The notes: a model not told the origin generated them from the sequence alone. A DNA stretch of 64,000 nucleotides from a virus (IMGVR_UViG_3300019757_000093:1-64000), one strand, 5' to 3'; shown: positions 1 through 64,000, numbered from the stretch's first letter. Numbers and translations: made by a program.

Positions 1-132
1 AACCCACACTTTTCCACCCAATTCTTGTGCATTTTTAAGTGCTTGTGCTGGTGTATTTGCAATAAACCCACGTGGAGCAGGTACGCCATGTTTTGCAAAT
101 AATTGTTTTGCTTGGTATTCATGTATATTCAT
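1..132 (-). CDS. sucC: Succinyl-CoA synthetase beta subunit, N-terminal fragment (runs off the window)
   Basis: The minus strand from 132 opens a frame starting [16 protein letters not shown] and continuing for 44 residues to the window edge. This is the well-known N-terminus of the ADP-forming succinate-CoA ligase beta subunit (ATP-grasp fold), a TCA-cycle enzyme that converts succinyl-CoA to succinate with ATP or GTP formation. The ATG follows a GAAGGG ribosome binding site and lies one base beyond the stop of the Nudix gene, so it reads as the next gene of the same operon. By my count the fragment has about 39% G+C and uses CGT for arginine, unlike the AGA-rich phage genes around it, which suggests recent acquisition from a bacterium. 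Only the N-terminus is visible, so whether the gene is intact is unknown. Confidence 0.8.
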
Positions 133-133
133 T

Positions 134-880
134 TTATTGCCCTTCTATTCTAGTTAGAACTTCTTTAAGTTTATCTTCCGATACCAAAGCAGCTTCTTTT
201 ACATCCTTAAGATCACCAATCATTTGATTAACTATTTTTTTACCTTCTTCTTCTTGTTTAAGTAATTCTTTATTATAGTTATTAATATTCTCTAAAGCTT
301 CCATTGCTTTATATAACATATAATCTTTAATTGCACCAGCAGAACCTGCTTCCCAATTATTCTCTTCAAAAATTATTTCCAGTATATTCGACATATGAGT
401 TCTTCTTTCAACTATATCTTCCGAACTACCAAAATCAGTTTCACCTTTTGGTGTATCTTTTCCAATTACTGTTAAGAAATAATGAGCTGTTGCTCCATTA
501 GAACCAACCCCAGTTTTATATATTCCAGTTATAAATAAATTATTTGGATCTACTTCATAACCCAATTCTTCTTTAATTTCTTTAACCATAGTTTCTTGTG
601 GACTTAAGGCTGGATTATCTAATAATCCAGCACAGTTTTCATTTACAATACCTTTATTAGAATCGTCTCTATGAAGTACCGAAATTCTTACTTGTTGTAC
701 TGTAACGAACTCATCTGTATCTTTATCATAAATAACGCAATGAACTGAATCCATTGCTGGAGCTATTTCCCACTCTTTTATAGCTGGATCTTCTCCAATA
801 GTATAACTAATCTTTTGTGGTTTAATAAATTTGCTGTTTGTTAATTCCTCAACAGTTACTATCCTTACTTCTTTTAACAT
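134..880 (-). CDS. Nudix hydrolase, UDP-sugar/ADP-ribose diphosphatase-like
   Basis: This 248-residue protein has a Nudix core at about residues 84-110. The segment [14 protein letters not shown] followed by KEIKEELGY matches the UDP-glucose/ADP-ribose diphosphatase (NUDT14-like) form of the box, with the EExG metal-binding glutamates present and Lys in place of the usual Arg. Such enzymes cleave nucleoside-diphosphate-linked compounds with Mg2+. About 60 C-terminal residues (from ~190) are Lys/Glu-rich and probably helical, beyond the usual Nudix domain. The start follows AAAAAGGAAAAAAAAT. The gene directly precedes sucC, so the two probably share a transcript and may both touch host metabolism. 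The substrate cannot be told from sequence. Confidence 0.8.
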
Positions 881-894
881 ATTTTTTTTCCTTT

Positions 895-1455
895 TTAATT
901 TAATTTATTTTTGGCAAATTTATATTTTGAATTTGAATTAAAATTAAAATTAGTTCTAAGAACTTCTATTTCTGAGAACTCTTTAAAATTATTTCCAAAA
1001 TTTGACCAGTTTATGGGTTTATTTGATCTAATAACTGTAAAGTTACCTTCGGTACTTTTAGTTCCAAGATAACCTAATTCTATATTATAACCTAAAACGA
1101 ACTCTGTTAAGCTTGTAATTTTACGAGTTGCCGCAATTCTAATATCCAAAATTGGATCTCTTATCTCTCCATAAATAATATACTCATTCTTAAAATTATG
1201 ATCGTTAAATGGTATTTTGCTAATAAATTTATGGTCTAATAAATCTACTAATCTATATATTTTTTGATGTTTATTTATATGAGATATTGAAGTTTGACGA
1301 GCTTGTTTTTTTGTAGTAACTACTGTTTCCCCTCGATGATTAACATCATAAACGGTAGTCGTCTCTATTACATATATTTTAGTCTCGTGTGCTTTATATT
1401 GAAGAATTACTTCTTCGCCAGTTAATAAATTTCTATTTTCTTTTAAGGTTACCAT
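895..1455 (-). CDS. Unknown protein, 186 aa
   Basis: I do not recognise this protein. It is a soluble-looking alpha/beta sequence rich in Asn, Lys and Ile, with no signal peptide, membrane segment or cysteine cluster, and an Asn/Phe/Ser-rich tail. The start has GGGGGAATAA directly upstream, and that ribosome binding site lies inside the last codons of the preceding gene, so translation is probably coupled. It belongs to the run of small minus-strand genes that ends at the Nudix gene. Confidence 0.6.
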   Translation of the reverse strand: MVTLKENRNLLTGEEVILQYKAHETKIYVIETTTVYDVNHRGETVVTTKKQARQTSISHINKHQKIYRLVDLLDHKFISKIPFNDHNFKNEYIIYGEIRDPILDIRIAATRKITSLTEFVLGYNIELGYLGTKSTEGNFTVIRSNKPINWSNFGNNFKEFSEIEVLRTNFNFNSNSKYKFAKNKLN

Positions 1456-2214
1456 TTATTCCCCCTTATTAAATCTAGAAAATCTATCCCCAGTTTGAAA
1501 GTTCAAAGATGGTATATTTCTAGTAATTTCATATGGGTTTATAAGTTCTACCTGATGGACCTCTTCATAATTATAATATTTAAAAAAATCAGGTATAGAA
1601 TTGCATGTATTTACTACACCATTCTTATATATTATATTTAAATTACTACAATCTTTTTCCTTTTTAGGTAACCTAGTTAATAAAAAGGCGGTTCTTAAGT
1701 GAGTATTATCTATAATTTTTAATCTTTTAAATTTTGATTTAGATACCTCCTCTTTAAAATTATCTGCATAAATACCAGATCTTTCCCATCTACAAAGGTA
1801 TTTATCATAGATTAAAGTTTCTACTTTTTCTTTTTTTAATAACTTGTAAAAAGCTTTTACTTCTGGTTTCCGTAAGAATTCTTTTTTCTTTTTCTTGTTT
1901 TTCATTTCTTTTTTTAATACTCTTTTTACATCTTTATCAATTTGTCTTCTCATTGAATCATCTATTTCTTTATCTTTAAAATAAGCTAAAAAATCGCTTT
2001 GAAGATGGTCATAATGCTGTCTAGCATCATCTAACCAATCGATCTCATTCAAAATTTTCTCCTTTTTTCTGTATTGGGATGATATCGTTTCATACGTATC
2101 ATCCTCTATAGTCTCAGGTATTTCTCTAAGAATCCTAGCATTTATCTGATTTTCTAAAAAATTACCAGCAATATCACCTATCTTATTTTTAATTTTATCA
2201 ATTAATTTAGGCAT
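1456..2214 (-). CDS. Unknown basic protein, 252 aa
   Basis: The product is not recognised. Residues 1-60 are amphipathic and helical; residues ~95-135 are a strongly basic helix with a run of six lysines (KNKKKKKEF), which would suit nucleic acid or protein scaffolding contacts, but no known domain is visible. The C-terminal third is globular in appearance. The start follows TTAAGGTTTAAT. Its stop overlaps the ribosome binding site of the next gene, and it lies just after the 1.4-kilo-residue protein encoded at 2223-6362, suggesting one operon. Confidence 0.6.
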   Translation of the reverse strand: MPKLIDKIKNKIGDIAGNFLENQINARILREIPETIEDDTYETISSQYRKKEKILNEIDWLDDARQHYDHLQSDFLAYFKDKEIDDSMRRQIDKDVKRVLKKEMKNKKKKKEFLRKPEVKAFYKLLKKEKVETLIYDKYLCRWERSGIYADNFKEEVSKSKFKRLKIIDNTHLRTAFLLTRLPKKEKDCSNLNIIYKNGVVNTCNSIPDFFKYYNYEEVHQVELINPYEITRNIPSLNFQTGDRFSRFNKGE

Positions 2215-2222
2215 ATTAAACC

Positions 2223-5200
2223 TTAATTAAAAGTTAAATAAGGAAATACTTTATTTATAGGGATTATAGAATGATAGCTATTTTTTAGGAATATTTTTTC
2301 TAGTCCTTCTTGAATAACTTCATTATCGGTTTCTATGTTTTCTATATTAAATAATACTGGTAAAGCATCTCCACCGGAAGATTGTAAATTTTTAAGATGA
2401 TTTAATAAAAGATAATCTTTTAAATGTTCTTTTTTTTCTTCTGGGGGTAATTGTCTTACTTCATTATGACTAACAATAATATCTAATTCTCCATAACAAT
2501 CTGTTTCCATATTAATATCAAATTCCATATATCTCTTTAATACCTTAACGGTATGTATTAAATATTTGAAATTTTCATTAAATCCCTCTATCTTATTATC
2601 TTTATATTGCTGAATAAGTTCATCGAAATATTCAGTTAATAACTCATCTGTAGTAATTTCATTTCCTTTTCTTAATAAAGAAGAATTCCATGTACTATGT
2701 AAGTCAATATCTTTTAAGAACGGAATATTATTAAACTTATTTTTTCTTAGACTAGGTCTTTCAATATCAATAGAAATATCTTCGGTAGATACTTTATCTA
2801 AAAACCTCAGTAATTCATTTTTAAAAAATTGTCCTCCTTTAAATTCTGGATGTTTTAATAAATTATTGATAGTATTATTATAAATGAATTCAATTATAGA
2901 TGAATAAGAATTAAATAATTTTATAATTTTTACTATATTACTATAATGAACTTCTTTTAATAACTCATCTGGTAATAAATCACATAACAATGATTTTACC
3001 CATGTACTTATTTTAGTATTCGGACCTAACCCAATATTTTTTAAATGATCTTCATTATAAATACTTATGAAATTAGTTACTATAGTATTCCCAAATTTAT
3101 TAGGATTATCTTTAAATAACTCTAATTGATTTAGCAATATTTCTTTTAATCCCATTGTAAAATTCCATATTGTTTTATAATTTTCTTCTATCTTTACACC
3201 AGAATTCATTTTATATGGATGTGGATGAACTTTTGGATTCTTTTTAAATTTAATTGAGTATATTTCGAAAGTATTATCATTAGCAGATATTCCATAATAA
3301 TTATTATCCCCAGTATTAAAATTATATCTAAATTTAGTATTTACTCTAAATGACATAAGAAAAGAACTATATTTTAATTCTAATTCTTTTTTTGTGTCCT
3401 CATCTTTAATTGCCTCCGAAAAATTGTCCGGCAATAATGTTTTAAAATTATTTAAAATACCAGTTAATAAATTAACTGGTTGGATATGATTATAATAATC
3501 CCAAAAATAATCGTAGTAAATACTTACCTTACTACCATTATTATTAACTAAAGTAGTTTCTTTACCATATTTATTAATATAGTTTTCTGGAAGAGTAAAG
3601 GTATACTGACCATTATTTTTTTCATTAGATAATTGGTTTTGATTAACCGTATTATTAATAGTGTACGTCACATCCCCAATATTTATATTTTTCCTTTCCT
3701 TATATCTAGTATAAGAACCTTCCGGTAAATGATCAAATAAATTAAATTTAACTGGGGCTAAACTAGTAATCCCGAGTTTATAAGATAGAATATTATTACA
3801 AATATCATGTACTAATTGAAGACTATCGTTTATTTTACTTTCCACTTGTCCCATAATATTGAAGGTATCCTCCGAGAAACTATCCATATTACATCTAAAA
3901 GAATCGTTTTGAATAATATTATTTAATAAATATGGAAGGGCCAATTTAGAGCTCTCGCAATACAGACTAAATCTTTCTTGGGCTTTATCTGAACTTATAT
4001 CTAATAAAGTATTTTCATTATTGAATTCTATTTCGCTAAAACCAGTATTAACTAAAGCCTCTAACTTCGTAAAAATTTCATTATTAACTGTAATATTTTT
4101 TAATACGTTTTTATTGATTCTTTTCTTATTAGTAATATTAATAAAATAATCTTTTAATTGCAATAATTCTAGATGGGTTTCATTATTTACCAACTCTCTA
4201 CTAAGGTTAATATTATCCAATAAGGCCATTACATTTATCTGATAAGCACTTAACGATTGTTCTTGATCAGATGCTTTTAATTCATTTATATATTTTTGGA
4301 AATTGTCAACTAACTTACTATTTAATTTATCTTCAAATTCTATTAAACATTTCATAAATAAAGGTCTTGGAATATAAGTAGTGCCTCCATTTATATATTC
4401 ATTTAAACTATTAAGAAAATCATTGCTATTTTCAATAAGATTTCTTTGGTATTTATGTCTTATCTTTCCTTTTACTAACTTTTCTCTAAGTTTATTAAAG
4501 GTTATAATAACTTTAGTTTTTGTAGTACGAGTAGCTTTTCTTTTAAATTTTTCTTTGGGAGTATTTAATAGTTCCTCGCAACTTTTATATAATAAAGAAT
4601 TTAATATAAATAATACACTAGCACTAGATTTATTAATATATAAATAATCGTTACTATAAATAGTATTATTATAATTACTATTACTAAATATGCTTGGAAT
4701 ATTATTTGAAAAACGTTCCTGTACCTTTAAAATAGTTTCTAATACGGGATAAGTCTCATCTATAGTAGTTAAGATTTCTTTAGTAAATAATAAACCATCC
4801 ATATTCTCGTTATTATTTGAATTAGAATAATAACGAGAATTACCAGTTAAATTTATAAGGCCAATTAGTTGTTCTATTAAATAAACTATAAATTCCTGAA
4901 TAATAATTTCTTCATTTTGCGAAGATATTTTTGGATCAATCCCAATAGATGAAGTATATTCTGGATATATTTTTTTAAGATTATTTAAACTAGTTAAATA
5001 ATTATTAATAATTATTTTCATATTTAAAGAGAAACCTTTTTTGAATTCCCAATTTGTTAAATTAACCCGACCATCTCTATTATATAAATATCTAGTTAAC
5101 TCTAATTCCAGTAAAATCTTTTGATTTTGTATATTTATAGTTTCTTTTAAAAAACCTTCAAAGGGAGTACTACCCTCAAACGTACTTAAATAATTTAAAT

Positions 5201-6362
5201 TAAAATAATTTCTAAAAGAGTTATTGGATTTATATACCTTAGTACCACAAGCTTCCAAAACATATCTAGTTTGATTTTGATTTTTCGTCATATTAGAACG
5301 AGTTCCTGAATGATGGTAAATTTTTAATTTTTCAAATATTTTATCCGAATTAAATTGAGTACAAGCTAGTTCTAACAATGGTTGTTCTTTAATTAATTCC
5401 ATTGCTACTGTTTCAGATCTATAAATAATTTTTTTTAATAAATATTCATTCATCGATACACTATACTTATCTATATTTTTATAAAATTTAGAGTTTGTTT
5501 GAATTTCCAAAGAATTATTTGTTAAATGAACCTCTTTTACTGCATATAATATAGTACTAATTAAATCAGTAAAAGGATTATTATTTGTATTTACTAAATA
5601 ATCTAAATTATCCGAAAAATATTTTAACATATCTTTAATAGTAATTTCAGTTGGTAATGTAAAATTAAAAGCAGTAACTCCAAAACTTGGAACCGTACTA
5701 TCTCTATAAAAATATTTTTTCATCTCTGGAAAATAAGTTTCTAGAATAGTTGAAAAAGAATCAATATTTAGAACTATATTTTCTCTATCAAATACAGTTT
5801 TCCCAATTTCATTAAAATAATCATCTAGTATTTCTGGTTCCAAAAAGATAGTTTTAACAACATCCACCATTTTAAATTGAATAGCCAATTTAACCTTTAA
5901 TTGATCTAAATAAATATCAATTAAAGGTTCTAATAAAGCATCAACTCTTTTCATTCTGGTTAAAGAAATTGTAGTATCAGTAGCTAATTTTATAATCTCT
6001 TTAAGAGTATTTTCATTTAGATATAACTCTGGATTAGATAATATTATTTGCTCTATATTTACCTGGGATACAAAAACTTCATTTCCTTTATCATTTCTAG
6101 TTAATAATAATTTACATAATAAACCAACTAAACCATGTTCAATATAACCAGAAGGTCCTGGATTAATATTTCCATAATTAATTCCTTCTTGAAAAACACC
6201 ATATCTAATAGAAGCTCTTTCTGGTTGATCTGAATCTTCTATATATTTTCTAAACTCCGGAATATGTTTTAGGGAATCTATTGAATTTCCACTTAGTACA
6301 TATGAGTTAACTATTCCTGGAATTTGACTTTCGTCCAATTCTGATAAAAATTTATTCATCAT
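2223..6362 (-). CDS. Giant unknown protein, about 1379 aa
   Basis: This is the largest gene of the minus-strand arm and I recognise no domain in it. The sequence is Asn/Lys/Ile/Leu-rich, mainly helical, with a basic stretch near residues 585-610 (KFKRKATRTTKTK) and no membrane segment or signal peptide. The frame extends upstream to 6413, but the ribosome binding site AAGGAAAAAAAG sits directly before ATGATGAAT, so I choose 6362 (or 6359), which overlaps the stop of the upstream gene and implies translational coupling. Its size could fit a virion-associated or ejected protein, or a large enzyme too divergent to see by eye; there is no direct evidence for either. Confidence 0.65.
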   Translation of the reverse strand: MMNKFLSELDESQIPGIVNSYVLSGNSIDSLKHIPEFRKYIEDSDQPERASIRYGVFQEGINYGNINPGPSGYIEHGLVGLLCKLLLTRNDKGNEVFVSQVNIEQIILSNPELYLNENTLKEIIKLATDTTISLTRMKRVDALLEPLIDIYLDQLKVKLAIQFKMVDVVKTIFLEPEILDDYFNEIGKTVFDRENIVLNIDSFSTILETYFPEMKKYFYRDSTVPSFGVTAFNFTLPTEITIKDMLKYFSDNLDYLVNTNNNPFTDLISTILYAVKEVHLTNNSLEIQTNSKFYKNIDKYSVSMNEYLLKKIIYRSETVAMELIKEQPLLELACTQFNSDKIFEKLKIYHHSGTRSNMTKNQNQTRYVLEACGTKVYKSNNSFRNYFNLNYLSTFEGSTPFEGFLKETINIQNQKILLELELTRYLYNRDGRVNLTNWEFKKGFSLNMKIIINNYLTSLNNLKKIYPEYTSSIGIDPKISSQNEEIIIQEFIVYLIEQLIGLINLTGNSRYYSNSNNNENMDGLLFTKEILTTIDETYPVLETILKVQERFSNNIPSIFSNSNYNNTIYSNDYLYINKSSASVLFILNSLLYKSCEELLNTPKEKFKRKATRTTKTKVIITFNKLREKLVKGKIRHKYQRNLIENSNDFLNSLNEYINGGTTYIPRPLFMKCLIEFEDKLNSKLVDNFQKYINELKASDQEQSLSAYQINVMALLDNINLSRELVNNETHLELLQLKDYFINITNKKRINKNVLKNITVNNEIFTKLEALVNTGFSEIEFNNENTLLDISSDKAQERFSLYCESSKLALPYLLNNIIQNDSFRCNMDSFSEDTFNIMGQVESKINDSLQLVHDICNNILSYKLGITSLAPVKFNLFDHLPEGSYTRYKERKNINIGDVTYTINNTVNQNQLSNEKNNGQYTFTLPENYINKYGKETTLVNNNGSKVSIYYDYFWDYYNHIQPVNLLTGILNNFKTLLPDNFSEAIKDEDTKKELELKYSSFLMSFRVNTKFRYNFNTGDNNYYGISANDNTFEIYSIKFKKNPKVHPHPYKMNSGVKIEENYKTIWNFTMGLKEILLNQLELFKDNPNKFGNTIVTNFISIYNEDHLKNIGLGPNTKISTWVKSLLCDLLPDELLKEVHYSNIVKIIKLFNSYSSIIEFIYNNTINNLLKHPEFKGGQFFKNELLRFLDKVSTEDISIDIERPSLRKNKFNNIPFLKDIDLHSTWNSSLLRKGNEITTDELLTEYFDELIQQYKDNKIEGFNENFKYLIHTVKVLKRYMEFDINMETDCYGELDIIVSHNEVRQLPPEEKKEHLKDYLLLNHLKNLQSSGGDALPVLFNIENIETDNEVIQEGLEKIFLKNSYHSIIPINKVFPYLTFN

Positions 6363-7116
6363 CTTTTTTTCCTTTTTTTTCTCTATGGAAGCTAAAGCTT
6401 CGTGCTGCTTCAAATTTTAATATAGTTATAACTGGTTTTTGAATTAAATCTTCCTCATTTTTAAATTTAAAAAAACCAAAACCTTTTAATTTATCAAAAT
6501 CATTATAATCTAATAAACGACCGGCTTCCTGAAAATTTTGGGCATCTGAAAAACTAGAATAATCTGCCAATAAATTTTCTTGTGTAAATACATAAGAGAA
6601 ATGCTTTGTCAACATATTTTTAATTCTATAGGACGTAATAACAACTTTTCTTGCATCTAATAACTTTTCTAGATCTCCAGGAACTAGTGTATAGTCATTA
6701 ATACCTATATCATTTTTTTTCAAGAATTCCTCTAATTCTTTTTTAATAGTCTCAGCATCTAATTGACTTATAAATGGGTTAGGTCTGTTCGCCATTTTTA
6801 ATTTCATTAAAAAATATAATCTAATCATTAAGGAATCCACAAATTTATATGTGGTAGTAGCATTTAGATTCATTACTAAATAAATTCCATTTAGATCTAT
6901 CATACACGTAAAATCCATTTTACTTGGATTAGTACAGTCATTTAGAATTAATAAATCATTATAAGTTATTGGGGTATTATTAATAATTTTTTCGTATATA
7001 GGTTCCTCATGAACTCGAATTTCCTGTATAGGTGAACATAAAGCCCTTTTGTATTCATCATCTTGGACATTATTAGGCAAATACCTTGTACCGTTCTGTT
7101 GTAATATATTACTCAT
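6352..7116 (-). CDS. Unknown protein, 254 aa
   Basis: The protein is not recognised. It has an alpha/beta pattern with a hydrophobic central part (residues ~70-115) containing MIDLNGIYLVMNL, and a charged C-terminal tail ending KKGKKDDE. The last four codons overlap the start of the giant downstream gene in the arrangement GATGATGAATAA, typical of coupled translation, so the two products may work together. The ribosome binding site is weak (GAG 8 bases before ATG). Confidence 0.6.
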   Translation of the reverse strand: MSNILQQNGTRYLPNNVQDDEYKRALCSPIQEIRVHEEPIYEKIINNTPITYNDLLILNDCTNPSKMDFTCMIDLNGIYLVMNLNATTTYKFVDSLMIRLYFLMKLKMANRPNPFISQLDAETIKKELEEFLKKNDIGINDYTLVPGDLEKLLDARKVVITSYRIKNMLTKHFSYVFTQENLLADYSSFSDAQNFQEAGRLLDYNDFDKLKGFGFFKFKNEEDLIQKPVITILKFEAARSFSFHREKKGKKDDE

Positions 7117-7124
7117 AATAAGCT

Positions 7125-7730
7125 CTATACTCTTGTACCGTATCTAAGGTAATGTCTTTTATATAATAATGGTAAATGTAAGAATAATATATTTAAAATC
7201 ATATTTCTAAAATCTCGGCCAGGAGTATCTCCTAATCCCCAATCTATAAAAATATTTATAATATAGGCTACTATTCCAAACATAGAAAATAATATACAAG
7301 CCATAAAAATTACATTTAATATTATTTTTAAAAAGGTAATACCATTATCATGATCAAATAAACTTCTAGTATAATTCAACATTCCACTATATACATTTCT
7401 CATTAATATTAAATACATAAGTACCTTAATATAAATTCTTTTAGAAAGAGACATTCTAGAAGGTATGAAATTATATCGTTCTTCTGATTGTGGATTATTA
7501 TCCACTAAATTTGGATTTCCTTCTCCTCCAATATTTAAAGTACTACCATCATTAATACCTCCATTTCTAGAAGCACGTCTTCTAGTATTAACTTGAGTTC
7601 CTCCTATATCCATTTCGTTTATAGGTTCTCCTCGTTCTCTTTGTCTTCGTGGAACAGCTTGTTGAGTTCTTAACGTTTCTTGTCTTGTTCTTCTCATGTT
7701 ACTAAAAAATTGTTTAATTTTTTCTATCAT
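7125..7730 (-). CDS. Membrane protein with basic N-terminal tail, 201 aa
   Basis: Residues 1-55 are very rich in Arg and Gln, and residues 56-90 are Gly/Asn-rich and likely disordered. A strong membrane segment covers about 132-162, with weaker hydrophobic helices at ~101-117 and ~177-190, so the protein is probably an inner-membrane protein with a basic cytoplasmic tail. The function is not recognised. The start follows AAAAGGAAATAAC. A palindromic dispersed repeat lies upstream in the leader, before 7787. Confidence 0.6.
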   Translation of the reverse strand: MIEKIKQFFSNMRRTRQETLRTQQAVPRRQRERGEPINEMDIGGTQVNTRRRASRNGGINDGSTLNIGGEGNPNLVDNNPQSEERYNFIPSRMSLSKRIYIKVLMYLILMRNVYSGMLNYTRSLFDHDNGITFLKIILNVIFMACILFSMFGIVAYIINIFIDWGLGDTPGRDFRNMILNILFLHLPLLYKRHYLRYGTRV

Positions 7731-7763
7731 GTTATTTCCTTTTATAATTTAATTTAATTTACT

Positions 7764-7805
7764 GGTAGCTAGCTCACTATACTAAGCTAACTATCCTTAG
7801 CTACC
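7764..7805 (+). repeat. Dispersed palindromic repeat, short form (copy D)
   Basis: Arms GGTAGCTA (7764-7771) and TAGCTACC (7798-7805) enclose CTCACTATACTAAGC, the reverse complement of the core shared by all family members. The hairpin overlaps the last codons and stop of the gene at 7787-8434 and could act as its transcript end or as an RNA processing signal. Confidence 0.7.
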
Positions 7806-8434
7806 GTTTGTCGTACTTGGTTAATTCCTGGATAAGTATTAATATAATTATCCATTACTTGTACAAATCGTTTATCATTTAAACGACTTCTATTACTCAT
7901 TTCTTTACTATGTTTTTCTATAATAGTTTTAGCTTCTAGAATAACTTTAGAAGTATCTTCCATAAAACTATCAACTTTTCTACTTCTAGGATTATACATT
8001 TTTTTAACATCATGTATTTTTATAGTAACTACACCAGTCCCAGTTTTACCATTAAATGTTAAAGTACCTAATTCTTCATTGTACTCAAACTCCTTAATAA
8101 GAACTATTGTTTTCATTCCCATAGCATTCTTAGCTGCATAAGAAAACCAAATATCTTCTCGAAAATATTCTTTTCTCATATAAATTCTATCTACTATTTC
8201 TAATTGATCGAATACATCTTTAGGACAAGAAAAGTTAATAGCATTATTTCTCATTTCGTCTTGTAATAGATATAAATCTTCTCCTGAAGCATTATCCATA
8301 TTAGAATAATCTAATATAGTATCATGATCTAATCCATAATAATATGGTTTTGGAACTGGATTAAAAAGTGAGTCTGTATATAACTCAAACCGCCCAGTTA
8401 AATCGTATTGTTTCTTTTTATATTTTTCTCTCAC
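7787..8434 (-). CDS. Unknown protein, paralogue of the gene at 8650-9270
   Basis: This 215-residue protein and the one at 8650-9270 are clear paralogues: both have a Y-Y-Y-G-L segment near residue 32, an RQDEMR-like segment near 60, a [DK]IWF[SA]Y segment near 95, and an almost identical C-terminal stretch with KHSKEMSNRSRLNDKRFVQV. The family is unknown to me. The start is GTG, preceded by AAGGAGAACCA, and an ATG alternative is lacking nearby. The conserved 91-nt stretch at 7854-7944 differs from its partner by a single base although the rest has diverged widely. Confidence 0.6.
   Translation of the reverse strand: MREKYKKKQYDLTGRFELYTDSLFNPVPKPYYYGLDHDTILDYSNMDNASGEDLYLLQDEMRNNAINFSCPKDVFDQLEIVDRIYMRKEYFREDIWFSYAAKNAMGMKTIVLIKEFEYNEELGTLTFNGKTGTGVVTIKIHDVKKMYNPRSRKVDSFMEDTSKVILEAKTIIEKHSKEMSNRSRLNDKRFVQVMDNYINTYPGINQVRQTVAKDS
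7854..7944 (-). repeat. 91-nt near-identical repeat, copy 1
   Basis: This stretch matches 8687-8777 at 90 of 91 positions by my reading. It encodes the shared C-terminal segment of the two paralogues at 7787 and 8650. The flanks are far less alike. Confidence 0.85.
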
Positions 8435-8446
8435 TGGTTCTCCTTT

Positions 8447-8653
8447 TTATTTAATGCTCGCCACTACTAATAATAATTTAGATGATGTATTTTCATCACC
8501 TTTGACGAAATGTTTTTTAATTATCGGATAACTAGTCCCTTTTATAATAATACTAGAACTATTAATAAGTACCTGAACTTCTATATCCGTTAATTCAAAA
8601 GAATCTTTATTATTTGCTGGTCGATTATTTTTAGATATTTCTATCTTCATCAT
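8447..8653 (-). CDS. Small unknown protein, 68 aa
   Basis: This short protein lies between the two paralogues at 7787 and 8650 and overlaps the stop of the upstream one (TGATG arrangement, with AAAGGAAAA as ribosome binding site). It appears as a small beta-rich domain with no cysteine motif. No function is recognised; its fixed place between two paralogues suggests the trio was duplicated or inherited together. Confidence 0.5.
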   Translation of the reverse strand: MMKIEISKNNRPANNKDSFELTDIEVQVLINSSSIIIKGTSYPIIKKHFVKGDENTSSKLLLVVASIK

Positions 8654-9270
8654 TTTTCCTTTTTACATTTATCTAAGAAAGAATCAATTACTTGTACAAA
8701 TCGTTTATCATTTAAACGACTTCTATTACTCATTTCTTTACTATGTTTTTCTATAATAGATTTAGCTTCTAGAATAATCTTCATAGAATTCTCTTCGTAA
8801 TAATCCTTTTCTGGTTTAATTGGATAATACATTTTTATAATATCATTAACTGATATTATTTTATTTGGAATAGTTGAATAATAGTTCCTAATTTCAACAG
8901 TACCATCTTCTTCCTTATAAATAAAATCTTTAATTAATCTAATACTACTAAAACCGTTTCGATCCTGATATTGATAAGCGAACCAAATATCTTTTTTTAG
9001 ATACTCCGCTTTGACTTGTATTCTTTTAACTTTTATTAATGCATCTCTAACTAGTTTAGTACAAGAAGTATTTGTAGTCAACTCTCGCATTTCATCTTGA
9101 TGATTAAAAGTGGTACCATTAGAAGAAGAACTACTATATATAGTTTCTCCCATTAATCCATAATAATAATCATCAGTATCAGGATATTTTCCATAATTAT
9201 ATTCATAAAAGAACTGTCCCGTATCGTCTAGTATATTTTGCTCTTTACTAAAGGGTGCTTTTGGATGCAT
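8650..9270 (-). CDS. Unknown protein, paralogue of the gene at 7787-8434
   Basis: This 206-residue protein shares overall plan and the C-terminal block KHSKEMSNRSRLNDKRFVQV with the neighbour at 7787-8434. Differences are concentrated in the N-terminal half, including a serine run (SSSSSN) at residues 46-51. The ATG overlaps the stop of the preceding gene (TAATG). No known family is visible. Confidence 0.6.
   Translation of the reverse strand: MHPKAPFSKEQNILDDTGQFFYEYNYGKYPDTDDYYYGLMGETIYSSSSSNGTTFNHQDEMRELTTNTSCTKLVRDALIKVKRIQVKAEYLKKDIWFAYQYQDRNGFSSIRLIKDFIYKEEDGTVEIRNYYSTIPNKIISVNDIIKMYYPIKPEKDYYEENSMKIILEAKSIIEKHSKEMSNRSRLNDKRFVQVIDSFLDKCKKEK
8687..8777 (-). repeat. 91-nt near-identical repeat, copy 2
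   Basis: This is the partner of 7854-7944, with one mismatch. The near-identity includes synonymous positions, so gene conversion or a constraint on the nucleic acid itself is more likely than protein selection alone. Confidence 0.85.
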
Positions 9271-9857
9271 TAATATTCCTTTCTTGTTTTGATATATTTG
9301 TCCATTCTATTTTTATAAAACCCCATTAAATGATCAAGATCATGGGACTCTAATATTCCTAGTTTTTGCTTATCTAATTTATATTCAAGATATCTAATTT
9401 TCTCAACAAAAGATCTTCCTATATTAACTCCATGTAAATCGTTATATTCTTGGATGGTTTCATTAAATGAAATAAAACTTCTTAAGAATTTCATAACTCC
9501 TAACATTTCTTCTATAGAATAGTCATTATGATAGGTACATAATTGAACACAATCATTCCCAAATCTAGTAAAATATTTTTCAACATCATTCAAAGAAAGT
9601 ATTCTCATATTAATTAGATTACTTGCAAAATTATAATGGAACTTCGAATCTTCCATCATAGTCTCCGTTATTTCTAATTGCTCGGTTACTCTTTCTTTTT
9701 CCCATTCCATATCGTTTAATAATTCTTCTAATTCTAGAATTTCATTTTCATAACTACTAAGATCAATTTTGTTTTTAAAATTAATCGTTCCTTTTAATTT
9801 TTCTAAAGATTCCTTTTTTCTAAAAAGGTATTCTTTAAAATGAGCCAGAGAATCCAT
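9270..9857 (-). CDS. Coiled-coil protein, 195 aa
   Basis: Residues ~10-75 form a strongly predicted coiled coil (heptads of Leu, Ile and Met with Glu/Lys flanks), followed by a helical C-terminal domain. The function is not recognised. It is joined to both neighbours: its start overlaps the preceding stop and its own stop overlaps the start of the next gene (TAATG), so it is part of the same translational unit as the paralogue pair. Confidence 0.6.
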   Translation of the reverse strand: MDSLAHFKEYLFRKKESLEKLKGTINFKNKIDLSSYENEILELEELLNDMEWEKERVTEQLEITETMMEDSKFHYNFASNLINMRILSLNDVEKYFTRFGNDCVQLCTYHNDYSIEEMLGVMKFLRSFISFNETIQEYNDLHGVNIGRSFVEKIRYLEYKLDKQKLGILESHDLDHLMGFYKNRMDKYIKTRKEY

Positions 9858-9858
9858 A

Positions 9859-10332
9859 TTAACCCCTATAGTTTTTTTCTTGGATCTGACTCTTAAATTG
9901 ATTTAAAATATTTTCTCCAAAGTTCCCATTACTAGTTAAAAACCTAATAGGATTCTGCTGGAACTCGGCCCATTTCTGATCATGTTCGATCGGCATAATA
10001 TAAGTATCTGTAATACAATCTCGAAAAGTATCAAAATTTACTCTATTACTAATATACTTATATAATATATTTAAATCTGTAAAATTTAAATACTCTATTG
10101 ATTTATTACTTTTTGGTCTTAGTAGTAAATCCATTTCATATGAAGGAACATCTATTTCTATATCCTCTATATCTAATACTTTTTCACCAGTACGTAATAT
10201 ATCACTTACACCTACAGTACTTAAAAAAACTCTACCATAAGTCATTACTATACTATCAGTATTTAGATATTCTAGTTCGGAACTATCTCCGTCTAAAGAT
10301 TTTACTCTTAATCTTTTACCTGGTACTAACAT
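9859..10332 (-). CDS. Unknown protein, 157 aa
   Basis: The protein starts with MLVPGKRLRVKSLDGDSSELEYL, which resembles a small beta-barrel, followed by a helical half. No catalytic or metal motif is visible. The start has the good ribosome binding site AAAGGAGATGGT. It directly precedes the coiled-coil gene and follows the 40-residue membrane microprotein. Confidence 0.6.
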   Translation of the reverse strand: MLVPGKRLRVKSLDGDSSELEYLNTDSIVMTYGRVFLSTVGVSDILRTGEKVLDIEDIEIDVPSYEMDLLLRPKSNKSIEYLNFTDLNILYKYISNRVNFDTFRDCITDTYIMPIEHDQKWAEFQQNPIRFLTSNGNFGENILNQFKSQIQEKNYRG

Positions 10333-10342
10333 ACCATCTCCT

Positions 10343-10465
10343 TTATCTTATATTATTATGGATATATTTTAATAATATTAATTGAAATATTATTACTAAA
10401 AAAAGACTGATTAAAAATATATCCATTAATGTTAATTTATCTAATATACCTTCTATATTAGACAT
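10343..10465 (-). CDS. Membrane microprotein, 40 aa
   Basis: A 40-codon frame fills the gap between two genes. It starts with ATG at 10465, overlapping the stop of the preceding gene (TAATG), and stops just before the ribosome binding site of the next gene. Residues ~15-33 (IFLISLFLVIIFQLILL) form one clear membrane-spanning segment with a short, weakly charged tail. The exact fit in the gap and the coupling support a real gene. The role is unknown; single-span phage peptides include lysis and anti-host proteins. Confidence 0.55.
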   Translation of the reverse strand: MSNIEGILDKLTLMDIFLISLFLVIIFQLILLKYIHNNIR

Positions 10466-11085
10466 TAATAATCTCTTACCAATTTTAATTTTCTAATTTC
10501 CTCTTTTACTTCTTGAGAAATAGTACTACTTTCTAAATCTTGCATTATTCTAGAATGTATTAAACCACCTAGACTTCCATTTAAACCATAGATTTCTTGT
10601 TTATTATTTATCTCTAAATGCTTTAATAATAAAAGAATAATATATTCATTATTTCGCTGTAAAGCAGATAATAAAGTAGTTCCATCTAAATCTACATCCG
10701 TAACGAAAATATTATCTAATATAAACTTAAATATTTTTGGTCTATTACATTTAGCAGCGGCCATAACATTAGATTGTAATCCTACAAAAGCAGCACTATT
10801 TAATACACCATCATTATGAAACATATCTGATTGAAATAAAGTTCCATAGTAGTTATTAAATAGTAATAATAATTCATCGTCATCAAAATTAGGCATTATC
10901 TCAGCATCTACTTTAGTTGCTTCTCCTAATTTTTCTTTGAATCTTAACCACCAACCAAGTGGAGCAGATCCATTATTTTCATCACAAATCTTAGTAAATA
11001 AATCTTTAAAGTATTGTGGGTTTTTTACTATTTCTATCAGTTGATCTTTATCTAATTTATCACAAATATCCATTGTATTGTTCAT
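10465..11085 (-). CDS. Ankyrin-like repeat protein candidate, 206 aa
   Basis: Residues ~95-165 show the spacing of two or three weak ankyrin-type repeats (helix-turn-helix units with DLDGTTLLSALQRNN...ILLLLKH). The N-terminal half is helical and unrecognised. Ankyrin proteins usually bind other proteins, so a host-interaction role would fit, but the repeats are degenerate and the call is tentative. The start follows AAAAAGGAGAAACT. Confidence 0.45.
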   Translation of the reverse strand: MNNTMDICDKLDKDQLIEIVKNPQYFKDLFTKICDENNGSAPLGWWLRFKEKLGEATKVDAEIMPNFDDDELLLLFNNYYGTLFQSDMFHNDGVLNSAAFVGLQSNVMAAAKCNRPKIFKFILDNIFVTDVDLDGTTLLSALQRNNEYIILLLLKHLEINNKQEIYGLNGSLGGLIHSRIMQDLESSTISQEVKEEIRKLKLVRDY

Positions 11086-11097
11086 AGTTTCTCCTTT

Positions 11098-11277
11098 TTA
11101 TTTTAAACTAAAAGAACCATTTCCTTTTATCATTGATAAAGGTTTAGCTAGTTCTTTTTCTCTATTTTCTCGAGTGAACTTTTCTTGTTTTAAAAGTTTT
11201 AATAATTGTTTATCTCGATTACCTACTTTTCTAGTAACTTCTCTTTCCATTGTTTTTAATAATTCCATAAACGCCAT
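11098..11277 (-). CDS. Small basic protein with C-terminal LS-KG-NG-FSL motif
   Basis: The protein has 59 residues from the ATG at 11277, which follows AAAAGGAGATGT right after the preceding stop. An earlier in-frame ATG at 11307, inside the preceding gene and after AAAGGAAAGA, would give 69 residues. The body is a charged helix rich in Lys, Arg and Glu. The end, KPLSMIKGNGSFSLK, matches the end of the neighbouring small protein at 11288-11533 (KKLSIKKGKNGFSLS), although the bodies differ. Both follow a radical SAM gene. Confidence 0.55.
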   Translation of the reverse strand: MAFMELLKTMEREVTRKVGNRDKQLLKLLKQEKFTRENREKELAKPLSMIKGNGSFSLK

Positions 11278-11287
11278 ACATCTCCTT

Positions 11288-11533
11288 TTAAGATAAGCTA
11301 AATCCATTCTTTCCTTTTTTTATGGAAAGCTTTTTTGATTTTTGCTTTTTTAATTCTTCTTGTTCTTTCTTGAATTTTTTTAATTCTTTATTAACAAATT
11401 TATAATATAAACCTTGGATATCGACATAAGAACTATCCTCGTTGGAGTTACTATTCCAAGTTTCCGTTCTATAATATCTGTTATTTTTATTACCTCCTAG
11501 AGAGTCCCAAAAAACATCAATATCTATATTCAT
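11288..11533 (-). CDS. Small protein with C-terminal LS-KG-NG-FSL motif, 81 aa
   Basis: The gene begins 2 bases after the stop of the radical SAM gene, with the weak ribosome binding site AAAGAAATAGAT. The N-terminal half is acidic and Asn/Ser-rich; the second half is a Lys-rich helix, and the protein ends in KKLSIKKGKNGFSLS. This ending is shared with the next small protein. Function is unknown; a peptide substrate or partner of the radical SAM enzyme is one possibility, not shown. Confidence 0.5.
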   Translation of the reverse strand: MNIDIDVFWDSLGGNKNNRYYRTETWNSNSNEDSSYVDIQGLYYKFVNKELKKFKKEQEELKKQKSKKLSIKKGKNGFSLS

Positions 11534-11535
11534 AT

Positions 11536-12594
11536 CTATTTCTTTTTATCGGCCTGTCTAAATAAGTCAGCTGAAGAAATTTTTTTAGGTTCTTCTTTTT
11601 TAGTGTATTTAGATGTATCTCCACATACTCCAGAAAATGAGAAAGTTTTATTTAGATCTACTTGATCAGCCCCAGCAAATGGAATATAATTTTCTGGTTT
11701 TTTAAAAGCATCACCTAAAACAGTATCATTAATAGCTTGTTGTTCTGGATTATTAATACAACCAGAACATGGACCAAGTACCTGAGATATATCGACTGTC
11801 ATATCTCTCATCTTATTCATATTATCTGTCGAGATTTCACTTAGATCAATAACAGTACTACATCTATCATATTCTCCAAATACTAATCTTCCTTTTTCTG
11901 TAATCATCGGTTTACAAAAAGTTGTTATACTATGAGTTTTTATATAATCAATAGCTTTAAAAAGTTTTCCGTCCATCTCTTTAAGAACGTTATACATATT
12001 AAAACAACTAGTACTTTTTCTGAAAGCTTCTTTTTGATGTTTAGTAATACTTCTCATATTATCTTTTGCCCTACCAACTGGAATAATACCATTAGGTAAA
12101 TCATTACATACTATTATTCCTAAACCTTCTCCGTACTTCTTTACTAATTTATTAAACCCTTTTTCAATTTGAGGATATCTCTTTTTATGATTAGGATATA
12201 ATTTTGGAACTGTAGTAATTTGCATTAGTAAATGATCATTATTACGTAATCTTTTAATTACCTCTTTTTTCATTTTCTTTAAATCAGCTCGTTGTAATTC
12301 GTCTTTAGCTGGTTTTTGAAAAATCTCCCCATTAGAAATAATTGTTATAGGTAGTGTTAATTCTCCATCAGGCCCTTTAAAAGCCTTCAGGTATTTATCA
12401 AGAATTGTAATAAATTCTGGATGAGTTAAAGGCTCTCCACCAGTTATTTGAATAGTAGTAGTCAATGGACTTAACTTAGAAAATGCTATCATTTTATCTA
12501 TCATTCCTAAAGTCGCATGTTCTCCTAAAACAGTACTATTTTGCATACAGTGAGGACAACCCTCCTCACAATAATTTGTAATTCTATGTGTCAT
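11536..12594 (-). CDS. Radical SAM enzyme
   Basis: Residues 9-16 are CEEGCPHC, the CxxxCxxC motif that binds the 4Fe-4S cluster used to cleave S-adenosylmethionine, and residues 52-54 are the GGE motif that contacts SAM. The N-terminus before the cluster is very short. The C-terminal part has further cysteines (about 197, 227, 245, 276 and 279, the last two in GPCSGC), in the manner of SPASM-like auxiliary cluster domains of peptide- or sugar-modifying members. The start has AAGGAGCAAAAAGA. Two small proteins with a common C-terminal motif follow immediately. Possible roles are peptide modification, base modification or anaerobic metabolism; the family-level call is firm and the substrate open. 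Confidence 0.85.
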   Translation of the reverse strand: MTHRITNYCEEGCPHCMQNSTVLGEHATLGMIDKMIAFSKLSPLTTTIQITGGEPLTHPEFITILDKYLKAFKGPDGELTLPITIISNGEIFQKPAKDELQRADLKKMKKEVIKRLRNNDHLLMQITTVPKLYPNHKKRYPQIEKGFNKLVKKYGEGLGIIVCNDLPNGIIPVGRAKDNMRSITKHQKEAFRKSTSCFNMYNVLKEMDGKLFKAIDYIKTHSITTFCKPMITEKGRLVFGEYDRCSTVIDLSEISTDNMNKMRDMTVDISQVLGPCSGCINNPEQQAINDTVLGDAFKKPENYIPFAGADQVDLNKTFSFSGVCGDTSKYTKKEEPKKISSADLFRQADKKK

Positions 12595-12606
12595 TCTTTT
12601 TGCTCC

Positions 12607-13113
12607 TTACCAGCTTAATTCTTGTTCTAAAATAAAGTTCTTATCTTTATCTTCTAAACTACGTTGTTTTTTTATAATAAGACTATTCTTAATATATAAC
12701 TGTAACTCATGAGGTAAACAATTAGCCATAATAGCTTGTTTACATAAGAATCTAATATCCTCATTATCAACATTACTTGTTTCAAAGTACTTTTCAAAAT
12801 TCTTTCTTCTGAATTCATGTATTTGATTATCGTTATAATTTTCTATTAATATAATATAAATTATAAGAATTACGAAAAATAGAAGAGCGCTAATACCATT
12901 TGATACTAAACTAATATCTTGTGATCTTTCAATCATTAATAATACCCCGAAATTATATAATAAACCACACAATAAAGTTATAGTTATAAATATATTTAGT
13001 AATAGTGGCTTTAATAATTTTTTTGGAGAAGTACTTTGATTATATTCTTTGAACTTATATAATGCTATAAATTCCTCAAAATTATGTACTTCCTTATATG
13101 TATTTTTAAACAC
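12607..13113 (-). CDS. Two-span membrane protein, 168 aa
   Basis: Two strong membrane segments lie at about residues 35-60 and 69-91, with a basic N-terminal part and a soluble helical C-terminal domain of about 75 residues. The start codon is GTG after AAAGGAAAAAC. No family is recognised. It lies just upstream of the radical SAM gene in the same operon. Confidence 0.6.
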   Translation of the reverse strand: MFKNTYKEVHNFEEFIALYKFKEYNQSTSPKKLLKPLLLNIFITITLLCGLLYNFGVLLMIERSQDISLVSNGISALLFFVILIIYIILIENYNDNQIHEFRRKNFEKYFETSNVDNEDIRFLCKQAIMANCLPHELQLYIKNSLIIKKQRSLEDKDKNFILEQELSW

Positions 13114-13133
13114 GTTTTTCCTTTTATTTTAAT

Positions 13134-13529
13134 TTATTTATTTTTAATGTATTTAATTTCTTCTTCGCTTAACTTAGAATATACCTTATCTAATTTTTCA
13201 ATCTTAGTTTCTTCTGTAATATCTATTTCTTGTATATTACTAACACCAACTGTTATTACCATTAGAGTACCTGGAACTATCTTATTATCATAATATTCTC
13301 CACTTTTTCTTCTAAAATCAATTACTACTTTATTACGAATATCATCGGTTGCTTTAGTAGCTTTTTTTATACCTACATATTCTATTTTAGACCAATCAGC
13401 ATATTCGCTAGTACTATCTATATTTAAACAATAAATTTCACCTGAGTTATCCTTAGCCAGGAAAATATCTTTCGTGAACTTACTATCTTGTTTTTCTATA
13501 GCTTCTTGTAAATCATTTATATTTGTCAT
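13134..13529 (-). CDS. Unknown protein, 131 aa
   Basis: An alpha/beta protein with a central beta-rich part around VIDFRRKSGEYYDNKIVPGTLMVITVGVSN (residues ~68-98). No motif of a known family is visible. The ribosome binding site is AAAAAGGAAAAAA. It is packed in the operon between the membrane protein at 12607 and the 117-residue protein at 13541. Confidence 0.55.
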   Translation of the reverse strand: MTNINDLQEAIEKQDSKFTKDIFLAKDNSGEIYCLNIDSTSEYADWSKIEYVGIKKATKATDDIRNKVVIDFRRKSGEYYDNKIVPGTLMVITVGVSNIQEIDITEETKIEKLDKVYSKLSEEEIKYIKNK

Positions 13530-13540
13530 TTTTTTCCTTT

Positions 13541-13894
13541 TTAGTATTCAATAAGTAAATCAGATGCATTGGAAATATTATCATCTTGATATTCTTTTAT
13601 TTTTTTATCTGCTTCTTCATTAATATAAATTTCCATATATCTTCTCAAACCAAGAATAGTTATTTCTGATAACGTGCTACCAGTAATAAGTTCATAAAAA
13701 GTTTTAGTAAATGATAGAAATATTTCTTTAATATAATGTATTTGCGACATAGCAGTTGTATTATGGGTTCTCATAGTATCAAGTAAAAATCTATTTCCAT
13801 GTTGGAATAAACCTGATTTCATAGCTTCTGCCGCTAATTCAAAATAAGTCATATAATCGCATTCGTTAGTTTCTATAAATATTTTCTGTTTCAT
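13541..13894 (-). CDS. Unknown helical protein, 117 aa
   Basis: The protein is almost entirely helical, with an acidic C-terminus (KEYQDDNISNASDLLIEY). It has no cysteine pair, membrane span or known motif. The start follows AGGGGATAAA. Its operon position between two unrecognised genes gives no functional hint. Confidence 0.55.
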   Translation of the reverse strand: MKQKIFIETNECDYMTYFELAAEAMKSGLFQHGNRFLLDTMRTHNTTAMSQIHYIKEIFLSFTKTFYELITGSTLSEITILGLRRYMEIYINEEADKKIKEYQDDNISNASDLLIEY

Positions 13895-13902
13895 TTTATC
13901 CC

Positions 13903-14154
13903 CTAATTTGAAGTACGAACTTCTATTTGATCTATATGATCCGGTAAATCTTTTAAATTAATAGTACGTGAAAAACAACCATTACCAGCTCCAGTAATTA
14001 CCTCTGGAATATACGGAGATTCTTCTATAATATCCATAATTTCCTGAGTAGTCTCTAAACCTAATTCATCATTATTATTTTTAATAACTCGAGCTTTTTG
14101 AGCTCTTGTTACACTATCAGTTGAATGGCCATAAATAGCAATCGTTCGTCCCAT
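13903..14154 (-). CDS. Unknown small protein, 83 aa
   Basis: The short protein begins MGRTIAIYGHSTDSVTRAQK, where a beta strand and a following GHSTDS turn hint at a small nucleotide-fold fragment, but it is too short to assign. It has no other motif. The start has AAAAGGATTTAAA. Confidence 0.55.
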   Translation of the reverse strand: MGRTIAIYGHSTDSVTRAQKARVIKNNNDELGLETTQEIMDIIEESPYIPEVITGAGNGCFSRTINLKDLPDHIDQIEVRTSN

Positions 14155-14167
14155 TTTAAATCCTTTT

Positions 14168-14587
14168 TTATTTATTAAATTTTTTTTTGAATTCTTCTAC
14201 TTCAAATTTCATGTTAGTTAGAAAGTTTTTAAAAGATAATCCAGTAATAGCAAAACCATCTGAACTTCCTAACTTTCTAGTACCTATACCCATAGCAGTA
14301 TTTACTATTTCTATTTTATATTTTTCACTAGTAAGAGTATTACTTTTTGCCTTTTGAGTACTTAAATGTTTCATGTACTTATAAAAAAGATCACATTCTC
14401 TTTCTGGTTCAATACCAACAGCTTTTTGAAATTTAGTAATATCGTCTATGATCGTGATATTCGGATAATCTCCTCTATCATAAGCTTCTTTATTACTTTC
14501 ATCTATGATTAGCTTACATCTATTTAATAGATTAGTAGCTGCTAATAACTTATCCTCTAAAGCAATATTTTTTTCTTTTAATGTCAT
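14168..14587 (-). CDS. Unknown protein, 139 aa
   Basis: The N-terminal ~35 residues are a coiled-coil-like helix (KEKNIALEDKLLAATNLLNR); the rest is mixed alpha/beta with a short glycine-containing segment MGIGTRKLGSSDG near residues 101-113. No family is recognised. It lies immediately after the gamma-glutamylcyclotransferase-like gene. Confidence 0.55.
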   Translation of the reverse strand: MTLKEKNIALEDKLLAATNLLNRCKLIIDESNKEAYDRGDYPNITIIDDITKFQKAVGIEPERECDLFYKYMKHLSTQKAKSNTLTSEKYKIEIVNTAMGIGTRKLGSSDGFAITGLSFKNFLTNMKFEVEEFKKKFNK

Positions 14588-14597
14588 AATTTACCTT

Positions 14598-15026
14598 TTA
14601 CTCTATCCACTCAGAAATAAATTCTTTATGTTTTAATTGATTCTCCGTTAGTCTATTACTTTTTATATAACATACCGCTAAGAAAACCTGATCTAAATAT
14701 GGTTCTTTTACAAGAATTCTAGATCTAGTATATAATTCTGGAACTCCTTCAAACCAATCTAATTCATCCATTTGAGAAGTTGGTACTTCCCAAATTTCCC
14801 CTTTAATAATTTTACCTTCTCCTAAGGGAGCTTTTTGTAAAAAAGGAAAATATCTTTTCGATTTAAACATAAAATGGCCATATTTAGTTTCGGTTTTATA
14901 TAAAAACTCAGCTCCTAATTTTTGCATTACGGCATTATTACAACAGTCGCTTTTTAAAGTACCATATACAAATACTTTCTTTGTTTGAGGAATAGGTAAA
15001 TCCCTATCCTCGTTATTTATATCCAT
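14598..15026 (-). CDS. Gamma-glutamylcyclotransferase-like (AIG2/GGCT fold) protein
   Basis: Residues 18-25, VFVYGTLK, form the diagnostic substrate loop of the GGCT-like fold; an acidic residue in GEIWE (about 76-80) occupies the place of the catalytic glutamate, and LDWFEG (89-94) is the typical follow-up motif. The length of 142 residues fits a single-domain member. Relatives cyclise gamma-glutamyl amines or act on gamma-glutamyl peptides; in phages the role is not settled and could be modification of amino-acid-linked bases or host metabolism. The start follows AAAAAGGATATACT. Confidence 0.8.
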   Translation of the reverse strand: MDINNEDRDLPIPQTKKVFVYGTLKSDCCNNAVMQKLGAEFLYKTETKYGHFMFKSKRYFPFLQKAPLGEGKIIKGEIWEVPTSQMDELDWFEGVPELYTRSRILVKEPYLDQVFLAVCYIKSNRLTENQLKHKEFISEWIE

Positions 15027-15038
15027 AGTATATCCTTT

Positions 15039-15392
15039 TTAATCTTTGGAAAATTCTATATCTAAATCTTCTAATCTAAAAATACAATTCATTAATTCTG
15101 GTCTAGCTTCTCCTGGTTCAAAATCACTAGTATTAAACATTACCAAAGCCATTTTTTCATTTCTTTCTTTAATAAGTACTTTCTTACCAATAGTACCTGG
15201 AAGATTCCAAATACAAGCAAAGTTTACTTGTACTTGATTATTTAATTTAATTTCTTCTGGGAATTCTTGAAAGCTATCAGTCTTAAATTCTGCTTCAAAA
15301 GCATCCATAAGTTTTTGAAAATTCTCTTGATTCTTTTCTATTGTATCGAAAGGAGCAGCCACTAACTCATTTATTTGATATATTTTACTCAT
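15039..15392 (-). CDS. Unknown protein, 117 aa
   Basis: An acidic alpha/beta protein with a beta-rich middle (VQVNFACIWNLPGTIGKKVLI, residues ~53-73) and a second strand pair near MALVMFNTSDFEPGE. The look is that of a small barrel or ferredoxin-like domain, but no family is recognised. The ribosome binding site is ACGGAGAAAAAA. Confidence 0.55.
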   Translation of the reverse strand: MSKIYQINELVAAPFDTIEKNQENFQKLMDAFEAEFKTDSFQEFPEEIKLNNQVQVNFACIWNLPGTIGKKVLIKERNEKMALVMFNTSDFEPGEARPELMNCIFRLEDLDIEFSKD

Positions 15393-15417
15393 TTTTTTCT
15401 CCGTTTTAATTTAATTT

Positions 15418-15846
15418 TTATTGTTCGAAAACAAACTTAGCTATTAATGATACTAATAAAGATATTTGAGAATCAAGTTTCTTTAATAATTCATCCACCT
15501 CAAATTTATTAGTATAATAAGTTTTTAATCTATCTATTCCCGTATGAATATTTTCAAGTAAAACATAATCTTCTACTGATAACTCATTCATGAATGGAAG
15601 AAACTTTAATTCCGTACCCAATAATTTACATTCATTTTGTAACATATTTAATTTTTTAATATTATCATTTTTTGGATTCTTAATTAAATATCTAGAAATC
15701 AACCCTATATTGGCAGCTTTTGTATTTAGAGCATGACAAAGTTCATCGTTTTCTTTTATTTTTAACTCAAGATTTTCTAGTCCAGGAATATCTAATTTAC
15801 AAAGATTTTTAAGTACTAGTTTAGGGATATTATCATTTATTAGCAT
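15418..15846 (-). CDS. Helical protein, 142 aa, possible distant paralogue of 16000-16440
   Basis: The sequence is all helical with heptad-like leucine spacing. Its first ~25 residues (ML-N--P---LK-LCKLDIPGLENL) resemble the start of the protein at 16000-16440 (ML-NLPIESLKALCLLKVPGYEKL), so the pair may be an old duplication. The start overlaps the end of the Cys-rich microprotein by 14 bases. Function is unknown. Confidence 0.55.
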   Translation of the reverse strand: MLINDNIPKLVLKNLCKLDIPGLENLELKIKENDELCHALNTKAANIGLISRYLIKNPKNDNIKKLNMLQNECKLLGTELKFLPFMNELSVEDYVLLENIHTGIDRLKTYYTNKFEVDELLKKLDSQISLLVSLIAKFVFEQ

Positions 15847-16003
15847 TCTTATTACCTTTCTTTCTTTTTAATTTTCTTCTACGTCTAGAACAACTTCTCT
15901 TATCAAAACATGCGATTGGAGTTCTATGATGAATCCAACCCTCTATATTTAATTTAGAATCTGGTTGTTTGCTTTTGCATAAATAACAAGTACCTGTACT
16001 CAT
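15833..16003 (-). CDS. Cys-rich zinc-binding microprotein, 56 aa
   Basis: A 56-codon frame fills the gap between two helical-protein genes. Its ATG at 16003 overlaps the preceding TGA (ATGA), typical of coupled translation. The protein has CYLC at residues 6-9, HH at 25-26, and C32 and C38, enough ligands for one zinc site, followed by an extremely basic tail (RSCSRRRRKLKRKKG). This composition suits nucleic acid binding, for example a small transcription or translation modulator. No specific family is recognised. Confidence 0.6.
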   Translation of the reverse strand: MSTGTCYLCKSKQPDSKLNIEGWIHHRTPIACFDKRSCSRRRRKLKRKKGNKNANK

Positions 16004-16440
16004 ACTAAGGTCTTTTCTTTATAATTACTAGCACTAATATATATAAATTTTATAGAGTTATCTATAATAATTAATTCCTTTTTGAATTTTTTAGATTCTA
16101 CAAAGCTTTCTAATGTAAAAATATTCTCTATATGTTTTATAACTACAACAATATGAGCTTCTACTCGAGGATTTATTTCTAAAAAAGTCCTAGCTATAAT
16201 ATTATTTTTTAAAGCTTTCATACAATTTTTTAAAACAGTTAATCTTTTAGATAGTACTTCGTTCCACACTACATTAGCCGTTTCTATATTCTCTATAGTT
16301 GCCTCCATGGATTGAATTCTATCTTCAAAGAATAATATTTCTTTTTCCATATTATCCACAGCCTCTTGAAGTTTTTCATAACCTGGTACTTTTAGTAGGC
16401 ATAAAGCCTTTAATGATTCTATTGGTAAATTAACTAACAT
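16000..16440 (-). CDS. Helical coiled-coil protein, 146 aa
   Basis: Residues ~20-60 form a coiled coil (KLQEAVDNMEKEILFFEDRI), and the remainder is helical and hydrophobic. The N-terminal block resembles that of the protein at 15418-15846. The start follows AGAAGGAGAAAAAT. It has no recognisable catalytic motif. Confidence 0.55.
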   Translation of the reverse strand: MLVNLPIESLKALCLLKVPGYEKLQEAVDNMEKEILFFEDRIQSMEATIENIETANVVWNEVLSKRLTVLKNCMKALKNNIIARTFLEINPRVEAHIVVVIKHIENIFTLESFVESKKFKKELIIIDNSIKFIYISASNYKEKTLV

Positions 16441-16741
16441 ATTTTTCTCCTTCTATGTTATCTAGTTCTAATGTATTTGGTCTATTATCGGAAGCTGGTA
16501 ATTCATTTTTATAAATAATATTTCCATGCCCATCAATAACCTTAACAACTCTTCTTACTTTTTCATTACATTGTATATACATATCATCATTACCTAATTG
16601 ATAGTTACCATCAATATTATCACTAAAACAATATTTCTGTTTAAAATCTTTTAGATTCTTAATTTCATTATAATCGTCTAAACCACTTAATGGAGCAGCC
16701 GTACATATTACAGTACCATTATCTAGTATACCTATTCTCAT
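16430..16741 (-). CDS. Unknown small beta-rich protein, 103 aa
   Basis: The protein is beta-rich with repeated short strands (MRIGILDNGTVICTAAPLSG at the start and VVKVIDGHGNIIYKNELPA near residues 66-84). No family is recognised. Its last bases overlap the start of the coiled-coil protein gene. The start has AAAGGAAATAAT. A dispersed palindromic repeat lies in its upstream gap. Confidence 0.55.
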   Translation of the reverse strand: MRIGILDNGTVICTAAPLSGLDDYNEIKNLKDFKQKYCFSDNIDGNYQLGNDDMYIQCNEKVRRVVKVIDGHGNIIYKNELPASDNRPNTLELDNIEGEKYVS

Positions 16742-16767
16742 ATTATTTCCTTTAAATTAAATCTTTT

Positions 16768-16797
16768 GCTAATAGCTAGCTCACTATACTAAGTTAT
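16768..16797 (+). repeat. Dispersed palindromic repeat, short form (copy E)
   Basis: The segment contains TAGCTAGCTCACTATACTAAG followed by TTA, the same core as the copies at 7764 and 60354. The second arm is degenerate here. It abuts the stop codon of the gene at 16794-17552 on the minus strand. Confidence 0.6.
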
Positions 16798-17552
16798 TTA
16801 ACCACTTTAAACTTATATACCTTACTTAAATAATCAAATATGTATTCTTGATTAGAATAATCAATATCTAATTTAAAATAAGTATTCATAAAAAAGGTTA
16901 TACCTTTAGTAGTACTTTGCCTGAACTTATCGTTAAATCCAGAAGGATTGACTCCTCTCATAAAGATACCTTCCCCTTTTTTTATTTTTATTTGGACTTC
17001 TCCGTCCGAAATAATTCCCCCATTTTTTAAATGAACTTTTAAATTATCATAATGATTTTTTATTTCATCTAAATCCGCTAGAGTAATAAAATCTAGAGAG
17101 TTACTTTCTAATTCATTATCTTCTTTAGAAGCTTTAGACTGGACTATTTTTTTTATATCTTCTTCCGTTGGGGTTAAATAATTTTGGACTTGTTTACCTA
17201 ATTTTTTATTTTCCATTTTTAAAAAAATTACTTGGGTTAGTAACTCTTCTTTTTCAACATCATTTGAAGAGTTAACATATAATGTTATAGAGGTTATAAC
17301 TGCCATTAATAGACAAATGAAGAGAATTTCAATTCTCTGTTTATAATCTCCAATAATATTACGATATCTAGCTATAATATTATTATAATTAACATCCTCC
17401 ATTTCTCTGTATCTATCCTGTAATACTAAAGATTGTTTTAAATGAAAAATTTCATTTTGTAATTTGGATACTTCTGGAATATCAGGTTTAGATAAACTAT
17501 TCCGAATAACTATTTTTATTCCTTTCTTTTGAAGAATTCCTGGTTGACTCAT
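16794..17552 (-). CDS. Single-span membrane protein with coiled coils, 252 aa
   Basis: One membrane segment at about residues 74-94 is flanked by a coiled coil on each side (~27-60 and ~97-120). The following soluble domain (~150-252) is alpha/beta and unrecognised. The topology suggests a membrane-anchored protein that oligomerises, as seen in spanin-like or inner-membrane exclusion proteins, but no such family can be assigned. The start follows AAAGGTATAAT, two bases after the HD-domain gene ends. Confidence 0.6.
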   Translation of the reverse strand: MSQPGILQKKGIKIVIRNSLSKPDIPEVSKLQNEIFHLKQSLVLQDRYREMEDVNYNNIIARYRNIIGDYKQRIEILFICLLMAVITSITLYVNSSNDVEKEELLTQVIFLKMENKKLGKQVQNYLTPTEEDIKKIVQSKASKEDNELESNSLDFITLADLDEIKNHYDNLKVHLKNGGIISDGEVQIKIKKGEGIFMRGVNPSGFNDKFRQSTTKGITFFMNTYFKLDIDYSNQEYIFDYLSKVYKFKVVK

Positions 17553-17553
17553 A

Positions 17554-18177
17554 TTATACCTTTATATTAATCTGGTCTATAGTTAAATCATTCACTTGTT
17601 TATTAAATTCTTTTAATTCTTTACTAAAGATCTTTTTATAGAATTCTGGATAATTAACATATCCGTTAGTTCCGTATTTATCTTTAATATGTTCAAAGGC
17701 TAATTGTATTTTAGTACTATCATCTTCTAACTTAGAATTAAAACTTAACGAACGATCAATAATTTTATCTAAATCTGGTTTACCTCTATCGGCACTAGCA
17801 ATTATAATCTCTAATAAATTTTCTCTTTCCCCTTTATAACTTGCTCTATGCTTTCTAACAGCATCCGCCATATTAAGTACATCGTTTATATCAGTGAATT
17901 CTTTTATAAATTCATCTCTTCTTTCTGTAATATACATTCCCGCTAGTAAGTGATGTTGTTTTCTATCCTTCCAAGTAAATATATCATGGATATAAGAACT
18001 AAGAATAACTTTTTTTACATTAATAATTCCAGTGTATCCATTTTCCTTTGCCAATTCTAAGGCTAGGTTACATACATCATCAGCATGATCTATTAAATGT
18101 CCACCATCATTTTTATCGTAAAATTTTTTATAGAATTCTCTGACTCTTGATCGGTATAAAATTAATTTTTTACCCAT
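17554..18177 (-). CDS. HD-domain phosphohydrolase
   Basis: The residues H27 and H31 (GGHLIDH), the HD pair at 64-65 (SYIHDIF), HH at 75-76, and the later segment AVRKHR are the pattern of a compact HD-superfamily metal-dependent phosphohydrolase. Members hydrolyse nucleotides, (p)ppGpp or cyclic nucleotides. At 207 residues it is a stand-alone domain plus a helical tail. It is the first gene of the minus-strand arm, downstream of the divergent intergenic region, so it is probably transcribed early in its operon. The exact substrate is open. Confidence 0.75.
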   Translation of the reverse strand: MGKKLILYRSRVREFYKKFYDKNDGGHLIDHADDVCNLALELAKENGYTGIINVKKVILSSYIHDIFTWKDRKQHHLLAGMYITERRDEFIKEFTDINDVLNMADAVRKHRASYKGERENLLEIIIASADRGKPDLDKIIDRSLSFNSKLEDDSTKIQLAFEHIKDKYGTNGYVNYPEFYKKIFSKELKEFNKQVNDLTIDQINIKV

Positions 18178-18489
18178 TTTTACCCTTTTTTTATTTTTCC
18201 ATTTTTTTGGTTTTTTCCACGTAATAAAATAATTGTATTTTTCAATACTATCATCTTATCTGATTATAATATATCTATACTTTAATTTACTTATTTTAAA
18301 GCCTATGCTTTTATAATAGCTTAGCTTAAGATAGCTATAGCTTAGTATAGTGCTCCAGCTATCCTGTTTTTAAACCGAGTGGAATTTCGTCTCTAGGGAA
18401 TTTAGGCCCTTATCTATAATTCTTTAACTTTAAAATCTTTTTCCAGCTATATTAGATATATTAAAGATAAAAACTTTAAAGGAAAAACA
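18178..18489. promoter_or_regulatory. Divergent intergenic region (312 nt)
   Basis: This is the only place in the window where transcription diverges. It is A+T-rich, holds the 48-bp dispersed repeat (18315-18362), and must contain the outward promoters for the HD-domain gene (minus) and the sugar-modification island (plus). Possible -10-like stretches are TATAAT near 18258-18263 and several TATATT-like runs, but I see no confident -35 partner. No open reading frame or tRNA is visible in it. Confidence 0.5.
18315..18362 (+). repeat. Dispersed 48-bp palindromic repeat (copy A)
   Basis: The 48 bases begin AATAGCTTAGC and end CTCCAGCTAT and are identical to 61654-61701 and, inverted, to 34997-35044. 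Within it are nested AGCTA palindromes and the core CTTAGTATAGTG. Confidence 0.85.
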
Positions 18490-19236
18490 ATGTCATTAAA
18501 CGATTCTTATACCTTTTACGACGAAAACGACGTATCCTATATTCCACCTACCTCTGTTACTCCCCAACTACCAGAACCTAGAACTATTATGATTCATGAA
18601 TTAACACAGGAAGTAATGGACATATTAACCCAGTATTCTAGAAGTACTGATATTTTTACATTCGATGATGGTTTATATAGTAATTATATGAATTATAGTT
18701 TACTTAGTGCTTTTCATAATGAAAAAATATTTTTTTACAATTCGGGGATTTTAAGGAGTAGGGAGATACCTCCAAAGTCATCAGTTATTAAAGCGGCGGA
18801 AGCCCATAGGAAATTAAAAATGGATGGAACTGATGACTTTCTTGATTATATGAATCCAGACGAATTACTTTATCTAGATACATGTACTAATAATTTTTTA
18901 GGTAGTCACGGACATACTCATAATAAAATTTGCGAAACATCATTAGTTCCAAAAATTCTTAAAAAACCAAATGGTATGTCTTTAAATTTAGGTATTAAAG
19001 ATAGTTTTGAAGCTATTAAAGAAGATATTCAAAAGAGTGTTAATTATCATTATGTATTAACTGGAACTATTCAAACTAGATTTTGCTTTCCTTATAATAT
19101 AGAAAATAATATAGTTAAAAAATTAACCAAAGAGGCTGTAAAAAATCTAGAGAAAAAATTAGGTCGTAACCAAGAATTAGATATAATATTTTATGGTCAA
19201 AATAGAATAAATGTATATGATTTACCAAACTTATAA
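18490..19236 (+). CDS. Polysaccharide deacetylase-like (NodB fold) protein
   Basis: The NodB motifs are present in order: TFDDG (57-61), with the catalytic and metal aspartates; HGHTH (140-144), with the metal histidines; and RFCFPYN (197-203), the substrate-groove motif. Such enzymes remove N- or O-acetyl groups from polysaccharides or amino sugars with a divalent metal. The length of 248 residues suits a single-domain cytoplasmic form, with no signal peptide. The start follows TTTAAAGGAAAAAC. It heads a five-gene island whose products all look like sugar-modifying or regulatory enzymes, so it probably works on a nucleotide sugar or a glycan of the phage or host. Confidence 0.8.
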   Translation: MSLNDSYTFYDENDVSYIPPTSVTPQLPEPRTIMIHELTQEVMDILTQYSRSTDIFTFDDGLYSNYMNYSLLSAFHNEKIFFYNSGILRSREIPPKSSVIKAAEAHRKLKMDGTDDFLDYMNPDELLYLDTCTNNFLGSHGHTHNKICETSLVPKILKKPNGMSLNLGIKDSFEAIKEDIQKSVNYHYVLTGTIQTRFCFPYNIENNIVKKLTKEAVKNLEKKLGRNQELDIIFYGQNRINVYDLPNL

Positions 19237-19247
19237 AAGGAAAAAGA

Positions 19248-20057
19248 ATGAGCAAAGCGAATAATATAGCGAGAGCTAATGGGCAGATACTTGGAGGTAC
19301 CCCAATAATGGAAAGTACTAAAAAAACAATATTTTTTATTGGAGAATATACATATCATGGTCAAGTTATTAAAGATAACTTAGCAGCTGCTGGGCATACG
19401 ATAGTATGTTATGATGAAAACCTAGTTAACAGAATTGCCTCTAAGAAAGAAATAAAGAATGGACCTAAATTTGATTTAGTTATTTATTTTCCTACTTATA
19501 GTAATGAAATAGTTAGTAAAAATTATTGTCAAGATAAAGAAAATAAAAGAAGTTATATCGAAGATATGATGATATCATTTGAAAATGTTTATAAATTTGT
19601 AAAGCATTCTAAAGCGGATTTTGTACACGCGGATTTAAATTTTACTGAAGTTTACTCTGATTTTAAAGAGGCTTTATTGAATAACGATTTAACCGATATT
19701 CATAAATTTGAAATAAATAAAGGATTATGTCATTACGCTAAAGAATTATTTAGTGCTTTAGATTGTAAATCTCTTCAATTAAATATTCCTACTGTTATTA
19801 GCTCAATCGTTAATGATTATCAATGGTATCCCCTTTATAAAGCAAGTCAAGAAAAAGATATGGAATTATTAAAAGCTTATTACGAAAGAGGAAATGGAGA
19901 CGTTCAAGTACTTAGTTTTGATAATTACAGAACAACTACATTAGGTAAAATATTTAATTTTATTAGAAAACCCAAGAATACTGTTTTTGATTATCCTAGT
20001 GTAAAGATGCCTTTTAATGAGGTAATACAAAGGATACAATATGGTTTTTGGGATTAG
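19248..20057 (+). CDS. Atypical SDR/Rossmann-fold protein
   Basis: The 269-residue protein has an N-terminal Rossmann pattern after a 25-residue extension: a strand, then IGEYTYHGQVI (31-41) where GxxGxxG would be, then AGHTIVCYDE. The catalytic YxxxK is not conserved; the corresponding place reads HYAKELF. It therefore looks like an atypical or inactive relative of the NAD-dependent epimerase/dehydratase family, perhaps a partner of the proper SDR encoded at 21594. The end overlaps the phosphatase gene by 17 bases. Confidence 0.55.
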   Translation: MSKANNIARANGQILGGTPIMESTKKTIFFIGEYTYHGQVIKDNLAAAGHTIVCYDENLVNRIASKKEIKNGPKFDLVIYFPTYSNEIVSKNYCQDKENKRSYIEDMMISFENVYKFVKHSKADFVHADLNFTEVYSDFKEALLNNDLTDIHKFEINKGLCHYAKELFSALDCKSLQLNIPTVISSIVNDYQWYPLYKASQEKDMELLKAYYERGNGDVQVLSFDNYRTTTLGKIFNFIRKPKNTVFDYPSVKMPFNEVIQRIQYGFWD

Positions 20058-20850
20058 AATTAATAAATTTTTTGAATTATTTAACGAAGATGGTACATTA
20101 AGACCTAAATATATCTTTACTGATATACATGGTTGCTATGACACGTTTGTAGCATTATTAGATAAATTACCTAATAAAGGAATTGGATTAGATGTTATTA
20201 TTACTGGGGATATAGTAGATAGAGGAAATGATTCTTTAAAGATAATTGATTTAATTATAGAAAGAGGATACCTTTGTTTATTAGGTAACCACGAAGATAT
20301 GCTATTAAAATGGTATGGGCCGGAATTAGAAAATATTTATGGGGATACTTGGATTCAAAATGGTGGATACTTCTTAGAAAGAGAATTAACTTTATTAAAA
20401 AAATTTAATCCTCATAGATTTAATAAATATATGGATTTTTTTAAGAATTTAAAATATTATGCTATTCTTCCAGACGAATATAATATTAATAATAGAAAAG
20501 TTCTATTAACTCATGCTCCTAGTAATTATTTTTTTGAATTAGGAAATGCTTTATCAAAAGACGATAGATTTAATATGATTTGGAATAGAACCATTCATAA
20601 TGATATAGATAAGAATTACTTTAATATATGTGGTCATAATCCTAGTCGAATGTTCGAGAGAGTAAATCATCCTAATTTAACTGAAGAAAAAGTTTTATTG
20701 AGAGATGATCTGGCAAGTATTGATACTAGTTGTAGTTATGGCGAAATGCTAACTTGTTTAATTCTCCCAAGTAAAGAAATTATACAGCAGAAAAATGTGG
20801 AAGTTCCAGATAGAACAGAAGTACAACAAACAAGAGGTTATAATGGATAA
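20041..20850 (+). CDS. PP2A-like serine/threonine protein phosphatase (metallophosphoesterase)
   Basis: The complete metal-binding motif set is present: DIHG (28-31), GDIVDRG (56-62), GNHE (82-85), LTHAP (156-160) and CGHNP (197-201). This is the phage lambda phosphatase/PP2A arrangement, which removes phosphate from proteins or small phosphoesters using two metal ions. The start lies inside the preceding gene and has the ribosome binding site AAAGGATACAAT. Placed among sugar enzymes it may dephosphorylate a sugar intermediate or a host protein. Confidence 0.85.
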   Translation: MVFGIRINKFFELFNEDGTLRPKYIFTDIHGCYDTFVALLDKLPNKGIGLDVIITGDIVDRGNDSLKIIDLIIERGYLCLLGNHEDMLLKWYGPELENIYGDTWIQNGGYFLERELTLLKKFNPHRFNKYMDFFKNLKYYAILPDEYNINNRKVLLTHAPSNYFFELGNALSKDDRFNMIWNRTIHNDIDKNYFNICGHNPSRMFERVNHPNLTEEKVLLRDDLASIDTSCSYGEMLTCLILPSKEIIQQKNVEVPDRTEVQQTRGYNG

Positions 20851-21583
20851 ACATATACATATACTAGCGGCTCATTTAGATGATATTGAAATATCTTTAT
20901 TTGGATATCTTCAAAGAGAGATTAAAGAAGCGGATATTGGGGAATATAAATTATATATTAATACTTATATATGTAGTGCTGGATTAGCTAAAGATGGATA
21001 CATATCTCAAAGAAGAGGTGAAGTATATATTGAAAATTTAGAAAGTATTTTTGATTGTAAAAGTAACGATGAAGAGGAGGATACTTTATTTCTAAAAGAT
21101 AATAAAGAAGATTCCCCTGATTTAATTAATGGTAATTGTGTTATAGAAGCATATGAAATAGATTTATTATTTCATGACAATATATCTTCCATAAAAAAAG
21201 AATGCGAAACATTTATCAGCAATGGATATTCTTATAGTGAAGATAGTATTAATGTATTAATATATAATAGTCTAGATATTCATACTGATCATCAAGTTGT
21301 AAAGAATATCGGGGATGTTATTGCAAGACCATCTTCTCAAGGTGGGATGTACCACTGGGACGAGGTTAGAAATTTTGTAATACCAAGTAATGAATATTCT
21401 CAATATGGTATTGGTCCAATACCTCAAAATTCAGGGAACTATTTTTTAACTCTAACTAAAAAAGAGAAAGAAATAAAAAGAAAATGCATAAATAGATATT
21501 TTGAAATAGGCGTACTTAAAGAAAAAGTTTCTTTAAAAGAATTAAGTACAGAAAAACAGAATATTATATATATTCAAGAATAA
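20843..21583 (+). CDS. PIG-L/LmbE family deacetylase
   Basis: The residues AHLDDIE (10-16) and HTDH (147-150) are the two zinc-binding motifs of the PIG-L family (consensus [AP]HxDDxE and HxDH), whose members remove N-acetyl groups from N-acetylglucosamine-linked substrates. I choose the ATG at 20843, after AGAGGTTATA, rather than the earlier in-frame ATG at 20795, because the extra 16 residues are coded inside the phosphatase gene and lie outside the domain. It is the second deacetylase of the island. Confidence 0.8.
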   Translation: MDKHIHILAAHLDDIEISLFGYLQREIKEADIGEYKLYINTYICSAGLAKDGYISQRRGEVYIENLESIFDCKSNDEEEDTLFLKDNKEDSPDLINGNCVIEAYEIDLLFHDNISSIKKECETFISNGYSYSEDSINVLIYNSLDIHTDHQVVKNIGDVIARPSSQGGMYHWDEVRNFVIPSNEYSQYGIGPIPQNSGNYFLTLTKKEKEIKRKCINRYFEIGVLKEKVSLKELSTEKQNIIYIQE

Positions 21584-21593
21584 AGAGGTAAAA

Positions 21594-22799
21594 ATGGAAA
21601 ATGTAGAAGAGATTCAGGAATTAGTAACTGAATTAATAGACGAGGCTTTAATTGATAATAGCACTCCGAAAAAAACTAAAAAGGTTTATCCAATGGGTAA
21701 TAAAAAAGTTTTATTACTTGGAGGGAATGGTTTTATAGGGACGGCTTTAAATAAATATTTAACGAAAATTGGATATGAAGTTCATGTATTAGATTATACA
21801 TTTGATACTTTAAATAATCCACAAAATACTTATCAATGTAATTTAAATAGTCTGGATCAAACAACAGAAATGCTTAGAGTAATCCTAGATAAAACGGGAT
21901 TAGATGGATTAACTATTTTCCACTTAGCAAGTACCGTTGGACCAGAATTAATTAATATTGATAATAGTATTAATGATTTTAAAATACATTTTAATATTTA
22001 TGAAGCTATAAAAGGGGAAATTTTTAGAAGAGGAGAAACTCCACATAAAATGATTTTTACGGGGAGTTCAGAATCTTATGGGGATATTCCAGTAATGGAT
22101 GAGTCAAAAGGTAGTTTAGTTAATGTATTAACTGAAGGAGCTAGACCATTATATTCATTACAAAAATTAGCAGCGGAAAATATATTTTTAACTCAAACAG
22201 ATTACCCAGTAGTATGTACTAGACTATTTAACGTAGTTGGAAAGGGACAAAGAAAAGATTTTATTTTTCCTAAATTAACGGATGTTATAACTAAGAATTT
22301 AGATTGTATTAGAAATTGTAAAATGGACTTTGAAAAATTTCAAGTACATGGAGACGGATTACAAAGTAGAAATTTTATTTCGATAGATGATACTGTAGTA
22401 ATTATGGAGAAACTTATTAATTGGGAAGATGATGAAGAACATATTGGTTTAAATGATTATCAAATTAATGATGGAATTATTAATATATCTTGTATTCAAA
22501 ATGAGAGTACTATATTGCATTTAGTACAAAAATTCTTAGAATTATTTAGAACTGTGATTCATAATGGTGTTAAATATCTTACCGATAAAAGTAATGATGC
22601 TATAGGGTTAGATGAATATGAATTAAATAGTCTAGAGTACTTAAAGAAAGTTATTGCTTTACCAAATGAAGATTTCATTGAATTTAAAGATGGTTTAATT
22701 GGTCAAAATAAAAGAAGTCCATTAGTATATAAACTATATAAAATTCTTAAATACAGACCAAAGAAAGATCTTAATACCTTAATAAATGATATGATATGA
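21594..22799 (+). CDS. NAD-dependent epimerase/dehydratase (extended SDR)
   Basis: Residues 43-49 (GGNGFIG) are the NAD(P)-binding glycine motif, TGSSESYG near 156-163 gives the catalytic serine, and YSLQK (187-191) is the catalytic YxxxK. Extended SDRs of this kind epimerise, dehydrate or oxidise nucleotide sugars. It carries a ~35-residue N-terminal extension before the Rossmann fold and is somewhat longer (401) than the usual 310-350. The stop overlaps the next ATG (ATATGA). Confidence 0.85.
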   Translation: MENVEEIQELVTELIDEALIDNSTPKKTKKVYPMGNKKVLLLGGNGFIGTALNKYLTKIGYEVHVLDYTFDTLNNPQNTYQCNLNSLDQTTEMLRVILDKTGLDGLTIFHLASTVGPELINIDNSINDFKIHFNIYEAIKGEIFRRGETPHKMIFTGSSESYGDIPVMDESKGSLVNVLTEGARPLYSLQKLAAENIFLTQTDYPVVCTRLFNVVGKGQRKDFIFPKLTDVITKNLDCIRNCKMDFEKFQVHGDGLQSRNFISIDDTVVIMEKLINWEDDEEHIGLNDYQINDGIINISCIQNESTILHLVQKFLELFRTVIHNGVKYLTDKSNDAIGLDEYELNSLEYLKKVIALPNEDFIEFKDGLIGQNKRSPLVYKLYKILKYRPKKDLNTLINDMI

Positions 22800-23398
22800 A
22801 ACCGATAATAACTGGTACTATGTACGGGGAAGTTTCTTTTAATGTGGATGTTAGAAGAAACCGGTTATTGATAAAAGGGGAAATTCCAGAAGATTATGAT
22901 ACATTTCAAATTCTTGGTAAATTTATAGAGGCTTTATCTATGCTAAACAAAGACCTAGAAATAGTCGTACTATTTGATATGAAAAAAGTACCATTTATAT
23001 TTATAATGTATCTTAATAAAATTCAGAACACTATTCTATTAGAAGAAGAAAAAGAAATGATTTTTACTATAGTCTCTAGAGATAAAAAGTTAAAAAATTT
23101 CTTAGATGATTTTAAAGAGAGTTCTAATATTATGGAACAGAATGGTATTAATCCTTTTAAAGATATTTTAAAAACTATCGGAGCAGGAAATACAGATATA
23201 GATATAGTTAATATTCCAGACGAGTTCAAGGATATTATGCCAGAAGATTTACAAGAAAGTATTTCTAAAATGAATGAATTTAATCCATTACCTGATCAGG
23301 ACGAAGATGAGATTAACCTAACTGAAAAACAAGTTCAGGATATTCAGGATTTAAATATAGAACAGTTAAATAAAATTAAATTTATTTATAGAGATTAG
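22796..23398 (+). CDS. Unknown acidic protein, 200 aa, last gene of the sugar island operon
   Basis: The protein is not recognised. The first ~100 residues are alpha/beta with hydrophobic strands (EIVVLFDMKKVPFIFIMYL); the last ~60 residues are strongly acidic and probably extended or helical. The start overlaps the preceding stop, so it is translationally coupled to the epimerase gene, but it is also placed just upstream of the prohead protease, where T4-like phages have small core proteins. A strong hairpin overlaps its stop codon. Confidence 0.55.
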   Translation: MKPIITGTMYGEVSFNVDVRRNRLLIKGEIPEDYDTFQILGKFIEALSMLNKDLEIVVLFDMKKVPFIFIMYLNKIQNTILLEEEKEMIFTIVSRDKKLKNFLDDFKESSNIMEQNGINPFKDILKTIGAGNTDIDIVNIPDEFKDIMPEDLQESISKMNEFNPLPDQDEDEINLTEKQVQDIQDLNIEQLNKIKFIYRD

Positions 23399-23424
23399 GA
23401 TTAAGCCTGGCTTAATCCTATTTT
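23396..23424 (+). terminator. Strong hairpin terminator after the sugar island
   Basis: Perfect 12-base arms, TAGGATTAAGCC (23396-23407) and GGCTTAATCCTA (23409-23420), are followed by TTTTC. The left arm includes the stop codon of the preceding gene. It separates the sugar island from the head genes. Confidence 0.8.
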
Positions 23425-23485
23425 CATGTGTTTAAATTATAGCTAACAAAGAGAAGATAAAAAATATAAAATTAAAGGAAAAAAT

Positions 23486-24304
23486 ATGTTTCAAATTATA
23501 TCTGAAGCTGCTTTTGAAACTAGAGGAAGCGTACAGATTCTAGAAGAAATGGCATTACCAGGAGAATCAAAGAGATTGATTTTCAGAGCTATTCTACAAG
23601 AAGCCGAAGTAGTAAATAATAATAAAAGAGTTTACCCAGCAGCTACATTACAAGCAGTTGTTCAACAATTAAGAGCAAAAGCTCAAGAAAGAAAATTACT
23701 TGGAGAGATGGATCATCCACAACCTCAAGGTGATAATAAAGCTAAACTTAAAAGAAGTAGTACTATTTTACTTGGTAACGTATGTGTACTTTTTAGAAAA
23801 TTAGATTTTATCGATGGAAAAATTATAGCAGAATGCGAAACATTAAGTAACAGAGCTGGAATGGATTTATATAATCTATTAAAAGATGGAGCAGTAATTG
23901 GATTTTCTTTAAGAGCGTTTGGAGAAACGGCTGATAGAGGTTCTGGAATAGTAGAAGTTATTCCATCAGGATTAAAAGCATTAACATTTGATGTTGTAGC
24001 TAATCCAAGTCATGATACAGCCGTAATTACAGAATTCTTGCAAGAGGGTACAGAAGTTTCTGAGAAAGAATTAATGTTATCTTTAGTTCAAGAAATGTCT
24101 GACTTTAAATTAAGTATGACTAAAACGAAAAGTGGTATGGTACTTGAAGAAGCACAAAGCTTATTCCAAGATATTAAACCAAAAATGAAGCCAAACGATA
24201 AAGTATGTATTAATGGAATTTGTATGAGAGGACCTATTGAAGAAACTGTAGATTATCTTATTTCAAAATCTTTTAAAAAACCAAAAATGATTAAACTAGT
24301 TTAA
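23486..24304 (+). CDS. Prohead core protease (T4 gp21-type)
   Basis: The protein has the serine protease signature of prohead proteases: GEMDHP (73-78, His77) and GFSLRA (139-144, Ser141), with DVVANPSHD further on. Such proteases assemble inside the prohead and cut the scaffold, capsid and internal proteins after (L/I)xE. The N-terminus itself has IISE|A at residues 5-8, which would fit self-processing. At 272 residues it is longer than T4 gp21, with an extra helical C-terminal part from ~190. It stands just upstream of tagged small proteins and the major capsid protein, as in T4-like phages. TATAAAATTA at 23466-23475 may be a late promoter. Confidence 0.85.
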   Translation: MFQIISEAAFETRGSVQILEEMALPGESKRLIFRAILQEAEVVNNNKRVYPAATLQAVVQQLRAKAQERKLLGEMDHPQPQGDNKAKLKRSSTILLGNVCVLFRKLDFIDGKIIAECETLSNRAGMDLYNLLKDGAVIGFSLRAFGETADRGSGIVEVIPSGLKALTFDVVANPSHDTAVITEFLQEGTEVSEKELMLSLVQEMSDFKLSMTKTKSGMVLEEAQSLFQDIKPKMKPNDKVCINGICMRGPIEETVDYLISKSFKKPKMIKLV

Positions 24305-24325
24305 TCTAAATTTCAAAGGAAAATT

Positions 24326-24787
24326 ATGGAGTTAAAGGTAAATAAACAATTACTTCTAGAAGGAGTTTTTACTTCTGGGAAAAAAGTTAATCATCCAGGT
24401 AAATTTATACCTGGAACGGCAGATAGAAAGAAACATCTATCTGCTGTTTCAGCACATGGTAAAGATAAAGCAGAAAGAAACGTTACTGCTAAACAAGCTA
24501 AAGATATTAGAAGTTCTCCTAGAGTACAATCTGCTAAAAAAAGAATAAATGAAGCAAAAGCTCATGGTATGAAGCCAAGAAGTGCTGATAAAGATACAAG
24601 TACTTTAGCCCATAATTTAGTAGCCGGCGGAATTTTAAAACAAGCGCATAAGCGATCTAAATCATTAGAGGGGATTGTTAAAGATGCTACTGATACTTCT
24701 AATAGAATTAAAACTAAAAAACATACTATTGGCGATGATAATTTAATGGATAAGAAATTATCCGGCAAAGATATTAAAAGCGTTTAA
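24326..24787 (+). CDS. Basic head protein with cleavable-tag-like N-terminus, 153 aa
   Basis: The protein begins MELKVNKQLLLEG and is then very rich in Lys, Arg, Ser and His, without hydrophobic core, like a DNA-binding internal or scaffold protein. The first 12 residues resemble those of the next two genes ([VI]NK-based, ending in ILE or LLE), and LLE|G fits the T4-type prohead protease cleavage rule. I infer a capsid-internal, DNA-contacting protein. No homologue is recognised. The ribosome binding site is CAAAGGAAAATT. Confidence 0.6.
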   Translation: MELKVNKQLLLEGVFTSGKKVNHPGKFIPGTADRKKHLSAVSAHGKDKAERNVTAKQAKDIRSSPRVQSAKKRINEAKAHGMKPRSADKDTSTLAHNLVAGGILKQAHKRSKSLEGIVKDATDTSNRIKTKKHTIGDDNLMDKKLSGKDIKSV

Positions 24788-24808
24788 AATAAAGAAGGAA
24801 AAATTAAG

Positions 24809-25051
24809 ATGGAACAAACATTTAAGATAAATAAACAACTTTTGATTTTGGAAGCTACTTCTATGTTAGAAGAGGCTAAACATAATCAAAAAACTGGTGC
24901 TGGAAGTACTCTTACGGATGTAACTCATTCCGGTAAAAGTGATAGTGCATTATTTAATTCCGCTTCTGAAAAAACAGTTGATGATAAAAAAGATATCACT
25001 GATGAAAATAAAGAAGAGAAAAAAGAAATTAATACTAGGATGGTAGATTAA
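24809..25051 (+). CDS. Small charged head protein with tag-like N-terminus, 80 aa
   Basis: The protein starts MEQTFKINKQLLILEATSML, with ILE|A as a possible prohead protease site at residue 15, and continues as a hydrophilic Lys/Glu/Asp/Ser-rich chain that is probably disordered. Its place between the protease and the major capsid protein suggests a core or internal protein. The stop overlaps the ATG of the next gene (TAATG). Confidence 0.6.
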   Translation: MEQTFKINKQLLILEATSMLEEAKHNQKTGAGSTLTDVTHSGKSDSALFNSASEKTVDDKKDITDENKEEKKEINTRMVD

Positions 25052-25359
25052 TGCAGGTAGAATTAGAAGTAAATAAATCGACTATCCTAGAAGAATTAAA
25101 CGCTAAACAATTCTTTGGAGTACCAGCCGCTACTGTAGGTGGAGGAGTAATTGGATCTACTATTGGATCTGGAGTTGGTCTTTTATCTGGAGTAGCAGGT
25201 GGAGAACCAGAAACCGTTGATGATATTGTTGGGAGTGGTGTAGCGAATGCTTTAATTGGCTCGGCTGTTGGTGGAACAGTAGGAGCTCTTGGTTCTGGCT
25301 ATATGGCAAATAATGTTTTAAGAGATAGACCAGAAGATCAAATGGTTCCACAAAAATAA
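25051..25359 (+). CDS. Glycine-zipper membrane-active head protein with tag-like N-terminus, 102 aa
   Basis: The protein starts MQVELEVNKSTILEE, so ILE|E at residue 14 fits a prohead protease site. Residues ~23-50 and ~60-88 are two glycine-zipper hydrophobic helices (GGGVIGSTIGSGVGLLSGVAGG and a second GxxxG series), a pattern of membrane-inserting or oligomerising peptides. I infer an internal virion protein that could act at the membrane during DNA entry. Two further glycine-zipper proteins are encoded at 30519 and 30962. Confidence 0.6.
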   Translation: MQVELEVNKSTILEELNAKQFFGVPAATVGGGVIGSTIGSGVGLLSGVAGGEPETVDDIVGSGVANALIGSAVGGTVGALGSGYMANNVLRDRPEDQMVPQK

Positions 25360-25631
25360 AACACTTTATTTTTAGTACTAACTAATGTCTAGAATAAACA
25401 TAGCAAAACATAATATTTAAATAGCCGATGCTATTTAAAATAGTTTGGGTTTATAGTCATCCCGCCTTAGGATGGTATAATAATATCATTACTACAATAA
25501 AACTTATTATGTACTCGTTAAGTTAATTACTTAAACGTTTTTGCAAAAACGCTTTTTAATTAGAAGCACATTAGAGCATAGCTCGTAAAAAATATAACGG
25601 GTATTTACCCAATTTAAAAAAGGAAGTCCAA
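25360..25631 (+). promoter_or_regulatory. Structured leader upstream of the major capsid gene
   Basis: The 272-nt gap contains at least five short hairpins in a row: TTTAAATAGC/GCTATTTAAA (25416-25439), CATCC/GGATG (25458-25474), the palindrome CGTTTTTGCAAAAACG followed by CTTTTT (25536-25557), GAGC/GCTC (25574-25584), and GGGTA/TACCC (25599-25610) just before the ribosome binding site AAAAAAGGAAG. No GAACTAAA promoter box is visible. The region probably terminates read-through and shapes the abundant capsid mRNA. No ORF or tRNA is visible. Confidence 0.6.
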
Positions 25632-27182
25632 ATGGCACAAATTTTAGATAATCTTATTATGGAAAACTACGATGTTTTCGTAAAAGAACATAGCACGCTT
25701 TTCGAAGAAGCTAGAACACCTTCAGAAATTCTTTTCGATGATTCATACTTTGAAATGTACGTTTCTCAGTTAACAAAAGGTCTTGAAGAAGCAACAATTA
25801 AGCAAATTACTCCAGTTCTTGATAGAGAAAGAAAAATGTTCCTTGAAGAGCATAATGCCTTATTAAGTTCTCCAGAAGCAATTGCTTATGCTGTAACTAC
25901 ATTCCCAATGTTAATTAACATCTATGCTGAGCCTCAATTAAGTAAAATTGTAACAACTTATCCTTCAGATGTTCCTACTTTATCTATCTCTAGAATCAAA
26001 TGGGTTTCTAAAGTTATTGATGAAAAAGGTGGAGTTACTGAATATATGTTCCCAACAGCTACTGAAATGGTTAGACCTAACTTTAAACAATTTAAAGTTT
26101 CTCAATCAGCTAATCTTTATACAGAATTAGATATCGCTAAAGGTGATTTCAGACTTTCTAAAAGAAATTTCAAAGTAACTGGTATTGATGTTGCAGTTGA
26201 CGATGGTTCTGCTGTTACTACAGTTAATGTTCCAGTAATTGCTATTGCAGGTGCTAGAGGTAACTTTACAGTTGAAGATTTCCTTGTTCCAGGTGTAACA
26301 GGTGGTGTTTATAAATTACAAGGTTCTGTAGACTTTGAATCAGGTTCTGTAACTTGGTCTGTAATTACTATTGAAGTTGGTGATAAAGCTGTTTCAGGTG
26401 AAAGCATTGAAGTTAAATTTAGATTATTTGGTAACGGTAACGGTAGAGGTGTTGTTAAATCAGCTCCAAAACAAGACATCATTGATGTTAATGCTGATAT
26501 TGAAGATTCTTTTGAAGTTGAAAATATCGAAGAAGTGATCCAAGATTGGTCTGCGATCTATAAACTTGATATTATTTCTGAACTTAAAAACTTCGTTAAA
26601 CAACAAATCAAGTTAAATAGAGATTACGAAATTGCTGATCTTTTAGAATCAAATATTCCTTATGCTATGAGTGTTGGACAATACAAAGAGATTGACTTTA
26701 CACAGTATACTGAATTAGGCGGATTCAAACCTTCAAATGTTCAAGATGTATTTAAAAATATTGTTCCTACTATTATGTCTCTAGTTGAGAAAATGAGAAA
26801 AACAAACAATATGGAAGTACAATACTTAGCTTGTGGTGTTGATGTTGCTGTTATCCTTAAATCATTACAAGAATTCGCAATTAAATTTGAGAAAATGAAT
26901 GGTGAATCAGGTGTTAATGGTACAGTTGGTGGATTCAATAAACTTGAAATCATCGAGTCTTATGCAATTAATGATGACTTAATGCACTTAGTATTAGTTG
27001 CTCCAGCAATGAACCAAAGTTCAATCGTTGAAGTATTATTTAAGCCTTTATATATCATTACAGAGACTACTAACTCAATCAGAAGAACATTCATTAAATC
27101 TAGAACATGGATTGGAATTGTTAGATCTGAAGGTATTGGTACAATCAGACTTAAAGGTTATGACGCTTGGGTAAATGTTTAA
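25632..27182 (+). CDS. Major capsid protein (T4 gp23-like, HK97 fold inferred)
   Basis: The 516-residue protein follows the prohead protease and tagged core proteins, as gene 23 does in T4-like phages, and its length matches gp23 (521 residues). The N-terminal ~65 residues are helical and acidic, like a removable delta domain; LFEEA near residue 23 and other xxE sites could be cleaved. A central beta-rich insertion (~170-285) and a C-terminal hydrophobic half follow. Codon use is visibly biased towards few codons, as expected for the most abundant virion protein. The start follows AAAAAAGGAAGTCCAA. Confidence 0.8.
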   Translation: MAQILDNLIMENYDVFVKEHSTLFEEARTPSEILFDDSYFEMYVSQLTKGLEEATIKQITPVLDRERKMFLEEHNALLSSPEAIAYAVTTFPMLINIYAEPQLSKIVTTYPSDVPTLSISRIKWVSKVIDEKGGVTEYMFPTATEMVRPNFKQFKVSQSANLYTELDIAKGDFRLSKRNFKVTGIDVAVDDGSAVTTVNVPVIAIAGARGNFTVEDFLVPGVTGGVYKLQGSVDFESGSVTWSVITIEVGDKAVSGESIEVKFRLFGNGNGRGVVKSAPKQDIIDVNADIEDSFEVENIEEVIQDWSAIYKLDIISELKNFVKQQIKLNRDYEIADLLESNIPYAMSVGQYKEIDFTQYTELGGFKPSNVQDVFKNIVPTIMSLVEKMRKTNNMEVQYLACGVDVAVILKSLQEFAIKFEKMNGESGVNGTVGGFNKLEIIESYAINDDLMHLVLVAPAMNQSSIVEVLFKPLYIITETTNSIRRTFIKSRTWIGIVRSEGIGTIRLKGYDAWVNV

Positions 27183-27267
27183 TCCTAACGGATTAAACAT
27201 CTTTATAATTTAATAATAAAATTCTTTGATGGAAAATAGTACTAGTAATAAAGTACGGAAAATGGAA

Positions 27268-27306
27268 CTTAGATATGGACGAATCCATATCTAAGATTTC
27301 CTGTCG
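27268..27306 (+). terminator. Hairpin with CCTGTCG box after the major capsid gene
   Basis: Perfect 11-base arms CTTAGATATGG and CCATATCTAAG enclose ACGAAT and are followed by TTTCCTGTCG. The box is the same as that following seven other late hairpins in this window. Confidence 0.75.
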
Positions 27307-27340
27307 TAGCTAAAATAGATATTTTTTAAAAAGGTATTAT

Positions 27341-28822
27341 ATGGATAAATTACAAAAAATAAATCTAAAACATAATTATAAATTTAAGTATATTTCTGAA
27401 ATAAAAAGAAACTGTGATATAATTAAATTTATATGTCCGGAACATGGCGAACAAGAAATGAAATATATTAATCATTTAAATAGTCCAACTGGTTGTAAAA
27501 TATGCAATAATATTATTATATCTCAAAGAAATTCTAAAAAGAGACCAATTGAAAAAAGCAGATCAATTAGATTAAATAATCTAAATAAAAAATTTAATAA
27601 AAAATTTAAATATTTAAATTTAGATAATATTACTGATTTTAATAAAGAATTATTAGATATAGAATGTCCAGAACATGGAAAATTTAAAATGGGGTATATT
27701 AGACATCTTAATCATAAAACGGGTTGTCCTATATGTTCGTATAAAATAAATTATCCAAATATTAAAAATATAGAATATTTAAACAATAAAAATTATATTA
27801 CTAATAACTTTATTCATAATAATATATTAGATACTATTGCTATTACTAAATTTTTTAATGTTGGTATAATAAAAATACATAAAATATTAAATAATTTAAA
27901 AATTTCGTATAAGAAAAAGATTGGTGGTAATAGTCAATTAGAACAAGAAGTATTAACTTTTATTAAATCCATATACTCTGGAAAAATAATAACGAACTCT
28001 CGAAAAATTATTACTCCACTAGAATTAGATATTTATATACCAGAATATAATTTGGCTATAGAATTTAATGGTCTTTATTATCATTCATACGGATTAAATA
28101 ATATTACTGATAAACAAGCTGATTTAAAATATCAGAGTACTAGACATTTAAATAAGACTAATCTATGCGAAGATAAAAATATAAATTTATTACATATTTT
28201 TGAGAATGAATGGTTAGATAATAATAAGCGAGAAATATGGAAAAGTATTATTAAAAATAAATTAAAAATAAATAATAATAAAATATATGCCAGAAAAACC
28301 ATTATAAAAGAAGTATCTATTCTAGATGCTAGAATATTTCTAGAAGAAAATCATATACAAGGTGCTGGAGCTATTGGTCCTATTAGATATGGTCTATATT
28401 TAAATGATACCTTAGTATCAATAATGACATTTGGTAAACCTAGATTCAATAAAACTATACCCTTCGAATTAATACGTTTATGTAGTAAAATTAATTATAC
28501 CGTAGTAGGTGGGGCATCTAGGTTATTTAAATATTTTAGAAAATACCATCCAGGTGAAATAATATCGTATGCAAATAGAAGATTTGCATTTAAGCATAAG
28601 AATATATATAAAACGCTAGGTTTAGAAGAAGAAGAAGTTACTGTACCAAATATGTTTTATTTTAAAGGAACTTCCGAATTATATAGTAGACATAAATTCC
28701 AAAAACATAAATTGATAAATTTTGAGCACTATTCAAAAGATAAAAGCGCATTAGAAATTATGATAAATAATGGATATAGAAGAATTTATGATAGTGGTAA
28801 TTTAAAATTTAAAACTAATTAA
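27341..28822 (+). CDS. Homing endonuclease-like protein with PD-(D/E)XK-type core
   Basis: Two Cys/His modules of the CPEHG...GC.IC type (about 44-65 and 106-140) form DNA-binding zinc knuckles. A nuclease-like core follows near 220-260: LELDIYIPEYNLAIEFNG, where the spaced acidic residues fit the PD-(D/E)XK/Vsr-like active site. The C-terminal half (about 325-480, with MTFGKPRF, GGASRLFKYF, SYANRRF) is an extra domain seen in phage-borne endonucleases. The gene stands alone between capsid and holin-like genes, the usual place for a free-standing homing gene, and its codon use is plainer than that of the capsid gene. Confidence 0.65.
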   Translation: MDKLQKINLKHNYKFKYISEIKRNCDIIKFICPEHGEQEMKYINHLNSPTGCKICNNIIISQRNSKKRPIEKSRSIRLNNLNKKFNKKFKYLNLDNITDFNKELLDIECPEHGKFKMGYIRHLNHKTGCPICSYKINYPNIKNIEYLNNKNYITNNFIHNNILDTIAITKFFNVGIIKIHKILNNLKISYKKKIGGNSQLEQEVLTFIKSIYSGKIITNSRKIITPLELDIYIPEYNLAIEFNGLYYHSYGLNNITDKQADLKYQSTRHLNKTNLCEDKNINLLHIFENEWLDNNKREIWKSIIKNKLKINNNKIYARKTIIKEVSILDARIFLEENHIQGAGAIGPIRYGLYLNDTLVSIMTFGKPRFNKTIPFELIRLCSKINYTVVGGASRLFKYFRKYHPGEIISYANRRFAFKHKNIYKTLGLEEEEVTVPNMFYFKGTSELYSRHKFQKHKLINFEHYSKDKSALEIMINNGYRRIYDSGNLKFKTN

Positions 28823-28851
28823 AATATTCCCTTCGGGGAATATTCCTGTCG
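28823..28851 (+). terminator. TTCG-loop hairpin with CCTGTCG box
   Basis: Arms AATATTCCC (28823-28831) and GGGAATATT (28836-28844) enclose TTCG, followed by CCTGTCG. TTCG is a stabilising tetraloop. A late promoter follows 14 bases later. Confidence 0.8.
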
Positions 28852-28864
28852 TTGAATTTACTTA

Positions 28865-28885
28865 GAACTAAAACTTATAAAATAA
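28865..28885 (+). promoter_or_regulatory. Late promoter, GAACTAAA-N3-TATAAAATA
   Basis: GAACTAAA (28865-28872), a 3-base spacer, and TATAAAATA (28876-28884) precede the ribosome binding site of the holin-like gene. The TATA part is close to the T4 late consensus TATAAATA; the GAACTAAA part is constant at five places. Confidence 0.7.
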
Positions 28886-28897
28886 GAAGGATTTGCT

Positions 28898-29362
28898 ATG
28901 GCGTTAATGGATTTTAGTCTAGGGGATATTGGTGGACTATTTACTGGTTTAAGAGAAGCAATTACTGGAGAAAAAATAGAAGACCCAGTAGAATTAGCTA
29001 AGATAGATTTACAATTACAAGAATTAGAACGCCTTGCAAATGCTGGTCAAATGGAAGTTAATAAAGTAGAAGCGGCCCATAAATCAATATTTGTAGCTGG
29101 TTGGCGCCCCTGGCTCGGCTGGGTATGTGGAATGTCAATAGCATATAGTTTTATTGGACAACCATTATTAGAATGGGGATTGGTTTTCTTCGATCATCAG
29201 ATAGCTGTAAAAACAGTAATAGATGGTTCTATAGTTTGGTCAGAGGGAATAAAAGTACCACAAATAGATTCGGAGAATCTGATGGAATTAACCTTAGGAA
29301 TGTTAGGTTTAGCTGGACTAAGAACATATGAAAAAACAAAAGGAGTCTCTCGTGAAAGATAA
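28898..29362 (+). CDS. Holin-like protein (3TM holin family)
   Basis: Residues 68-75 (GWRPWLGW) with the preceding acidic helix and KSIF are the hallmark of the 3TM holin family first described from gene transfer agents. Hydrophobic segments lie at ~71-97 and ~128-144. The N-terminal 60 residues are a soluble amphipathic helix. A role in membrane permeabilisation at lysis is inferred from the family, although its position among head genes would also allow a structural role. The start follows GAAGGATTTGCT, and a late promoter lies directly upstream. Confidence 0.7.
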   Translation: MALMDFSLGDIGGLFTGLREAITGEKIEDPVELAKIDLQLQELERLANAGQMEVNKVEAAHKSIFVAGWRPWLGWVCGMSIAYSFIGQPLLEWGLVFFDHQIAVKTVIDGSIVWSEGIKVPQIDSENLMELTLGMLGLAGLRTYEKTKGVSRER

Positions 29363-29876
29363 ATTTTGTAATAATTGCAGTACTCCTTTAATTATTAATA
29401 TTAATTGGAAAGAATATCATCAAAAAAATTGGATTAATACGTGTACTGTTTGTATTAATAAAAAAAATAAAATTGAGGCTAGAAAAAAGTATAAAAAGAA
29501 TAAAGAAAAATTTATTTCCTCTAGTAAAAAATGCCAACTGAAATTAAAAAATAATAATCCCAAGCTTTATAAAGCTAGAGAAATGAGACAATCAGCTAAA
29601 GGAAGATCTAAAAAGAAAAATTTAGATTTTAATATTACAGTTGAAGATATTTATTCTATTATGCCAGACTATTGCCCAATTTTAAAATCTAAATTAACAT
29701 ATTCTGGAAATAAAGATAAGAATTCTGCTTCCTTAGATAGAATCGATAGTTCGAAAGGATATACTAAAGAAAATATTCAAATAATATCTCAATTAGCAAA
29801 TATGATGAAAAGCAATTCTAATGAAGAGGAACAATTACTTTTCGCAAATTATATATTTAACAAAAATAAGAAATAA
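29352..29876 (+). CDS. HNH-type homing endonuclease
   Basis: The protein opens with CNNCSTPL and CTVC (zinc-type pairs), then a Lys-rich linker, and ends with the HNH-family block DYCPILKSKLTY...SASLDRIDSSKGYTKENIQI (about 114-150 in this numbering), where D-R-I-D and N are the usual conserved residues of phage HNH nucleases. I choose GTG at 29352 because GGAG stands 6 bases before it; the in-frame ATG at 29328 lies within the holin-like gene. It overlaps the end of that gene by 11 bases. Confidence 0.75.
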   Translation: MKDKFCNNCSTPLIININWKEYHQKNWINTCTVCINKKNKIEARKKYKKNKEKFISSSKKCQLKLKNNNPKLYKAREMRQSAKGRSKKKNLDFNITVEDIYSIMPDYCPILKSKLTYSGNKDKNSASLDRIDSSKGYTKENIQIISQLANMMKSNSNEEEQLLFANYIFNKNKK

Positions 29877-29899
29877 AATAAAATAAAAGAAGGAATATT

Positions 29900-30505
29900 A
29901 TGATAAGTTATGATACATTACCAAAAGAAATAAATGAGGCTTTTACTGAAGGACTTAGACTTAGAAAAGCTAATAAAAAGAAACCAGAAATTAAAGAAGC
30001 TTTAGACGAACTAAAGAAAATTACATCTTGGTATGATTGGGACTATACTAAAAATACAAATTTAGCTAATAAGAAAATGGTTTATATTTTTCTTAATCAA
30101 TTAACTAAAGATAATTTTAAATGCGATAATCCAAAATGTACGGAATTAACTCGGATTAATTCTGATATTACTAAAAATAGTTATTGTAGTAAAAAATGTA
30201 AAGATCAAGATTATAAAGAAATGAAAGAAGCATCTGAAAAAGTTTTTAAGAAAATTAGAGAAGCTAAAGAAAAAGAAATAGTAACTCCAGAAAAGCCAGC
30301 AGTAATTGCGGAATTGACTCAAAAACAATTAAATGTATTTAAGAGAAATTGTAAACTTAAATTTAATGCAAAATATGGTTATGCTAAAACTTATTTTAAA
30401 AGTACTCAAGATTTAGTAATTGTAAATTGTCCAGAACATGGAGATTTTGAAGTACAAGTAATGGATCATTTACGAGGAATTGGATGTCCAGAATGTTTGA
30501 ATTAA
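29900..30505 (+). CDS. Zinc-knuckle protein related to homing-endonuclease DNA-binding domains, 201 aa
   Basis: It contains one Cys cluster near 75-100 (CDNPKCTEL...YCSKKC) and at the C-terminus one CPEHGDFEVQ...GCPEC module, the same as the repeats in the endonucleases at 27341, 60598 and 63537. No nuclease residues are seen, so it is either a remnant of an endonuclease gene or a DNA-binding protein made from the same module. The start follows AGAAGGAATATT. Confidence 0.55.
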   Translation: MISYDTLPKEINEAFTEGLRLRKANKKKPEIKEALDELKKITSWYDWDYTKNTNLANKKMVYIFLNQLTKDNFKCDNPKCTELTRINSDITKNSYCSKKCKDQDYKEMKEASEKVFKKIREAKEKEIVTPEKPAVIAELTQKQLNVFKRNCKLKFNAKYGYAKTYFKSTQDLVIVNCPEHGDFEVQVMDHLRGIGCPECLN

Positions 30506-30518
30506 TAAAGGGAAAAAA

Positions 30519-30947
30519 ATGAAGAGATCTATTTTAATAATAGAAAATCATTTATATCAAGCCGGGAATGGTGTTAATAATGGATTGACTCATGCCTCTC
30601 GTAAAAGTCATAATGCTTTGGTAAATCATTTACCAATAGAAAAATTAGTTGATTTAAATGATGAAAAAGAAATTATAGATGGTATGGGTGGAAAAAATAG
30701 ATACATAGCCAATACTAGCAATACTTATAAATTATTAGGCTCTGTTGGTGGTGCTAGTGCTGGGGTTAAAGCTGGTTTAGAATCTGGGGAATTATACGCT
30801 GATCCGGACGAACCTACTCTAGCCCTGGATTTAGCTGCTGGAGCTGCTGGATTCTTAGGTGGTGGTTATTTAGGTTCTAAATTTGGAAAAGATTATGGAA
30901 ACGCGTTAAGTACCAAAACATATAATACTATATATGATAAAAAATAA
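30519..30947 (+). CDS. Glycine-zipper head protein with tag-like N-terminus, 142 aa
   Basis: It starts MKRSILIIENHLYQAG, giving a possible IIE|N prohead protease site at residue 9. After a hydrophilic middle, residues ~70-85 and ~106-130 are Gly/Ala-rich helices (VGGASAGVKAG and AAGAAGFLGGGYLGSKFG) in glycine-zipper spacing, similar in style to the proteins at 25051 and 30962. Probably an internal virion protein that can associate with membranes or itself. No known homologue is recognised. Confidence 0.55.
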   Translation: MKRSILIIENHLYQAGNGVNNGLTHASRKSHNALVNHLPIEKLVDLNDEKEIIDGMGGKNRYIANTSNTYKLLGSVGGASAGVKAGLESGELYADPDEPTLALDLAAGAAGFLGGGYLGSKFGKDYGNALSTKTYNTIYDKK

Positions 30948-30961
30948 AGGAAGGAAAATAT

Positions 30962-31618
30962 ATGCAAAATATACAAAATATAGCTAATCCAGAATTAGAT
31001 TATGGATTACATTCTAAACAACAAGCCGATGTATCTGCTAATAATAAAGATAGATTAGGTTCCGCTTTATTAGGAACTGGAATATTAGGTGGAACTGGTT
31101 ATTTAGGTTATCAGGGTTATCAACACTTCGATGTAGAAGATCCAGCAAGACTAGCTGGTAAAGGAGCAAAAGGAGTAGTTAATGGTGTAACTACTGGTAG
31201 CGAAAATTTAAAAGATACTGGAATAAAAGTCGGTAAAGGTATTTATAATGTGGGTACTGAATTAATAGATGATGCTAAAAGAGCTGCTGGTGCCGTAGTA
31301 AAAGGTTATCAAGAATCGAAAGAAATTGATTTAAAGCAAGTTCTTCTTAATGAGAATTATGTTTCTCCTGCGACTGGTAAAATTAATTTTAATAAAGTTG
31401 CTTCTGATGTAAAGAATAATGCGGGGTTGATAGCTGGAGCGGGGGTTCTTGGTTTAGGAACATTAGCTGGAATGGAAGATCAACCAGATGCAAACACAGG
31501 TGTTAAAGCTATGGGAGCTGGATTAATGGGAGCTGCTGGTGCCGGAATTGGTCATGTTATTCATTCGCAAGTTAAAAAGAATAACCAATTGCCTTCAGAA
31601 CCAAGATATTCTTATTAG
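30962..31618 (+). CDS. Glycine-zipper head protein, 218 aa
   Basis: The first zipper is at ~32-52 (LGSALLGTGILGGTGYLGYQGY) and the second at ~153-200 (AGLIAGAGVLGLGTLAG...MGAGLMGAAGAGIG). Between them lies KQVLLNENYVSP, which resembles the tag-like N-termini of neighbouring proteins (LNE|N), so the protein could be a fusion of two such units. A role as ejected or capsid-internal protein is inferred. The start follows GGAAGGAAAATAT. Confidence 0.5.
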   Translation: MQNIQNIANPELDYGLHSKQQADVSANNKDRLGSALLGTGILGGTGYLGYQGYQHFDVEDPARLAGKGAKGVVNGVTTGSENLKDTGIKVGKGIYNVGTELIDDAKRAAGAVVKGYQESKEIDLKQVLLNENYVSPATGKINFNKVASDVKNNAGLIAGAGVLGLGTLAGMEDQPDANTGVKAMGAGLMGAAGAGIGHVIHSQVKKNNQLPSEPRYSY

Positions 31619-31626
31619 GTATTATT

Positions 31627-31968
31627 ATGATTTTAAATAATTCTCAATTAAGTTTTATTCAAGAAGATATGATTGCTACTAATGGTGGTGATCATAAAGG
31701 CGATAATGAGGGTATGTTAGCATCCAATGGTATGCTAACTTTAACTACTCATCAAGAGTATCTAAAAAAACATAAGTTAGATGATTCTATGGCAGAAGAT
31801 ACTTCTGAAAGCACTGATTTATCTAAAGAAGGAGAAGATCAAATTAATGGTGTTCCCGAAGATACGAAAAAGCTTAAAGAAGATGGTACTATGTTAGCAG
31901 CCGCGTTGGTACCAGCAAGTATTATTGGCTGGCAATCAGTAAAAGATAAGGTAGGATTTCATAGATAA
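31627..31968 (+). CDS. Small acidic head protein with tag-like N-terminus, 113 aa
   Basis: The chain begins MILNNSQLSFIQEDM; IQE|D at residue 13 fits the (L/I)xE cleavage rule. The middle is acidic, Ser/Thr-rich and probably disordered; a short hydrophobic stretch near 89-105 (MLAAALVPASIIGWQSV) is present at the end. It closes the cluster of tagged proteins and is followed by a TATAAATA element before the baseplate gene. Confidence 0.5.
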   Translation: MILNNSQLSFIQEDMIATNGGDHKGDNEGMLASNGMLTLTTHQEYLKKHKLDDSMAEDTSESTDLSKEGEDQINGVPEDTKKLKEDGTMLAAALVPASIIGWQSVKDKVGFHR

Positions 31969-31985
31969 CATCTATGTTAAGCTAC

Positions 31986-31993
31986 TATAAATA
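31986..31993 (+). promoter_or_regulatory. T4-type late promoter TATAAATA
   Basis: TATAAATA at 31986-31993 is an exact match to the T4 late -10 consensus and lies 32 bases before the start of the gene at 32025. The GAACTAAA element is not present here. Confidence 0.45.
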
Positions 31994-32024
31994 TTATATA
32001 AAAACAATTAAAAGGAAAATATAA

Positions 32025-32915
32025 ATGGAATTACTCGGAAACGAATCGCGTCCAGCGTTCATGGACGCATTGGATAAAGTTTCTCAATTAGCCAAGATTA
32101 ATGCTCAGGAAACTGACTTAGTTATTCTTAGGGAAAAAGTTGAAATTACTCCATTAGCTGGAGATGAAGAGCAGGCTTTAAAAACTGGTAATATTACGCT
32201 TACTACTTTTATTAAAAACTTTAATAAATTATTATTCTCTAAATTAAATCTTTCGGAAGATTCTAAATTAAAAGATTATGAAACATTTTTAAAGAAATTA
32301 ACTCCACAAGATAAAGCATTAATTATATATGCATTCTCTTTAAGTTCATTTAATAAATTAGGAACTCTTGGTCATATTTGTGAACATTGTGATGAAGAAT
32401 ACCCAGTAGATGTTATACCAGAAGAATTATGGCATGATGATAGTGCACCAGAGCCTTGGGATAAAAAAGAAGACCCTTTTGAATATGTTGAGACTCAGCA
32501 TTTCTTAGATGGAGCTTTACAAATTGATTTTAAATTACCAACAGAGTTTGATCGAATTAAACTTATGGATATGTTAGAAAATCAAGTAAAGAATAATTTA
32601 GATAGTACTGGAAATACCTTTTCTGTATTAGATACGATAGCATTCTTTTGTGCTAGTATTAGAATTATAGATGCTGAGAATGGTAAAGTATCTCAAGAGT
32701 TAACTGATTTAACTAAAGAGATTTTTCCTTTCTTACATAATTTACCAGCGAAAGTAAAAGATGGAATTTATGAAACAGTAGATTTAGAAATATTTGATAA
32801 GTACATGCCTAAATTGTACCAAGTATCTAAATGTAATAGATGTCATAAAACAAATAATGTTAAGATAAACATTGAAACCGAATTCTTTCGAAAAAGCGTT
32901 CTTCTATTCGGATAG
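32025..32915 (+). CDS. Zinc-ribbon tail/baseplate assembly protein candidate (gp26-like)
   Basis: The 296-residue protein carries two CxxC pairs, CEHC (119-122) and CNRC (270-273), far apart in sequence, consistent with one zinc ribbon split by an insertion. The arrangement, length and position ahead of the baseplate genes resemble T4-like baseplate hub assembly proteins and tail assembly chaperones, but I cannot prove the family by eye. The last 44 bases overlap another frame (32872-33096) in the +1 register, an arrangement known from frameshifting tail chaperone pairs. The start follows AAAAGGAAAATATAA. Confidence 0.5.
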   Translation: MELLGNESRPAFMDALDKVSQLAKINAQETDLVILREKVEITPLAGDEEQALKTGNITLTTFIKNFNKLLFSKLNLSEDSKLKDYETFLKKLTPQDKALIIYAFSLSSFNKLGTLGHICEHCDEEYPVDVIPEELWHDDSAPEPWDKKEDPFEYVETQHFLDGALQIDFKLPTEFDRIKLMDMLENQVKNNLDSTGNTFSVLDTIAFFCASIRIIDAENGKVSQELTDLTKEIFPFLHNLPAKVKDGIYETVDLEIFDKYMPKLYQVSKCNRCHKTNNVKINIETEFFRKSVLLFG

Positions 32916-33096
32916 AGAGCAAAGAACGCAAATCTGGTCTCAATCGTTAGAAAATTATATTCTGTATAGTAGTATTACTAATATACCATTTTCCTATACA
33001 GAATTAATGGGTTTTCCAACATTTATGATTGAGAAAATATTCACTTTAATGGAGAAGGAATATGACAGAAAATCAAAGGTAGCTAAACAAGCTTAA
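32872..33096 (+). CDS. Small tail-assembly protein or frameshift extension, 74 aa
   Basis: The frame begins with TTG inside the preceding gene, in the +1 register, and has no clear ribosome binding site before it. The product is hydrophilic and helical, with Phe/Tyr-rich N-terminal half (FEKAFFYSDREQ). It could be started at TTG by coupled translation or be reached by +1 or -2 frameshifting from the upstream gene, for example at the TTTCGAAAAAGCG stretch. It is followed by a late hairpin, so it ends the unit. Confidence 0.5.
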   Translation: MKPNSFEKAFFYSDREQRTQIWSQSLENYILYSSITNIPFSYTELMGFPTFMIEKIFTLMEKEYDRKSKVAKQA

Positions 33097-33113
33097 ATCC
33101 TTATCTATATTAA

Positions 33114-33154
33114 ATTCCCTTCGGGGAATATTCCTGTCGTAGTTAAAACGACAG
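33114..33154 (+). terminator. TTCG-loop hairpin plus second CTGTCG/CGACAG hairpin
   Basis: Arms ATTCCC and GGGAAT enclose TTCG (33114-33129). Directly after, CTGTCG (33134-33139) and CGACAG (33149-33154) can form a second hairpin with loop TAGTTAAAA. The unit precedes the first constant-module gene. Confidence 0.75.
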
Positions 33155-33200
33155 ACGGAACAAAGATATATCAAAAATAATTAAAAACGAAGGAGCTATC

Positions 33201-34253
33201 ATGGCTATAAAAGAAGTTAAAAAGGTTTTAAATATAGAGAAGGATCTTAGTAGTACGGATTTTATCTCCCAAAAAATGGGGGAAGTTACTAAAAGAATTC
33301 AAAATAAGTACTCTGATAAAATTGTAAAGGTAACCACTTTATGTGTACAGGATAAACAATTAGTTATTTCTTGTACAGAGGAAAGTAAGATATTTATGGG
33401 AGCACCAAGTATTGGATTAAACACACCTCTTGAACTATTAAGCCAACAAGCTTTAAATAGTTTATCTTTAGTAACATTAGATAATGAAATGATTAATACT
33501 TACGAATTAATATTAACATTCGATAGTACCATTCCAGATTATACCTCGGCTATTAATGCGGCCCAAGCTAAAGCAGATGAAATTTTTGAAGAGAATGATA
33601 CAAAAATTCCTTTAGTTACAGTAATTGATTATAGATGGGGTAATCCAAATAAAACTATTTCCGCTAGTATTTTTGGGGAAGAAGATCCAGAAGGAAAGGT
33701 AGTACCATATTTAAATGGAACTGCTACTATTAATATTACTGGTGGTAATATTAATGGAGATTTAGGTTTCTTTAATCCTATTAATTTTTATAAAACAGAT
33801 GCTTTAGTAGCAGATAATGGATTAGAATATAAATTATTAATGTTAGATTTTGAAACTCCGGCATATTTAAGTTATATTGAATTAGCTTATGTAGTTAAAG
33901 AATTAAATGGAAGAATCCCAAATATAGCGGAAATTAATAGTACCTCAATTAATGGTGGTCCAGCAGTTAATACTGGGATAGAAATAATTAATGCTTATAT
34001 ATGGGCAAAATATTATCCAAATCATAGTTTAAAAGTCGCTCCTACTAATAGAGATCAATATTGGACTATTCCTATCAATCCTCTAGAAACTAAAAATAGT
34101 TATATAGTATGGGGAGAAGAAACTAATCTTTCTTATATGAATACATTTGATACCGGATTAATTGATGTAATTAATGCAGCTGAATTTAAAAATAATGTAA
34201 ACAGAAATGCTTATGTTAATAAGGTAATAGAATATATGAAATCAGTAGGATAA
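33201..34253 (+). CDS. Modular virion protein, constant N-terminal module + C-terminal domain type 1
   Basis: Residues 1 to ~175 match the N-termini of the genes at 34258 and 43282 (MAIK-VKK-L-IE-DL start, KVTT-C--DKQL, VTLDNEM, TIP-Y--A-N-AQAKAD, DTKIPLVT-IDYR, ITGGN). The remaining ~175 residues are unlike those of its relatives (alpha/beta, with NGRIPNIAEINST and DQYWTIPINP). I infer a virion surface protein whose constant part docks on the particle and whose distal part binds a target. The leader up to the ATG, with GAAGGAGCTATC, is also shared with the copy at 43282. No known family is recognised. Confidence 0.6.
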   Translation: MAIKEVKKVLNIEKDLSSTDFISQKMGEVTKRIQNKYSDKIVKVTTLCVQDKQLVISCTEESKIFMGAPSIGLNTPLELLSQQALNSLSLVTLDNEMINTYELILTFDSTIPDYTSAINAAQAKADEIFEENDTKIPLVTVIDYRWGNPNKTISASIFGEEDPEGKVVPYLNGTATINITGGNINGDLGFFNPINFYKTDALVADNGLEYKLLMLDFETPAYLSYIELAYVVKELNGRIPNIAEINSTSINGGPAVNTGIEIINAYIWAKYYPNHSLKVAPTNRDQYWTIPINPLETKNSYIVWGEETNLSYMNTFDTGLIDVINAAEFKNNVNRNAYVNKVIEYMKSVG

Positions 34254-34257
34254 TCTT

Positions 34258-34894
34258 ATGTCAGTAAAAGCAATCAAAAAAATATTAAATATAGAATATG
34301 ATTTAACTTCGGATGAATTCATTGATCAAAAAATGGTTTTCATGACGGACGAAATTCAAAGAAAGTATAATGGGTCGTTAGTTAAAGTGACTACCTATTG
34401 TACTAGAGATAAAGAATTAGTTGTTTCAACAACTCCTGGTAATGCTCAATTTATTGGAGCTCCTACTCATATTCTTGAAAGAAAGCATATTTCTCAACAA
34501 GCATTAAGTAATTTAGATAATGAAATGCTTATGACTTTTGAAATTACTATTATGAATAATAGTACCATTGATAGCTACGAGTCGGCACTTAATGTGGCTC
34601 AAGCTAGTTCCAGATAGTGTAGATAAAAATGATATCTTTGGATACTCAGTATCGATTAGCGCTTCTCAGGCGATTGTTGGATCTTATGGTGATGACGATA
34701 AAGGAAGTAATTCTGGTTCAGTTTATTCATTTGATTTAAGTGGTGGTAATGCTACTAAATTAGTAGCCTTTGATGGAGCAAAAAATGACAAGTTTGGATT
34801 CAGTGTGGGCGCCAGTGGTACTAAGTTGGTTATTGGTGCTTATGGCGATGACGATAACGGAAGCAATTCGGGGTCTGCATACGTTATCGGTTAA
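34258..34894 (+). pseudogene. Constant-module protein joined out of frame to FG-GAP repeats
   Basis: Codons from 34258 give the constant module as far as SALNVAQASSR and stop at 34615-34617. The +1 frame continues without interruption to 34894 with two FG-GAP-type repeats (NDIFGYSVSIS...AIVGSYGDDDKGSNSGS and NDKFGFSVGAS...LVIGAYGDDDNGSNSGS), a beta-propeller motif of adhesins. The second part has no convincing own start or ribosome binding site. The join lies at GCTCAAGCTAGTTCCAGATAG, where the module has lost its last third. This looks like an illegitimate recombination scar; programmed +1 frameshifting before the TAG is an alternative. Confidence 0.6.
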
Positions 34895-34933
34895 GCTATA
34901 TTATTATATTAAAAAATTAAAAAATAAATAGAT

Positions 34934-34961
34934 AATCCCCCTTCGGGGGGATTTCCTGTCG
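34934..34961 (+). terminator. TTCG-loop hairpin with CCTGTCG box
   Basis: Arms AATCCCCC (34934-34941) and GGGGGATT (34946-34953) enclose TTCG and are followed by TTCCTGTCG. This is the strongest hairpin of the set. Confidence 0.85.
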
Positions 34962-34984
34962 TAGTTTTACTAGATAACTCCTGG

Positions 34985-35080
34985 AAAAATAAGTAAATAG
35001 CTGGAGCACTATACTAAGCTATAGCTATCTTAAGCTAAGCTATTAGCTTACATACTATACTAAGCTATTTACTTATTTTT
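34985..35080 (+). repeat. 96-nt nested palindrome containing dispersed repeat copy B
   Basis: Perfect 18-base outer arms, AAAAATAAGTAAATAGCT (34985-35002) and its complement (35063-35080), enclose an inverted copy of the 48-bp repeat (34997-35044) and a second partial core CATACTATACTAAGC (35051-35065). The structure lies between a terminator and a late promoter. Confidence 0.85.
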
Positions 35081-35114
35081 CCAAACCAAAATCAGAAAAC
35101 GTGTTTTTTAAGAA

Positions 35115-35135
35115 GAACTAAAACATATAAATAAA
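35115..35135 (+). promoter_or_regulatory. Late promoter, GAACTAAA-N3-TATAAATA
   Basis: GAACTAAA (35115-35122), spacer ACA, then TATAAATA (35126-35133), the exact T4 late consensus, 17 bases before the start at 35150. Confidence 0.75.
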
Positions 35136-35149
35136 AATAAAGGAAATTC

Positions 35150-36007
35150 ATGTTAGATAATTTAAGCTCAGAAGAACTAAATAATATTTATAGTTCGTTA
35201 AATCCAGAATTCTTTAGAGATTTTACACAAGGCAGATATTTAATAGTTAAAACTGATTTAATTACTATTCCAGAATTAGTCCAATATATTTCTTTAAGAG
35301 AATTTTCTGAAAATGATGAGTTCGAGTTTAGTCATTTTGATATTAGTACTAAAATTGAGGTTGGGGTATTATTTTTTAAGAGGGATCTATTCTTAGTAAA
35401 AAAAGCAGATGGGTATTATTTTAATACTAAAAAATTATTAGGTTTAAATAAATTCAATACTAAATTAATTAATACTATAAATAATATAAAGGAAATTTAT
35501 TATCTAGATAGAAATTTAGATACAGGAATGGTTAAATTAGAATACTTAGATAATAATACTAAAATTGCTTTAATAGAAGCTTATTTTTATAATAATCATA
35601 GGATATTAGATAAAGCGGAACATACAGAAGTTTACTTACAAAATTTAACTGATATAGATTTTAATAGAAATAAGTTCGTAATAAAAAAGAATATTAAATC
35701 ATTTATATTAGAAATATTTGGAAATTGGATAAGTACTAAAAAAGGAAGTATTCCATTTAATTCTGGATATTTTTGTAGTATTAAAGATGCTTTACAAGTA
35801 AAGAATGAATCTGTTCGTTTTAATTATTTAGAATCGGAAATAAAAGATTTCTTTACAGATTTACAATTGTTATACTCAGATAATCTAGAAGTAAAAGATA
35901 TTGAATTATATACGGAAGAAGGAAGAACGGGTGGAGATACATTAACCGTATCAATTATATTAGAGATATTTGGGGAAGCTGTCCAATTATTAATTAGACC
36001 GAGCTAG
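35150..36007 (+). CDS. Baseplate wedge protein candidate, gp25-like C-terminal domain
   Basis: The C-terminal ~100 residues resemble the GPW/gp25 baseplate wedge domain: ISTKKGSIPFNSGYFCSIKDAL (where gp25 proteins have T--GERPFNPDFGS), then a helix ending in LLYSDNLEVKDIELYTEEG and a beta hairpin DTLTVSIILEIF. The first ~185 residues are an N-terminal extension with no recognised domain. gp25-like proteins line the baseplate at the sheath start, and the place just before other tail genes fits. The start follows AAAGGAAATTC. Confidence 0.55.
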   Translation: MLDNLSSEELNNIYSSLNPEFFRDFTQGRYLIVKTDLITIPELVQYISLREFSENDEFEFSHFDISTKIEVGVLFFKRDLFLVKKADGYYFNTKKLLGLNKFNTKLINTINNIKEIYYLDRNLDTGMVKLEYLDNNTKIALIEAYFYNNHRILDKAEHTEVYLQNLTDIDFNRNKFVIKKNIKSFILEIFGNWISTKKGSIPFNSGYFCSIKDALQVKNESVRFNYLESEIKDFFTDLQLLYSDNLEVKDIELYTEEGRTGGDTLTVSIILEIFGEAVQLLIRPS

Positions 36008-36017
36008 AGGAGAAATT

Positions 36018-37574
36018 ATGTTAAGTCAACTAGGCAAAGGAATATCAGATAGTCCTACTCAATTAAATACTAGTAATCCTGTAGAATATCAATATCAAGT
36101 TTACGGAGATTATCTAGGAGCGACTAAAAGAAATATTCAAAATTATAGTCAGAATCCTGAATTAAGTATTAAATATTTTAAAATAGATATACCAAAGAGT
36201 CCAAATATGGATGATACTAATTCAATTAAGGTTCCAGAATTTAATGCTTATGGAAAAGATTCCGAAGATGATAATAATCAAGAGATATTTAAAGGGACTG
36301 GAATAAATCATAGTTATAAAAATAATACTTATGATATTTATGAGTTTACTCCAGTAATAGAAATACAACCATTAACATATGAACCAGCAGGAGAGAATTG
36401 GATTGGTACTCATAGTAGTATGAGTATAATGAGTATCGAAAGACCATCAGTTGGAGACTTATTTACTTTTTATGGAGCTAAAGATGATATTACAGATGGA
36501 ACAGAAATATTTCAAATATCTGACGTAAGTTATCAAAGAACTTCTCATGGTTTATTACCATTATATACTTTACAATTCAGGAGTGCCCCACTTACTAAAC
36601 AGAGTATTAAAGAATTAAATATAAATGAAGTATTCTTTTTTAGTAATCATTTTAATAAATTTCTAAAAAGCGATTGTTGGGAGAGTAATCAATTTGCCCT
36701 AGATTTTTTTAATAAAAAATTAGCTAAAGATTTTGACGAATTATATTTAAAAGATAAAGGGAAGTACTTATTTAAATCGTGTCCAATGGACCCAAAGAAT
36801 ATTGAGAATAGAACCTTTATGATACCAATGGTATTTAATAATACTATTAAAAGATTAAGTTCTTTAATAAAAACTGGGTTTAAACCAGTACTTGATTTTA
36901 GTACCAATGTTAGTCTTAATGAATTTTTAGATGGTAAAAAAAAAGTGGGCTCGGAAAATTTATTTCAATTTTGTATTTACCAAGAACAAGATTTATATAA
37001 TATATATGCTGGCGCTGGTTATACTGATGAAGAAAATCCTGTTCAAGCCCCAGATCCAATACCAGAACATACTATAAATGAAATTAATGATTTAGGAGAA
37101 GAGTTTGTAGTTGTAGTTCCAGAAGCTCCAGGAGAATGGATACCAAAAGAAATAACAGACGAAACAATACCTATTGCTTTTATAGATAAAGATTTTATTA
37201 CTAAAGATTTTAAAATTATAGATAATCTTGGAAACGAAAGAAGAACTTATAATTATCAAAAGTATCTAAAATTATGGGAACTTACTAAAAAAATTAAAAA
37301 ATTATATTATTGTGGAATAGTTGAGGAACCAATCGAATTAACTCAATATGATGAAAAGGGAAGAATAGGTAAAACTAGATTCTTTAATTTTTGGAAATGT
37401 TCTGGGAGTACAATTGATGGGGATCCAGATATATTAGAGGCTAATTTAATTAATGTTAAAAATAGTTATAATGCTCATGGAGTAATAAATGACTTTTTGA
37501 AAAGAAGAATTATTATTGGAGATTTAGGTCTACCAAATGTTATATCGTTTCAGTACGGTGTGGCTTATTATTAA
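36018..37574 (+). CDS. Virion structural protein, baseplate or neck candidate, 518 aa
   Basis: The protein is not assigned. A beta-rich N-terminal domain contains SIERPSVGDLFTFYGAKDD...EIFQISDVSYQ...GLLPLYTLQFRSAPL (about 141-195), a layout seen in connector or wedge proteins of T4-like phages. A helical middle and a long linker rich in Pro and Glu (330-385) follow. It stands between the gp25-like gene and the 657-residue gene, all closely spaced, so it is most likely part of baseplate or tail-neck assembly. Confidence 0.5.
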   Translation: MLSQLGKGISDSPTQLNTSNPVEYQYQVYGDYLGATKRNIQNYSQNPELSIKYFKIDIPKSPNMDDTNSIKVPEFNAYGKDSEDDNNQEIFKGTGINHSYKNNTYDIYEFTPVIEIQPLTYEPAGENWIGTHSSMSIMSIERPSVGDLFTFYGAKDDITDGTEIFQISDVSYQRTSHGLLPLYTLQFRSAPLTKQSIKELNINEVFFFSNHFNKFLKSDCWESNQFALDFFNKKLAKDFDELYLKDKGKYLFKSCPMDPKNIENRTFMIPMVFNNTIKRLSSLIKTGFKPVLDFSTNVSLNEFLDGKKKVGSENLFQFCIYQEQDLYNIYAGAGYTDEENPVQAPDPIPEHTINEINDLGEEFVVVVPEAPGEWIPKEITDETIPIAFIDKDFITKDFKIIDNLGNERRTYNYQKYLKLWELTKKIKKLYYCGIVEEPIELTQYDEKGRIGKTRFFNFWKCSGSTIDGDPDILEANLINVKNSYNAHGVINDFLKRRIIIGDLGLPNVISFQYGVAYY

Positions 37575-37586
37575 GAAAGGAAATAT

Positions 37587-39560
37587 ATGATAGATTTACA
37601 AGCTTTTGAAGTAGACGCGGCTATTGGTAACCTGTTTCAGGTACCACAGTTAGCTAAGCTAAATACAAAAGATCAATTAGAAGAAGTTACAAAAACATTC
37701 ATGAAAGATCTATACTTAGAACAACCAAGAGAAGTTCAACAATATTTTCGTTATGAATTAAATGATAGAATGGTAACAACTATATTTAGAAATTATGGTA
37801 TAGACGAGGTATTCTATAAAGATTTAAATCCATTACTAACTAGAAATTTAGTTTATTATCTAGAGTATCTTTTTCAAACTAAAGGTTCGTTAGAAACTTT
37901 TAATATATTTAATGATTTATTTAGTACCTTTTATAATAATATAGATTTTTATAATATATCAGTAACTAAGATTCCCGTTAATTCTGGGAATAATAAATTG
38001 GCCTATATGTTAAAGCCATTAAAACTTACAGATGATAAGAAACAGGATAAATTTTTTCCTAGTGCTGATATAGATCTTAGTGGGAAATATTTAATGTCTT
38101 TAAGTCAATATCAAAATTATCAATTCTTTCCAGTAGATACTAATATGATTTATATAGATTTTGCTGATAGTTATGGAACTAGTAATAACGAGGATTTCTT
38201 TATGCAAGGGATCAGAGCTTATAGTAATACTATCCAACAAGGTAAAAGATTTGAATTGATACTAGGTAAGTTAGGATCGTTTGAAAATATTTATATGACC
38301 GATATAGAATTAATTATAGAATATTTACAAATAAGTCTTATTAGATTAGGGGATGAGAGTTCTCAGAGAAATTATGATTTTAGTACTTCCTCTTTAATTT
38401 TTGGAACTACTTTAATTTTTGACGAAGGAACTGTTCCAGAATTAGAAGGAATACTTAGAGAATATAAAACCGTTAAGACTAATGATAGAAAGGCTATAAG
38501 TTCTATTAAAAGAAGATGGCAATTTTTATTAAATAGCAATAGAAGTAATAAAAAATTATATGAAAATTTTAATCAACTTGATGATTACATAAAAGAAGAA
38601 TATCCAAATATATATAAAAATATAGAATTATGTACCTCAGTAGATGATTTCATGGACTTATACATTCAATTATATGGAACTGTTTTAAATGTAATAGATA
38701 AAGACGATGAGTTTATAGCTCCTTATTATAGTGCTTTATTTCAAAATATTATCTCAGGTAATCTTTTTATTAAAAATTTCTTTCAGCCTTTATTTAAAAT
38801 ATTTGTAAAATATTTCTTTCCAGCAAGTATGGATTATACTCCAATGGTTGGACAAAAAGTAAAGATAAAAGATAAATTTAATGCTATTGCGACTGAAGAA
38901 TTACTTAGCACTGAACTATTATTAAATGAATTTAGTCCTCACTTACATTTTATATCGAATAGACAAATGAAAATATTTATAAAACCAGAGTCTATTATTA
39001 TATCAAGAATAGATGATATTAGAACTATATGTCAGAAAGAAATACTAGAAAATATAGAATTTAAAGAAATATTTAAGAATAGTATTACCTCTAGATTAAG
39101 TACTGATTATCAAATAAAGGATAGTGTTAGTACGTCTTCATTAATGAAGACTTATCTAGATATAAATACTAGAGATAGCTATCGAACTAAGCTAAGCAAT
39201 TCTACATTTACTAATTATTCTATTAGAGAAGATACAGTATTTACTACATTTTTACAGAGATTTACAGAAGATAAAAAAATAAGTTCTAGAAACAGAAGTA
39301 AACAAATGCCAGTAGATATTTTAATTAAAACATCGGACGATAATTCTTTAAATGAAAGAATAAATATTACTAGGTCAAAGGGAAGTTTCTACACTCTTGG
39401 AATGACAGTAAATGATTTTGAATATCGTCTAGCTAGAGAAACTGGAATGACCAGCGCTGGTCTTACTCCATTAGAAAATTTTGAAGTACTTAAAAAAGAT
39501 ATTTATCTCTCGAATGATGATACTGTTTTTGGTAGTACATATAAATGGTTTAACTTTTAG
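37587..39560 (+). CDS. Large baseplate or tail structural protein candidate, 657 aa
   Basis: No domain is recognised. The length is close to that of large wedge proteins of contractile phages, and the gene follows the gp25-like unit with 12 bases spacing and AAGAAAGGAAATAT as ribosome binding site. The sequence is rich in Tyr, Phe and Asn; the end (FEYRLARETGMTSAG...FGSTYKWFNF) is aromatic. I infer a wedge or tail-end role from context only. Confidence 0.5.
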   Translation: MIDLQAFEVDAAIGNLFQVPQLAKLNTKDQLEEVTKTFMKDLYLEQPREVQQYFRYELNDRMVTTIFRNYGIDEVFYKDLNPLLTRNLVYYLEYLFQTKGSLETFNIFNDLFSTFYNNIDFYNISVTKIPVNSGNNKLAYMLKPLKLTDDKKQDKFFPSADIDLSGKYLMSLSQYQNYQFFPVDTNMIYIDFADSYGTSNNEDFFMQGIRAYSNTIQQGKRFELILGKLGSFENIYMTDIELIIEYLQISLIRLGDESSQRNYDFSTSSLIFGTTLIFDEGTVPELEGILREYKTVKTNDRKAISSIKRRWQFLLNSNRSNKKLYENFNQLDDYIKEEYPNIYKNIELCTSVDDFMDLYIQLYGTVLNVIDKDDEFIAPYYSALFQNIISGNLFIKNFFQPLFKIFVKYFFPASMDYTPMVGQKVKIKDKFNAIATEELLSTELLLNEFSPHLHFISNRQMKIFIKPESIIISRIDDIRTICQKEILENIEFKEIFKNSITSRLSTDYQIKDSVSTSSLMKTYLDINTRDSYRTKLSNSTFTNYSIREDTVFTTFLQRFTEDKKISSRNRSKQMPVDILIKTSDDNSLNERINITRSKGSFYTLGMTVNDFEYRLARETGMTSAGLTPLENFEVLKKDIYLSNDDTVFGSTYKWFNF

Positions 39561-39631
39561 CTAAACTGAACAAGAAAATGATAGAACGAACTAAAAAGAA
39601 ATAACCCTATAAGGGAAAAGGAAAAAAGGAA

Positions 39632-40336
39632 ATGGGTAAAATACATAATATTATGCATTTAGATAACTCGGTTTTATCTCCAGAAGATAATACTCACGTA
39701 AAGAAAATTGAATGTACTTCAGAAAAAACAAGAAGTATAATCGGTTTACCTACGGTATCTGATTTAAACGGAAACGTATTAGCAAAGGAAGAAAACTTAG
39801 TTGTATTAAGTGGTAGAGAATTCTTAGCTCAAAAGCTAGCGGATTTAGCCTTAGATGGGAATGATTTAACAAGTTATCAAATTAGATATTTTGGTATAGG
39901 AACTGGTGGTACAGAGGGAACTCCTCCAAGTACAGTAGGTCCATTCGATACCGATATTGATTTAACTAATAAAGTAAAAATTAGTGTTGGTGGAATTTCT
40001 GATCCAGCTAATGACTATAAATATATTGATGCAGGATATCTTAAAAGAATTAATTCTGATGGTAGTATAGTAATCAATCAAGAAGAACATACTATTAATA
40101 CAAATTCTGGGCAGGAGGTTGTAAATAAATTTACTGCTATTACGTTTAATATATTAATTCAAGAAGAAGAACCAGCTGAAAAACCAGTAAAATTTAATGA
40201 AGCTTCATTATATGCGGTTAAGTATGTAGATGGTATTCCAACGGATGATAAAATATTATTTGCAAGATTTACTACATTAGATAAGTACTTAGATCTTAAA
40301 GATGGTATTTCTATTGAATGGAATATTTTAGTATAG
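39632..40336 (+). CDS. Virion structural protein, 234 aa, upstream of sheath
   Basis: The protein has a Gly/Thr-rich segment (YFGIGTGGTEGTPPS, residues ~89-103) and the start GREFLAQKLADLAL before it, a combination I associate with tail or fibre proteins of large myophages, but the name of the family is not certain. A degenerate promoter-like GAACTAAA lies at 39588. The stop codon is inside a small hairpin, ATAGG/CCTAT (40333-40346). It is placed immediately before the tail sheath gene. Confidence 0.5.
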   Translation: MGKIHNIMHLDNSVLSPEDNTHVKKIECTSEKTRSIIGLPTVSDLNGNVLAKEENLVVLSGREFLAQKLADLALDGNDLTSYQIRYFGIGTGGTEGTPPSTVGPFDTDIDLTNKVKISVGGISDPANDYKYIDAGYLKRINSDGSIVINQEEHTINTNSGQEVVNKFTAITFNILIQEEEPAEKPVKFNEASLYAVKYVDGIPTDDKILFARFTTLDKYLDLKDGISIEWNILV

Positions 40337-40381
40337 GTTTTCCTATCTAATAAATAAAATAAAAAATAAAGGAGGCCTTAT

Positions 40382-42409
40382 ATGGCTACTTATAATATAC
40401 CAGGTATCACTACAAGTGTTCTGGATATCACACACACTACTGCTAGTACAAGTTCTGGTAGATCAGTTCTTATTTCAGGTTTAAGTAAATATGGCGAAGA
40501 AGATCTGATGGAATTCTCAGATGCTACTATTGTTGATAGTACATTAGGAACAGCTAACTATAAAAAATATGGTTTAGGTATGAAGTATTTAAAAGGGGCT
40601 TTAACTAGAACTAATAAAGTTTATTTTAAAAGATTACTTCCAGATGATGCTACATTTAGTAATGTAAGTATCTCAGAAAATAATGAAATTATTACTCAAG
40701 AGAATTTAATCGATACTGGTGCTTTAGGTGCTACTAACAACGTATTTAATCTTACTGCAAAAGCAAGAGGTAATGGTTACGATAGTCTTTTTGTACAATT
40801 TTCTCCAGCGCCAGATTTAGAAAAATTATATGCTGATGAAGAGGGAGATTTAAATTATAGATTTAACTTTTTAAGAGCAGATATATTTGAAAATAACAAT
40901 ATTGGATTAAAATCTGTTTCAAGAAGTATTTTATTTTCTTTAATTGATGATGATCCTCAAACTGGAGCTCCAATTTTAGATATGAATACATCAAAAGAAT
41001 TATTTGTAAATCAAAAATTTGCTAATAATAATACTTTCTTAGATGCCACTATTCCAGAAGATGTTGTTTCAACACTATATGATCAATTAAGTATAGATGA
41101 GATTTGTGCTAAAAATTCTCAAGAAAGATTAGTACTTACAGATACAAGTACTGGAACTAACTATGAAATTATTATTAATAAAGAAGAAGGTTTTGAATTA
41201 AAAGCTGTTCAAGTTCAAGGTAAGAATGAAGAATTTTTAGGTATGGTTACTACTGCTAGTAATGGTGAAGTAATTACTAAAAAATATAAAATCTTTATAG
41301 AAGATAAAGCTCTTAAAACAGAAGTTTACTATGGAGATAATTCTTCATTCAGTACTCTTAAAATAAATGGAGTAAATGGTTTTTACGATTTATTAATTGA
41401 TGATTCTGAAGCTTTAGTAAAACAAGTAATTTCTTTTCCTAGATATGAATTATATAATAAATTAATTGGAAATAAATTTCAATTATCTAGTGGTTCTGAT
41501 GGAGAAAATTTAATTCTTAATAATAGAATTAACTTATATGGTCCAGGTGATACTACTAAGCAAAATGCTAAACAATTATTAATAGATTACTATAATTATA
41601 CCCCAGACATTAGAGAAGTTATGTATCCAAAATATGATTTTGATTACCTTCCAGATTGGACTGAAGATGTAGATGTAATGACTGCTATTAGTAATCTTGG
41701 GGATGAATTAGGTTTCTCAATGCCGATTGTATCTTTAGGAACAAGTCTTTCTAGAGAAGAAGATTATGCTAAGAGAAGAGAAGATTATATTATTAACTCA
41801 TATAATACTGCTATCTATAGTGGACAAGATAACCTTGAACATTACGATGAAACTACTGGTGGAACTATAAAAATTCCTCATAGTTATTTAGCAATGTTAA
41901 TTCATTTAGATGTCGATGATAATTATTCAATTACTGAACCAGCGGCTAATAAGAATAAAGCAACTATTCCAGATAGTAAAATTAAATTATCTTACCAAGC
42001 CACAAGTAAAGATATTGAAGTTCTAAGAGAAGTTCAAATTAATACAATCATTGATGAAGTTGATGGTATGTATGAAATTGATCAATTAACTGCTTATAAA
42101 AAAGCAAGTAAATTATCTAGAATCAATATAGTTAAACCTATTCATAGAATGAGAAAAGATTTACCAAGATTACTTAAAGACTTTATTCAAGTAAAAGCTT
42201 TAAATAACCAAATCTCAAAAGTTCAAGAAATAGTTAATAAATACATGGATAAATATTTAGTATCTGATGATAATATTAGAGATGGTATCTTTAGTACTAT
42301 TAAAGTTCAAGTGTACTTTATTGAAGAAGAAAATAAATTAATTGTAAGTATTACAGTTAACCCAATCGGTACTATTGAAACAATTAGTATACCAATTACA
42401 GTAATTTAA
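40382..42409 (+). CDS. Contractile tail sheath protein (gp18-like)
   Basis: The N-terminus (PGITTSVLD) and the C-terminal block (about 585-675: RINIVKPIHRMRKDLPRLLKDF, then a helix, a domain with VQVYFIEEENKLIVSITVNPIG and a last strand ETISIPI) are the pattern of sheath subunits that polymerise around the tube and contract. At 675 residues it equals the T4 gp18 length class (659). Codon use is biased as for other abundant proteins. It is followed by the tube gene with 10 bases spacing. The ribosome binding site is the strong AAAGGAGGCC. Confidence 0.85.
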   Translation: MATYNIPGITTSVLDITHTTASTSSGRSVLISGLSKYGEEDLMEFSDATIVDSTLGTANYKKYGLGMKYLKGALTRTNKVYFKRLLPDDATFSNVSISENNEIITQENLIDTGALGATNNVFNLTAKARGNGYDSLFVQFSPAPDLEKLYADEEGDLNYRFNFLRADIFENNNIGLKSVSRSILFSLIDDDPQTGAPILDMNTSKELFVNQKFANNNTFLDATIPEDVVSTLYDQLSIDEICAKNSQERLVLTDTSTGTNYEIIINKEEGFELKAVQVQGKNEEFLGMVTTASNGEVITKKYKIFIEDKALKTEVYYGDNSSFSTLKINGVNGFYDLLIDDSEALVKQVISFPRYELYNKLIGNKFQLSSGSDGENLILNNRINLYGPGDTTKQNAKQLLIDYYNYTPDIREVMYPKYDFDYLPDWTEDVDVMTAISNLGDELGFSMPIVSLGTSLSREEDYAKRREDYIINSYNTAIYSGQDNLEHYDETTGGTIKIPHSYLAMLIHLDVDDNYSITEPAANKNKATIPDSKIKLSYQATSKDIEVLREVQINTIIDEVDGMYEIDQLTAYKKASKLSRINIVKPIHRMRKDLPRLLKDFIQVKALNNQISKVQEIVNKYMDKYLVSDDNIRDGIFSTIKVQVYFIEEENKLIVSITVNPIGTIETISIPITVI

Positions 42410-42419
42410 GGAGAAGTAA

Positions 42420-43187
42420 ATGGCATTTAACGCAATCTCATTTAACAATGCAGTTACAAGTAGTTACACAAATAGATATACTGGAGGATCGGACTTAGTT
42501 GATAAGGCCAATCCTTTTATTAAAGGTTATTTTTATGTACTATTTGAGTTACCAGAAATATTTGATGCAGATTCAGATACTACTGGTTCAGATAAAGCAA
42601 CTTTACAGAAGTTACTTTTAAGTTCAGCAGAAAGTTTTACCCCACCAGGTGATAGACAATTAAAGACTGAAGATATTCAAGGTATGGGTGGATTAGATAG
42701 TTCGTTCGTAACAGGTCAAACTATCGATAGAAATTATAGTATTCAATATAAAGATTTCTGGGGAGCTCCAATATTTAGAATCCATAGAAAGTGGACTAAT
42801 ATTATTAATCCATATGCTGGTGGTATGGTTAAATCAGGAAGTAATAGTTTTCAATCTAAATCTTATAAAGGTAAATGTTGGGTGATCCAAACTAAGCCAG
42901 TTGTAGGACAATCTGATACTGTTTATGAAAAATCAGATATTATTAAAGTAGATTATTTTGATGGTGTATTTCCAAGAAATGATTTAAAAAGTATTTATGA
43001 TAGTAATATTACAGATAATAGTATTGTAAGACCAAACATGCAATATTCTTTTGATGGTTTCCCATTAGATGAAACAAACGAACAAGTTCTTACCGCCGCA
43101 GTTGCTAAACTAAATGCAGCTATTAATAGCGCAAGTTCAAGTTCAAATAGTTATAAAGTTTTCGGTAAATTAGCTGATGACGCATAG
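42420..43187 (+). CDS. Tail tube protein (gp19-like)
   Basis: The protein is placed directly after the sheath gene as in most myophages. Typical features are SAESFTPPGDRQL (69-81), the beta strands around RNYSIQYKDFWGAPIFRIHRKWTNIINPYAGG (about 102-133), and a Gly-rich turn; these correspond to the tube-fold strands and the W-x-I-x-P-Y segment of gp19-like proteins. The length of 255 exceeds T4 gp19 (163), with added C-terminal Ser/Ala-rich tail. The ribosome binding site is AAGGAGAAGTAA. Confidence 0.75.
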   Translation: MAFNAISFNNAVTSSYTNRYTGGSDLVDKANPFIKGYFYVLFELPEIFDADSDTTGSDKATLQKLLLSSAESFTPPGDRQLKTEDIQGMGGLDSSFVTGQTIDRNYSIQYKDFWGAPIFRIHRKWTNIINPYAGGMVKSGSNSFQSKSYKGKCWVIQTKPVVGQSDTVYEKSDIIKVDYFDGVFPRNDLKSIYDSNITDNSIVRPNMQYSFDGFPLDETNEQVLTAAVAKLNAAINSASSSSNSYKVFGKLADDA

Positions 43188-43191
43188 AAAT

Positions 43192-43221
43192 TCTTAGCCT
43201 TCTGGCTAAGATTTCCTGTCG
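43192..43221 (+). terminator. Hairpin with CCTGTCG box after the tube gene
   Basis: Arms TCTTAGCC (43192-43199) and GGCTAAGA (43204-43211) enclose TTCT; CCTGTCG follows. The bases from here to the next start closely match the leader at 33130-33200. Confidence 0.8.
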
Positions 43222-43281
43222 TAGTTAAAACTACAGATGGAACAAAGATATATCAAAATAATTAAAAACGAAGGAGCTATT

Positions 43282-44304
43282 ATGGCTATAAAAGACGTTA
43301 AGAAGATATTACACATTGAGTATGATTTAAATTCGGAAGAATTTAAATCTCAGAAATTAAACCAGGTGACTAAAAAATATCAAAGAATGCATCCAAGTAA
43401 ATTAGTAAAGGTTACTACTTATTGTGTTCAGAATAAACAATTATTAACTAGTTGTACTCAAGAGAATAAATCTTTAATTGGTGCTGGAAGTAATATATTA
43501 GAAGATATTTCTTTAAGTAATTTTTCATTAGTAACGTTAGATAACGAAATGCTAAATACTTTTGAATTAACAATTACGGCTAGTAGTACGATACCCTCTT
43601 ATGAAGAGGCTGTAAATATTGCCCAAGCTAAGGCGGATGCTTTATTTCGAAAAGATGATACAAAAATTCCTTTAGTAACAATTATTGATTATCGATTTGG
43701 ACAACCAGAAAATACAGTATCTAGTAGTATTTTTGGAACAGTGGATGAAAGTGGAAATGTCGTTACGGAAATTAATGGTTCTGCGGATATTACTATTACT
43801 GGTGGAAACTTAGCTGCTGGTATTCTAGAGCTAGCTAAACATAATCTTAACCAAGGTACTCCACCAGTAGAAGAGTTACCATTTTATTTATATCCAACTA
43901 ACAATTTAGAGATGACTCATAATCATGGAGAAAATTTTACATACGAAAGTACTATTAATATGGATACTATGGATAAACAAATGGCTTTATTTTCAAATAC
44001 TTATATGAACGTAAGTGTACTATGGGGTACCCAAATTCGATTCTATTACGAAGATAATACTGGTCATAATATAATAGGTTTATTTAATTTTAGTACTGGT
44101 ACTGATTATGATATTAAAGTTGTTTATAACGTAGATAATAATTTAGCTCAATTATATATTGATGGTAATTTAATTGCGGAGAAAACTACTTTTGATGGTA
44201 TGAAAGACAAATTCCGTAATACTTTTACAATTGGACGACAAAATTCTACTAATCATATTCCATTCAAAGGTGAAATTAAAGATAATAAATTTACAGCCTT
44301 ATAG
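43282..44304 (+). CDS. Modular virion protein, constant N-terminal module + LamG-like C-terminal domain
   Basis: Residues 1 to ~175 are the constant module also found at 33201 and 34258. The C-terminal ~150 residues look like a concanavalin/LamG-type jelly roll (NFTYESTINMDTM, then VLWGTQIRFYYEDNTG, YDIKVVYNVDNNLAQLYIDGNLIAE, FTIGRQNS), a common carbohydrate-binding fold. I choose ATG at 43282 after GAAGGAGCTATT; the in-frame ATG at 43237 lies in the conserved leader. Context between tube and spike suggests a virion decoration or adhesin protein. Confidence 0.65.
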   Translation: MAIKDVKKILHIEYDLNSEEFKSQKLNQVTKKYQRMHPSKLVKVTTYCVQNKQLLTSCTQENKSLIGAGSNILEDISLSNFSLVTLDNEMLNTFELTITASSTIPSYEEAVNIAQAKADALFRKDDTKIPLVTIIDYRFGQPENTVSSSIFGTVDESGNVVTEINGSADITITGGNLAAGILELAKHNLNQGTPPVEELPFYLYPTNNLEMTHNHGENFTYESTINMDTMDKQMALFSNTYMNVSVLWGTQIRFYYEDNTGHNIIGLFNFSTGTDYDIKVVYNVDNNLAQLYIDGNLIAEKTTFDGMKDKFRNTFTIGRQNSTNHIPFKGEIKDNKFTAL

Positions 44305-44308
44305 AAAT

Positions 44309-44333
44309 ATCCCCTTCGGGGGATTTCCTGTCG
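44309..44333 (+). terminator. TTCG-loop hairpin with CCTGTCG box
   Basis: Arms ATCCCC (44309-44314) and GGGGAT (44319-44324) enclose TTCG and are followed by TTCCTGTCG. Confidence 0.8.
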
Positions 44334-44362
44334 TAGTTTTAACTAAGTAATCTGGGACTTTA

Positions 44363-44383
44363 GAACTAAACCATATAAAATAA
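44363..44383 (+). promoter_or_regulatory. Late promoter, GAACTAAA-N3-TATAAAATA
   Basis: GAACTAAA (44363-44370), spacer CCA, TATAAAATAA (44374-44383), 15 bases before the start at 44398. Confidence 0.7.
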
Positions 44384-44397
44384 TAAAAGGAGTAAAT

Positions 44398-45747
44398 ATG
44401 GTAAATGAGTTAGATAGAGTTTACACTGGAGTTATTCTACCATATACAGATAAAGTAAATCCTTCAAAATACGCAGTACATATTCCAGAGCTTCATAATT
44501 CTGGAACTGGTTCTATGACTAGTCAATATACTTGGGCTTCTAATGAGTATAGTAATAATATGCAAAAGATTAAAAAAACGGATGGTCAATATAAAGAGTT
44601 TGGAAGTTATTTTCCTCTTGAATCAGAATTGGGAGTACTTGTAAAATTCCATAATGCCGATAAAAGTAGAAGTGCCTATATTATTGGGGTTATTCCAGAA
44701 CATAAAGATAGCCCAAAGAATGCTAATAGAGATAGTTATTATTTATTAGCTGGAACTAAGGGTGGTTCTAAAATATATATTGATGATGATAAAGATAGAA
44801 TACATCTTTCTCAAAATGGTGGTAAAACAGATTTAATGATGGATCAATATGGTATTACTATGCAAACAAGTAATACTGAGACTGATACAAATATAGTTAC
44901 TAGTAAATTAGAATTATCTGAAAATGGATTTAATGTAAGATTTGGCGAGAATCAAATGGTATTTAACGAAACTGGATTTGCTATTACTTATGGAGAAAAC
45001 AGAACCTTTTTTAAAATGACTAAAAAAGGAATAGAAATTTGTGCCGAAGATTTCTTAAATGTAAGTGCCTTTGGACCTTGTAGTCTTTATGGAGAAACTA
45101 TGAATGTTCAAGGAGAAGGAGCTTTAAATCTCAGAGGGACTAATACTAAATTAACTGGTTTACAAAAACTAGCCATGAATAGTAATATTATACATTTAGA
45201 AGGAGTTATGGATACTCATATTAAAGCTGGGATGAATCTTACTTTAGATAGTAAACTATTTTTAAATTCCCAATGTATTATATCTGATCAACAGGTTCTA
45301 GGGATGAGTAATTTCTTTAGTCCAATGGATAATAAAGTTACATCTTTAGCAGTTGAAAGTAGTTCTTTTAAAGCGGAAGCAATTCCGACAATTGCTTCCG
45401 ACGGAATGAATCTTAAAGGAATGGGGATAGCCACTAGTACCGCTGGTAGTGTTTCATCCGCTACTACTGCTACTATGCTAGGATTGAAAGCTACTATGAT
45501 GGCTACTACTACTATTTTTAATTTAGATAATATTGGTACTGCAATAGCAAGTGCTGTTATGACTGATAATACTATTGCTGATTCAGCGGAACCTTCTAAT
45601 AGTATATCAGATAATTTATTTGGATCGTTACCTGCTAATGATGATGGTACTAATTATATTACTAAATTAAATGATACAGATAAAAAATTAAGAAAATTAA
45701 GAGGAATTAAGGTAGAGCCTAATTCTATATTAAAAAATTATAATTAG
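44398..45747 (+). CDS. Baseplate central spike protein (gp5/VgrG-like, no lysozyme domain)
   Basis: The N-terminal ~100 residues form an OB-fold pattern (VYTGVILPYTD...YAVHIPELHN, ELGVLVKFHNADKSRSAYIIGVIPE). From ~110 to ~300 comes a repetitive beta-helix with short strands and alternating Gly/Asn turns (GFNVRFGENQMVFNETGFAITYGEN), as in the C-terminal needle of T4 gp5. The lysozyme domain of T4 gp5 is absent. The last ~120 residues are Ala/Thr/Met-rich and probably helical. It should form the membrane-piercing needle whose tip is the PAAR protein at 61329. Confidence 0.75.
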   Translation: MVNELDRVYTGVILPYTDKVNPSKYAVHIPELHNSGTGSMTSQYTWASNEYSNNMQKIKKTDGQYKEFGSYFPLESELGVLVKFHNADKSRSAYIIGVIPEHKDSPKNANRDSYYLLAGTKGGSKIYIDDDKDRIHLSQNGGKTDLMMDQYGITMQTSNTETDTNIVTSKLELSENGFNVRFGENQMVFNETGFAITYGENRTFFKMTKKGIEICAEDFLNVSAFGPCSLYGETMNVQGEGALNLRGTNTKLTGLQKLAMNSNIIHLEGVMDTHIKAGMNLTLDSKLFLNSQCIISDQQVLGMSNFFSPMDNKVTSLAVESSSFKAEAIPTIASDGMNLKGMGIATSTAGSVSSATTATMLGLKATMMATTTIFNLDNIGTAIASAVMTDNTIADSAEPSNSISDNLFGSLPANDDGTNYITKLNDTDKKLRKLRGIKVEPNSILKNYN

Positions 45748-45790
45748 CTAAGAACTAGCTCACTATAGCCAGCTATCTATTAATAGCTAT
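45746..45790 (+). repeat. Dispersed palindromic repeat, variant (copy F)
   Basis: The segment has CTAGCTCACTATAG, then AGCTAT (45771-45776) and ATAGCT (45783-45788) as arms. The core is altered (CTATAGCC instead of CTATACTAAG). TATAAAATAA follows at 45791-45800 and may be a late promoter. Confidence 0.6.
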
Positions 45791-45811
45791 TATAAAATAA
45801 AAAGGAAAAAG

Positions 45812-48800
45812 ATGGAATTAATAAATAATTATTCGAATACAGAAGGAGATTATTCATACGATATAACAGGGTATGTAAAAACTTCTTATATTAATATTAC
45901 TGCTCAAGAAGTAGATGGTTATATTAATAATTCTGATTATTTAAATATAAATACAGATGTATCCGCAACGGTTACATCAGAGGCTGGAGATCATGGTTTT
46001 ACTTATAAATGTCATATTGATATATCAGGTATGTTTGAGATTGATTTCAATTTACCTAACTTCTTAAGTGTACCAGGAGTTAATTTAACTTTATTTAAAA
46101 AGATGGATGAATTCAGTAAACAATTAAGAGATTTAAATGATAATTTAATTAACTTTATTCAAAGTACTGGTTGTTGTGATATGTCATATCAATATAATAA
46201 AACCATGGTTCCTATATTTAGATACTTAGCAGATCATCCAGATGTATCTGGATGTAATATTGAAGATCCTAAAGTTGGACCAGGGGATGATTGTAAGAGA
46301 GGTGGAGGAAGTAATTTTATGTCTGAGATACTTAAAGTAATTACTCAGATTACTAAAGTATATACCGCTATCGAACCTATCTTTTGTATAATTAAACCTA
46401 TACCAGGAAATCCTTGGTTGCCATTCGATTTTAACTGGATAAGACCAATTCTTCCATATATTGAAAAGTACAGTAAGTTTGCAGAGAAGATTATGTCTGG
46501 GGAATTAATAGATGTAATTATTGATCCAGTTAAAGATATCAATAGAACATTATTTAACTGTAAGCAAAGTAAATCAGTTCAGACTTTAGAAAAAGGTATT
46601 ACCGCGAGTACTATAAATAATGCCATTTCAGAAATTAAAAACGAACAAGATTTTTTAGAAGCTAGAAAAGAATTTGAAAAGAAAGTTAATGATAATAGGG
46701 CAGATGCTTTACAATCATTAAGTAAATATTCTGATCTTCCTAAAGTATATGCTTTCTTAGGAGATATGATAGATCAAAATGAAAAGGATAAAGAACAAGA
46801 GAAAGCTTTAATTGCTAGAGTTCAAACTGATTTAGATTTAATTCAAGATACCTTTAGTCTAAGTAAAAAAGAACAAGAAAAAATAGAAGCTTATTCTACA
46901 GCAGAAAAGAATCAACCATTACAATGTCTTCAAGAATTATTTAAATTTCGGCCAGAACTTCCTAAGTTACCTTGGACAGAAATATCATTATTACCTACTG
47001 GAGATACTAGACTTAGAAATGATCTAACTAAAGTAATTGGTGAGACTGCTTTCGCTATTAAATATAAAGATATTTATGGGGATAATAAAGAGTTTACTAA
47101 TGCCCCTCAAATTATGGATAAGAATATTACTTTTGATGAGGATGCTGTTTATAACGCTGATTTTGTAAGTAAGTTCCGAGAGTACATGAAGAAAGATGGA
47201 CAAAATGTTAGTTATAAAAAAATACTTCCTAATGATTTTAATTTTTATTTAGATGACGCCACCTTAAAAACTTCTTCCTTTGATACATCCGCTTTAGATA
47301 ATGCTTCTGATTTCTTTACTAATAAGAGTACCCTAGAAGGAGTTATGGATAGAGATATATCAGCTTTTGATAGTACTATGTTTAGTACTGTGACAGGGGA
47401 TACTGATACGGTACTAGATAATAATAATAAAATAGCTAATTTTATTCAAAGATTACAGGAGAAAGAATCTAGTGTAGTTAAAGAATTAAATAAAGCTATA
47501 ACAGAAGATAAACTTAATTGGGAAAAAGCTAAAGCTAAATCTCAAATAGTTCTAGATAAAATTATAAAAGATTATAAAAAAAGAATTAATAAACCTATAG
47601 AAGATGCTTTTAGTTATTTAAGTACCCAATTAATAGATATTTCAGTAGAAGAAGCTCAAGAAGCTCATTGGAATTGTTTTGGAAAATATTTAGAAATAGA
47701 TATTATTAATGATCCATTTGATAAGACTAGTACTGATGGGTATGAATTTCTAGAAAGTGTAGATGGGGAGGTTGCTCAACAACAATCTATTATTAATGGT
47801 TATATTAGACAAAGAAAAATTCTTTTAGGTGGTTTTGCTCAAAAATATTTTAATAAACAATTTGAATTTTTAAAAGAAGAATTTGATACATGTACTAATG
47901 CTGCTAATACTATAAAGAATGGAGTAATACAATTATTAAGTCAAAAGATTTCTCAGATAGAAACGGGTGGAGTAATTAAAGTAGTGACTGATAGTGAATA
48001 TGACGCTGCGGATAATACTGATTTATTATATAGAATTTCAGATATTAGATTTGATATATTAGATAGTTTTGAGGGTACTCCTTACGAAAGTACAGTAACC
48101 GATATTAAAGAGGCTCAAGAAATAATAGTAGATAATATTGTATTTAATAAATATATAAAAAGAATAGAGAAATACGTTTCTGTAATTGGTCCAGGTTTAT
48201 ATTTTCCAATAGCAGATGAGAACGATAATATTTTAAACGTTTATGATCTTGGAACTGTAATTAGTACTATGTATGATAAATTACTCAGTATTATAACCTT
48301 TCCAGATGCTAGTGATAGTGATAGTAATGATACTAATATAGAAGGACTATTACTTAGAACTTTTAAATATGAGGCAATTAAAAAGACTTTATTTACTACC
48401 ATAGATGATAATGTCGCATATACTTTTTATGTAACCTTTACTCCAGAAATAACTATTGGTTGTAATATTATTTGCGAACTTATTCAATTTATAGTTAACT
48501 ATTTGCTAGCAGCCATAAAGAAGATATTAAAAACTTTAATCTTTTGGTTAATAGATTATTTAATACCAGATTGGTTAAAGAATATTATTAGATTAATTCT
48601 ATATAAATTAAAATGTTTTTTAATGATTGCTTATATGCCAGAAAGATTATCTAAAATAGATGATACATATGATTCTTTTATGGAAAGTATTAAGAATAGA
48701 ATTGCTTTATATCCATATGATGCATGCGCTAAAAAAGCTATTGATAATGCATTAGCTAATGAAGCGGCTGAATTACCAGATACAGAAGAGAACGAGGATA

Positions 48801-49885
48801 CTATTATTGATGTTGCTAGTACTCATGTTCTAGTGGCAGAATTCGTGGACGAAAAGTTGAATACTGTTAGAAGTATTTCTAAATATAATTATCAAAATAT
48901 TAAAATTAGATTTAAAAAAGATCAATTAGCTACTTTAAATAATGTAGTACTTAAAGATTTAGATGATGATTTATCCGGAGCTTCCGCTATTAACTTAACC
49001 GAAATGGTTCAGAATTTTGATCCAACAGATGAAGTAGATTATGATAAGCATTTTTACATTATTTCTTTAAATAATGGAGACTTACTTATAAATAATTTAG
49101 ATTTGACTTTATTAAGAACAGAGTCATGTATAATCCAAGCAGAAAGTTTTAAGAGTACTGCTACTCAACAGAATTTAAATGCTAGTCATGTTATTACAAA
49201 TAGGTTTACTTCTATTGGAAATAAAAGTGATAGTATTATTCAGCTCCAGGATGAGAAGACTTCTTCCTATACCCAATTATTACAAAGAAATAAAAGATTT
49301 TTAAAAGTTTCATTTCAAGAAAAGTTAGAAAGTACTATTCTAAATATAAAATTAGTGGATAAGACTATACCAGTCCAGGCCCAATTACCAACCACAACAA
49401 CAGAAGAAGTAATAGGCAAACAACCATTACCAACAGTAATTATAGATTTATCTCATTACAAGATTTTGTATGATAGTAGTACTAATTTAAAATATTTTAT
49501 TTATGATTGCACAAATTTCTTTCCAAAGAATACGGAAATACAAGCGGAGTTAAGAACGATATTTAATGGAAGTACTACTATAACGACCGATGCTATATTT
49601 TGTCAGGAAGATCCTGGAATTAATAATAATATCAATTCAGATATAGGAGATATAGCAAAAACTATTAATGACCAATTAATTACTAGTGTACCAGTTACTA
49701 ATCCTGGTATAAATCCAAATCCTCAAACAGCCGAGGAGTTAGCAGCAAAGGGTACTTCCCAAGCAAGAAAATCAGTTCCTATTTTATTTGATTGTGAAAA
49801 TAGTAATGGTTTAATTACTTCTGTGGTAGCAGCAAATTATGAATCATGGATAGCCCTTGGTTTAATACCAGATCCAAATAACTAG
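45812..49885 (+). CDS. Giant tail/baseplate protein, 1357 aa, with one long hydrophobic segment
   Basis: No family is recognised. The N-terminal ~240 residues contain a Cys-containing domain (GCCDMSYQYN, GCNIEDP, DDCKRGGG). Residues ~260-370 and ~540-600 are coiled-coil. At about 880-945 lies a 65-residue hydrophobic stretch (ICELIQFIVNYLLAAIKK, FWLIDYLIPDWLKNIIRLIL), unusual for a tail protein and suggesting membrane insertion during infection. Its position right after the spike gene suggests a hub or tape-measure-like role, but it is too short in coiled coil for a typical tape measure. The start follows AAAAAGGAAAAAG. Confidence 0.55.
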   Translation: MELINNYSNTEGDYSYDITGYVKTSYINITAQEVDGYINNSDYLNINTDVSATVTSEAGDHGFTYKCHIDISGMFEIDFNLPNFLSVPGVNLTLFKKMDEFSKQLRDLNDNLINFIQSTGCCDMSYQYNKTMVPIFRYLADHPDVSGCNIEDPKVGPGDDCKRGGGSNFMSEILKVITQITKVYTAIEPIFCIIKPIPGNPWLPFDFNWIRPILPYIEKYSKFAEKIMSGELIDVIIDPVKDINRTLFNCKQSKSVQTLEKGITASTINNAISEIKNEQDFLEARKEFEKKVNDNRADALQSLSKYSDLPKVYAFLGDMIDQNEKDKEQEKALIARVQTDLDLIQDTFSLSKKEQEKIEAYSTAEKNQPLQCLQELFKFRPELPKLPWTEISLLPTGDTRLRNDLTKVIGETAFAIKYKDIYGDNKEFTNAPQIMDKNITFDEDAVYNADFVSKFREYMKKDGQNVSYKKILPNDFNFYLDDATLKTSSFDTSALDNASDFFTNKSTLEGVMDRDISAFDSTMFSTVTGDTDTVLDNNNKIANFIQRLQEKESSVVKELNKAITEDKLNWEKAKAKSQIVLDKIIKDYKKRINKPIEDAFSYLSTQLIDISVEEAQEAHWNCFGKYLEIDIINDPFDKTSTDGYEFLESVDGEVAQQQSIINGYIRQRKILLGGFAQKYFNKQFEFLKEEFDTCTNAANTIKNGVIQLLSQKISQIETGGVIKVVTDSEYDAADNTDLLYRISDIRFDILDSFEGTPYESTVTDIKEAQEIIVDNIVFNKYIKRIEKYVSVIGPGLYFPIADENDNILNVYDLGTVISTMYDKLLSIITFPDASDSDSNDTNIEGLLLRTFKYEAIKKTLFTTIDDNVAYTFYVTFTPEITIGCNIICELIQFIVNYLLAAIKKILKTLIFWLIDYLIPDWLKNIIRLILYKLKCFLMIAYMPERLSKIDDTYDSFMESIKNRIALYPYDACAKKAIDNALANEAAELPDTEENEDTIIDVASTHVLVAEFVDEKLNTVRSISKYNYQNIKIRFKKDQLATLNNVVLKDLDDDLSGASAINLTEMVQNFDPTDEVDYDKHFYIISLNNGDLLINNLDLTLLRTESCIIQAESFKSTATQQNLNASHVITNRFTSIGNKSDSIIQLQDEKTSSYTQLLQRNKRFLKVSFQEKLESTILNIKLVDKTIPVQAQLPTTTTEEVIGKQPLPTVIIDLSHYKILYDSSTNLKYFIYDCTNFFPKNTEIQAELRTIFNGSTTITTDAIFCQEDPGINNNINSDIGDIAKTINDQLITSVPVTNPGINPNPQTAEELAAKGTSQARKSVPILFDCENSNGLITSVVAANYESWIALGLIPDPNN

Positions 49886-49893
49886 GAGGTAAT

Positions 49894-51114
49894 ATGGATA
49901 TTAATATAAAAAATATAATAAGTATTACTAATGAAGATTTAGTTTATGAAAAAGATACTACTATTACTCAGATGAATAAGAACTCATCTGGGACTTTAGG
50001 TAACTTATTAGAAAAAGTAAGAATACCTACTAAAGATATAGTACTAGGTAGAATTAATAGAGTTGACTTTATACCATTAATAAAAGAGGGGATTCCAACT
50101 TGGAAATTCGATACTAGAAGTTATTTTGATAGTGGTTTCCCAGATGAAATAGAGTTATTCATGACTTTATATTATAAAGAAAATAAAGAAGATAGAAGTT
50201 ATACTATCCAAAGAATATTTAAAGATACTGAATTTATAATAGATCTAAGTACTATAGATAAGGACATAAAATCCCTAGAAAAGTTAGATATTAAAATTGG
50301 TACCAAATTTCAAAATAAAGAAGATTATTTTTATAGAACATGTGATTTAAAAAAGATAGAGAGTAGTTTTTATTTATATGATTACTATATTAGAGAAGTA
50401 CCTATTCCAGCTTTTCAATTAAATAATATATCTTCTTTACCAAATCATTTAAAAAATAAAAGCACTAAATTATTAGAAACTATTAATCAATTTAAATTAC
50501 CTAATCTAAATAAAGTACCATTAAATAAATTCTCGGAAAGAATTTATATTTATGATATTCCTTATTTTGAAGACGGTTTAGTTGAATCGTGGAATAGTGC
50601 CTTAGTACCAGAGTTTCAATCTGGGTTAACACGCTATCTTAATAAAACGAAATTTAGTAAAATTGGGGAAGAGCAAATATTTATTAGAACTCCTAAATTA
50701 CCAGATGATAATCCAGGTAATGAATATAACTATTATATTTATATGGATGATAACTTCTATAATATAGCTATAGCTATATCTAGCAACCAGCTAATTAAAA
50801 AATTTCAAAGCGAAATAAATAGGGATCTGTCTTTATTTGTAAAAGAAATATTTTTGAGAGAAACGGATATTTATGGAATTGATATTGGTACAATGAAACT
50901 ATCTTTTATTAAATACAAAAGATTAAGTACTTCTGATTTAAATGTAGTTTATTTTGTACCAGTACGATGTAAGGTACAACCATTAAATTATGGAGCTGTG
51001 GAATATTCCCCACCCGTAGTAAATATGCTTGGAAATACACAAACCATTATTCATAAGACTGGAATCTTTTCAGCTGGAATGGGGTCTGTATTCTATTTTG
51101 CTAAACAAAAGTAA
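49894..51114 (+). CDS. Tail structural protein candidate, 406 aa
   Basis: The product is not recognised. It is alpha/beta and rich in Ile, Lys and Tyr, without coiled coil or membrane span; the C-terminal ~60 residues (VYFVPVRCKVQPLNYGAVEYSPPVV) are beta-rich. It lies 8 bases after the giant gene with the strong ribosome binding site AGGAGGTAAT and precedes the fibre genes, so it is probably a baseplate or fibre-attachment component. Confidence 0.5.
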   Translation: MDINIKNIISITNEDLVYEKDTTITQMNKNSSGTLGNLLEKVRIPTKDIVLGRINRVDFIPLIKEGIPTWKFDTRSYFDSGFPDEIELFMTLYYKENKEDRSYTIQRIFKDTEFIIDLSTIDKDIKSLEKLDIKIGTKFQNKEDYFYRTCDLKKIESSFYLYDYYIREVPIPAFQLNNISSLPNHLKNKSTKLLETINQFKLPNLNKVPLNKFSERIYIYDIPYFEDGLVESWNSALVPEFQSGLTRYLNKTKFSKIGEEQIFIRTPKLPDDNPGNEYNYYIYMDDNFYNIAIAISSNQLIKKFQSEINRDLSLFVKEIFLRETDIYGIDIGTMKLSFIKYKRLSTSDLNVVYFVPVRCKVQPLNYGAVEYSPPVVNMLGNTQTIIHKTGIFSAGMGSVFYFAKQK

Positions 51115-51154
51115 ATAATTAAGATATAAAGATATTAAAAAAGAAAGGATGCCT

Positions 51155-53101
51155 ATGAGCACACTAGGAGGTAGTATAATTACTACAGCAGGTTTAAACG
51201 CCTTAGTTGAAACTGGATCAAGTATTGTTCCAAAATATTTCAAATTCAGTTCTCAAGATCTATCGTTAGATGCTGATCTAACGGAAGATGATTTTACTGG
51301 TTGGATAGAACAAGATATTAATTTATATCAAAAAATAGATGATAGTACGATAGAATTTGTCTGTGACGTTCTTCCCGATATAGCTACAGAAAATACATCA
51401 GTATGTGGATTATTTTTAGAAGATGGTACATTATTTATGTTGGCGAAAGCCCCAAATATATTCCCATCGGATTTAAGACAAACCTTCAGAATTCAATTAG
51501 TATATGAAAATGTAGATGCGGTAGTAGATTTTAAATATATAGATTTAAGTAATACTGATATTAAATTTGATGAAGTGCGGGAAGAAATAATAGTGCTTCG
51601 AGCTGAAATTGCATCCGATATAGCTACAGCAGTAAGTACTTTAGAAATAAAAGTAGATAATAACGCTGGAGATATATCGAATTTAGGATTAGAAGATGTT
51701 GCTTTAAATTCAAGAATAGATTCATTAACTACGGTAGTTCAGGATAATAAAAATACTTTAGATACTAAAGATATTGAACAAGATACTAGAATGGATAATA
51801 TTGAAAGTAATTCTAGTATTAGAATTACCTTAGAAGATAATTTATTAAATGGACTTAGAACTGATCTTGATGCAGAGATAGCCGATACAGACGATAAACT
51901 TAGAATTATTACTGACGATATAGAAGTACTTAGATTAAATTCAGGTGGGGATACTATTGATTATACAAATTTAATTAATGGAAATAAAGATTTGGCTGAT
52001 GATGAATTCAGGGTTATTACCGAGAATATTGAAAATATAGAGGCTACTTTATCTAGTAATTCCGGAACTATTACTTCTTTAGAAACTACATTAAATAATA
52101 ATAAAGCTTCTTTAGATACGAATATTAATATATTAAGAAATGATTTAAATGATGAAATAGCTTCTACTAATACGGAGATAACTACTCTTACTAATAATTT
52201 AAATACTAACGTAAGTAATCTACAAACAAGCATTATTAATAATACTAATGCTATTGCTTTATTAGAATCAAATGATGGTGGGGCATTACAAACAGAATTA
52301 ACTTTATTAACTGAAACAGTTATTACTAATAATAATAAGGCGATTCTAAGAAATACATCAACTAGAGAATATATAGATACTGAAATAGCTATAGTTGATA
52401 ATAAAACTAGTATAACTGAAACTAGTATTAATAATCTAAATAATTCATTAAATATATTAGATACGACAGTTACTGATTTAGGTACTTTACAGAATGATAA
52501 TAATATAGCAAGAATACAAGAAATTGCCTCTATTAATTCTATCTTAAGTACAGTACCAAGTGGGGAAGAATTAACTATTGTGGTTTCAAATGTATATAAA
52601 GCAGTGGAAGATATTGAAGCTCATACTGTATTAATAGATGATAATACAGCCTCGATATCTAATATAGATACTAGTAAATGGGATCATGCTAGAACAATTA
52701 CTCTTAGCGGAGATTTATCAGGAAATGTATCTATAGATGGTAGTTCAGATGTAACACTTAATGCTACGTTTGAAGGGGAAACATTACCAGCTGGTGGTAC
52801 AATAGGACAGGTACTTACAAATAGTGGTCCTGGAATTGGATCTTGGATCGATGCACCAAATATCAGTAAAGTTAAATATGAACAATCTATTAATAGTAAT
52901 GGGGAATATAGTATTACAGTTCCAGATCCAGAAAATGTTATAGTAAATGTTATGGTTCTTGATCCAGATTCTGGAAGTCCAACTTATAATAGATATATTA
53001 ACGCAGAAGCTGTTTCAGTTATTAGTCTTACTTCAACTCAAGTAAAGGTTAATAATTTATACGAAATGGCTTTAATGTTTAAAATTCTAATCTGGAGCTA
53101 A
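51155..53101 (+). CDS. Long tail fibre with trimeric coiled-coil shaft
   Basis: Residues 1 to ~145 form an attachment domain shared with the protein at 54656 (VPKYFKFSS, W, DDSTIEFVCDV, VCGLFLEDGTLFMLAKAP). Residues ~150-510 are a long heptad-repeat coiled coil with L-x6-L spacing and Asn/Thr-rich turns, the usual shaft of phage fibres. The last ~130 residues are beta-rich and resemble a fibre tip (SGDLSGNVSIDGSSDVTL). I choose ATG 51155 rather than 51149 since AGAAAGGA stands 6 bases ahead. It overlaps nothing and is followed by the next fibre gene one base later. Confidence 0.7.
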   Translation: MSTLGGSIITTAGLNALVETGSSIVPKYFKFSSQDLSLDADLTEDDFTGWIEQDINLYQKIDDSTIEFVCDVLPDIATENTSVCGLFLEDGTLFMLAKAPNIFPSDLRQTFRIQLVYENVDAVVDFKYIDLSNTDIKFDEVREEIIVLRAEIASDIATAVSTLEIKVDNNAGDISNLGLEDVALNSRIDSLTTVVQDNKNTLDTKDIEQDTRMDNIESNSSIRITLEDNLLNGLRTDLDAEIADTDDKLRIITDDIEVLRLNSGGDTIDYTNLINGNKDLADDEFRVITENIENIEATLSSNSGTITSLETTLNNNKASLDTNINILRNDLNDEIASTNTEITTLTNNLNTNVSNLQTSIINNTNAIALLESNDGGALQTELTLLTETVITNNNKAILRNTSTREYIDTEIAIVDNKTSITETSINNLNNSLNILDTTVTDLGTLQNDNNIARIQEIASINSILSTVPSGEELTIVVSNVYKAVEDIEAHTVLIDDNTASISNIDTSKWDHARTITLSGDLSGNVSIDGSSDVTLNATFEGETLPAGGTIGQVLTNSGPGIGSWIDAPNISKVKYEQSINSNGEYSITVPDPENVIVNVMVLDPDSGSPTYNRYINAEAVSVISLTSTQVKVNNLYEMALMFKILIWS

Positions 53102-53102
53102 T

Positions 53103-54590
53103 ATGGCAGGTGAATTAATTAATTTAAATCCCGGTCCAAGTATATATCCAAATAATTCTTTATCCTTAACTGGGACAAAAGATCCAGAGGTACAAAGTAT
53201 TATATATACTACTAATGGGGATAGTCCAACCTTAGCAAAATATATAGCTTATGATACTTTAAATCCACCTAATCCTTTTATTGCTACTGTTCAAGATGGT
53301 AGGGGTAATGTAATTTTTGATGGTGGTTTTCCTAAATGGTATGATATCTATTGGAATTCGGCTTCATCATTTAGTGCTTTAAATGCCTCATGTAAATATT
53401 TATATAATGGTATAAAATTTATAGCCAATAAAGAAAAAGAAGCCAATGGTAATAAAAAAATATTAGTTCTTGGAGATGCTGATTCAGGGGCAGGTTATAA
53501 TATTATGCAAGGTGGTTCTCATAATTTTCATAATACTTTAAGTGGAGTAGGTTCTTTAGCTGGATACGATTTAGTTTTTAAAACTAGATCTAGTTATGGT
53601 AGTGTTTTAGATCCATCTTATACCGAGTTAGATCAATATGTTGCTTGTATCTTTTTTAGTACTGTATATACTGATTCTCAACTTATTACCGATACAGCTA
53701 TTTCTAATTTTGGGGCCTTTCGAGAGGCTGGAAATGGTATTTTCTTTATTACTGATCATGGAACTGGGCACGGACCTGGTACTACTGGTTTTTATAGTAC
53801 AGCGAATTATGTTATGACTCAATTTGGGGCATACTTCGAAGGAAATTTTACTAGAAGTCCAGTTAATGTTGGTTTCTTACGAGCTAATTATGGAGACCAT
53901 CCTTTATATAATAATCTGGATGATTCCGAGTATATACATGCTGGTGGTTCAGAATCAAAAGTATTTGTAACTGAATATACTAAATATACTTCTCCGCCTA
54001 ATATTACAATTTCGGGAGAGGGTTATCATAATGTACGATTTTTATTACAATTGCAAAATGGTGAAATTATTACTGAATCATATACTTATGGTTTACAAGT
54101 ACCAGAGCTCGTTGATTTTAAAGATTATACTGGTACTGTAATAAGCGATCCAGAACCAACACTATTAAATCATTATCGATTAAATTTTACTTTAAATCAT
54201 GATACTTATCCAGTTATATCTGGTCTTATTAAAAATGGGGATGTTGTAAAAGGAACCTTTAGTAGTAATTCATTTCAGAATGGTATAGCTAGTGTTTCTT
54301 GGTTAGAGGGTAATGATAATATATTTTTAAATGATGGTAATAAAGTAACCGTTCAAGTTCAGACTCCCTTTTCTTATTTTAAAAATATAGATTCGGGTAG
54401 AGTTTATGTTCCTAGAAATGGAGTTTCTTTAGCTAGAAATATACAAAGCTTAAATCAATTAGAACTACATGGAAATCCTTTTAAATTATTAAGTAATTCT
54501 GATAATAATTTAATTTTTCCATCTACTGTTAGCTTACCATTTAAATTAAATAAATTATATAATACTCTTACTGATAATGTAGATGTATAA
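53103..54590 (+). CDS. Fibre/adhesin protein with GATase/ThuA-like domain, 495 aa
   Basis: After a beta-rich N-terminal part, residues ~118-280 show an alpha/beta flavodoxin-like domain: KKILVLGDADSGAGYNIM, then YVACIFFSTVY, FREAGNGIFFITDHGTGHG. This is the strand-loop layout of glutamine amidotransferase-like and ThuA-type domains; the HG-rich loop could bind a sugar or metal. C-terminal ~200 residues are beta-sandwich-like. Its place between fibre genes suggests a receptor-binding or host-surface-acting enzyme domain. The enzyme identity is inferred only. Confidence 0.5.
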   Translation: MAGELINLNPGPSIYPNNSLSLTGTKDPEVQSIIYTTNGDSPTLAKYIAYDTLNPPNPFIATVQDGRGNVIFDGGFPKWYDIYWNSASSFSALNASCKYLYNGIKFIANKEKEANGNKKILVLGDADSGAGYNIMQGGSHNFHNTLSGVGSLAGYDLVFKTRSSYGSVLDPSYTELDQYVACIFFSTVYTDSQLITDTAISNFGAFREAGNGIFFITDHGTGHGPGTTGFYSTANYVMTQFGAYFEGNFTRSPVNVGFLRANYGDHPLYNNLDDSEYIHAGGSESKVFVTEYTKYTSPPNITISGEGYHNVRFLLQLQNGEIITESYTYGLQVPELVDFKDYTGTVISDPEPTLLNHYRLNFTLNHDTYPVISGLIKNGDVVKGTFSSNSFQNGIASVSWLEGNDNIFLNDGNKVTVQVQTPFSYFKNIDSGRVYVPRNGVSLARNIQSLNQLELHGNPFKLLSNSDNNLIFPSTVSLPFKLNKLYNTLTDNVDV

Positions 54591-54655
54591 TTATATGAAA
54601 GAAGAGGCTAATAATAGTATCCAACAAAGATATATTATAAAATTAAAGGAAAATT

Positions 54656-55816
54656 ATGAGTATTTATGAAGGGAGTGTATTAACTAATCGGTGTATAGAT
54701 AAGATTACTAAAACCGATGAAAAATTAGTACCAAAATATTTCAAATTTAGTTCCGATAAAAAAATAATTCATGCAGACTTTGAAGATAAAGATCTCAAAG
54801 ATTGGTATTCTGGTGATATTACTTCTTGTCTTATGACAGGAAATGATAGAATAGAATTTACTTGTGAAGTTCCAAGAGAAAAAGCAAAAAAAAGTACTAA
54901 TCTCTGTGGTTTATATCTAGAAGATGGATCATTATTTATGGTGGCAAGGGTTAAATACCCTATACCATCTAAATTGAAACAGAAATTTAAGATAAAACTA
55001 ACACATAAGAATATTTTGGATCGAATGGATTTAAAATATATTATTCAACAAAAAATAGATAATGATCAAATTTTTAATAAAGATAATTTACCTGACTTTA
55101 ATAGTTATTTAAATACATCTCATGATTTAAAAAAGAAAAAAGAATCTAAGTATAATGATGATAATGATGATTCTAATATATACAAAAATAAATCACCTAA
55201 ACCACCTAAATCTAAGCATGTTGAAGATAAATATCATGATAAGAATAATAAATATCAAATAACTAAATATCATTTTCATAAGAAACATATTCATGATGAT
55301 GAACTTTGTGAGTACAGAGACGAAGAGGATCATGAAGATAAATATCAAACTACTAATTATCATTTTCATGATAAGCATGTTCATAACGATATCCTATGCG
55401 ATTATAGAGACAATGATCAGGACGATGATGATGATTGCGACGATAATAAAGAAATAAATTGTACATGTGGAGAAACTCCAGATCCAGAATGCGATTTCCA
55501 TTACGGACATGGTCACGGACATGGTCATCACGATGCTGATTGTGGTGAAGATTTAGCTCGTACTGGAACATTGGTACCATATTGTGAGAGGGACATTCTT
55601 ATAGTAGGTAACAAATTCATAAGCAAGTATATACCTGAAGACATTGGTAGTTATTGTGTTAATAATACAATAGAGATTATGTATGATGACGAAGAATTAG
55701 GTTGTTTGTATGATGCGTATTACGATATCATTTTTCATGATGGAGAATGGATCTTAAATACATTTGAATATGATGGAGCGAAAGCTACGGTAACATATTT
55801 TCATAGAGTTCTTTAA
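54656..55816 (+). CDS. Fibre-type protein with tandem His-rich metal-binding repeats, 386 aa
   Basis: Residues 1 to ~130 are a paralogue of the attachment domain of the fibre at 51155. Then come two 25-residue tandem repeats (about 199-223 and 229-253; pattern KYQ-T-YHFH-KH-H-D-LC-YRD), an acidic Asp/Asn run (253-265), a Cys cluster (INCTCGETPDPEC) and the run GHGHGHGHH at 284-292. The last ~90 residues look like a small globular tip. The density of His, Asp and Cys indicates binding of several metal ions. The start follows AAAGGAAAATT. Confidence 0.65.
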   Translation: MSIYEGSVLTNRCIDKITKTDEKLVPKYFKFSSDKKIIHADFEDKDLKDWYSGDITSCLMTGNDRIEFTCEVPREKAKKSTNLCGLYLEDGSLFMVARVKYPIPSKLKQKFKIKLTHKNILDRMDLKYIIQQKIDNDQIFNKDNLPDFNSYLNTSHDLKKKKESKYNDDNDDSNIYKNKSPKPPKSKHVEDKYHDKNNKYQITKYHFHKKHIHDDELCEYRDEEDHEDKYQTTNYHFHDKHVHNDILCDYRDNDQDDDDDCDDNKEINCTCGETPDPECDFHYGHGHGHGHHDADCGEDLARTGTLVPYCERDILIVGNKFISKYIPEDIGSYCVNNTIEIMYDDEELGCLYDAYYDIIFHDGEWILNTFEYDGAKATVTYFHRVL

Positions 55817-55896
55817 TTTATTAAAGACTCGATAGTCCCCCTGACAATAACTGGTATCCATAGGATATAAAGGATTTTATTTAATTAAGGATTTTT

Positions 55897-57456
55897 ATGG
55901 CATTCCAAGGTTTAAAAATTAGACATAAAAAATCGATTGCTGGTTTAACTCAAGAACTAGCAGGTATGGTATTAGCGACTAGTACAGAAGTTGCAAGAGC
56001 GCAAGCTGCTGAAGCTCAATTAGGTTCAGACATTGCTGCTGAAGCTGCAAGAGCCCAAGGTGTTGAAGGTTCATTAGGTAACTTAGTTACTGAGAACAAG
56101 ACGTCATTAGTTAATAGTATCAATGAATTGCATCAAGATGCTATCAATGAAAAAGCTTTCAAAGATACTTCTCTTTCTGCTGTAAATACTAGAATTGATA
56201 CAGAAATTAATGATAGAACTGCTGGAGATTTAAATCTTCAAAATCAAATTAATTTACTAGAAACTGCAAGTGGTGGAGATACTGCTGCTCTTCAAACTGC
56301 ATTAGCAGATGAAATTGCTAGAGCAACTACAGCGGAACAAGCAAATGGCGCTGCTATTACTTCTGAAGTAGGTACTAGAATTTCTGAAATTACTAGAGTT
56401 GAGGGGTTAATTTCTCAAGAGGCTACTAATAGAACTAATGAAGATTTAGCTATTGATGGAAGACTTGATATTATTGAAGCTGGTATGACTGCTGGTACAT
56501 TATGGAAAGGTTCTGTTGAAAATGTATCTGACTTAGATGGTTTGGATGAATCGGCTCAAGTTGATGGTTTTGCTTACTCAGTAACATCTCAAAATGATGC
56601 CTATGTATATACTTCTACAAGTGCGGGCGATTACCAACCTGTAGGATATACTGGTGGATTTATTAAGTTTGCTGACTTTACAGAAATTTCTCAATTAGTT
56701 AACGGAGAAGAAGCTAGAGCTGTTGCAGCTGAAGGTGTTCTTACTACTGCATTAGCTAATGAAATTGCTGATAGAGTTGCTGCTGATGCTGCTCATACTC
56801 AACTTATTACTGACGAAGTTACTAGAAGTACTGCTGAAGATGCAACTTTAAATGCTGCATTAGCTGCCGAGGTTACTGCTAGAGAAAATGGAGATACAAA
56901 TCTTCAAACTCAAATTGATAACTTAGGTGGAACAACAGGTGCTGCGGATGCTATCCAAGATTCTAGACTTGACGTAATCGAAGGTGATTATACAGTTGCT
57001 GGTTCAGTTGAGAAAGCTCTTTTTGATGCTAAAGCATATGCTGATACAGAAAAATTAGCTAAATCTATGAACTTAGCCGACGTCGCTGATGTACCTGCTG
57101 CAAGAATTAATCTTGACGTAATGAGTACTTCTGAAATTTCAGAAGCTATTAGATTAGGTGGATCTGTTCCAATTTTCGATACAGTTGTTGTATCAGGAGA
57201 TAAAGTAACATTTACTGAAGTACCTAAAAATGGTGTTATCTTTGGTGGTGTTATCGAAGTTGAGTATACAGAAAATGGATACATGATTACAGATAGAGTT
57301 ACTGCTAATCCAGATCCAGCGGATGCTACAGGTAAAGTTTTCATCTTAGACGTTGAAACTTCTAACATGTATGATACAAACGAAGCTTCTGCTACATATA
57401 TTTATGTTGAAGACGCATCTGGTATTGATGGTGGAGTTGATGGAAGTACTATCTAA
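55897..57456 (+). CDS. Abundant coiled-coil fibre (head fibre/whisker-like candidate), 519 aa
   Basis: Most of the chain is alanine-rich heptad repeat with recurring A-E-x-A-R-A-x-x-A-E units (~30-65, 135-170, 268-330), interrupted by two globular inserts (~195-250 and ~400-519). Codon use is strikingly biased, as in the major capsid gene and sheath, so the product is probably made in many copies. The pattern resembles fibritin-like whiskers or side fibres, but no exact family is assigned. The ribosome binding site is TTAAGGATTTTT. Confidence 0.6.
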   Translation: MAFQGLKIRHKKSIAGLTQELAGMVLATSTEVARAQAAEAQLGSDIAAEAARAQGVEGSLGNLVTENKTSLVNSINELHQDAINEKAFKDTSLSAVNTRIDTEINDRTAGDLNLQNQINLLETASGGDTAALQTALADEIARATTAEQANGAAITSEVGTRISEITRVEGLISQEATNRTNEDLAIDGRLDIIEAGMTAGTLWKGSVENVSDLDGLDESAQVDGFAYSVTSQNDAYVYTSTSAGDYQPVGYTGGFIKFADFTEISQLVNGEEARAVAAEGVLTTALANEIADRVAADAAHTQLITDEVTRSTAEDATLNAALAAEVTARENGDTNLQTQIDNLGGTTGAADAIQDSRLDVIEGDYTVAGSVEKALFDAKAYADTEKLAKSMNLADVADVPAARINLDVMSTSEISEAIRLGGSVPIFDTVVVSGDKVTFTEVPKNGVIFGGVIEVEYTENGYMITDRVTANPDPADATGKVFILDVETSNMYDTNEASATYIYVEDASGIDGGVDGSTI

Positions 57457-57471
57457 TCGATAGTTCAACCT

Positions 57472-57512
57472 ATATTTAGATAAGGATAAACCTTATCTAA
57501 ATATTCCTGTCG
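57472..57512 (+). terminator. Hairpin with CCTGTCG box
   Basis: Perfect 14-base arms (57472-57485 and 57491-57504) with loop ATAAA are followed by TCCTGTCG. A smaller hairpin ACTATC/GATAGT (57448-57464) overlaps the stop codon just before it. Confidence 0.85.
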
Positions 57513-57525
57513 CTCAAATTCATAA

Positions 57526-57546
57526 GAACTAAAAATTATAAAAATA
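57526..57546 (+). promoter_or_regulatory. Late promoter, GAACTAAA-N3-TATAAAAATA
   Basis: GAACTAAA (57526-57533), spacer AAT, TATAAAAATA (57537-57546), 13 bases before the start at 57559. Confidence 0.7.
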
Positions 57547-57558
57547 AAAGGAATACCT

Positions 57559-58182
57559 ATGGAAAAAATTATATTTGAAGAAGACAAATTATGTTCATCT
57601 TCTTTTAATAAAAGAATTGCTAAAGAACTAGACTATAAAAAAGTTAAAGTTTTTATTGGTGGAATTAAGTACAAGTTACTTAAAGTAGAGTTTGCTATTA
57701 GTGCAACTGAAATGGATACTGGTTATCATTTAATTGATACTAAGACAAATGAATTATTATCTTCTGAAGTTTACGATGGACCAGGAAGTATTTATTTAGA
57801 TTACCAAGATGAGATAGAAAGTATTCAAATTGGGAAGAAAATGTATTTTCCAGGAAGTTATCAAAAGAAAGACGTACTTAAATTATTTGAAGATGGTTTT
57901 GATATTTATTTATTAATAGATACATTTCCTCAATTAAATGGTAAGCAAATGGCACAAAAATTTAAAGACCTTCAAAAATTAGAATGGTGTAAAGTAGCTA
58001 AAATAAATAAAGCATTTATCGGATCCCCGTTTGCTTATGTACTTACTACTGTAAGAACTAGAATTCAATTACCATTTGAATTTAGAACACTTAAAGAATT
58101 AGAACAGAATAATATTTCCGTGGTTTCCGCTATTAGAAATGAAAATAATTTATTAGTAGAATTAAGAGAAGTAAATAAGTAA
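57559..58182 (+). CDS. Unknown late protein, 207 aa
   Basis: The protein is not recognised. It is alpha/beta; residues ~27-55 are beta-rich (KVKVFIGGIKYKLLKVEF), and a helix with QLNGKQMAQKFKDLQKLEW lies at ~124-144. It stands alone between two terminator-promoter modules, so it has its own transcript within the late region. Position suggests a virion or assembly protein such as a fibre chaperone. Confidence 0.5.
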   Translation: MEKIIFEEDKLCSSSFNKRIAKELDYKKVKVFIGGIKYKLLKVEFAISATEMDTGYHLIDTKTNELLSSEVYDGPGSIYLDYQDEIESIQIGKKMYFPGSYQKKDVLKLFEDGFDIYLLIDTFPQLNGKQMAQKFKDLQKLEWCKVAKINKAFIGSPFAYVLTTVRTRIQLPFEFRTLKELEQNNISVVSAIRNENNLLVELREVNK

Positions 58183-58189
58183 AATAATT

Positions 58190-58215
58190 AAATCCCTTCG
58201 GGGATTTTCCTGTCC
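58190..58215 (+). terminator. TTCG-loop hairpin with CCTGTCC box
   Basis: Arms AAATCCC (58190-58196) and GGGATTT (58201-58207) enclose TTCG; CCTGTCC follows, one base different from the usual CCTGTCG. Confidence 0.8.
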
Positions 58216-58227
58216 CAGATTAACGAA

Positions 58228-58248
58228 GAACTAAACCTTATAAAAATA
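58228..58248 (+). promoter_or_regulatory. Late promoter, GAACTAAA-N3-TATAAAAATA
   Basis: GAACTAAA (58228-58235), spacer CCT, TATAAAAATA (58239-58248), 12 bases before the start at 58260. Confidence 0.7.
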
Positions 58249-58259
58249 AAGGAGAAACA

Positions 58260-60350
58260 ATGCCCAATATTATAACAGATGCTATAGTAGTACCAGCAGA
58301 AATATTTAATATTGTTCCAGAAATAGAAGATATGAGATCCTTTCCATATCCTGGAGCTATATTTAGTACCGCTCAATATATAGATAGATTTAGTATTTTT
58401 ATTACTTTTGAATTGAACCCAGTATCCTATTACGCTGATCAACCTCTTAGTATTAATAAAACCGATTTATCAGCAGACACTATATCTCAATTAGATTTAA
58501 CAGAATTTGGATTTGATGGAAAAGTATCTGACTTAGCTAATATAGAAGCCATTAAACAATTAACTGGTACTAATGTATTAAATGAAATGCAGAATTCCGT
58601 TAATATTATGGATAACCTAGAAGAGTTAAAAGCCAATCCATTAAACCAAGTAAGTTGTCCAGAATTAACTACAGAAGAACAATTAGAATTAGAAGAAGCT
58701 AATTTAATGACTACTGAGATTAGAGATACTGAAGGAAATGTAATTGAAACTATTCAAACTCAATTATCCGAACAGCCTTTTAGTTGTCCTAATAGTACGG
58801 ATCCAGCCGCCGAACTTACTGCCAATATATTAAATGGTTTAGTAATTCCTAGTGCAGATAATCCATTGGATACTAGTACCGAACCAGCAGTATGTCATAT
58901 TCCAGAAGGCCCTTATCAAGATATCGTTAAAGATGCTTTAACTACAGCGGAAGTACAAACTAATGTAACTACCCTTGATGTTAATAATATAACTAATAGT
59001 TTAACTGCGGTAGTAGATCGACAATTAGAACTTATTGGAAATAATACGGCTATTGATCCAGATACTGCAGAAGAAAACGTTGAAGTAATTAAAGATATGC
59101 TTGATGATGTTGAGTTGGTACAATACGGTATTCCAGTACTTGTTATTAATAAAGAATTAAATATTATTATTCAAATAGTCAATGGAGAATTACGAGTACT
59201 TAATTTTGATAAATTCATTACAGATATACCTGGATTAGAAATTCCAAATACCCCAAGTGGTTTTAAACCTAATATTTCTACATTAAATCCTGAATTAAAA
59301 ATTGATATAGTTGAGAACCCTGGCGCCAGAATTCTACCAGGTATTAAATATACTCTTATGTATTCTAGAAGATTTAATAATCATAAAATAGAATTACAAA
59401 GAGAATTTAAAGATGAAGTCTATCAGGCCGAAGCAGTTGCTGGTATAGATACTGGTATGTTTTATTTAGGTACAGATAAAGCTGGGTTAAAACATTTCTG
59501 TGGAAAATTTCACGATGTTCATTTAACTTTAGATGGTTCCGATTCAGTTCGAAATTATAATCGTCAAAATTCATTTATGAATGAAATTTATGGGGCATTA
59601 GCTTTTTACGATTTCTATAATCCAGGAGATTCTATTTCTAATCAAGCTCTTAGTAGAATTAAATTTAATAAAGTTTATCCTTATAAGAATATTACTAATG
59701 CTATTAGTATGAGAGGAGATTGGAAATTAGAAGATAGATTGACTAATAATTATACTTTTATGAATCATGGATTCATAGATGATATTTTCTGTAAAGATTT
59801 CTTCTTGAAAAAATCTTTTACTATTAGCGTATGGATTAATAAAAATAGAAGGTTAGATAATCCAGAGGATTTTCGATATAAAAAGAGACAAATGATTATA
59901 TCTGATAATATTAATGAGAATTATTTTTGGTATGATGAAAGCACATATGAATTTAATATTCAATTTCATGGTTTTCATTATCGAATGTTCTTTAATATTA
60001 TTCCTCAACTATGGAATATGGTAACGTTTAGATACTCAGCCGAACTTCAAAAGTTTTATTTAGATGTAAAAATTAAAACTAAAGATATAGATGGAATTTA
60101 TACAACTGAAACATTCTCGGAAGAATTTCAGTTAGACACCGATTTAGAAGTAGCTAATAAAAAAGAATTTAGATTACTTAATATTTTTGCAGAGTATATT
60201 TGGGATAAGAAAGAACATCAAAATATTTTTGATTGTTTAAGCGGTCCTATTATTCTTTACGATAATTTCCAAACTGATTTAATTATTAATAATAATTTTG
60301 AAAATCAATGGCCTGTGTTAGATGAGTACTTACTCTCTGGAATTTCATAG
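58260..60350 (+). CDS. Large fibre/adhesin protein with LamG-like domain, 696 aa
   Basis: The first ~330 residues are acidic, helical, and contain three short Cys-containing linkers (NQVSCPELTTEEQ, PFSCPNSTDP, PAVCHIPEGP). From about 480 to 640 a LamG/concanavalin-type jelly roll is likely (GDWKLEDRLTNN, KKSFTISVWINKNRRL, QMIISDN, LWNMVTFRYSAELQKFYLDVKIK). Such domains bind glycans, so a receptor-binding function is plausible. The start follows AAAGGAGAAACA, directly downstream of a late promoter. Confidence 0.6.
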   Translation: MPNIITDAIVVPAEIFNIVPEIEDMRSFPYPGAIFSTAQYIDRFSIFITFELNPVSYYADQPLSINKTDLSADTISQLDLTEFGFDGKVSDLANIEAIKQLTGTNVLNEMQNSVNIMDNLEELKANPLNQVSCPELTTEEQLELEEANLMTTEIRDTEGNVIETIQTQLSEQPFSCPNSTDPAAELTANILNGLVIPSADNPLDTSTEPAVCHIPEGPYQDIVKDALTTAEVQTNVTTLDVNNITNSLTAVVDRQLELIGNNTAIDPDTAEENVEVIKDMLDDVELVQYGIPVLVINKELNIIIQIVNGELRVLNFDKFITDIPGLEIPNTPSGFKPNISTLNPELKIDIVENPGARILPGIKYTLMYSRRFNNHKIELQREFKDEVYQAEAVAGIDTGMFYLGTDKAGLKHFCGKFHDVHLTLDGSDSVRNYNRQNSFMNEIYGALAFYDFYNPGDSISNQALSRIKFNKVYPYKNITNAISMRGDWKLEDRLTNNYTFMNHGFIDDIFCKDFFLKKSFTISVWINKNRRLDNPEDFRYKKRQMIISDNINENYFWYDESTYEFNIQFHGFHYRMFFNIIPQLWNMVTFRYSAELQKFYLDVKIKTKDIDGIYTTETFSEEFQLDTDLEVANKKEFRLLNIFAEYIWDKKEHQNIFDCLSGPIILYDNFQTDLIINNNFENQWPVLDEYLLSGIS

Positions 60351-60353
60351 AAT

Positions 60354-60399
60354 TAGCTAATAGCTAGCTCACTATACTAAGCTAAACTATTATTAGCTA
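60354..60399 (+). repeat. Dispersed palindromic repeat, short form (copy G)
   Basis: Arms TAGCTAATA (60354-60362) and TATTAGCTA (60391-60399) enclose the core CTCACTATACTAAGC. It lies just after the stop of the large adhesin gene. Confidence 0.75.
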
Positions 60400-60422
60400 T
60401 TTAATTAAAAAAGGAATAAATA

Positions 60423-60596
60423 ATGATCGATAAGATTATGACCGAAGAAGAATTTTTAGAGGAATGTAAAATTTCTTCGGATAATGAAATACCAATAGAG
60501 AGGGTTACTTTTAGGGTAGAGACAGCAGAAATGATAGTTCAAACTTTTATGGAGTATATTGAAGAAGAAGATTTAGAACTTTCAGAGGCTTTATAA
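60423..60596 (+). CDS. Small acidic protein, 57 aa
   Basis: An ATG preceded by AAAAAAGGAATAAA opens a 57-residue frame (MIDKIMTEEEFLEECK...EDLELSEAL). It is strongly acidic, with amphipathic helices at both ends. The product is not recognised; small acidic proteins of this kind in T4-like phages include transcription co-activators and anti-host factors, but nothing here proves such a role. The next gene starts one base after its stop. Confidence 0.6.
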   Translation: MIDKIMTEEEFLEECKISSDNEIPIERVTFRVETAEMIVQTFMEYIEEEDLELSEAL

Positions 60597-60597
60597 T

Positions 60598-61332
60598 TTG
60601 TCTATTCAAATAAGAAGAAATAACTATTTTAAAAAAGCGGAACGTATTCATAAAGATAAATTCTCTTATAATAAAGATAGTTATATTCATTCTAAGAAAA
60701 AAATAGAAATCTTCTGTCCAGAACATGGGAGTTTTTGGCAAAGACCGGATCTTCATTTATCTGGAAAGGGTGGGTGTAGAGGTTGTAATCCTATCAGTGA
60801 TTATACTTTTAAAAAAGGACATCGCCCTGCGAATACTCATAACCAGGACGATTTCATAAATAAATGCATAGAAGTTCATGGTAATAGATACGATTACTCG
60901 ATGGTAATATATAAAAATAGCACTTCCAAGGTACAAATTATTTGTCCAGAACACGGAAGTTTTTGGCAAAGAGCATCTGATCATAAAAATGGATGTGGCT
61001 GCCCAAAATGCTGCGAAAGTAAAGGAGAAGCTAGAGTTAGAACTTATTTAGAAGAGAATAAAATTTCTTTTAAACAAGAATATAGCTTCTCTAAATTAGG
61101 TCTATATAGATTCGATTTTTATTTAGAAGAATATAATCTCTGTATAGAATATGATGGTCGACAACACTTCGAAGAAGTAGCTTGTTGGGAACCCTTGAGC
61201 GAAGTCCAAAAGAGAGACGAGATTAAAAATAATTATTGTAAACACGAAGGTATAGATTTAATCCGTATCCCTTTTACTAAGTTTAAGTTAATAAAAGAAA
61301 TTTTAGATAATAAATTAAAGGAATTAAAATGA
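60598..61332 (+). CDS. Homing endonuclease with CPEHG zinc modules and Vsr-like nuclease domain
   Basis: Two DNA-binding zinc modules (CPEHGSFWQRPDLH...GCRGC at ~41-64 and CPEHGSFWQRASDH...GCPKC at ~118-139) are followed by a nuclease domain: YRFDFYLEEYNLCIEYDGRQHFE, then RDEIKNNYCKHEGIDLIRIPF. The D, E/Q and K positions fit the Vsr/PD-(D/E)XK fold. The start is TTG at 60598; no ATG lies near, and the AGAGG in the preceding gene may serve as ribosome binding site. The stop overlaps the PAAR gene start (ATGA). Confidence 0.75.
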   Translation: MSIQIRRNNYFKKAERIHKDKFSYNKDSYIHSKKKIEIFCPEHGSFWQRPDLHLSGKGGCRGCNPISDYTFKKGHRPANTHNQDDFINKCIEVHGNRYDYSMVIYKNSTSKVQIICPEHGSFWQRASDHKNGCGCPKCCESKGEARVRTYLEENKISFKQEYSFSKLGLYRFDFYLEEYNLCIEYDGRQHFEEVACWEPLSEVQKRDEIKNNYCKHEGIDLIRIPFTKFKLIKEILDNKLKELK

Positions 61333-61649
61333 GTACTGTAGCTAGAATAGGAGACCCTTGTTTCGGAATATGTATGTGGCCACCGTAACCTCCGCCATCA
61401 GGACCAGGCCCACAACCCTGCAATGGTATAATTACTAGTGGAGACCCACAACATTTAAGTGGTAGTACTCCGGTAGCAAGATTAGGTGATTTCGCTTCAT
61501 TCCCTATTGGACCAGCTCAAATAGTATTTGGTACTCCAAATGAATTAAGTGCTGGTCAACCGGTAGCAAGATTAGGAGATTCAGTTTTAGGACCATTAGT
61601 AACTTCTGGTATAATTACTGGAGGAAATCCTCAGGATATTAGTCTTTAA
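61329..61649 (+). CDS. PAAR-repeat spike-tip protein, interrupted by an in-frame TAA
   Basis: The frame from ATG 61329 reads MSTVARIGDPCFGICMWPP, then TAA (61386-61388), then continues in the same frame with PPPSGPGPQPCNGIITSGDP and the clear PAAR repeats TPVARLGD and QPVARLGD to TAA at 61647. PAAR proteins form the sharp metal-binding tip of phage and type VI spikes. The domain needs its N-terminal GDP strand, and no other start exists downstream of the stop, so the protein can be made only by reading through the TAA, by bypassing, or not at all. The start overlaps the endonuclease stop. A point mutation or base-call error is the alternative to recoding. Confidence 0.7.
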
Positions 61650-61653
61650 ATTA

Positions 61654-61701
61654 AATAGCTTAGCTTAAGATAGCTATAGCTTAGTATAGTGCTCCAGCTA
61701 T
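61654..61701 (+). repeat. Dispersed 48-bp palindromic repeat (copy C)
   Basis: Identical to 18315-18362 over 48 bases. It follows the PAAR stop by four bases; a further hairpin, CCATTTT/AAAATGG (61703-61735), lies just after it. Confidence 0.85.
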
Positions 61702-61756
61702 TCCATTTTTTTCACGACATGAAATTACAAAATGGAGAATTGAGGAAAGGAATTAA

Positions 61757-62866
61757 ATGATAAATTTTTATAGTGTTGAGAATCAAGCCAATGTTATACC
61801 GATATCAAAAGGGAATGATTGGCCTATCATTGGACACGTAAAATTATATACTGAAAATTTTAATAATTTTAATAATCAATACAATAGTTTATTTCAAGAT
61901 ATAGATACTTATGTAGCCGATAATAATAACGGTGAATGTTTACATCAGGATACATATGCTTTCTTTAAAGAACAATTCAAAGATAAACTTCCTACTTTAT
62001 TAGGAGATTTAACGGCTGGAATGGATAGTATGTATTTGGATAACATGAGAACTTCTGACGTTCCATCATTTACAAGTACTGCTGGAATATTTGCTAAGTT
62101 AGTAGATGTATTAGATACAGGGGCCGATAATTTTTTAAATAATTATAGTATGGCGAGACAGATGGAGAAGTATGAATGTTCTTATCTAACATTATTTAGA
62201 TTCTTGATGCAATTACAAGGAACTATTAAAAGTGGAACTATTATGGGATACTTTGATAATATATATAAAGAATTTAAAGAATCATTAGACGCTTTCCGAA
62301 ATTATATTATATTAGATACTAGAACTAATCCTCCATCTTATAGAAGTACTTGCGAGCAATTAGAGGCTATCCATTTTGGATTATATAATGAATACGAATA
62401 CGCTGGCGAAACTTTTCCAGCTTTTAATAATCATTTTCAAGAATATCAAGCTGCCTTATTAGAAGGGTTTGAAGATCTAAATTTAATATTAGATACTTTT
62501 CAAGGCTTCTATGATGAATTATATTTAGGTATGAAAGTAATATCAGCTATTAATATGGTATTTTATTCTGATCCACAAGATGCTGATATGATTAGAAATG
62601 AAGGAGCGAGCAATTTTTCTTTTTTAACATTAAGTACAGAAGGAAATGATGCGGAAGATACTAGAACATTAAAGGCCAGAACTCTTTATTGTATTAGTAT
62701 TTCGATACCGATGGCATTGGATGCTATTCAATATATAGATAGTACTAGAAGTAATATCAATACTATTTTAGCCCAATTAATTCATAATGTATTAGATGCT
62801 TTAGGAATTCTCCCAAAATTAACTGCTATGAAAGAGGTCGTTTTAACTCAAGGTGGTGAACTATAA
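61757..62866 (+). CDS. Unknown late protein, 369 aa, helical
   Basis: The protein is predominantly helical and acidic with no membrane span or known motif. Recognisable blocks such as CEQLEAIHFGLYNEYEYAGETFPAFNNHFQEYQ (about 198-231) do not belong to a family I know. The ribosome binding site is GAGGAAAGGAATTAA. The place after the PAAR gene and before a late hairpin suggests a baseplate or tail-assembly protein. Confidence 0.5.
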   Translation: MINFYSVENQANVIPISKGNDWPIIGHVKLYTENFNNFNNQYNSLFQDIDTYVADNNNGECLHQDTYAFFKEQFKDKLPTLLGDLTAGMDSMYLDNMRTSDVPSFTSTAGIFAKLVDVLDTGADNFLNNYSMARQMEKYECSYLTLFRFLMQLQGTIKSGTIMGYFDNIYKEFKESLDAFRNYIILDTRTNPPSYRSTCEQLEAIHFGLYNEYEYAGETFPAFNNHFQEYQAALLEGFEDLNLILDTFQGFYDELYLGMKVISAINMVFYSDPQDADMIRNEGASNFSFLTLSTEGNDAEDTRTLKARTLYCISISIPMALDAIQYIDSTRSNINTILAQLIHNVLDALGILPKLTAMKEVVLTQGGEL

Positions 62867-62871
62867 GGTAA

Positions 62872-62910
62872 ATCCCTTCGGGGATATTCCTGTCCGTAAA
62901 AAAAGACAGG
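62872..62910 (+). terminator. TTCG-loop hairpin plus second CCTGTC/GACAGG hairpin
   Basis: Arms ATCCC/GGGAT with TTCG loop (62872-62885) are followed by CCTGTC (62889-62894) and GACAGG (62905-62910). A third hairpin GTTTGT/ACAAAC (62912-62931) follows. Confidence 0.8.
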
Positions 62911-62961
62911 AGTTTGTAAGCTATAACAAACCTTTATAATAAAATATTCAAAAGGAAAAGT

Positions 62962-63510
62962 ATGGGAGCTAGTTTAACTAAAGACGAAATAAACTTCGGT
63001 AAAAGTAATAGAAACTACGAACAATACATGGAAAATTCTTTTAAAAGAACTAACATGATATTGACAAAACCGAAAGGTTGGATTATAATGGATAGTTTTA
63101 ATAATAAATATTTTCCAGTAAAAGAATTTGAAGTCGATAGCCTTAAATTTAATTCTGGTAAATTAAAAACTTATTTTACTCAACATTATGGAGGTAATCC
63201 TAGGGATTTATTTTTACCGTGGCATTATATAGTAGAATTAGTAGAGGGCGAACAGCCTTTTGTAATGAATACTAGACCATTTAATTATAAAAGTGGATTT
63301 AAAGGATACGAACAATATCTTACTATTATGATTATAGGTAATAGTAATAATGATATTTATCCAGGAAGATTCTATAAGCAGATAGCACATATGATAATGA
63401 ATCCTATGGCTTTTATGAAAGGGTTCTTTATTCCTAACGAAAGTTCTAGACGTCTTTATTGGACAGGAACTAACTTTAAGAAAGAAGAATTAGAGTTACA
63501 TCTTTATTAG
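62962..63510 (+). CDS. Unknown late protein, 182 aa
   Basis: The protein is not recognised. It is alpha/beta with aromatic, Asn-rich composition; segments such as LPWHYIVELVEGEQPFVMNTRPFN (about 85-108) look beta-rich. It has no signal, span or cysteine. The ribosome binding site is AAAAGGAAAAGT. It follows a triple-hairpin unit and is the last late gene visible before the right-edge endonuclease gene; a baseplate or tail-completion role is possible by position only. Confidence 0.5.
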   Translation: MGASLTKDEINFGKSNRNYEQYMENSFKRTNMILTKPKGWIIMDSFNNKYFPVKEFEVDSLKFNSGKLKTYFTQHYGGNPRDLFLPWHYIVELVEGEQPFVMNTRPFNYKSGFKGYEQYLTIMIIGNSNNDIYPGRFYKQIAHMIMNPMAFMKGFFIPNESSRRLYWTGTNFKKEELELHLY

Positions 63511-63536
63511 TAACTAATGGCTAATAAGGAGGAATA

Positions 63537-64000
63537 ATGAAAAAAACTTTAATAGAACATATAGAAGATTTTAATAAAATACATAATAATAAATATAATT
63601 ACTCGAAGGTAAATATATTTACTTGGAAAGGGTATTTAAAAAAGATACCAATAATTTGTCCAGAACATGGTTTATTTTATCAAACTCCTTCCGATCATAA
63701 ACGTCCAAATGGATGTAAAAATTGTGGAATAAAAAAAGGAAGTAAAAAGAGAATTATATCTTTTGATAATTTACAAAAAGAATTTAATAAAATACATAAG
63801 AATAAATATGATTATTCAAAAGTAAAATATAAAAATATTAGTACTAAAATAGATATTATTTGTCCAGAACATGGAGTTTTTTCTCAATTACCTATGTCTC
63901 ATAAATTAGGATATGGTTGTAATAAATGCAGAAAATATACAATATCGAAAGAAAAAATAATTAAACATATAGAAGAATTTAATAAAATACATAAGAATAA
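63537..64000 (+). CDS. Homing endonuclease-like protein, N-terminal part (runs off the window)
   Basis: An open frame from ATG 63537, with the strong ribosome binding site AAGGAGGAATA, runs to the window end. It has at least two complete repeats of about 70 residues, each starting F-KIHKNKYDYSKVKY-N and ending CPEHG-F-Q-P-SH--G-GC-KC, and the start of a third. These are the same zinc DNA-binding modules as in the endonuclease at 60598, so a nuclease domain is expected further downstream. Confidence 0.7.
   Translation, partial: MKKTLIEHIEDFNKIHNNKYNYSKVNIFTWKGYLKKIPIICPEHGLFYQTPSDHKRPNGCKNCGIKKGSKKRIISFDNLQKEFNKIHKNKYDYSKVKYKNISTKIDIICPEHGVFSQLPMSHKLGYGCNKCRKYTISKEKIIKHIEEFNKIHKN

Follow-up and report, generated by a model that had tools for sequence, protein, structure and literature searches.

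Proteins encoded by a virus record in IMG/VR and by its uncultured relatives share a short tag that exists on otherwise unrelated proteins, is restricted to N-termini and is lineage-specific in flavour. Across 13 related records, we counted 59 tagged proteins, whose bodies belong to 49 unrelated families. Judged from sequence, the tag is likely a cleavable capsid-targeting propeptide that works as in T4 but has a sequence of its own, and its putative cargo set is unusually large and varied. The docking partner, the cleavage, the capsid location and the ejection of the tagged proteins are what we infer on this basis.

A common start in the head region and in related records

The stretch of DNA analysed here (the window; 64,000 nucleotides) is part of a 74,327-bp IMG/VR virus record (G000). 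Its head region encodes the following features.

23486..24304, + strand: prohead maturation protease (S77/S80, T4 gp21-type), by Pfam, PHROG and T4 gp21 similarity
24326..24361, + strand: tag MELKVNKQLLLE followed by GVF, start of ORF 24326; profile score 23.6 bits
24326..24787, + strand: tagged putative cargo 1, 153 aa, basic, pI 10.3; no family match
24809..24853, + strand: tag MEQTFKINKQLLILE followed by ATS, start of ORF 24809; profile score 15.9 bits
24809..25051, + strand: tagged putative cargo 2, 80 aa, acidic, low complexity
25051..25095, + strand: tag MQVELEVNKSTILEE, start of ORF 25051; profile score 19.5 bits, candidate cut after E14 or E15
25051..25359, + strand: tagged putative cargo 3, 102 aa, Gly-zipper type
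25632..27182, + strand: major capsid protein, by alignments, PHROG and Foldseek of a low-confidence model

The three tagged ORFs all have a plausible Shine-Dalgarno sequence and begin with [IV]NKx-hydrophobic-E, which across relatives extends to the profile M-x-L-x-[IV]-N-K-x-Φ-[LI]-[LV]-E. Searching IMG/VR turned up seven related capsid loci, with identities to the window capsid protein between 82% and 48%; the related records, in full or in large part, were retrieved and subjected to gene prediction. Contigs with the 82% identical capsid protein carry many unrelated ORFs that begin MILEINKxLLLE. In the window's and related records, 38 of 1,086 gene starts scored at least 15.9 bits on the tag profile, with the next best at 10.0, and none of the 3,826 internal-Met windows of the same records reached 10 bits. 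Motif-free comparison of all N-termini in G000 clustered ORFs 24326, 24809 and 25051 with a fourth tagged gene just outside the window, ORF 71694 (71694-72293; MELKVNKQLIIE followed by S; 20.7 bits), and such clustering, performed per record, recovered the tag in G000 and G001. A short N-terminal leader common to otherwise unrelated proteins, as expected of a T4-type capsid targeting sequence (CTS) system, is thus present. Most tags end in a match to (L/I)xE, and some have the variants LVE or VLE; more generally the end reads hydrophobic-x-E, mostly with A, S or E as the next residue, and the terminal E run gives way to A in 18 tags and to S in 9.

A preliminary description of this DNA had claimed that the products at 24326, 24809 and 25051 share a start ending at an (L/I)xE site, and had proposed looking for it elsewhere in the genome. 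The letters are present as quoted, with scores far beyond chance, and the search led to ORF 71694. Its broader claim, that T4-like targeting tags are used here by a new, larger and more diverse set of cargo proteins, gained from the number of families and records, from the likeness of the tag to protease and capsid sites, and from the occurrence of exactly one gp21-type protease in each large record covering the head region; it lost ground in that only three of the five products listed are tagged.

The pattern alone is unspecific. Its DNA version matched bacterial genomes 102 times, the credible ORFs having mainly DnaN-like starts (MKLKINKDVLLENL), so that the evidence lies in the sharing of the tag by unrelated proteins within a genome. 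An initial DNA scan for MILEINK was abandoned, swamped by the unrelated internal MILEINKxGYQ of one frequent protein family. Among 50,697 named phage records, tblastn with the capsid protein yielded no match and the protease had distant matches only. We regard these viruses as jumbo-type phages, given the RNA polymerase beta-like protein encoded by the related contig G006 and the size of some relatives, which is above 270 kb.

Candidate head-maturation sites and known targeting leaders

The protease scored above the cut-offs of both Pfam S77 (31.5 bits) and S80 (31.7 bits), matched phrog_207 (2.9e-24) and aligned with T4 gp21 in the catalytic region (27% over 154 aa, 1e-10). The motifs GE[ML]DHP and GFS are invariant across four homologs, and the roles of the catalytic residues are assumed to carry over from gp21. 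The protein starts with MFQIISE↓A (arrows denote candidate cuts), so that the ISE↓A quoted in the preliminary description is present; ISE↓A (residues 5-7) is one candidate self-cleavage site and a second candidate is ILEE↓M (residues 18-21), whose L19-E20-E21 (LEE) is invariant in four homologs. The capsid protein, putatively of the HK97 fold, matched phrog_20655, major head protein (E=1.8e-6). Its AlphaFold model is of low confidence (pLDDT 53) and finds phage capsids as best Foldseek matches, namely the heads of phi-Kp24 and P1 (both at E ~1e-7) and of T4 (probability 0.94), over an E range from 1e-7 to 0.04. The N-terminal LIMEN of this protein sits within NLIMEN (25650-25667) and, as LI[LM]EN, is invariant in seven homologs; residues 71-73 form a conserved candidate maturation site, [IL]EE, which we take to lie near the known T4 cleavage position 65. 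The tag end resembles the candidate cut sites of both proteins, LEE at the protease N-terminus and [IL]EE at capsid residues 71-73, and LI[LM]EN equals the rear half of several tags of the more distant relative G005.

T4 internal proteins carry an N-terminal capsid targeting sequence that is removed by gp21. The leaders encoded in the T4 genome, MKTYQEFIAE↓A (IPII, IPIII), MLKEQLIAE↓A (gp22) and MAKINELLRE↓S (gp24), follow the same logic as the tag with other residues. Like the T4 CTS (IPI-III, Alt), the tag is an N-terminal leader of 10 to 20 residues on unrelated proteins with an (L/I)xE end at a gp21-type site; like T4 internal proteins, the putative cargo is basic and poorly conserved, and a similar leader occurs on core and shell proteins. 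However, homology of the tag to MKTYQEFIAEA was absent by eye, with only the terminal hydrophobic-x-E in common, and we therefore do not class it as a T4 CTS homolog. The two systems also differ in consensus (NKxLLLE here, TYQEFIAE in T4), in the number of putative cargo families (49 in 13 records against a handful per phage), in the inclusion of a helicase and other enzymes, in the lineage-specific flavours and in the presence of the tag's rear half on the capsid protein. In T4, the front of the leader serves targeting and its last residues cleavage (PMC9026906), and we propose the same division for the tag by analogy.

Other phages offer partial parallels. In P1, the N-terminal 30 residues of DarB target this large antirestriction protein to the head (PMC9024508); the capsid model (pLDDT 53) also matches the P1 head, but the tag has a clear and short consensus, unlike the Dar proteins, for which none was found. 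In SPN3US and phiKZ, the prohead protease removes N-terminal propeptides from head proteins, some proteins are ejected with the DNA, and the paralogs gp53 and gp54 have N-termini in common (PMC5694885, PMC10052503). Likewise, the phages studied here encode a prohead protease and bear N-terminal extensions on putative head proteins; these, however, comprise 12 to 15 residues, lie on unrelated proteins and end in [LI]xE, whereas SPN3US and phiKZ propeptides are mostly 111 to 254 residues long and of AxE type.

For the window trio only, a variant of the targeting reading is conceivable, if rather unlikely, in which the three products are core or scaffold components that are cut to pieces instead of delivered cargo. 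The trio does lie between the protease and capsid genes, where T4 encodes the scaffold gp22 (a position that also suits the targeting reading), ORF 24809 has a second candidate site (MLEE↓A, residues 19-22), and T4 gp22 begins with a similar leader. Nonetheless, the trio lacks a homolog even in phages with an 82% identical capsid protein, which is unexpected for a scaffold. A better core candidate is a separate conserved family, present in most lineages, that carries a multi-site leader of ~50 residues (LILEN...LLEEG...LVEEG) on differing bodies and is a candidate core or scaffold class. This family was not found in the window's record, and no gp22-type scaffold was identified, which speaks against the targeting reading itself.

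A proposed route into the head

In the targeting reading, the front half of the tag ([IV]NK or the lineage's equivalent) would dock cargo on the prohead core during prohead assembly, and the gp21-type protease would then cut the rear half, which reads hydrophobic-hydrophobic-x-E and often ends EE↓A or EE↓S, so that the mature cargo would be set free inside the head and leave it together with the DNA. Fusion of a gene start to a module of ~12-15 residues would suffice to turn any gene product into cargo, which we propose as the reason why the bodies turn over fast and are so diverse. Whether this amounts to a general protein-delivery system we regard as evenly balanced: an exchangeable tag of ~12 residues imitating the capsid N-terminus would load almost any protein, helicases and enzymes included, for injection, and tag-receptor co-evolution would give each lineage its own code. 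If the tag works as a targeting propeptide, it would supply a sequence rule to read the head-loaded, early-injected proteins of jumbo phages from raw genomes, a set otherwise invisible because the cargoes lack common homology. The early counter-defence arsenal of uncultured phages would become searchable, comparison of flavours between lineages could reveal the binding partners of the tags, and new short tags to load proteins into phage heads would be at hand.

The tag might instead sort proteins to a phage nucleus, a membrane or another phage-made place, not to the capsid, a destination that we consider unlikely. Nucleus-forming jumbo phages select imported proteins, these phages are of jumbo type with a multisubunit RNA polymerase, and several Gly-zipper cargoes could act in membranes. 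Yet the tag has a gp21-type site at its end, which matches the capsid N-terminus, the tags have K and E residues but no signal-peptide core, and eight records, some of them fragments, yielded no tubulin/PhuZ gene.

Lineage flavours and tagged bodies

Motif-free clustering uncovered new tag flavours in two more distant relatives, G005 (LDKRLILEN) and G013 (KIEKLIEE). G005 has a tagged cassette at 135-148 kb, adjoining a terminase-like gene, with tags that include MIYKINKGLILES, MKVQLDKRLILEN, MKVKLDKALILEA and MIVQTDKKLILEN; those of G013 include MLEQKIERLIEEA, MLEAKIEKLLEET, MIEYKIEKLIEEV and MNYEIEKKIEELIEG. A set with MKHIKLFEEF(I)xE in L268 is an initial hint at the code of a further lineage. 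Homologous cargoes from different lineages permitted bodies and tags to be compared. G009_49615 (MTLNINKEVLLEEV) and G013_150153 (MIEYKIEKLIEEVF) have 35% identical bodies and different tag flavours, and G001_22260 and G005_144215 have 41% identical bodies, each with the flavour of its own lineage. In both pairs, the tag is closer to unrelated tags of the same lineage than to that of the homolog; in a third pair, of a transglycosylase-like family, this does not hold. Taken together, tags of one lineage resemble one another more closely than they resemble those of other lineages (0 of 2,000 label shuffles), a likeness that is partly built in, since the tags were partly chosen by motif.

At the DNA level, the INK codons read ATAAATAAA in 28 of 30 tags of the NK lineages compared with 56 of 170 INK elsewhere, an excess beyond the start-proximal codon bias (ATA accounts for 52% of start-proximal Ile codons). 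Something beyond the protein sequence thus also contributes: probably recent copying of a 5′ module in the NK lineages, where the 5′ end of the tag may have an additional DNA role. This bias is what would speak for an element acting as DNA or RNA, be it a translation enhancer, a recombination site or a promoter, in which INK is encoded incidentally, an explanation of the tag that is nevertheless very improbable. At the L/V, L/I, L and E positions of the tag, the variation in codons is what codon usage would lead one to expect, the tag residues of G005 and G013 are specified by varied synonymous codons, other lineages encode different residues, and the conserved features are those of the protein motif.

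The tagged bodies include an SNF2 helicase of 732 aa (Pfam 2e-27, with NCBIfam and PHROG concurring), whose G004 homolog lies close downstream of the capsid gene, the transglycosylase-like family (phrog_4067, 2.8e-4; leaders aligned), a TraB-like protein (Pfam 3e-4, below cut-off), a protein judged GNAT-like only by eye, as well as Gly-zipper and basic disordered proteins. A pI above 9 is more frequent among tagged proteins than among all genes (53% vs 27%; rank test on pI, p=2e-6), and their Gly+Ala content is higher (p=7e-11); by this composition they look like known internal or ejected proteins. G008_7712 is tagged, whereas its homologs G009_37411 and G002_42264 (~36%) begin without a tag, in line with a modular tag. 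Against the targeting reading, many tags occur far from head genes, e.g., adjoining an RNA polymerase subunit gene. Fast-diverging paralogs of one ancestor, recognisable only by the N-terminus, are hardly credible despite the tandem clustering of many cargoes in G006, G008 and G005; paralogy as the only explanation was rejected on the diversity of bodies from unrelated identifiable families (SNF2 helicase, transglycosylase-like, TraB-like, PRTase), with the helicase already contradicting it and some tagged proteins having untagged homologs.

The window cargoes had no convincing family match in Pfam and PHROG; ORF 25051 gave a weak YMGG Gly-zipper match below cut-off (E=0.027). PDB sequence searches with four cargo queries returned nothing useful, and assignment of the YHYS cargo family to ADP-ribosyltransferases was dropped (AlphaFold model, pLDDT 39). 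The tag of G007_53440, a phosphoribosyltransferase, is the only one in the portion of that record covered by the analysis and may be a chance match. The same record also encodes a related protease.

Downstream of the capsid gene, three further ORFs were considered.

30519..30947, + strand: possible member, 142-aa Gly-rich protein starting MKRSILIIENHLY; capsid-protein-type LIIEN motif, NK tag absent
30962..31618, + strand: 218-aa Gly-rich protein, untagged; residues 134-209 41% identical to tagged G003_10850
31627..31968, + strand: ORF with FIQE↓D, start MILNNSQLSFIQED; left out of the set

The preliminary description had pointed to (I)xE near the starts of ORFs 30519 and 31627. The letters are there, but neither ORF carries the shared tag, and bare (L/I)xE is so common (mean 1.63 per 100 residues) that its presence near an N-terminus is no evidence. 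ORF 31627 was accordingly rejected as a tagged member; it matches no motif tested and its (L/I)xE is at chance level, which leaves that part of the claim unsupported. ORF 30519 is plausible on other grounds, lacking the NK tag but starting MKRSILIIENH, which fits the stricter motif of the capsid N-terminus, [LI][IL][LIMV]E[NS], found in 3 of 83 gene starts and 0 of 391 internal windows of the window's record. Through its capsid-protein-like ILIIEN, this ORF may belong to the set. G004_14343 (RYLEENHLW), encoded directly after the capsid gene, resembles ORF 30519 by eye.

Codon usage within the tag

The INK residues of the short N-terminal tag, a proposed capsid-targeting module, are encoded by ATAAATAAA in 28 of 30 tags versus 33% of INK elsewhere, as counted for tagged genes from the record holding the window and its relatives (G000-G003, G006, and G008-G012). 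This preference exceeds what codon bias accounts for.

Other shared N-terminal sequences

Proteins whose bodies differ have in common a second N-terminal leader of ∼50 residues, LILENKRDEYLIQVLEEGTTELESLKTKKYLTENLNLIEKILVEEG, which is distinct from the short tag and contains the capsid-type LILEN motif plus several LEE/VEE sites. Its carriers (record_gene start) are as follows:
G002_134488, G002_135852, G001_100
G011_6511/7916, G012_11853/11225, G013_35095
G004_234747, G005_141379/144698/147941

A further N-terminal motif, MKIR[LT]GFVSNSSSSSFI, occurs in three G004 genes (102687, 103133, and 129928) that diverge after it. In L268, a record carrying a distant protease relative, four proteins display a common leader of T4-like flavour:
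gene 13833, MKHIKLFEDFVNE
gene 17907, MEHIKLFEEFIDE
gene 18179, MKHIKLFEEFSSE
gene 18765, MKRVKLLEEFIAE

Genes neighboring the protease and the cargo

A series of enzyme-like genes lies 5′ of the protease gene (window 18490-22799). Homologs of its epimerase-like member (window 21594) are located shortly ahead of the protease in G001 and G002, as well as, less closely, in G004. Tagged-cargo cassettes are immediately adjoined by an RNA polymerase beta-like gene (∼1030 aa), itself devoid of the tag, at three locations:
G006:12659-21136
G008:7712-15734
G002:51173-57547

Interspersed with the head genes are numerous endonuclease-like proteins, encoded in the window at 27341-28822, 29328-29876, and 60598-61332 and by many genes of its relatives; a large number of these proteins contain the CPEHG motif in repeated copies.
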